This document shows, in pieces, positions 1 to 23,383 of a stretch of DNA of 23,383 nt. Under the pieces are notes generated by a model. The model saw nothing but the letters and a program-made list of their open reading frames with translations. It did no database searches and was not told the DNA's origin. Numbering within the stretch: position 1 is the stretch's first letter; every line of letters begins with the position of its first letter. Made by a program: the position numbers and the translations under genes. This stretch comes from a virus. Where the stretch lies: positions 1 to 23,383 of IMG/VR virus record IMGVR_UViG_3300038435_000034; one strand, given 5' to 3'.

Positions 1-70
1 CTGCGCCGACGCCAGTCGCCGCCAGCGCGACAACGCCCGCGACGATCGCGATAGTACGCAGCGTCTTCAC
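1..70 (-). CDS. Unidentified membrane/exported protein, N-terminus only
   Basis: Only the first 23 codons are in the window; the gene runs off the left edge. The GTG start at 70 directly follows the TGA of the upstream gene (73-71), so the two are translationally coupled. The visible peptide starts MKTLRTIAIVAG and continues as an unbroken hydrophobic stretch rich in V, A, L and G after two basic residues, which reads as a signal peptide or first membrane segment. Position suggests a tail or host-interaction gene downstream of the distal tail proteins, but nothing visible identifies the family. Confidence 0.6.
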   Translation of the reverse strand, partial: MKTLRTIAIVAGVVALAATGVGA

Positions 71-472
71 TCAGACCCTCCAGGCGGCCGTCACATTGTT
101 GAGGTCGATCGACATGGCGACCGGCGTGTCATGATCCTGATGCCAGCCCATCATCTTGTAGCCGACGCATATCCATCCGGCCTCGCCCCCATCACCGGCA
201 CCCACCGCGACATCGCCTATCAACATGCGCGCTGGCGCGATGCGAGGCAGCAGATCATCCAGCACGGCGATCAGGCCGCCGGTTGCCCGTAGCGCCCGCT
301 GCGCGCCGATCAGCGACCGATAGCGTGGCAGCATGGGTGGCTTGTGGCCCATCTGTAACAGGTGGTATCGGATCATCCGCGCGCAGTCGGCGGTGCGGAA
401 GTCCAGCGGCAGATGGTCGTACTTCGCCTTGGTTGCCTCTGTCGCAATGCGCCGCCGTTCAAGGTCGCTCAT
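71..472 (-). CDS. DUF6950-like (NlpC/P60-like) distal tail protein
   Basis: The product has 133 residues. Visible features match the DUF6950 layout as I recall it: an N-terminal Asp-Cys pair inside a helix (TADCARMIRYHL), a mid-protein R-x6-GG stretch (RALRATGGLI), and a following GDVAVG strand with a Gly-rich loop. DUF6950 is regarded as NlpC/P60-like, so a cell-wall hydrolase-related role at the tail tip is possible, with the Cys as nucleophile; I do not see a convincing catalytic His. It starts at ATG 472, overlapping the upstream stop (ATGA). It occupies the slot that the NlpC/P60 protein gp14 holds in GTA tail clusters, which supports the call. Family assignment is moderately sure; enzymatic activity is inference. 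Confidence 0.62.
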   Translation of the reverse strand: MSDLERRRIATEATKAKYDHLPLDFRTADCARMIRYHLLQMGHKPPMLPRYRSLIGAQRALRATGGLIAVLDDLLPRIAPARMLIGDVAVGAGDGGEAGWICVGYKMMGWHQDHDTPVAMSIDLNNVTAAWRV

Positions 473-1023
473 CAGGCAGCCGCCTCCGCGCCCCAGGGCG
501 AGGACCGCGGCATACCAGTCGCATTCGCCATGCCAAGCTCTCCGGGATAACAGGATTGATGATATCGGTCGTTCAGGGCTTGGCCCCGCATCACCATGAA
601 CAGCCGGCGGGCGGCGCTGTCGAATTCGATGTCGGCCGCGCGCGACCCGCGATTTGCCTTCAGGGTCACCGTGTCGATCGCAAGGTCGGCCGTTTGATCC
701 GGCGAGCCGACAACGCGCCCCGTGGCGCGGCTATACTCGCCCAGCCAGAAGCGCATACGGGCGCCCTGATAGGTCGGGTTAGAAATAGAAGCGGCGGCGG
801 CAGACGATGGGGGCAGAAAGGTCAGCTTGCCGCCGGGCGCTTCGTCTCCAGTCTTTTCCTCGAATGATTCTGCACTGCCGATGACGCCGAACATGGGGTC
901 GATGCAGTCGTACAGATCGTCGCCCCAATAGACGAAGCCGCCGTCGCACATCCGCACGGTCCGCTCCGGCAGCTCGATCTTCATAAGCGATACCAGATTG
1001 AGGACGCGGCCCGTGAAAGCCAT
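472..1023 (-). CDS. Distal tail / baseplate hub-like protein
   Basis: The product has 183 residues. It opens with a compact beta-rich segment containing CDGGFVYWGDDLYDCIDPMFG, then a TFLPPSSAAAASI stretch and QGARMRFWLGEY, a pattern I associate with DUF2163/GTA gp13-like hub proteins that bind the tail tip. The C-terminal half carries a short region rich in Arg and Met and ends in Ala repeats. The start overlaps the stop of the preceding tail gene by ATGA, and the stop overlaps the next start the same way, so the three distal tail genes form one coupled unit behind the tape measure. Function rests on gene order and weak motif similarity; the exact family is uncertain. Confidence 0.6.
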   Translation of the reverse strand: MAFTGRVLNLVSLMKIELPERTVRMCDGGFVYWGDDLYDCIDPMFGVIGSAESFEEKTGDEAPGGKLTFLPPSSAAAASISNPTYQGARMRFWLGEYSRATGRVVGSPDQTADLAIDTVTLKANRGSRAADIEFDSAARRLFMVMRGQALNDRYHQSCYPGELGMANATGMPRSSPWGAEAAA

Positions 1024-1631
1024 CAGCGGCTCTCCCAGATTTCGAAGGAAAGGGCGAACATGCGCTCAAGCGCCATTTCCCATTGTACTTCGCTACCACG
1101 CGGGAAGCCTTCGATCATCGGCTTCGCGACATGCAGGATCGATCCGGCCGTCGGCGGCTTGCGGATCATCTGGCTGAGTTGAATGACCGCCTTGCCATTG
1201 GCGCCGACAATGGTGGACTCCGCCACAAAATCAAAGAAATGCTGGCCACCAATTTCCAAGCTAACAGGCTGCCCTTCGAAATAAGCATAGCCAGGTACGC
1301 CATTCGTGATTGCCAAAAACTCGCCAGCTTGGCCAACACCATCGACCACGATGGGCGAACCGTCCGAACGATTAGGCGCGCCTGGGTCGAAGTCGAGCAG
1401 CGGATACTCAATGCGGACACCCTCTTTCTGACCCTTGATCAGACGGTTCACGAATATCCGGCCCTCTTTCCGGTTTTCGAGGGGCGGCATGGTGAAGGCC
1501 ACCGCATATCGGTTGCCCAGATGGTTGACGCGGATCGTCTCCGATCCCGCCGCTCCATCCAGATAACCGCCGAAGTCCTGTACACGCGGCACAGCCTTGC
1601 GTGGCGCGGGCCACTCCGGAAAGACGATCAT
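1023..1631 (-). CDS. Distal tail protein (Dit/gp12 position)
   Basis: The product has 202 residues, directly downstream of the tape measure gene with an ATGA overlap (start ATG at 1631). It opens MIVFPEWPAPRKAVPRVQDF and looks beta-rich throughout, with no signal peptide, membrane segment or catalytic motif. A middle region (GVPGYAYFEGQPVSLEIGG) is compatible with a beta-sandwich. In siphoviruses and GTAs the gene immediately after the tape measure normally encodes the distal tail protein that joins tube to tip (GTA gp12 slot), which is the basis of the call. I do not recognise a specific Pfam family from the sequence, so this is a context-based assignment. Confidence 0.6.
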   Translation of the reverse strand: MIVFPEWPAPRKAVPRVQDFGGYLDGAAGSETIRVNHLGNRYAVAFTMPPLENRKEGRIFVNRLIKGQKEGVRIEYPLLDFDPGAPNRSDGSPIVVDGVGQAGEFLAITNGVPGYAYFEGQPVSLEIGGQHFFDFVAESTIVGANGKAVIQLSQMIRKPPTAGSILHVAKPMIEGFPRGSEVQWEMALERMFALSFEIWESR

Positions 1632-4600
1632 GGGATCACGCGGCCCCGTTGCTTCGCCAGGGCAATCTGCGCGCCGCCGGACCCCATGTTGCCACCCATG
1701 ACGGCGGCCTGCTGATTGCCAGCCGCGATAGTCGACCAGAACTCATCGTTGGTCATGACGCCCTGCATGAAAATATTGGTATTGCCGCCGTCGCCCTTAT
1801 CGTTGCCACGGCGAATGTTGACCGTTTCGCCAGCGGTCCCCCAAAATTGCACCAGATTGGTATCGATGCCCGGCTTCCCCCCGACCTCGAAACTGCCGCC
1901 GGTTGCAAACCCGGGCAGGTTTTTGGGAATAGCCAACTGAGCGGAGACGCCATCGAGATAGGACTGCGACGCACCGCTGACGCCGCCAAGGCGCGCACCG
2001 CCAAAGATAGATCCGACCCCGCTCAGTATTGTGCCGAACAGGCCCCCGCCGCCTGTCGTGGCACCACTACCTGCTTGCCCCAAAGCCTGCCGAAATAGAT
2101 TGAACAGCATGTCGGACAGGCTGTTGAGCGCCTCCTCCATGCCGCGTGAAACCTGATCGCGCCACCAGTTGGAGGCAAAGCCCTTCAGGTCGCCGTCCAT
2201 TGCAGAGCGCATCGCATCCTTGAAGGTGTCTCGCCACTGACCCTGCTGCCGCGCCCGTTCTTCTTCGTCCAGTTCGAGCCCGGCGCGATCACGCGCATCT
2301 TCCTCGCTAACCTTGCCTTCGCCATCGCGATAATATTGTTCACTGCGCCGGTTCAGTTCGGCGGCACGTGTTGCCGCGCGCTGGGTTTCAGCTGGGTCAC
2401 TGCGGAGCCGCGACAACTCGGCACTGCGATCAAGTGCCTGAGCCTTCGCCAGCTTCGCCGCAGCGTCGGCTCGCGCAATGTCGACCTGCACGAGATCCCA
2501 CCCAGCCCGTCCCTGCGCTTCGAGCAGTGTCAGGCCTTTACCCTGCCACAACGTCGTGCGCTCTTCCAGATATGCACGATCAGAAGCAAGGCGAGCCATC
2601 GTTTCATCGCCGCGAATCTCAGCGATTTGTTGATCGAGGGCGTTTTCAGCCAGCGTCACCTGTCGCGCATCATATTCGGCCTCGGCCGCCTTGACCTCAG
2701 CAATATCCTTTTCGGCCGCGAGCTTGGCCGCAGAAGCAGCGAGGCCTGCATCTTCGTAGTCCCGCTGTCGCTGAAAGATATCGATCTTGTCCTGGATGCG
2801 GCGCACCTCATCCTTGTCATCACGCGCTCGCGCCACAGACATCTGCTGCTCCAGCTTCATCTGCTCGCGACGGTTCGCCAGTTCCTGCGCACTAGGCCCT
2901 TTGGACTTGCCGCCGCTGCTAGCGTCTTCCTCTCCAAACTGAAGGTCGACCGTCGCAAATTCTGGCGTATTGATGGATCGATTGTAACCCTCGACCGTCT
3001 TCGCGACAGTTTCCAGCGTCTTCGCGCGCGATAGCAGATCGGCTTCCGCCTGATCCGCCGCTCTAATGGCAGGCGCAACCTTTGGGCTAATGACGTCGCC
3101 CCGCGCTGTCATCTTCACTTCGGACTTGGCTTTCCCGAGATTGGCTTTCGCACGTTCCAGGGCGGCCCGAGCAGCCAGAACGTCAGCCCGCGCTGTGGCC
3201 ATCGCCTGCAATTCGGCGGCGCGATCTGCTTTCATTTTATCAATGATCGCCTTCCGCGCTTGTCCAGTGGCGGACACCAAACCCAGTGCAGCCGCCTGCT
3301 GTTTTTCATATGCCGCCGCCGCATTCGCCGCCGCTTGGCGCGCGGCGCTATTGGCCGTCACGGTCCTGTTAGACCAGAGGTAGAACAAGGTGAGTGCTGT
3401 GATGACTAAGCCGATCGGCCCTGCCAATCGTAGCAGCATGTTACCTGCAAGGCCGAACGCGGCACTAAGGCCAGTCAATGAAATAGCCAGACGTCCCAGT
3501 GTCGAAACGATCACCCCCACAGGATTTATGAGCAAGGTCACACCTTTACCGAAAAGCCCAAGCTGACCAAATACGAGGGGCAGCGCGATTTTCGCGAGGG
3601 TGATGACCGCTAGTGTAAGTGGACCAAGAGCAGCGGCGAAGCCCCAGATGGCGACACCTATCTGGAGAATGACGGGGTTGAGGTTTGCAATACCCCGCAC
3701 CAGGCCGGTCAAACCTTCGATAACAGCTGTGAACGCACCGAGGATGCCCGTCTCCCCCAATGCGATCTGAAGGCTCTCGAAGGCACCGGAGAGCCTCTTG
3801 CTTGCCTCTTCCACACCGCGCATTTGGATGGCCAGCTTTTCACCGGCGTCCGTTCGCCCGATGGTAGTCTGCAGATCTTCGAAGGCCTGTCCACCAAGAC
3901 GCATGAGGCCGATAGCCGTTCTCATTGCATCCGCGCCGAATATCTCAGTCAGGACTTTGGTGCGGGACCGGTCGGAAAGGTTGCCCAACTTTTCTCGCAG
4001 CATCTCTGCGATATCAGCCAATCCCTTCATTTTTCCCGTCGCATCGTAGAAATCCAAGCCGAGCCGTTCCATCATGGCTGCGGCTTCTTTGGATTTAGGG
4101 GTCAGGGTGGTGATGAACGTTTTGAAACTGGTCCCAGCGTCAGAACCGCTGCCGAACAACGCGGCGGTGCCCGCAAGGGCGGTGTTGAAATCTTCGAAGC
4201 TCACTCCAAGCTTGCCAGCTACACCGCCGCCCTGTGCAATTGCATCTTTGAAATCGTTGAAACCCAACTTTGAAGCGTCGAGTGCACCGGTGATGTTGTT
4301 GACGACCGCGCCAAGATCATCAGCACCTTTACCAAACTGCGCCATCACATCGGTTACGACGGCTGCTGATTGGCCGAGGTCCGCAGCATTCGCCGCGGCA
4401 AGTCGCAGAGTTTGCGCTAGGCCACCATTCAGTATGTCACTGGCAGACATGCCTGCGAGTCCGAGGGTCTCGATACCATCTGCGGCTTCGGTCGCACTTC
4501 GCCCTACCTGTGGGCCAAGTTTCTGCGCAGCATCCGACAGGGCTTCCAGCTGCTCGGCGCTAATCCCACGAAGGGCGGCATTCACGTTATTCATCGACTT

Positions 4601-4837
4601 TTCGAACGCACCGGCACCGCGTTTCGTCGTTACAGCCATGCCGGCGAAAGGAACGGTGATAGCGGCGGTCATACCCAGGCCGACATTGCGGATCTTGCTC
4701 TCCAGTTCTTTGAACTGGGCCATCACCTCATTGGCGAAATCGGACAGTGCCTCGCGCGCATCCTCGAAACCGGCGAACCATTCACGTACGTCAAGCCCAA
4801 GTTTGCCGTGCAGGCCGCCAATTTCCATGTCATCCAT
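1628..4837 (-). CDS. Phage tail tape measure protein
   Basis: The product has 1069 residues, the largest in the window. Residues ~60-350 form the TP901-type tape-measure core, with recognisable segments such as GVSFEDFNTALAGTAALF and KVLTEIFGADAMRTAIGLM. Residues ~365-490 contain several hydrophobic segments, as expected for the part that may enter the host membrane. Residues ~520-880 are Ala/Lys/Glu/Arg-rich coiled coil, and the C-terminus is Gly-rich. The chosen start ATG 4837 (MDDMEIGGLHGKLGL) has GAGG about 8 bases upstream. The protein sets tail length and is part of the DNA ejection machinery. Unusually, the upstream chaperone gene is separated from it by ~530 bp carrying a lipoprotein gene on the other strand, where most siphoviruses have nearly contiguous genes. 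Confidence 0.95.
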   Translation of the reverse strand: MDDMEIGGLHGKLGLDVREWFAGFEDAREALSDFANEVMAQFKELESKIRNVGLGMTAAITVPFAGMAVTTKRGAGAFEKSMNNVNAALRGISAEQLEALSDAAQKLGPQVGRSATEAADGIETLGLAGMSASDILNGGLAQTLRLAAANAADLGQSAAVVTDVMAQFGKGADDLGAVVNNITGALDASKLGFNDFKDAIAQGGGVAGKLGVSFEDFNTALAGTAALFGSGSDAGTSFKTFITTLTPKSKEAAAMMERLGLDFYDATGKMKGLADIAEMLREKLGNLSDRSRTKVLTEIFGADAMRTAIGLMRLGGQAFEDLQTTIGRTDAGEKLAIQMRGVEEASKRLSGAFESLQIALGETGILGAFTAVIEGLTGLVRGIANLNPVILQIGVAIWGFAAALGPLTLAVITLAKIALPLVFGQLGLFGKGVTLLINPVGVIVSTLGRLAISLTGLSAAFGLAGNMLLRLAGPIGLVITALTLFYLWSNRTVTANSAARQAAANAAAAYEKQQAAALGLVSATGQARKAIIDKMKADRAAELQAMATARADVLAARAALERAKANLGKAKSEVKMTARGDVISPKVAPAIRAADQAEADLLSRAKTLETVAKTVEGYNRSINTPEFATVDLQFGEEDASSGGKSKGPSAQELANRREQMKLEQQMSVARARDDKDEVRRIQDKIDIFQRQRDYEDAGLAASAAKLAAEKDIAEVKAAEAEYDARQVTLAENALDQQIAEIRGDETMARLASDRAYLEERTTLWQGKGLTLLEAQGRAGWDLVQVDIARADAAAKLAKAQALDRSAELSRLRSDPAETQRAATRAAELNRRSEQYYRDGEGKVSEEDARDRAGLELDEEERARQQGQWRDTFKDAMRSAMDGDLKGFASNWWRDQVSRGMEEALNSLSDMLFNLFRQALGQAGSGATTGGGGLFGTILSGVGSIFGGARLGGVSGASQSYLDGVSAQLAIPKNLPGFATGGSFEVGGKPGIDTNLVQFWGTAGETVNIRRGNDKGDGGNTNIFMQGVMTNDEFWSTIAAGNQQAAVMGGNMGSGGAQIALAKQRGRVIP

Positions 4838-4867
4838 TGGAGACCTCGTTGCAAAAAGAGTGAGAAC

Positions 4868-5383
4868 ATGCGGCCATTGTCATTTCTGTTGCTTTTCGGG
4901 CTACTCGGCTGCGGTGAGCAGCCGCCCTCCAAAACGGGTACAGCGCCCAAGGGGGAATGCGGCCATTTCCCCGGACTATCCGACAGGCCGATCAGCCTCC
5001 AATTTGAAGTTCAAGTCAGCGGCGGATCGCGGCCCCTGATCGACTTGACGACCAATCTTCCTGAAGGAACTCAGATCGGATCAATGCTCAAATCCCCGGG
5101 ATATCCACCCGCATTTATTGCCCAGGCCAGTGGCAACGTGAAATGCGGAAAGGTCACCATAGGACCTTATTCGAAGCAAGGCGGCCCGATTCCGGAAGGT
5201 GCATACGAAATTAGCGTTACTGCGCCACTTGTTATCGTTCAGCCCAAATCGGTCCGGAAATATCTTGGTGATGACTACAGCAATTTTAGATCTGACCTGA
5301 TCACCAAACGGTCATCGGGTGGCGATATTGGTGGCCGTATCATCAGCTATTCAGATACGTTGATGATTAAGCCACCTTCCTGA
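4868..5383 (+). CDS. Putative lipoprotein, moron-like cargo gene
   Basis: This is the only gene I support on the plus strand. The product has 171 residues. The start ATG 4868 is preceded by a purine-rich AAAGAGTGAG. The N-terminus is a textbook lipoprotein signal: MRPLS, a Leu/Phe core, and lipobox LLGC with the acylated Cys at residue 15; Gly at +2 gives no inner-membrane retention signal, so outer-membrane or periplasmic anchoring is likely. The mature part looks beta-sandwich-like (TTNLPEGTQIG, GKVTIGPYSKQGGPIPEGAYEISV). The divergent start lies 30 bp from the tape measure start, and its 3' end overlaps the chaperone extension by 17 bp. An isolated, opposite-strand lipoprotein in a tail operon fits a prophage-expressed moron, for example superinfection exclusion or host surface change. 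That role is inference; no specific family is recognised. Confidence 0.85.
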   Translation: MRPLSFLLLFGLLGCGEQPPSKTGTAPKGECGHFPGLSDRPISLQFEVQVSGGSRPLIDLTTNLPEGTQIGSMLKSPGYPPAFIAQASGNVKCGKVTIGPYSKQGGPIPEGAYEISVTAPLVIVQPKSVRKYLGDDYSNFRSDLITKRSSGGDIGGRIISYSDTLMIKPPS

Positions 5384-5708
5384 TCTTGATCGGCGCGCCG
5401 GCCGCCTGCATTTCCTGAAAATTGGCAAGCATCTCATCAGTTGACTGCTTGCCACCGTTGCGAGCCGGTTTCGTCAGCTCTTCCAGCGTTGGCAGCAACT
5501 TGTTGCGTGGGTATCGGTGGAGGGCTGCCGTCAAACGGGCCTGGAATGTAGCGACATCATGCTGATCTTTGCGCGCTGCCCTGAAACCCTTCAGGACGGC
5601 GTTCAGCATGCGGGGCGTCTGTCGCCAGAACGCATCAGGATCGTGCCCGGCTTGCGTCCACAGCGACAGGAGCTTTATCCAGTCCCAACCCTTTTCCGAG
5701 GTTTCGCC
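5367..5708 (-). CDS. Tail assembly chaperone, frameshift extension (T-like part)
   Basis: This is the second half of the tail chaperone, reached by -1 frameshifting from the preceding gene at 5708-5714. From the shift it reads GETSEKGWDW, then IKLLSLWTQAGHDPDAFWRQ, then TPRMLNAVL, a run typical of phage tail assembly chaperones. A conventional caller would start it at ATG 5609 and lose 33 residues, cutting this conserved block and the DPDAFWRQTPR motif in half. The full fusion would be about 226 residues (113+33+80). By analogy with lambda gpGT, the T-like part recruits tail tube subunits onto the tape measure. Its end overlaps the plus-strand lipoprotein gene by 17 bp. No good ribosome-binding site precedes ATG 5609, which supports the frameshift reading. 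Confidence 0.85.
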   Translation of the reverse strand, partial: GETSEKGWDWIKLLSLWTQAGHDPDAFWRQTPRMLNAVLKGFRAARKDQHDVATFQARLTAALHRYPRNKLLPTLEELTKPARNGGKQSTDEMLANFQEMQAAGAPIKIRKVA

Positions 5709-6046
5709 TTTCCCTCCGCACCGCCGTCGCCATCGACTTCACCTTTGGCAGGCATGGCTGCCTTCAGTGCGCGCGCCAGCGCATCGCGCAGTACATCCAG
5801 ACCAGCATCCGACATGATCTCACCGGCTTCGGCCACGGTGGTGCGAGCATGTCGTGCCTGGAGGCCCGCGCAGAAGATCGAGCGAAGCAGCTTGAAACTG
5901 GGCTTGTCCTGCACCTGATCGATCAGCTCTGCGACACCAAGGCCGGTTTCGTCCTCCAGGTCGCAGAAGGCGTTGACATCGAATACGAGTGTGAAGGTGG
6001 AGGCGCCCGCCTGAAAGGACGCCTCCCCACGAAGCGGGTTCGTCAT
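5675..6046 (-). CDS. Tail assembly chaperone, short form (GTA_gp10-like / G-like)
   Basis: The product has 123 residues. The N-terminus (MTNPLRGEASF, then TFTLVFDVNAFCDLEDETG) matches the GTA_gp10 family of tail assembly proteins: a short beta pair followed by an N-x2-C-x-LE helix. Helices follow to residue ~100, then a charged, Gly-rich linker where the frameshift site sits. Without frameshifting it ends in PRKRVGTG. It starts at ATG 6046, 3 bp after the tail tube stop. The protein is expected to be a cytoplasmic chaperone that coats the tape measure during tail assembly and is absent from the virion. The position between tail tube and tape measure is the classical one. Confidence 0.9.
   Translation of the reverse strand: MTNPLRGEASFQAGASTFTLVFDVNAFCDLEDETGLGVAELIDQVQDKPSFKLLRSIFCAGLQARHARTTVAEAGEIMSDAGLDVLRDALARALKAAMPAKGEVDGDGGAEGKAKPRKRVGTG
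5708..5714 (-). promoter_or_regulatory. Programmed -1 ribosomal frameshift slippery site
   Basis: Read on the minus strand the heptamer is G GGA AAG, in the 0 frame of the chaperone gene (codon 112 = GGA at 5713-5711, codon 113 = AAG). This is the same heptamer used by lambda G/GT. A one-base slip back leads into the GGC GAA ACC frame, which stays open to the stop at 5367 and encodes a conserved chaperone extension. The short form stops only ~34 bases after the site. Confidence 0.88.
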
Positions 6047-6049
6047 ATC

Positions 6050-6487
6050 TTACGCCCCCGCCGCTTCGGTTTCTTCCGACGACCATTTGATGCGAAGGGT
6101 GCCGATGCGACGATCGCCCATCGGGTTCGAGCGAACATAGTCGCGCACGACCACTTCGCCGGTTACCTCCCAGGTACCTTCGCCGTTGACCAGCACGATC
6201 TTGAATTGCTGGGGCCGGCCATAGGCTTTCGATTTCCGGGCGAGGATATCGCTGGGCGATCCCGGTATCCAGTTCATGACCAGGTCGGCTTCTTCGCCCT
6301 CTTTGAGCGGCGCTCCGATATAGCTCTTATAGCCGATCGTCTTCATATGGCTGGTTTCGATCAGATCTGCCGAACCGGAAGGCATCGGCACTTCCGTCAA
6401 CTCATCCATCTCGACCAAGGCCGGGGTCGCCAACGAAAAATCCCAAAGCCAGAATTCGGTCAGATGACCGGTTTCAACGTCACTCAT
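6050..6487 (-). CDS. Major tail tube protein
   Basis: The product has 145 residues. The order (tail terminator, this gene, chaperone, tape measure) is that of the major tail protein in siphoviruses. The sequence fits a lambda-type tube subunit: an early FWLWDFSLATPALVEMDELTEVPMP stretch, a central beta segment, and a C-terminal GTWEVTGEVVVRDYVRSNP region followed by RIGTLRIKW. It has no signal or membrane segment. The start ATG 6487 has GGAGGG at ideal spacing, the strongest ribosome-binding site in the tail block, as expected for an abundant structural protein. It would polymerise into the hexameric tail tube around the tape measure. The assignment is firm from context; the exact family name is not verified. 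Confidence 0.85.
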   Translation of the reverse strand: MSDVETGHLTEFWLWDFSLATPALVEMDELTEVPMPSGSADLIETSHMKTIGYKSYIGAPLKEGEEADLVMNWIPGSPSDILARKSKAYGRPQQFKIVLVNGEGTWEVTGEVVVRDYVRSNPMGDRRIGTLRIKWSSEETEAAGA

Positions 6488-6501
6488 GTCGGAGCCCTCC
6501 T

Positions 6502-6918
6502 TCAGGCCGGTGAGAACCGGACCATAAGGTCCAGCCAGGTACGAAAGATTGTGCCCGTTGCTGCCGGCTCCTGAAGATCACGACGATTCAGGATCGAACT
6601 GGGGCGGAAATAATAATGTTCACCAAAGGCGCGGGGCATCATGACGGCGGCGGCAATGTCGGCAATCTGCTGCGCCGTGGCGGGATCATCGCCATAGGTG
6701 TCGAGCTGCGTCCGCATGAACTGCAACCGCTGCGCACCCTTCATATGCTCGGCGACTGGCCGTGACACGGTGTTGAGCACGATGGCGGGCATCGCGCTCC
6801 CCTGCGGTCGCTCGCCCCAAAAAACCGTCTTGCTGTCAAGATAAGCAGGAAGCCGAGCCGCTAAGGTCGCATCGGCAACAAGCCGGTCGCGAATTGCTTC
6901 CTCAATGTCCATTGTCAT
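6502..6918 (-). CDS. Tail terminator protein (DUF3168-like)
   Basis: The product has 138 residues from ATG 6918, which overlaps the stop of the upstream gene (ATGA); an in-frame extension upstream exists but would run into that gene, so I prefer 6918. The sequence fits DUF3168: an N-terminal helix (MDIEEAIRDRLVADATLAARL), FWGERPQGSAMPAIVLNTV, a long helix around DPATAQQIADIAAAVM, then a beta end with TGTIFRTWLDLMVRF. Members cap the end of the tail tube and join it to the head. It lies directly upstream of the tail tube gene, 14 bp apart, as usual. Confidence 0.85.
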   Translation of the reverse strand: MTMDIEEAIRDRLVADATLAARLPAYLDSKTVFWGERPQGSAMPAIVLNTVSRPVAEHMKGAQRLQFMRTQLDTYGDDPATAQQIADIAAAVMMPRAFGEHYYFRPSSILNRRDLQEPAATGTIFRTWLDLMVRFSPA

Positions 6919-7313
6919 GCAGCCTTTTTGATATCGGCCCATAATGAGCTGCCCATCGCGCGGCGGACCTCTTCGCGCGTGTTGTCGAGCGCCGGCCGCA
7001 GGAATGGGTGCGCGGCTGAATGCGATGTCCCCAACTCGACCATATGACCATAGAAGCCGCGATCGCGCGTTGGGCCGATGTAGACCGCCGTGAAGAACCG
7101 GCGCTGGGATACGGCCGCCGCGTTCAATCCGCCGTCGAACGAGATGACCAGACTATCGCGCAAGTTGCCGGTGAGCACCGGGACCAGACGCTTGGCCTCC
7201 TCCAGCACGATTTCGGCACCAACCAAAAGGGACCGCCGCCGCGCATCCGGTGAAACGGCGTCCCTAATAGTGACGAGCTTGCGATCAAGCGCGTCAACGC
7301 CGACCAGCCTCAT
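6915..7313 (-). CDS. HK97 gp10-like tail completion / neck protein
   Basis: The product has 132 residues. Hallmarks of the HK97-gp10 family are visible: an N-terminal LVGVDALDRKLVTI helix start, a helix ending AEIVLEEAKRLVPVLTGNLRDSL (the conserved P-x2-TGNLRDS segment), and a C-terminal YGHMVELGTSHSAAHPFLRPAL, matching the family's Y-x3-E-x-GT...PFLRPA motif. These proteins act in the neck or tail completion step. It starts at ATG 7313, overlapping the TGA of the small upstream gene, and its own stop overlaps the tail terminator start, so this part of the operon is tightly coupled. Confidence 0.92.
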   Translation of the reverse strand: MRLVGVDALDRKLVTIRDAVSPDARRRSLLVGAEIVLEEAKRLVPVLTGNLRDSLVISFDGGLNAAAVSQRRFFTAVYIGPTRDRGFYGHMVELGTSHSAAHPFLRPALDNTREEVRRAMGSSLWADIKKAA

Positions 7314-7477
7314 TTCTTGTCGCCGGCGGCCTTCTTGGCATTGGCCGCGCTAGCCAACTCCACGATCTTTTCTTCGATCAGTCCCTGAGGCGACGGATGA
7401 TCATAGGTGTCGCCGACGGCCTTTTGATATTTCTTGCCATATGCGTTACCATGCGGGCGCAGCGCCGTTACCTTCAT
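7310..7477 (-). CDS. Small conserved phage protein, 55 residues
   Basis: A short gene easily missed because of its length. It starts at ATG 7477 with GGAG about 9 bases upstream, and ends in TGA at 7312-7310, overlapping the ATG of the HK97-gp10-like gene in the same way as its neighbours. The product begins MKVTALRPHGNAYGKKYQKA, has a GDTYDHPSPQGLIEEKIVEL middle and an Ala/Lys-rich tail (ANAKKAAGDKK). I recall similar small proteins in this position in other phages, without a defined function. It fills the only gap between the head closure protein and the gp10-like protein, and the coupling argues that it is translated. Confidence 0.85.
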   Translation of the reverse strand: MKVTALRPHGNAYGKKYQKAVGDTYDHPSPQGLIEEKIVELASAANAKKAAGDKK

Positions 7478-7489
7478 GTCGTTTCTCCG

Positions 7490-7843
7490 CTAGGCCGCCA
7501 GTTTGACGGCGTTGATCCTAATGCCCTCGTTGAAGCCGATTTCGGCGACCGATCGGATGTCCCAGATCGCCGTGCCATAGCGGATGCGATAGTCATCCCC
7601 GGGCGTGATGAGACGGCTTTTGCTGTTGAACAAAATCTCGAAAGTTGCGGCCTGCTGCGCTTGCTGCTGCGCGGCGTCCCGCTGCTCACTTCCGCTACCA
7701 TAATATATTGCAGCCCATGGGTTCGCGTATTCGGCCCAAGCGACATCCTTGGTCGGCTGACCACGCCCGTCCGTTTTCGCGATTCTACGCTCAATAATGA
7801 TCTGCTTGTTCCGGCGACCCGCGCGCAAGGCTGGCGTCGTCAT
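7490..7843 (-). CDS. Head closure / head-tail joining protein
   Basis: The product has 117 residues from ATG 7843, which forms an ATGA overlap with the connector gene stop; an upstream in-frame ATG at 7855 is less likely. The sequence fits the phage head-tail joining (SPP1 gp16-like) family: an N-terminal NKQIIIERR strand, DGRGQPTKDVAWAEYANPWA, then an Arg/Gln/Ala-rich helix, ATFEILFNSKSRLITPGDDYRIRY and IWDIRSVAEI. These small beta-barrel proteins seal the portal-connector channel after DNA packaging. The gene is in the expected order between the connector and the gp10-like protein. Confidence 0.85.
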   Translation of the reverse strand: MTTPALRAGRRNKQIIIERRIAKTDGRGQPTKDVAWAEYANPWAAIYYGSGSEQRDAAQQQAQQAATFEILFNSKSRLITPGDDYRIRYGTAIWDIRSVAEIGFNEGIRINAVKLAA

Positions 7844-8367
7844 CAAACGGTCCAATTTTTCAAAGGTCTACATAGGTCCTTCGCAGCTTCCTCTACGCTT
7901 CCGGCGATCCCGCCGGTTTCGCGATCATAAAAAAAGCCCGCCGTTAGCTGGCGCATCGCCTGCATCAATACTGGATCGAAATCGGTGATGGCAGACGCGC
8001 TATCGAACCCCGCCTGCATCTCCAGAACGATGCGGCTATTCCGGAGATGGCGCGGCCAGCTGGATGCGAGTAGGCGGGCTGGCCGTCCGCCCGCATCCAA
8101 TGTATAGCTATCTGCGGTGAGGGTTCGAGCGGCACGCCACGGATCGATGTATCCGACACTGGTGATCGACACGACCGGCCACGCCCGGATGCGATAGCCA
8201 AAGGAGGGTAGCGCCTCCCGAACCGCCCTCCGCGTCAACACTAGTCCAGTATAGCGCTCGACCCATCCACGTGCCGAGACAATGGCATCGCTAATCAGCT
8301 GATCCTCATCGTCGCCGTCGACGCGCAAGTGCGCCTTGGCTTGGTCGAGGGTGATTGGTTCCGCCAT
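7843..8367 (-). CDS. Head-tail connector protein (gp6-like / phiE125 gp8-like)
   Basis: The product has 174 residues. The N-terminus EPITLDQAKAHLRVDGDDED is the signature opening of gp6-like head-tail connectors (L-x-AK-x-HLR-x-D), followed by a helix ARGWVERYTGLVL and beta segments with PVVSITSVGYID. The C-terminal part ends in a helical QAMRQLTAGFFYDRETGG, also usual. The protein forms the ring attached below the portal. It starts at ATG 8367, 11 bp after the stop of the small gene upstream; its TGA overlaps the next start. Confidence 0.9.
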   Translation of the reverse strand: MAEPITLDQAKAHLRVDGDDEDQLISDAIVSARGWVERYTGLVLTRRAVREALPSFGYRIRAWPVVSITSVGYIDPWRAARTLTADSYTLDAGGRPARLLASSWPRHLRNSRIVLEMQAGFDSASAITDFDPVLMQAMRQLTAGFFYDRETGGIAGSVEEAAKDLCRPLKNWTV

Positions 8368-8378
8368 CGGTTTCGCTT

Positions 8379-8636
8379 TTACTTGGCCTGGTCGGCGAGG
8401 TTCTTTTCAACCGCTTCCTGGCCCGAAATCGTCGGATCGTTGAAGTCGATACGGTTCTGATTTTGGGTGGTGTTGGAACGCGGATTAGCATCCACGGCGG
8501 GATGCTCCATGTCGACGTCCGGCACGATCTGGACGGGCGCGCCTGATGGGTCGATGGTGGTAGCTGCCGCAATGTCGGCAGGCTTGTCGGTCTTGGTTTC
8601 GACGGGCTTTTCCGCGTCGGTCTTCTTTACAGCCAT
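8379..8636 (-). CDS. Small hydrophilic protein of the head block, function unknown
   Basis: The product has 85 residues from ATG 8636 (MAVKKTDAEKPVETKTDKPA), chosen because GGAG lies 7 bases upstream; ATG 8642 is too close to it. The N-terminal third is Lys/Thr/Pro-rich and probably disordered; the C-terminal part (MEHPAVDANPRSNTTQNQNR, then IDFNDPTISGQEAVE) is rich in Asn and Asp and looks conserved in style, but I do not recognise a family. It lies between the major capsid and connector genes, downstream of a hairpin that follows the capsid gene. A minor head component is possible; there is no direct evidence. Confidence 0.7.
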   Translation of the reverse strand: MAVKKTDAEKPVETKTDKPADIAAATTIDPSGAPVQIVPDVDMEHPAVDANPRSNTTQNQNRIDFNDPTISGQEAVEKNLADQAK

Positions 8637-8690
8637 GTTCATTCTCCAAAAGCTGACCGAAACGGCGCGCATTGGCGTCGCTTCGATCAA

Positions 8691-8714
8691 CCGGGGCGGC
8701 GCGAACCGCCCCGG
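8691..8714 (-). terminator. Strong GC-rich stem-loop after the capsid gene
   Basis: A perfect 9-bp stem (CCGGGGCGG / CCGCCCCGG) with a 6-base loop lies 10 bp after the capsid stop codon. No T-run follows in the direction of transcription, so it is more likely a partial terminator, or an RNA-stabilising hairpin that keeps capsid mRNA high, than a full stop. Confidence 0.5.
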
Positions 8715-8724
8715 AGGATTGACG

Positions 8725-10008
8725 TCAAGGAACGGTAGGCGATGCCTGGATCTTCACGGCGCGCATCGGTTCGGGGTTATGGACCCCGCCGCCCACGCGC
8801 TTGGTGGTGTAGAAGTGGACGAACGGCTTGTTCGTGTAGGGATCGCGCAGGATGCGGATGCCGATGCGGTCGACGACCAGATAGGTGGCCTCCATGTCGC
8901 CGAACAGTGCCGCAATGTTGCCCGCCGCGACGAGCGGCATATCGGGATATTCAACCACCGGCGCACCGGCCAGCGTCTGCGGCTGACCCGATGCATACGA
9001 AGGCTGCCAGAGATAATTTCCCTGACCGTCCTTCAACTTGCGCGCGGTGCCGATCGACAGACGGTTCATATGCCATTTCGCATTGGCGGCGAACTCGCTG
9101 GGCAGGTCGTACATGACGTCCAGCAAGCCGTCGCCGGTAAACGCCGCTGCCGCCTGCGAACCCAGAGCCTTGATCGCGCCATAGGGGTGGCGTGCGGCGT
9201 TGGCGGCTCCGGTGACATAGGTCAGCACGCCATAGGGCTTGTTGACACCATCGCCCGAAAGGAAGGCGATACCTTCCTGCCGGTTGAACTCGGTGTCGAC
9301 TTCGCTGCCCAGCCATTGCTCCAGATCGACAGCAGAATCGTCCAGCAGCTGCTGGGTGATGGCCGGATTGGCGTAAAGCTCGCCGGGAGTGAATTCGACA
9401 ACCCCGATCTGCGGCGTAGTGGTCGCAGGACGCGAGGCGGTTTCACCGACCCAGCCGGACCCGACGTTGCGGTCGCCAAAATACTTCTTAAAGCCGGCGA
9501 CGCTGATGGTGATGACGCGAGATTCCTGACGCATCGGGCTGATGCGCTTCAGCTTCTCGCCGATGGTACGATCCCACTCGATCGGTGCGAGATAGCCGCC
9601 GTCGGCATCGGTGCCCTTGGACATCGCGGCTTGGATTTCAGCCGGAGCCTTATCGCCCTTGCGCATGTGCGCCTTGAACGCTGCGGTATATTCAGGGTCG
9701 CCCTGAATATCGCCGATGACAGCACCGTTGCCCAGCTTGGCGGCGGCCTGTATTTTTGCCTGCTCATCAACCGCCGTCTGAAGTTCGGTCAGGGCAGCGT
9801 TGATGGTGTCCAGCTTGTCCGTGGTCAGGACATCGGTCTTACCCGCCTTGATCTCGTCCAGCTGTTTGGTGTGGGATTCTTTGAAGGCTTCCCAGGCAGT
9901 CGCCAGTTCCCCGAAGTTGGCGGGGGTCTTGGGCTGGGCCTCGGCGCGCACGGCGATGAGGCCTCGCCCCAGCGCGGTCGCACCGCGCAGGCCAGTCTGC
10001 ATATTCAT
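8725..10008 (-). CDS. HK97-family major capsid protein
   Basis: The product has 427 residues from ATG 10008. Residues ~1-105 are a helical, coiled-coil delta/scaffold domain (KTDVLTTDKLDTINAALTEL and on). The mature fold seems to begin near KGTDADGGYLAPIEWD (~131), the usual HK97 start after protease cleavage. Further hallmarks include FTPGELYANPAITQQLLDDS, LEQWLGSEVDTEFNRQEGIA, FLSGDGVNKPYGVL and the C-terminal GDMEATYLVVDRIGIRILRDP. It should form the icosahedral shell; the N-terminal domain would be removed by the protease encoded just upstream, 13 bp away. Confidence 0.95.
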   Translation of the reverse strand: MNMQTGLRGATALGRGLIAVRAEAQPKTPANFGELATAWEAFKESHTKQLDEIKAGKTDVLTTDKLDTINAALTELQTAVDEQAKIQAAAKLGNGAVIGDIQGDPEYTAAFKAHMRKGDKAPAEIQAAMSKGTDADGGYLAPIEWDRTIGEKLKRISPMRQESRVITISVAGFKKYFGDRNVGSGWVGETASRPATTTPQIGVVEFTPGELYANPAITQQLLDDSAVDLEQWLGSEVDTEFNRQEGIAFLSGDGVNKPYGVLTYVTGAANAARHPYGAIKALGSQAAAAFTGDGLLDVMYDLPSEFAANAKWHMNRLSIGTARKLKDGQGNYLWQPSYASGQPQTLAGAPVVEYPDMPLVAAGNIAALFGDMEATYLVVDRIGIRILRDPYTNKPFVHFYTTKRVGGGVHNPEPMRAVKIQASPTVP

Positions 10009-10021
10009 GGTGGTTTCTCGC

Positions 10022-10891
10022 TTATATGGAGAGGGCAGAGAGGGCGGCGGCGAAGCCGTCGTCCGGTTCATCGCCAGCGTTATGCGTGGCTGGGTTTGGA
10101 TCGGCAGCGCTGCGCGTACCGGTCCCGATCGCGCGATAAAGGTCACGGCGCGCGGCGCGCGGCATGCCCTTTGTCGCGAGAAGCCTATCGAGCGTTGCCT
10201 TGTCGCTCGGAAATTCGTCGGCCTTGGCATAAACGGGCATCTGCGCCTCGCGCTGCATGACCTCGTCGGCGAAGCCAGCGTCGACGGCGTCCTGGCCGCC
10301 GATATAGGTTTCGGCCTTCATCATTGTGATCAGCTCATTGATGCCCTTGCCGGTCCGCGCCGCATAGGTTTCGGCCATGGCGTTATCCAGCTTGCGCAGG
10401 GTGGCAATGGCATCTTCCATGTCGTCGGCATTGCCGAAGAATACGCCTTGCGCCTGATGGATCATGATCTCGGCATTATGAGCGATGGCAACGGTATCGC
10501 CTGCCATGGCGATGATCGACGCGGCCGACGCGGCGATGCCCAGCACCTGCACATTGACCGCCTGCGTGTGACGGCGGAACAGGTTGTAGATGGCGACACC
10601 CTCGAAATAGTTGCCACCGGGTGAATTGATTTCGGCGACGACGGGCTTGTCCCCGATCTGGCGCAGCGCCGCAGCGATGCGCGCCGCCGTCACGCCATTG
10701 CCTTCCCAGTCTGCACCGATCCGGTCGAAAATCGATATAGTCGGCTGATCCGACGCCAGCGCCTTTATCTCGAAATTGGCGAAGCTGGCATCGAGCGCTT
10801 GGGTTTCGAAGGTCCAATCACCATGCGCTGCCAGGTCCGGCATGATCGGTGGACGCGCGGCGGTAACCGCGAGCAAGCTATTACGCAGCAT
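10022..10891 (-). CDS. ClpP-like prohead maturation protease
   Basis: The product has 289 residues. It is a ClpP-fold serine protease (S14-type): INSPGG at 88-93 for the oxyanion region, GIAASAAS with the likely nucleophile Ser122, and MIHQAQG with His145. At the third triad position the sequence is AETYIGG, so Glu194 replaces the Asp of cellular ClpP. An Ala/Pro/Asp-rich tail follows residue ~225. The protein should cleave the capsid delta domain and itself in the prohead. The start ATG 10891 was chosen because an AGAGGA ribosome-binding site, overlapping the portal gene end, lies 10 bases upstream; the portal stop is 4 bp before it. Confidence 0.92.
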   Translation of the reverse strand: MLRNSLLAVTAARPPIMPDLAAHGDWTFETQALDASFANFEIKALASDQPTISIFDRIGADWEGNGVTAARIAAALRQIGDKPVVAEINSPGGNYFEGVAIYNLFRRHTQAVNVQVLGIAASAASIIAMAGDTVAIAHNAEIMIHQAQGVFFGNADDMEDAIATLRKLDNAMAETYAARTGKGINELITMMKAETYIGGQDAVDAGFADEVMQREAQMPVYAKADEFPSDKATLDRLLATKGMPRAARRDLYRAIGTGTRSAADPNPATHNAGDEPDDGFAAALSALSI

Positions 10892-10895
10892 CGAC

Positions 10896-12179
10896 TTAGT
10901 CCTCTGTAGCGATTTGAGCAGCCGTCGTGCCGGCGCGGGGCAGATCGTCACCGGCAGGGTTCATATCAAAGGTTTCACGCGCCTCATCCTGTGTGAACCA
11001 TGGCTGCCCCCCCCCTGACCCAAGCGCCCGCGCCAGAAACTCTGCCTGATCTTTCATCGAACCGCGCAGAAGCGCGCGCTCATTATACTTGGCGTACATC
11101 GTTTCCTGCTCAGCAGGCGTGAGGCAGCACATCCAGACAGCCTCTTCCCAGATGACGAACCACGTCATCAGGCAATAGGTGACAAAGAATAGGCCGAGTT
11201 GCTCGATGCCGCTTCCCCAGCTTGTCTCATCGAACATAAGCAGCGGCCGTGGAACGCCGGAAAAACGCGCTATCTCTTCGCGCTCTCCCTGCATTAATTC
11301 TTTAAGCTGAGAGTCCTTCGCGTTCGATCCTATGGCTTTTGCCTTCAATCCCTCTTCAAGGATCAGCCAGTCATGCTCGGCACCGCTGCCTGAATATTCC
11401 TCCATCAGGCTTTGCTTTAGGTTCTTGATCGCGACGTCACCTAGCGTTTTGTCGGTCTCCAGTGCGCCCCTTACGATCGTGCCCTTGTCGAACAAGCGGC
11501 CTATCGCCTCCTGCGCGCGGGCAGAAATGCCCAGTGTGTCCGCGCATACATCGAGAAGGCCGACGCCCTTCAGTCCATCCAACGTTATCGGCGACCGGAA
11601 ATGGAAAATGTCATCCTGCTGAAGCGTAGTGGCAGCGCCGTTCGCTGGCTGATATTCAAACGTGAGATCGAAAGTGGACGAGAGCTTTGGCTTGACCCGA
11701 CGCCTGGGTAGCGGGATCAGCTGGCGCACGGCGCCCCGCGATTTTACTTTTAAGGCATAAGCGTTGCCGTCCAACAGGGCAGCGGTCTGCATGTAGCTTT
11801 TGAACTGTCCCGCAGTCTGGAAACCATTGGCCTTGCGGTGCAGCACGTTGAACAGCGGATGGTCTTTGGCCTTCTCGGTCTGTCCACTGGGCAGGCGGCG
11901 CATCAGGTGCAGCGGCAACATGCTCATCGATCCGGAGATCAATGCCAGTGCACGATAGAATGTGCTGTTTCGAAGCGCCGATCGCTCGCCGACCGTAATT
12001 CCAGCCACGCTGCGGCGACCATCACGCATCATGTCCAGTAGCGCAGGATCCGACAGACTGTAGCTGTCGTAGGCCATGATCGGCCCGCCTAGTTTAGGAC
12101 CACCGTTATGTCCCAGACGGGCGGCCGAATAGGACCGCCGACCATCGACTGCGCGGCGGTAATCTTCCGGCGATGCCAT
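10896..12179 (-). CDS. Portal protein (HK97 family)
   Basis: The product has 427 residues from ATG 12179. Portal-family segments are clear: RNSTFYRALALISGSMSMLPLHLM, LLDGNAYALK, a PLPRRRVKP strand, DDIFHFRSPITLDGLKGVGLLD, and EIARFSGVPRPLLMFDETSWGSGIEQL, typical of HK97 portals. It forms the dodecameric DNA channel. Residues ~1-34 are an extra N-terminal stretch holding GHNGGP at 23-28, the same hexapeptide found in TerL. An alternative start at ATG 12077 (MAYDSYS) has AGG upstream and would drop it, so the start is not certain. A run of nine G encodes three Gly (SGGGQPW) near the C-terminus. Confidence 0.93.
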   Translation of the reverse strand: MASPEDYRRAVDGRRSYSAARLGHNGGPKLGGPIMAYDSYSLSDPALLDMMRDGRRSVAGITVGERSALRNSTFYRALALISGSMSMLPLHLMRRLPSGQTEKAKDHPLFNVLHRKANGFQTAGQFKSYMQTAALLDGNAYALKVKSRGAVRQLIPLPRRRVKPKLSSTFDLTFEYQPANGAATTLQQDDIFHFRSPITLDGLKGVGLLDVCADTLGISARAQEAIGRLFDKGTIVRGALETDKTLGDVAIKNLKQSLMEEYSGSGAEHDWLILEEGLKAKAIGSNAKDSQLKELMQGEREEIARFSGVPRPLLMFDETSWGSGIEQLGLFFVTYCLMTWFVIWEEAVWMCCLTPAEQETMYAKYNERALLRGSMKDQAEFLARALGSGGGQPWFTQDEARETFDMNPAGDDLPRAGTTAAQIATED

Positions 12180-12185
12180 GGCTGA

Positions 12186-13940
12186 TCAGAGCCGAACAAG
12201 GCCGCGCGTGAGATAAACCGACACCGCTTTTGCAGCCGGGTTCATCTCAAGCAATTTGGTCGCATTGAGCGCAGCGATGACAGGATCGATCTTCGCCTTG
12301 CCGGAGATCTGTTTGGTGATCACGACTGCATTACCCTTCTGCTCAACTTTGGCATTGCTTACCGACCAATTGATCAGGCCGGACCCGCAATGAAGTGCGC
12401 GGCTGCGCTTTAGTTTTCGTTCGAGCGACCAAACAGCCGATGCCAGTCGGTACCCTTGCGAAACCGAAACCAGCTGGGGGAAGACGATCCCTATGCCTGC
12501 CAAGGCGTCGACCAGCGCCCCGACCCCTTCCGGATCAAGACCGACCCCATTTTTCTCAGGTAGCAGACCCCGGTTCTTCACCTTTTCAACAATCGCTACG
12601 ATCTCGCGGACGTCGCGTTCGTCATCCATCAGATCCGGAGGGGGCGCATCGTCGTCATCGTCAGCATCATCTTCGAGCGGCGGTCCGCCGTTGTGGCCAA
12701 TGATGATCAGGTCGCCATCACGTTCAAAGTCGCGTAGACGCGGCGCAATCTCAGGGCGCAACTTCAGCACGCCTTCATCAACCCATGCGCGCGCCCAGTA
12801 CAGCCACCGTTTTGTGCCGCGCTCGCGACCTGCAACGCAGATTGCGTAAAGATCGTCCAAGCCGCCGCCGTCTACTCCGATCACCGCCACTTCGCAGCGA
12901 TCCAGCAAAGTATCCAACGTCAGGGTCGGATCTGCCGCTGCCTCCCAGTAGTCGGCACCCCTCCACCGGTCGCGGCTGAGGCGCAGACCGATCTCGACGT
13001 TCAAATGCTTCGCGAGGAACACCTGCAACGCGCCACCGTCGCCGCGCTGCGCTTCCGCCAGTTTCTCCGTCAACCATATGGGATCGACTGACCGCCCAAT
13101 ATTTGGGTTCGTTACATAGAAATTCGAAGGATCGAGATACGCCTGAGTCTCGATCAGAGCAGACGGAAACTCGTATAGCATTCCCAATTTGCGGGGATCA
13201 GAAATTACCCCGTCCCGAACGTCACGGAACAGCTGAAGCTTTTCCTTGAACACGCCAGCGGGAGACTCATCGCTATGTGTCGTAAGATAGACGACAAAAC
13301 CTTCGGGGCGGGACACCATCCCACCAGTCGCTTCCATCAGCATCGCGTCCGCATTGGCACGTTTGCCAAACAGCCAAAGTTCTTCAACCAGTACAAAAGC
13401 CGCTTTTTTGCCGGACACGATGTCCGTGTCTGCCGCAACTACCTTCAATTCAGCGTCGGTAACCCGATGCTTGATGATGCGCTGATGCTCCACGACATGC
13501 AGCAGAGCGGCGAGTTCAGGGTCATTGCGTACCATGCCAGCAGCGGGCACGAACACATTGTTCGCGACTTCTTTCGTGGGCGCCAGCACCAGCAGTTCGG
13601 CGGAGTGCCGCCAATTCCGGATTAGGGCCGTAATCATGATGCCGGCCGCGATCGTCGACTTTGCGTTCTTCTTGCTGATCAGCAGAAGGAATTCTGTGAT
13701 CAGGCGGCGTGCCTGGGCGTGATCATATGCTCCAAAGATGGCGCTGACGAAATCGAACACGAATGGCTCGCACGACTCTCCGAAAGTCGGCATTCCCGGC
13801 ACGTCTACAATCCGGAGCGACTTAAATACCGCGAGCGCCGCTGCCGCCTCGTCTGGAAACAAAGGATCGAACGGTATCAACGACCGCCGCTCAATTATTC
13901 TGGTCTCCCAGTCGAGACAGGCGGTAGACCAGACCGGCAT
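12186..13940 (-). CDS. terL: Terminase large subunit
   Basis: The product has 584 residues. It is the ATP-driven DNA packaging motor and nuclease. The ATPase part shows a terminase Walker A variant SKKNAKST (89-96), [13 protein letters not shown], Walker B FVLVEELW with the Glu pair (~186-187), and the coupling motif LTTHSDES (~219-226). The nuclease part begins near [13 protein letters not shown], with Asp357 and Asp362/363 as candidate metal ligands. Residues 415-445 look like an insertion: [11 protein letters not shown], then a long acidic run and [12 protein letters not shown]. It starts at ATG 13940, 7 bp after the TerS stop, with a small inverted repeat over the junction. The order TerS-TerL-portal-protease-capsid is classical. 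Confidence 0.95.
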
Positions 13941-13947
13941 GCCTGAT

Positions 13948-14430
13948 TTAGTTAATCAGTCTGGGCGCTGCCGGGGGTGCAAACTTACCACCGACCTGTC
14001 CGGCCGCATCCTTCGCCGCTGCCTTCTTCCCAAGCTTTTCCGTCTTTGCCTTCGCCGGAACATGATCGCGGTTTGCGACACGCTCTGACAATTCCGCAAG
14101 CGCGGCTTTGTCCATGCGCTTCATCAGCTCTTTCTCTGCGGCGACGTTGCCGCTCTGAGCCGCCGCATTTAAGCGGGCTAGCTGGGTCATCTCCATCCGA
14201 AGACGCGCCGCCGCCCGCTTTGCCACCTCGGAAAAATAATGTTTGCGTAGCGTGGGCACCGAGACCCCGATGGCGGTTGCCGCCTCTTTCACACTCAGGC
14301 CACGCGCAAAGGCCAGCAGCACCTTATTTGAGTTTTCGAGTGACCAGCTATGCTCGGGTCGCCCACGGGCTTCCTGTCGCGGAATGACCGGGTCACCGAA
14401 CAGATCGACGCCGGAAAATTCCTCAGCCAC
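13948..14430 (-). CDS. terS: Terminase small subunit-like DNA-binding protein
   Basis: The product has 160 residues from GTG 14430 ([20 protein letters not shown]), chosen for the GGAG 9 bases upstream; upstream in-frame starts would run into the HNH gene. A helix-turn-helix is clear at ~50-75 ([20 protein letters not shown]), followed by a basic/Ala-rich helical region compatible with oligomerisation and a Lys/Ala-rich, probably disordered C-terminus. It sits directly before TerL, where the DNA-recognising small subunit is expected. Eight T residues lie between ribosome-binding site and start, which is unusual. Confidence 0.85.
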
Positions 14431-14480
14431 AAAAAAAATCTCCAAATGAGAGAGACGGCGGTGCAGGGGCGACCGGCCTC

Positions 14481-14816
14481 TCAGACTTTTGACCCACCCC
14501 CCCATGTCTGCCCCTGCGCCCGCGCAGCCCGCGCTTTCGCCGTCTTCGCCTGATGCTCGGAGAACGTCAGCCATTCGGTGTTGGACGGGTCGAGGTCAGC
14601 GCCGCCGTCCCGCCGCTCGACCTTGTGATCGAGGATCATACGCTCGCCCCGCTTCGCCCGCTGGCGTGCCAGCTGGTAATCGGGGTCGCGCTTGCGATCG
14701 GCAACGAGACTGCGCCATGCCGCCGACGAGTAGAACCCTTCAACGACCTTCGGCGCGGCCTTCACCTTAGCAGGCATGGAGCCGAGCCGAGAGCCGAGTG
14801 ACTTGAGCCTGCCCAT
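14481..14816 (-). CDS. HNH endonuclease
   Basis: The product has 111 residues from ATG 14816 (MGRLKSLGSRLG); the ribosome-binding site is weak. An HNH core is visible: YSSAAWRSLVADRKRDPDY, then LDHKVERRDGGADLDPSN with the first His and the Asn, and WLTFSEHQAKT with the last His. The usual Cys pairs that bind a structural zinc are absent; the product has no Cys at all. HNH proteins beside terminase often assist cos cleavage and packaging in HK97-like phages (HK97 gp74 type), which is the likely role here. The C-terminus is basic and Gly-rich and is encoded by a G-run. Confidence 0.87.
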   Translation of the reverse strand: MGRLKSLGSRLGSMPAKVKAAPKVVEGFYSSAAWRSLVADRKRDPDYQLARQRAKRGERMILDHKVERRDGGADLDPSNTEWLTFSEHQAKTAKARAARAQGQTWGGGSKV

Positions 14817-14836
14817 GATCGATATGCCTGAAAACG

Positions 14837-14872
14837 ACAGTGCCCGCCGGGCAAGGACCAAGCGGGCACTGT
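14837..14872 (-). terminator. 11-bp inverted repeat, probable terminator or attenuator
   Basis: ACAGTGCCCGC (14837-14847) and its exact complement GCGGGCACTGT (14862-14872) surround a 14-base loop. On the minus strand the hairpin is followed by CGTTTTC, a short T-run, so it may end or weaken transcription coming from the early genes before the packaging block. An operator or packaging-site role is also possible. Confidence 0.55.
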
Positions 14873-14979
14873 AGGTTAGGAGAGGATCGCCCCGAACAAC
14901 CATAGGTCATTCCCAAGCGTAGATATCTATATGCTGAAACGGCCGCCAATCCGAACAAACATAATTGTAAGGTCGCAAC
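14873..14979. other. Short intergenic spacer with AT-rich palindrome
   Basis: No gene seen. It contains the 10-bp palindrome TAGATATCTA (14920-14929) and a TACAAT hexamer on the minus strand (14969-14964) that resembles a -10 box, but I cannot pair either with a convincing -35 box. A late promoter for the packaging genes would fit here by position only. Confidence 0.3.
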
Positions 14980-15432
14980 TTATACCGTTTGACATAGCGA
15001 AGCCTTTGAAATCGCGGCATTAGCTGCCTTCGTGACCTTGTGCATGGCCCGGCCGTAGCGCATCCGCAGCCCGTCAGCGCCGAGCTTTACGCCCATCGGC
15101 TTGCGCAACTGCATCCATGGCACCTGCTTGTCACCCCGCGACAGGGCGGTGATCGCCAGGCCGATCAGCTTCCGTTCCTCGGGCTTCACCGCCATCACCC
15201 ACCCGAACGCTTCCTCCATGTCGGCAATGTCGCGGCGCGATGCAGGCAGCGGACGCAGCGGCGGCGGCCCCATGTCGACGCCCCGCGCATCATAGTCGCC
15301 CATGTTGCGATCCCGCACGATGTCAGGCCAGCAAGCCTTGACCTTCAGCCATCCTGCTTCCCGGTCCGACATGCGCCGCATCACCAGCATGGCTTCGACC
15401 AACCGCGTTTCGACATCGGCAAAACTATACAT
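14980..15432 (-). CDS. DUF6362-like phage protein
   Basis: The product has 150 residues from ATG 15432 (MYSFADVETRLVEAMLVMRR), chosen because GGGAGG runs sit just upstream at good spacing. The layout fits the DUF6362 family as I recall it: an opening helix with ETRLVEAMLVMRRM, a WLKVKACWP motif, a Pro-rich linker, DIADMEEAFGWVM, and a C-terminal MGVKLGADGLRMRYGRAMHKV that reads as a helix-turn-helix-like segment. No enzymatic motif is visible. Its place between the replication gene and terminase, beside a repeat-dense control region, and the DNA-binding look of the C-terminus suggest a regulatory or packaging-linked role; this is inference. Confidence 0.72.
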   Translation of the reverse strand: MYSFADVETRLVEAMLVMRRMSDREAGWLKVKACWPDIVRDRNMGDYDARGVDMGPPPLRPLPASRRDIADMEEAFGWVMAVKPEERKLIGLAITALSRGDKQVPWMQLRKPMGVKLGADGLRMRYGRAMHKVTKAANAAISKASLCQTV

Positions 15433-15879
15433 CCTCCCTTCCTCCCTCTCTTGGGAGGGAGATATGGGAGGGAGAAGAGTAATAATATCAATAGGATCGT
15501 TGTTATCTGGGAGCATGGGAGGAATATCCTAGTAAGTCCGCGCGCGCACGCGCATGTGTCACGCGCGTACGTGCGCGCACCCGTGGGATTTGCTGTTTCT
15601 CCCTCCCAAGCTCCCACAAGCTCCCAAACTCGCGGAGATCTGCGGAAAATGAGCATTGCCCATCCTCCCAGATTTGGGAGTGTGGGAGGATCAGGGCGGC
15701 ATATGGTGCATGTTCAACTCGCAACTGGCGGACCGATAAGCGCGCTCGGACATTGCCCTTCACGCGCTCTATAAAAGTTTGCGCAATCATCCTCCCAAGC
15801 TCCCTGATCCTCCCAAAGCGGCAGAAATCAGGGGATTTCGATGGATTGCATCCCTCCCAATCACGGGAGGAAGGGAGGA
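15433..15879. repeat. Gene-free region with dense CTCCC/GGGAG repeats
   Basis: The longest gene-free stretch in the window (447 bp). I count by hand 21 copies of CTCCC or its complement. Longer shared units include CCTCCCAAGCTCCC (15602-15615 and 15791-15804), AAGCTCCCA (15609-15617, 15619-15627), ATCCTCCCA facing TGGGAGGAT (15662-15670, 15683-15691), and GGGAGGATCAGGGCGG (15684-15699 and 15873-15888). An AT-rich patch lies at ~15478-15500 and an alternating purine-pyrimidine tract at 15539-15580. It is bordered by the primase-helicase gene and a possible DNA-binding protein gene. Iterons of a replication origin or a multi-site operator are the best explanations. Confidence 0.7.
15539..15580. 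repeat. Alternating purine-pyrimidine tract with inverted repeat
   Basis: Two 21-base strictly alternating runs (15539-15559 and 15560-15580) with a single break between them, mostly CG and CA/TG steps, which favours Z-DNA under negative supercoiling. Within it GCGCGCACG (15542-15550) is complementary to CGTGCGCGC (15570-15578), so it could also extrude as a hairpin. Confidence 0.6.
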
Positions 15880-18800
15880 TCAGGGCGGAAGGTCGTCGTC
15901 ATCGAAACTCGGCGGCGGCAATGGAGAGGGGGGCACGGGGGGAGCTTCCTCCGGCGCACGCGATGCAGGCGCTCCGAGGGGCGCTCCAGCACTCGGCAGG
16001 TCCGGATGACGCGGCGGCGGCAGGTCGCGCTGGACCGGCTTGCCTTCCTCCACGAAATCGATCGTGTCGTAGCGGAGCATAATGTCCTGCCACTTCATCG
16101 TGCTGGACTTGTTGATCTTGAAGCTCTTGCGCTCCATCTCGGCGCGCAGCTTCTTGGCCGACCATGGCTTGCCAGTCTGCGGCAGATTCTCCGACCATGT
16201 CTGCCAGGCGACGAACAGCTCGTGCAGCGCCATCGAACCGACCGTGTTGCCCGCCTCGCGCGCGACGCACTTGGTCAGGAACTGGCCCAGCAGATCGTTA
16301 TCCTCATGATAGGCTTGCGTCGCCTCGATCATGGCGTCTGGCATGGTCAGCCCGTCCGTCAGATAGGCGAGCGCGCCTTCGATCATTCGGTTGAGGATAC
16401 CCGACATTTCATCGCGCAGCTTCGCCTTCAGCAGCGGGTCTTGATCTTCCTTGGCGATGATGATCGCCCAAGGGACGACCTGCATGCGCCGGCGGATACC
16501 GAAGTCGGTGCCGATGCGCGGCAGGTTGTTCGCCATAACCGTATTGGTGAAAGTGATGAGCAATTCGAAAGCGGGACCATACAGTTCTCGCACGCCGCCG
16601 ATCGGCTCGTCCGATGTCAGCGACTTCACCAAACCGTCGGAAAACTTGCTGTTATCCTCGGGTTCATTGGCATAGACCATGCGGCGGCCCTGCAACGCGG
16701 CCAAGTGGGGCGACGGGCCGCCACCATTGCGCTTGAACCCGCTATCCATGAAGGTTTCGATGCCGGTCGCCCAGGCATAGTCGCCAAGGATATGCGCATG
16801 GGTCTGGACCCAGACGCCTTTGCCGTTCGATCCTTCGCCGTAGAATAGCGCCATCACCTGCGCATCGGCGATGCCCAGCGCATTATACCCCGACCATCGC
16901 ATCAGCCAGTCGCGCATGTCCGCCGGCGGCTGCACCTGCTCTAGGAAACCATCATATTGCGGGCAGGTCGCGCCGGGCTGGTAGACCGCACGGGCAACCT
17001 TCGTGATCTTGTCTTCGCGCCGATGCTCGCGCAGCTCCACATGCGCAGGCTTGCCGCCGTCCGGGCGATGGAAAACCAACGTCCCGTTCTGGACGTTCAG
17101 GGCCAGCGGATCGGCGTCGAAGTCCTCCGGGCGGGCCGACAGGCGCGGCGGGGCCAGCTTGCGCAGGCACTCGATATGGCCGCTGCTTTCCGATGTGCGG
17201 CCCCATGCCGCCAGCTTGTCGGAGAACAGGACGATATCGCCATTGCTCTTCACCTGGTAGATGAAGTCGTGCCGATCGCCGTCATGCCGGGTCTTGCGCG
17301 CAAGGCTGCGCTGCAAATACCACATGGCACTACGCCGCGCCTGCCGCTTCTCTTCCGCCTTGATGAACTGTTTTTCGGCCCAACCGGGATCGGCGGACGC
17401 CTCTTCATCTTCCGGCTCTTCCGGCCGATCATCCTCCTGCTCGGGAATGTCGCCTTCCTCCGGCGGGAACGGCACGCCGCTCGCCCGGATGAAATCGGCC
17501 TCATCCTGTATCAGCCGCACCATCCGCTGCGCCGCGATGCCGAACAGGGCGTCGGCCATGCTGCGATTCCACCGTGTTTCGTCCCACGCGATGTATCCCG
17601 GAGACGAACTGCTCTCGGCCCATGCCGCGACGCACAGGAAATCCCGCCCGAAACGCGCAAGAAACCGCTCGAGATTGCCCAGGTCCGTCATCGGGTAGCG
17701 CGCACATTCGAGCGTCACAGACGCATCTACTGCCGCCCCCACCCCCTTTTTCGGGGCTTTGCGGCCTTCCCCTCCCTCGTGGGAGCTTGGCTCGCCATAA
17801 TCAGTCGAAGGGGGAGGAGCGGAGGCGGAAGAGCGGGAGGGATGATGTGGACGCTCCGCGCGCTGGCGCGCGCGCGTCGCGACGTCGGTCAGGTCACGGG
17901 GAGTTGCCTCCCCGGCGGTCCAGCCGCTGTTGATGGTGGCGTCGAGCTGGTGGTCGTCATCGTCGCCCGCATTGTCACGCGCGGCCGCCTCGATCGCCGC
18001 GCGGGCAAAGCGGGCATCCAGTGCGGCGAAGGGCGTAGAGACGGTCAGCGACGCGATCTTTAGCGCACTCTCATTCAGCTGGTCGTTGCGCGATCCCGAT
18101 TTCGCCGAGCGCACTAACTTGCATTCTGCATCCAGCGCTGAGAGGCCATATTTGCGAATGGCGTCTATTTCGGCCTGAGTAGCATCGGCCGGGCGCGCGG
18201 TCCCGACAGGTGCCGGCGAGGCGTTCGCCCGTGCGGCACCGCGATCCTTGGCCGCCTTCTTCCCTTTCGACCGCAATATTTCGATCAGCGCGGCCGGGGC
18301 CTCCACCGGATCGTCATGGCGGTTGGACAGCCAGCTATAACGGCCTTCCGTCCCATCCTCGCGATAGAGGATAGACGGCGGCGCAACGACATAGCCGCCA
18401 AGGCCCCGGACATCGACATGCCGGGGCAGGTTTCCCCGGTTTCGGATCGGTTCGCCATCCTTGGGCTGGAGCAGATAGACATGGACGCCGTCGCTCTGCG
18501 TCATGGCCGACAGGCTCTTGGGCAGGTCGCACCCCATCTGGTCGACGAGCGCCGCTTTCAGCGTGTCGAGCGTGAAAACCTCGCCGGTATCGTCATCCGT
18601 GCGCGGATCGAAATCGAGTGCGAACAGGCCGTTATGGCCCATCGCCAGCCCGATCATCGCATTGGGCCAGCGCCGCCACCAACCCTTGATGACCTCTTCG
18701 TCACGGGTCGCATCCTTGACGCCGCTACCGCTATAGGGCGCCTTGGCTTTCAGGACGATAGTGTCGCCATTGCCCTTCACCATCGAGAAATCGCGCTCGC

Positions 18801-18885
18801 GGCACGGGAAGACGGGCCAGCCCTTGCGAGCATAGCTCAGGGCGGCCTGGCCCATTGGTGACAACATCGGCGCGGATTGGCTCAC
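15880..18885 (-). CDS. Primase-polymerase / SF3 helicase replication protein
   Basis: The product has 1001 residues from GTG 18885 (VSQSAPMLSPMGQAALSYAR), preceded by a GGGGGGAA run; longer in-frame starts (TTG 18933, ATG 18915) are less well placed. Residues ~10-200 form an archaeo-eukaryotic primase/prim-pol domain: GWPVFPC, KGWWRRWPNAMIGLAMG, and LDFDPR with the catalytic DxD (91-93), then VHVYLL and GGYVVAPPS. A charged linker follows (~250-480). The C-terminal half is a D5/P4-type helicase: AQVMALFYGEGSNGKGVW with Walker A at 683-690, LQGRRMVYANEPED as Walker B region, and ITFTNTVMANNLPRIGTDFG. The last ~50 residues are Pro-rich with an acidic tip. It would prime and unwind phage DNA; the origin candidate lies right behind it. 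Confidence 0.93.
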   Translation of the reverse strand: MSQSAPMLSPMGQAALSYARKGWPVFPCRERDFSMVKGNGDTIVLKAKAPYSGSGVKDATRDEEVIKGWWRRWPNAMIGLAMGHNGLFALDFDPRTDDDTGEVFTLDTLKAALVDQMGCDLPKSLSAMTQSDGVHVYLLQPKDGEPIRNRGNLPRHVDVRGLGGYVVAPPSILYREDGTEGRYSWLSNRHDDPVEAPAALIEILRSKGKKAAKDRGAARANASPAPVGTARPADATQAEIDAIRKYGLSALDAECKLVRSAKSGSRNDQLNESALKIASLTVSTPFAALDARFARAAIEAAARDNAGDDDDHQLDATINSGWTAGEATPRDLTDVATRARQRAERPHHPSRSSASAPPPSTDYGEPSSHEGGEGRKAPKKGVGAAVDASVTLECARYPMTDLGNLERFLARFGRDFLCVAAWAESSSSPGYIAWDETRWNRSMADALFGIAAQRMVRLIQDEADFIRASGVPFPPEEGDIPEQEDDRPEEPEDEEASADPGWAEKQFIKAEEKRQARRSAMWYLQRSLARKTRHDGDRHDFIYQVKSNGDIVLFSDKLAAWGRTSESSGHIECLRKLAPPRLSARPEDFDADPLALNVQNGTLVFHRPDGGKPAHVELREHRREDKITKVARAVYQPGATCPQYDGFLEQVQPPADMRDWLMRWSGYNALGIADAQVMALFYGEGSNGKGVWVQTHAHILGDYAWATGIETFMDSGFKRNGGGPSPHLAALQGRRMVYANEPEDNSKFSDGLVKSLTSDEPIGGVRELYGPAFELLITFTNTVMANNLPRIGTDFGIRRRMQVVPWAIIIAKEDQDPLLKAKLRDEMSGILNRMIEGALAYLTDGLTMPDAMIEATQAYHEDNDLLGQFLTKCVAREAGNTVGSMALHELFVAWQTWSENLPQTGKPWSAKKLRAEMERKSFKINKSSTMKWQDIMLRYDTIDFVEEGKPVQRDLPPPRHPDLPSAGAPLGAPASRAPEEAPPVPPSPLPPPSFDDDDLPP

Positions 18886-18977
18886 AGTCAGAAATTCCCC
18901 CCGGCGCAAGCACATTGCTCCCCGGTCAATCAATCATCGGTGCTGGCGTCAGACGGGCGCGCACGCCCATGCGGGCG

Positions 18978-19412
18978 TCAGAAAGGCACTTGGTCGTCCA
19001 GATCGGGACCGTCGCCGGCGGCGCGATCCCGGCCGCTGGCCTCGCGCCGCGACGCATCGTCCTGGCGCGTATCCATCAGCTTCAATTCGCCGCGCCCCTT
19101 GGGCAGCACAACCTCGGCAATCCAGCGCTCGACGCCGCCGCGATCGGTATATTTGCGGTGGCGCAGCTGGCCCTCGATATAGACCGCACTCCCCTTGCGC
19201 AGATAGGACATGGCGACCTTGCCCAGCCCTTCGTTGAAGATGGCGACGTTATGCCACTCGGTCGCGGACTTCCGCTGATTGTCGGCTGTTTTCCATGTTT
19301 CGGTCGTGGCGAGGCGCATGGACACAACCGATCCGCCATTCGGCAGGTCAGCGCTGCGCGGATCTTCACCCAGGAAGCCGCAGAGCATGGTCTTGTTGAT
19401 GCAGGCGGTCAT
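18978..19412 (-). CDS. ssb: Single-stranded DNA-binding protein
   Basis: The product has 144 residues from ATG 19412, with AGAGGAAG about 8 bases upstream and overlap with the stop of the previous gene. The OB fold is clear: NKTMLCGFLGEDPRSADLPN, MRLATTETWKTADNQRKSATEWHNVAIF, KVAMSYLRKGSAVYIEGQLRHRKYTD. The C-terminus ends DLDDQVPF, the acidic tip with terminal PF that recruits replication partners. It coats single-stranded DNA during replication and lies just before the primase-helicase, 92 bp apart. That gap holds a small inverted repeat (ACGCCC/GGGCGT, 18963-18978) at the SSB stop codon. Confidence 0.95.
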   Translation of the reverse strand: MTACINKTMLCGFLGEDPRSADLPNGGSVVSMRLATTETWKTADNQRKSATEWHNVAIFNEGLGKVAMSYLRKGSAVYIEGQLRHRKYTDRGGVERWIAEVVLPKGRGELKLMDTRQDDASRREASGRDRAAGDGPDLDDQVPF

Positions 19413-19633
19413 ATGGTTTCTTCCTCTGGATAAACGTCGCGCATCTTGCGACCACGACCAGCGTTCCATTGCGCTGCCGCCGTGGGGCAGTCGGAATAGG
19501 CATCTTCGATAACCGGCGTCCGGGCATCGCAACCGGGGCACTGTACCCAAGTTTCGATGGCATCTTCCGCCACACGGCAGGTCCGGAAGCCCGGCATGCG
19601 GCCGCAACGGCAGCGGTCTAGCTTTATCGTCAT
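19409..19633 (-). CDS. Lar-like zinc-ribbon protein
   Basis: The product has 74 residues. It has a zinc-ribbon layout: CRCGRMP near the N-terminus, then QCPGCDARTPVIED, and a trailing AAAQWN that matches the A-x-x-WN ending of Lar/restriction-alleviation type phage proteins. In E. coli Rac prophage, Lar modulates type I restriction-modification; many phage members have no tested function. It starts at ATG 19633, overlapping the stop of the PP-loop gene (ATGA), and its own stop overlaps the SSB start. Placement next to a methyltransferase makes an anti-restriction role reasonable, but the call is on pattern only. Confidence 0.7.
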   Translation of the reverse strand: MTIKLDRCRCGRMPGFRTCRVAEDAIETWVQCPGCDARTPVIEDAYSDCPTAAAQWNAGRGRKMRDVYPEEETI

Positions 19634-20877
19634 TGCCCCACCAACTCCCGAAACATGATCGGCTCGACCGACCCATCATTATTGACCCGGTCCAGCCAGA
19701 CATCGGCATTCGGCTCTTCGCCGTTCCAGCCCTGCGGCCACGTCTCGGCCGCGATCAGTTCTCGGATGCGCGCCTCTTCCTCGGCGTCGATCAGCACCAT
19801 GCCGGGGCGGCCCAGCCGCTCGGCAGCGCTGTTGACCGCGCCCTGAATGCGCAGCACCGTATCGAGGCCCATCAGCCGGGCCTCGAATGTCAGCGGTCCC
19901 ATGCGCTGTTGATTCGTCTGCAGCGTCCCGTCCTTGCGGTACTGGAAACCCGGCTGACGCTTGCGCCACACCGGCTTTTTCAATTCCAGATACAGCCGCT
20001 TGAGGCCAAGCAGCGGAGCGAGATGGTCCCATACCTCTTGCTTCAACACCGCGCCCAAGGCGCCGTCGGTGCCGATCAGGTTGCATCCGGTGCAGCCCGT
20101 GCGCATGTCCTCGACGCCGCCATAGCCTTCCGCGATCATCGCTGTCGGCCACGACCCAAACTCGGCCCACGGCGCGAACACGGCCAGCCAGTCCCAGACA
20201 TTGCAGAGCGTCCAGTGGTCGATCGGCGCGAAAGTGTCAGTCAAATGGCCTGGCAGGTCAGTCTGCAACCATCCTTGGCCGCACTCGGCCCCGTTGCGGG
20301 TGCAGGACAGAGATATGCGGGCATCACGGGCATCGCTCTCGCCCCGCCGCACGCCGGTGATGGTTAGGCACCTGCCGCCTAGCCGACCAACCGTATCGGC
20401 GATGGCGGCCGTCATCGGCTCGACTTTGATTTGCGGAGTACACCAGCGGAACGTGTTGCTGGGCGGCGGCACGCCGCGCCCGAACATATAGACGTAGAAG
20501 CGATCGTCCATGGGGGCGACGACCTCCATGACGCTGATCCCCATGGCGCGCAGCCGGTCCATCATCACCCGCGCGGCGGCCTGCAACGGCGGCAGCTCCA
20601 TCCGCGTGTCGGCATACATGACCGTTAGCGTCTTGGGCGCCGGGATCGCGCCCAGTTGAATGAGCGTAACGATAACGGTGACGGTCGCGCTGCTGTCCTT
20701 CCCGCCCGAATAGGCGAGAATCCAGTGATCATAGTCGACGGCATGGGCGAGCATGTTCATGGCCGTGCGCTCGACACATTCGCCTACGCACTGGCTGACA
20801 TCACCGCTGAACAGATTGGCCTGCCTGCGCGCCGGGCGACCCTTGCCGACGCCGTACAGTGTGTCGATCACGCTCAT
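19630..20877 (-). CDS. PAPS reductase / DndC-like PP-loop enzyme
   Basis: The product has 415 residues. It has the PP-loop ATP-binding motif SGGKDSS (57-63) in the setting HWILAYSGGKDSS, then FRWCTPQIKVEPM (~143-155), TGVRRGESDAR (~174-184) and a CxxC pair in RTGCTGCNLIG (262-265). This arrangement is that of the PAPS reductase/DndC superfamily, whose members adenylate or sulfurate substrates; DndC takes part in DNA phosphorothioation. Cys146 and the CxxC could hold an Fe-S cluster, which is inference. No dndA, B, D or E homologue is seen in the window, so a full Dnd pathway is not supported. It overlaps the methyltransferase gene by ATGA. Confidence 0.85.
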   Translation of the reverse strand: MSVIDTLYGVGKGRPARRQANLFSGDVSQCVGECVERTAMNMLAHAVDYDHWILAYSGGKDSSATVTVIVTLIQLGAIPAPKTLTVMYADTRMELPPLQAAARVMMDRLRAMGISVMEVVAPMDDRFYVYMFGRGVPPPSNTFRWCTPQIKVEPMTAAIADTVGRLGGRCLTITGVRRGESDARDARISLSCTRNGAECGQGWLQTDLPGHLTDTFAPIDHWTLCNVWDWLAVFAPWAEFGSWPTAMIAEGYGGVEDMRTGCTGCNLIGTDGALGAVLKQEVWDHLAPLLGLKRLYLELKKPVWRKRQPGFQYRKDGTLQTNQQRMGPLTFEARLMGLDTVLRIQGAVNSAAERLGRPGMVLIDAEEEARIRELIAAETWPQGWNGEEPNADVWLDRVNNDGSVEPIMFRELVGQ

Positions 20878-21569
20878 GCCGCCACCTCCAGCGCTGAAGT
20901 GATTTCCCGAATTCGTCCGACGGCACGATCAAAGTGCGCTGGATTATTCTCGATCCCGATAAAGCGTCTGCCAGCCTTCAGCGCCGCGACGCCAGTGGAA
21001 CCAGTGCCCATAAACGGGTCGCAAATCGTGCCAGGCGCGACGTTGCGGATGATCTTGTCCATCACCGCATCAGGCTTGACGGTGGGGTGTCCGAATTTCG
21101 CTTCGCCCCGAGGCGACATGGCCACGATCATGCGGTCGAGGTCGTCAAGCGTCCCATGCGGATGATGGCCCCGATTCCACGCATGAACATAGAATTCCAT
21201 CACCGGTCGATAATGTTTGTTCGCCACCGGTTGAGGGTTCTTCTTCCGCCAGATGCAAACGGCCTGCCGCTCGAAACTGCCGTCGAGGTAGGGCAGCAGC
21301 TGGGGCAGTTGGTCATTATGACAGAAAACCACGACCGATCCGCACAGAAGAGGATTGATGATGCTGTGATCGAAACCGTCGGCCAGACCCTCATCAAGGA
21401 TCTGATCCATGCCCTTCCGCTCCGCCCGATACATACCGCCGCCTTCGGCCCGAAACTCATAGGGTGGGTCGGTGACGATCGCAGCGATCCAACCCAGCGT
21501 CGGCAACACCTTGTAGCTGTCACCAAGAATTAGGCGGGCATTCCCGACGATCATATCCCGGACGATCAT
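20874..21569 (-). CDS. DNA methyltransferase, beta class (probably N6-adenine)
   Basis: The product has 231 residues. The catalytic motif DPPY (34-37) comes before the SAM-binding motif FMGTG (186-190, in CDPFMGTGSTGVAALKAGRRF), and HPTVKP (161-166) lies between, which is the order of beta-class amino-methyltransferases. DPPY points to N6-adenine rather than N4-cytosine. No separate target recognition domain of usual size is obvious; the central segment (~40-150) probably does this. No restriction endonuclease gene is adjacent, so it is best read as an orphan enzyme protecting phage DNA or regulating expression. Start ATG 21569 has GAGG 8 bases upstream and overlaps the previous stop. Confidence 0.93.
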   Translation of the reverse strand: MIVRDMIVGNARLILGDSYKVLPTLGWIAAIVTDPPYEFRAEGGGMYRAERKGMDQILDEGLADGFDHSIINPLLCGSVVVFCHNDQLPQLLPYLDGSFERQAVCIWRKKNPQPVANKHYRPVMEFYVHAWNRGHHPHGTLDDLDRMIVAMSPRGEAKFGHPTVKPDAVMDKIIRNVAPGTICDPFMGTGSTGVAALKAGRRFIGIENNPAHFDRAVGRIREITSALEVAA

Positions 21570-22663
21570 GCAGCAATCCTCGGCATGCCATCATGCTGGA
21601 CGCCGTCGAGATAGCGACCGGCAAAGGTCTTGGTAGTCCGCAGGGTCGAATTGCTGCCGTTGGTCCAGATCCGACCGTCGGCCTGCATCTGGCCACAGGG
21701 AAGGTGCGCGCCCCATTGCTTGAAGAAGAACGGCACACCGGCATCCGCGCATTGATCGCGCAGGCTGCGCGCTGCCTCCAGCTCCATCGGACGCGCGTTA
21801 GGTCCGCTCTCGCCGCCTACAACGACCCAATCGATACCAGAGCGTTTCGGCGCGCCAGGCTGATACTGTTTGCCTTCACGTTGGCAATTCCACATCGGCG
21901 GGTGACCAGCCTTACACCAGCCGCAATCACCCCAGCACTCGCTGTTCAGGGCGCTTTCTCCATGCCACGCCTCTTCCAGGCTGAGGAAGTCCAGCAGCGG
22001 TTCGCAGGACAGCCACCGGACGGCGGCGGGGGTCGCCATCAAATCGGGTATGCGTTCGTTCGCCCTACGCTGATCCTCGACTGATACGCCTAACCAAACG
22101 TTGCGAAATCCGACGTTTGTGCGTGGGTCCGTCCATTTCAGAGCTGAGGCCACCGCGTCACGGGCCTTCATCGCCCTTTCTTCGTTCCACGCGCCGCTGA
22201 TCGTGGCCATGATACGGTAAGCAGCATCTTGCATAAGGCTCAACCGGCTATGGAAGAGCGAATTGAGCGGCGTTGTGAAGTATGATCGCATCCGGTCGGC
22301 GCGCTTGGTCAGCACCTGATGAACATGTTGTGGCGTCAGCGCCATCACGGCGAAACAGCGATCGATCCATTCGTCAGGGACAGCAGGGTGAAACATATCA
22401 CCATGTGCGTTCCAGAAGATGCGTCGAGGCTTGGACCAACGCAGAGGCTGCATCAGAGCCTTTTCGTTCAAACGCACCTCACCATTCCAGACCGGGCCAG
22501 CCTTTGAGGGCAGGGTTAGGCCGGCGCGAGAAGGATGCGACTTCATGCGGGTTCCGGCCAGCCGCATTGCATAGCAATTTGTGCAGCCGGGCGAGACGAC
22601 GGTGCAGCCGTTGATGGCGTTTACCGTGGCATCGGTCCACTCGATCTTGGAGCCGTCAGCCAC
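21566..22663 (-). CDS. Phage Gp37/Gp68 family protein (DUF5131), three-Cys motif
   Basis: The product has 365 residues from GTG 22663 (VADGSKIEWTDATVN), which overlaps the upstream gene by 8 bp; family members usually open with this IEWTDAT block. The family motif C-x6-C-x2-C is present at Cys20, Cys27 and Cys30 (GCTVVSPGCTNCYA) and suggests a radical-SAM-like Fe-S site. Later segments RIFWNAHGDMFHP, VLTKRADRM, NVWLGVSVEDQ, RWLSCEPLLDF, DWVVVGGESGPNARP and PFFFKQWG are all typical. An extra Cys group (ECWGDCGWCKAG, then WNC) sits between the CEPLL block and the GGESG block and could bind a metal. The function of the family is not known to me; position in a modification cluster suggests nucleic-acid modification. 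Confidence 0.9.
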   Translation of the reverse strand: MADGSKIEWTDATVNAINGCTVVSPGCTNCYAMRLAGTRMKSHPSRAGLTLPSKAGPVWNGEVRLNEKALMQPLRWSKPRRIFWNAHGDMFHPAVPDEWIDRCFAVMALTPQHVHQVLTKRADRMRSYFTTPLNSLFHSRLSLMQDAAYRIMATISGAWNEERAMKARDAVASALKWTDPRTNVGFRNVWLGVSVEDQRRANERIPDLMATPAAVRWLSCEPLLDFLSLEEAWHGESALNSECWGDCGWCKAGHPPMWNCQREGKQYQPGAPKRSGIDWVVVGGESGPNARPMELEAARSLRDQCADAGVPFFFKQWGAHLPCGQMQADGRIWTNGSNSTLRTTKTFAGRYLDGVQHDGMPRIAA

Positions 22664-23303
22664 GGGCAGCGTCCAGATTATCGATGTTGCCCATGCGCAC
22701 ATCGAAACTGAGCGCGACGACCCATGGGTTTTCTGCCCAAGATCCTTCGCCGTTGATATGCTCCCAAAGCTGACGGTAGCAGTATGTCGCGCTATCAGCC
22801 GCAAAGGACCGATCGCCCACAACTATGAAGGCCGCATCTGCAACCGGGTGTCGCGCCAGCCCCTCTGCCCAAGCATCGGACTCGCTACAATCCTGCAACC
22901 GCTCGACACGGACGTCAGTGACGATCAGCGTCAGCCTGCTCGCCCAGCGCGGCATGAAGCGGCCATGGCGATAGCGGCCATGATAGTCGCAATTGTCCCG
23001 ATCCAGTTCCGGCCAGATCGCCTCTTCGCCGCCCATGTCGGTCGGCTTGAGGTCATCATAGGCTTTGTGAGTGCGCCACGCCTCGCGAACCCACAGCCGA
23101 TCGCCGGGGGCATAACCGGAGAAGAAGAGCACATCGCCCTCTTCATCGCCAAACCAGCCCGGCTTGCTCGGCACATCTATTTGGACGATGTGCGTCAGAT
23201 GCGCCTCGTTGGCCGGGCGGCAAAGCCTGCGGGTTTGTGTCTTGCGACCTGCCAGCAGGGCGTCAATCATCGGTGCGGAGAAAAGGATAGGACGATCAGC
23301 CAT
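22656..23303 (-). CDS. ASCH-like phage protein
   Basis: The product has 215 residues. The opening KPIxF-like segment (RPILFSAPMIDALLAGRKTQ, then TRRL) and the later YAPGDRLWVREAW, FMPRWASRLTLIVTDVRVERLQD and SESDAWAEGL are typical of phage ASCH-like proteins. ASCH domains relate to PUA folds and bind nucleic acid; some members hydrolyse modified cytidine. No active-site residues can be assigned from the sequence alone. It starts at ATG 23303, 2 bp after the stop of the previous gene, and overlaps the DUF5131 gene start. These two families commonly stand together in phages as I recall, which supports both calls. Confidence 0.85.
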   Translation of the reverse strand: MADRPILFSAPMIDALLAGRKTQTRRLCRPANEAHLTHIVQIDVPSKPGWFGDEEGDVLFFSGYAPGDRLWVREAWRTHKAYDDLKPTDMGGEEAIWPELDRDNCDYHGRYRHGRFMPRWASRLTLIVTDVRVERLQDCSESDAWAEGLARHPVADAAFIVVGDRSFAADSATYCYRQLWEHINGEGSWAENPWVVALSFDVRMGNIDNLDAARG

Positions 23304-23305
23304 GG

Positions 23306-23383
23306 TTATGCCGCCAGCCTTTCCATGACGACGCGCACCGGCTGTGCGCTGTAAAGGCCCAGCTCGCGCGCGATCGTCTCGGC
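23306..23383 (-). CDS. C-terminal end of an unidentified protein
   Basis: Only the last 25 codons before TAA (23308-23306) are inside the window; the reading frame is open to the edge. The visible residues (AETIARELGLYS, then AQPVRVVMERLAA) look like a helix-turn-helix end, with the A-x2-IARELG pattern often seen in DNA-binding proteins. It lies 2 bp before the ASCH-like gene, so it belongs to the same operon. Nothing more can be said. Confidence 0.55.
   Translation of the reverse strand, partial: AETIARELGLYSAQPVRVVMERLAA

Follow-up and report, generated by a model that had tools for sequence, protein, structure and literature searches.

The stretch directly behind the primase-helicase gene of this virus carries a dense array of a 5-bp word in both orientations, and, judging from sequence comparison, we consider it probable (about 0.84) that the array is the replication origin of the phage and that the D5 protein encoded by the phage itself binds there with its C-terminal winged helix. 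The earlier note on this DNA had named the array as a candidate origin. In support of that proposal, the array depends on the D5 gene and not on the gene downstream, its layout persists from phage to phage under different words, and it matches P4 crr as well as the PICI/SaPI origins. The window, i.e. the whole stretch of DNA analysed, is a 23.4-kb virus record whose main genes lie on the minus strand in the order methylase, PAPS-reductase-like, SSB, PrimPol–D5 primase-helicase, array, DUF6362, HNH-like, small-terminase-like, large terminase and structural genes, the large-terminase and structural genes having been identified by eye from the list of ORFs. A nucleotide search found no close relative among isolate phages. 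The features of the region are listed here in the direction of the minus strand.

15883-18933, minus strand: PrimPol–D5_N primase-helicase gene, 1017 codons (stop codon 15880-15882), encoding the proposed initiator that would read the array
17772-17785, minus strand: inverted pair CTCCC-ACGA-GGGAG in the PrimPol–D5 linker, peptide SSHEGG
16075-16266, minus strand: coding stretch for the C-terminal winged-helix domain (approximately residues 890-953; K942 lies within it), from DSSP of the model
15854-15877, minus strand: left outer cluster, copy 1, CTCCC-n3-CTCCC-n6-GGGAG (positions 15873, 15865 and 15854)
15792-15814, minus strand: left inner cluster, copy 1, GGGAG-n5-GGGAG-n3-GGGAG (positions 15810, 15800 and 15792)
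15665-15688, minus strand: left outer cluster, copy 2 (positions 15684, 15676 and 15665; direct repeats D1 and D4, spacing 189)
15599-15625, minus strand: left inner cluster, copy 2, GGGAG-n5-GGGAG-n3-GGGAGGGAG (positions 15621, 15611, 15603 and 15599)
15522-15598, no strand: core between the inner clusters, a GC-rich inverted repeat of alternating purines and pyrimidines
15509-15521, minus strand: right inner cluster, CTCCC-n3-CTCCC (positions 15517 and 15509)
15475-15508, no strand: AT-rich patch between the right inner and right outer clusters (richest 25-mer 19/25 A/T)
15434-15474, minus strand: right outer cluster, CTCCCTCCC-n4-CTCCCTCCC-n6-GGGAG-n3-GGGAG (positions 15470, 15466, 15457, 15453, 15442 and 15434)
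15430-15432, minus strand: start codon of the DUF6362 gene
14980-15432, minus strand: DUF6362 gene, next downstream of the array (Pfam DUF6362, 7e-08)

The array spans the region from the primase stop codon to the DUF6362 start codon, and its 21 copies of the 5-mer (11 CTCCC and 10 GGGAG) lie at 15434-15877, within 458 bp. The count of 21 and the roughly tenfold excess over expectation given in the earlier note both hold, as 2000 dinucleotide-preserving shuffles of the same 458 bp gave a mean of 2.03 copies (sd 1.33, maximum 7), and 454-bp stretches of the window that do not overlap the array never contained more than six. The copies follow a fixed code of spacing and orientation. About half of the array is made up of a 189-bp tandem duplication, which is why the left outer and left inner clusters, separated by 44 bp, are present twice; the two perfect 14-mers that had been noticed before, CCTCCCAAGCTCCC, were located at 15602-15615 and 15791-15804. 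The inner clusters lie 82 bp apart across the core, whose inverted repeat (I7) has arms at 15536-15556 and 15560-15580 with 81% agreement over 21 nt, and at the other end of the array the right outer cluster reaches the DUF6362 start codon and overlaps the ribosome-binding site of that gene. The AT-rich patch previously pointed out at 15478-15500 is present and is a plausible candidate for the unwinding element, although the core enclosed by the inner clusters is GC-rich and the patch lies outside it, flanked by the right inner cluster on one side and the right outer cluster on the other.

The earlier note had named enrichment at the syntenic site in relatives as a test of its proposal, and in 33/33 relatives found with the primase protein (49-96% identity) the array stands at the primase stop codon, with 7-22 copies per locus. 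The unit of the left outer cluster also follows the primase stop codon in relatives, the core is partly conserved, and among eight aligned close versions 68 of the 72 pentamer columns are invariant vs 100 of the 195 other columns. DNA-pattern scans of viral contigs recovered the same architecture in many further phages, and the arrays of CTCCC type whose flank is present adjoin a D5 helicase gene with few exceptions (L171 and L197, where the D5 gene is cut off or unrecognised). Among 14 phage records of 37-55 kb, 44 of the 45 CTCCC-n3-CTCCC pairs fall at this single spot. Many other matches of two DNA-pattern scans (e.g. L047, L165, L180, L202 and L235) were rejected as unrelated GC-rich or low-complexity repeats, and a G-quadruplex was rejected as a common feature because the fourth G-run is absent in several relatives (L011, L018 and L027).

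The gene 3' of the array varies. It is DUF6362 in the kin of the window's phage, a NusG-like/KOW-domain gene replaces it behind the array in five loci (L037, L084, L119, L142 and L232), and in two others (L099 and L138) the gene at this place has no Pfam match. Since the downstream gene varies while the array and the D5 gene stay together, the array belongs with the D5 gene; DUF6362 is not needed for it, and the DUF6362 product was ruled out as the reader of the array because the array persists where DUF6362 is absent. As side observations on this family, only helices are predicted for the DUF6362 product, and its conserved C-terminal motif LRMRYGRA may form a helix that binds DNA; the exchange of genes suggests that the DUF6362 product and the NusG-like protein could stand in for each other as late regulators. 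We found no mention of the DUF6362 family in the open-access literature searched.

The association with the D5 gene extends well beyond the CTCCC word. We fetched 80 loci by D5-profile similarity alone, blind to arrays, and searched the 553 bp after the stop codon for a 6-mer over-represented on both strands. A locus counted as positive from a score of 6 upwards, the score being the negative log10 of the Poisson tail without correction for how many words were compared. By this measure a dense word array on both strands follows the D5 gene in 58/80 loci, vs 0/400 dinucleotide shuffles, 4/75 stretches taken 1.5-2 kb further on and 0/80 stretches inside the gene. In the other 22 loci nothing within these 553 bp reaches the threshold; some of them have weaker or displaced arrays, and the rest may rely on a different element. 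The number of different words in use is at least 15 (CTCCC, CTTCC, TCTCCA, CTCCA, CGTCCC, TGTCC, TGTCGG, ACCCTC, AACCCT, TCCCTA, TATCCT, ATAGTT, TGCACC, CCAGTT and more), and the layout is kept: an outer cluster, about 45 bp, an inner cluster, the core, and then the mirror-image clusters. The inner clusters run in 8-10-bp steps in opposite orientation across a gap of roughly 65-125 bp, and in the clearest cases the outer clusters lie about 45 bp beyond them. The TGCACC locus L317 is an almost exact dyad (> 10 > 10 > 45 > 10 > [79] < 10 < 45 < 10 <).

Arrays are also found in isolated phages, namely RcapNL (GGGACG), JY28 (GGAAGG), Pthi1 (CAGGCCC), R4C (AGGGAG), Pan4 (GGAAGAT) and mycobacteriophage Milly (ATCTGTCCA). 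In the tested stretch, no array was found in the actinophages Rollins (Microbacterium), Kaylissa (Arthrobacter) and Vash (Streptomyces) or in Escherichia phage PJ16, and in RcRhea the array is displaced about 0.5-0.8 kb further downstream. We also observed a strong array of 11 CTGTCC copies within 450 bp in Rhizobium phage RR1-A (L254); it lies 3' of the primase at a distance of about 1.9 kb, with annotated genes between it and the primase stop. In Bordetella phage BPP-1 (L341), about 500 bp 3' of the primase, two copies of GCCTCGTTT and two of its complement flank a short spacer, and this set may be an origin of the iteron type. The earlier proposal for this phage was a stem-loop origin.

The protein encoded beside the array is an SF3-type PrimPol–D5 primase-helicase (Pfam Prim-Pol 3.4e-35, D5_N 1.1e-14). 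An AlphaFold model covering D5 and the C-terminal part (pLDDT 85.8) has a winged-helix topology in the C-terminal part, where DSSP gives a strand at 492-501, helices at 502-515 and 528-537, and strands at 542-544 and 548-555. By VIA-align the model matches ASFV PrimPol (Z 29.6, 465 residues, 4.4 Å) and SaPI5 PriRep1 (Z 29.4, 396 residues, 4.7 Å), and its structural matches include a D5-type head-to-head double hexamer (9im3).

Word and protein change together. The same word is used in 96% of phage pairs with more than 65% C-terminal identity and in 12% at 20-30% identity, and word similarity follows the identity of D5_N (partial 0.20) and of the C-terminal part (0.14) and not that of the helicase core (-0.05), figures that are descriptive only because the phage pairs are not independent. 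As a predictor of the word, D5_N identity is no worse than identity of the C-terminal domain. The single protein position most associated with the word is alignment column 491 (K942 of the window's protein, at the wing, codon about 16108-16110), with a Fisher value of 7.7e-11 that is inflated by relatedness; the column is still at the top (1.6e-7) when the close kin of the window's phage are left out. It is K in 35/40 phages with a TCCC word and Q in most of the rest, A, P, T or V in 11/11 CTTCC phages, R in phages of the TGTCC, TGTCGG and TGTAGG types, and H in 3/3 phages of the CTCCA type. Eight independent contrasting pairs on the tree gave three for the link between residue and word, none against and five ties, a test that is underpowered with eight pairs and in which several of the 'non-TCCC' members really use CCTCC-like words. 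We regard a residue code at 942 as suggestive and no more. A broader reading, which we hold tentatively and would rate at somewhat worse than even odds, is that D5-type phages carry a modular, fast-changing origin code in which the residue at 942 (K/Q, A/P/T/V, R or H) helps to set a 5-6-bp word, all copies switch together, and the words divide the phages into replication-compatibility groups.

Among known systems, the arrangement most closely resembles those of P4, the PICIs, pRN1 and SCCmec. In P4, crr lies directly 3' of alpha and consists of two 120-bp repeats, 180 bp apart, with 8-bp repeats in both orientations at steps of 9 and 43 bp, and the same word scan detects P4 crr as a positive control. 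The window's phage shares with alpha/crr/ori1 of P4 an array directly 3' of a D5-type primase-helicase gene, repeats in both orientations at 9-bp and about 43-bp spacing, a duplicated block and a second site elsewhere; it differs from P4 in the word (TGTTCACC in P4), in the primase domain (TOPRIM-type in P4, Prim-Pol here) and in the second site, which lies 4.7 kb away in P4 and is an inverted pair inside the gene here. In PICIs the origin sits right behind the 3' end of the initiator gene, its melting region enclosed by two sets of iterons, and in SaPI Rep and SCCmec Cch2 the C-terminal domain binds iterons just downstream of the protein's own gene (PMC7581432). As in the PICI/SaPI Rep–ori systems, two iteron sets surround a core immediately 3' of the initiator gene here, whereas the core, AT-rich in PICIs, is GC-rich in the CTCCC phages, and PICIs are satellites whereas the carriers here are complete tailed phages that encode terminase and structural proteins themselves. 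The window's phage is not a PICI, as large terminase- and structural-type genes are present in the window and terminase relatives stand beside the array in other loci. SCCmec Cch2 is likewise a D5-family helicase whose C-terminal domain binds 5-bp iterons downstream of its own gene, but it has three iterons of the word AAGTG and no bilateral array. The Sulfolobus plasmid pRN1 depends on a stem-loop that closely follows the gene for its PrimPol–SF3–winged-helix protein (PMC4234260), in a cis element within the 166 bp downstream of that gene. pRN1 was reported to lack iterons, whereas stem-loop and iterons occur together here. When compared with a P4/PICI-type self-loading SF3 replicon, the window's phage has a D5/SF3 helicase with a C-terminal winged helix (Pfam and model), iterons directly 3' of the initiator gene and two oppositely oriented iteron sets around a core, and no tested feature is in outright conflict with such a replicon, although the AT-rich stretch, which this replicon type has between the two sets, lies outside the GC-rich core here. 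No RepA-like gene, the mark of a classical iteron plasmid origin, was noticed.

The word also occurs as an inverted pair inside the primase gene. The minus-strand unit that had been noticed near 17790-17780 is present and is one half of CTCCC-ACGA-GGGAG at 17785-17772. CTCCC-N4-GGGAG is kept in most CTCCC phages although the linker is otherwise poorly conserved, and it encodes the peptide SSQxGG or SSHxGG. Four CTTCC phages (L268, L270, L274 and L284) have a CTTCC...GGAAG pair at a matching distance from the stop codon, and the ACCCTC phage L326 has GACCCTCCCGAGGGTC as its intragenic pair. An inverted pair of the phage's own word was found inside the gene in 34/69 loci, vs an average of 4.0 (maximum 12) for foreign words, in a linker zone that was picked after the CTCCC cases had been seen; without the CTCCC phages the signal is moderate (10/35 vs 2.4, maximum 8), and a simple own-word test over 3 kb with 5-mers is weak (23/72 vs 10.8, maximum 21). 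A second inverted pair in the primase gene, GGGAG-GCAA-CTCCC at 17899-17912 (minus strand), about 115 bp upstream of the linker pair, also occurs in L009 and L022 and may be due to chance, as it overlaps the conserved protein motif PRD.

By analogy with these systems, the C-terminal winged-helix domain of the primase-helicase would bind each 5-mer, and the inner clusters would seat two helicase rings face to face, an arrangement that we propose because the inner clusters point in opposite directions around the 82-bp core. Melting by the rings would take place in the core or in the AT-rich patch next to it, with the PrimPol domain priming both strands. P4 requires another site in addition to its origin, and the inverted pair in the primase gene may likewise be an additional binding site.

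We weighed four other explanations, of which a cos or pac site, where the small terminase or the HNH protein would bind the repeats and the cut would be made in the core or in the AT-rich patch, is the best rival, since the terminase genes follow the array and the RcapNL record places a cohesive end near it. We nevertheless regard it as unlikely. The array does lie just upstream of (DUF6362)–HNH–TerS–TerL, and the '3' cohesive overhang' annotated at the ends of the RcapNL record is about 40 nt away from the CGTCCC cluster of that phage. However, RcapNL is circularly permuted in the paper that gives the ends of the RcA-cluster phages, for which 13-base 5' overhangs were measured; in RcRhea the end is at 36,065/1 and two genes separate it from the array at about 34.4-34.7 kb; even where TerS and TerL differ (38-40% identity, L232 and L114), the word goes with the D5 gene; and a cos site leaves the intragenic primase pair unexplained. 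The annotation of the RcapNL record (L252/L257), which prints a 26-base '3' cohesive overhang' at both ends, itself looks doubtful. A cos site deduced from contig ends was rejected, as L163 and L188, which seemed to end in the array, are adjacent stretches of one contig (at 23.5 of 53 kb). We also regard it as unlikely that the array is a D5-dependent control or incompatibility site, with replication starting elsewhere, e.g. at the intragenic pair. In P4 a distance of 4.7 kb lies between crr and the annotated origin, the two have the same repeats, and crr must be present in cis, but a single array per phage record was found in 14 phage records, and for the PICIs and pRN1 the origin itself is the region that follows the gene on its 3' side.

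Neither of the remaining two explanations accounts for the fact that the word follows the D5 protein. That the array is primarily an operator or late promoter, through which the DUF6362 product or another HTH regulator controls the late genes, we judge very unlikely, even though the array fills the gap before DUF6362, its right outer cluster overlaps the DUF6362 ribosome-binding site, and the DUF6362 and NusG-like products could be late regulators: the same word is kept when unrelated genes replace DUF6362, and no sigma-70-like promoter was found in the region. A second role of the array as an operator is possible. An RNA element, i.e. a transcript folding through CTCCC/GGGAG stems as a terminator, an antiterminator or a translational control, is scarcely credible. 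The transcript folds much better than shuffles (z = -9.3), but so does any sequence with many inverted copies; stems do not need same-strand copies at 8-10-bp spacing that all switch word together, and the region has no Rfam match and no terminator-like site. Operator sites and scattered ribosome-binding sites, the alternatives raised in the earlier note, are disfavoured with respect to a replication origin.

A 2018 paper stated that this origin layout is found in no known bacterial replicon except the PICIs (PMC6092414). Among the loci compared here, the layout described as special to PICIs is widespread in tailed phages, although earlier phage reports may exist beyond the open-access literature, and its presence in full phages suggests shared or exchanged replicons. 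A both-strand word array behind the D5 helicase gene would provide a simple rule for finding the origin in many tailed phages, many of them from Alphaproteobacteria. The naturally matched set of words and proteins is material for learning how SF3 initiators choose their origins, for which few systems have been studied so far, and the finding also predicts which phages and satellites would be able to trigger, or to block, replication at one another's origins.
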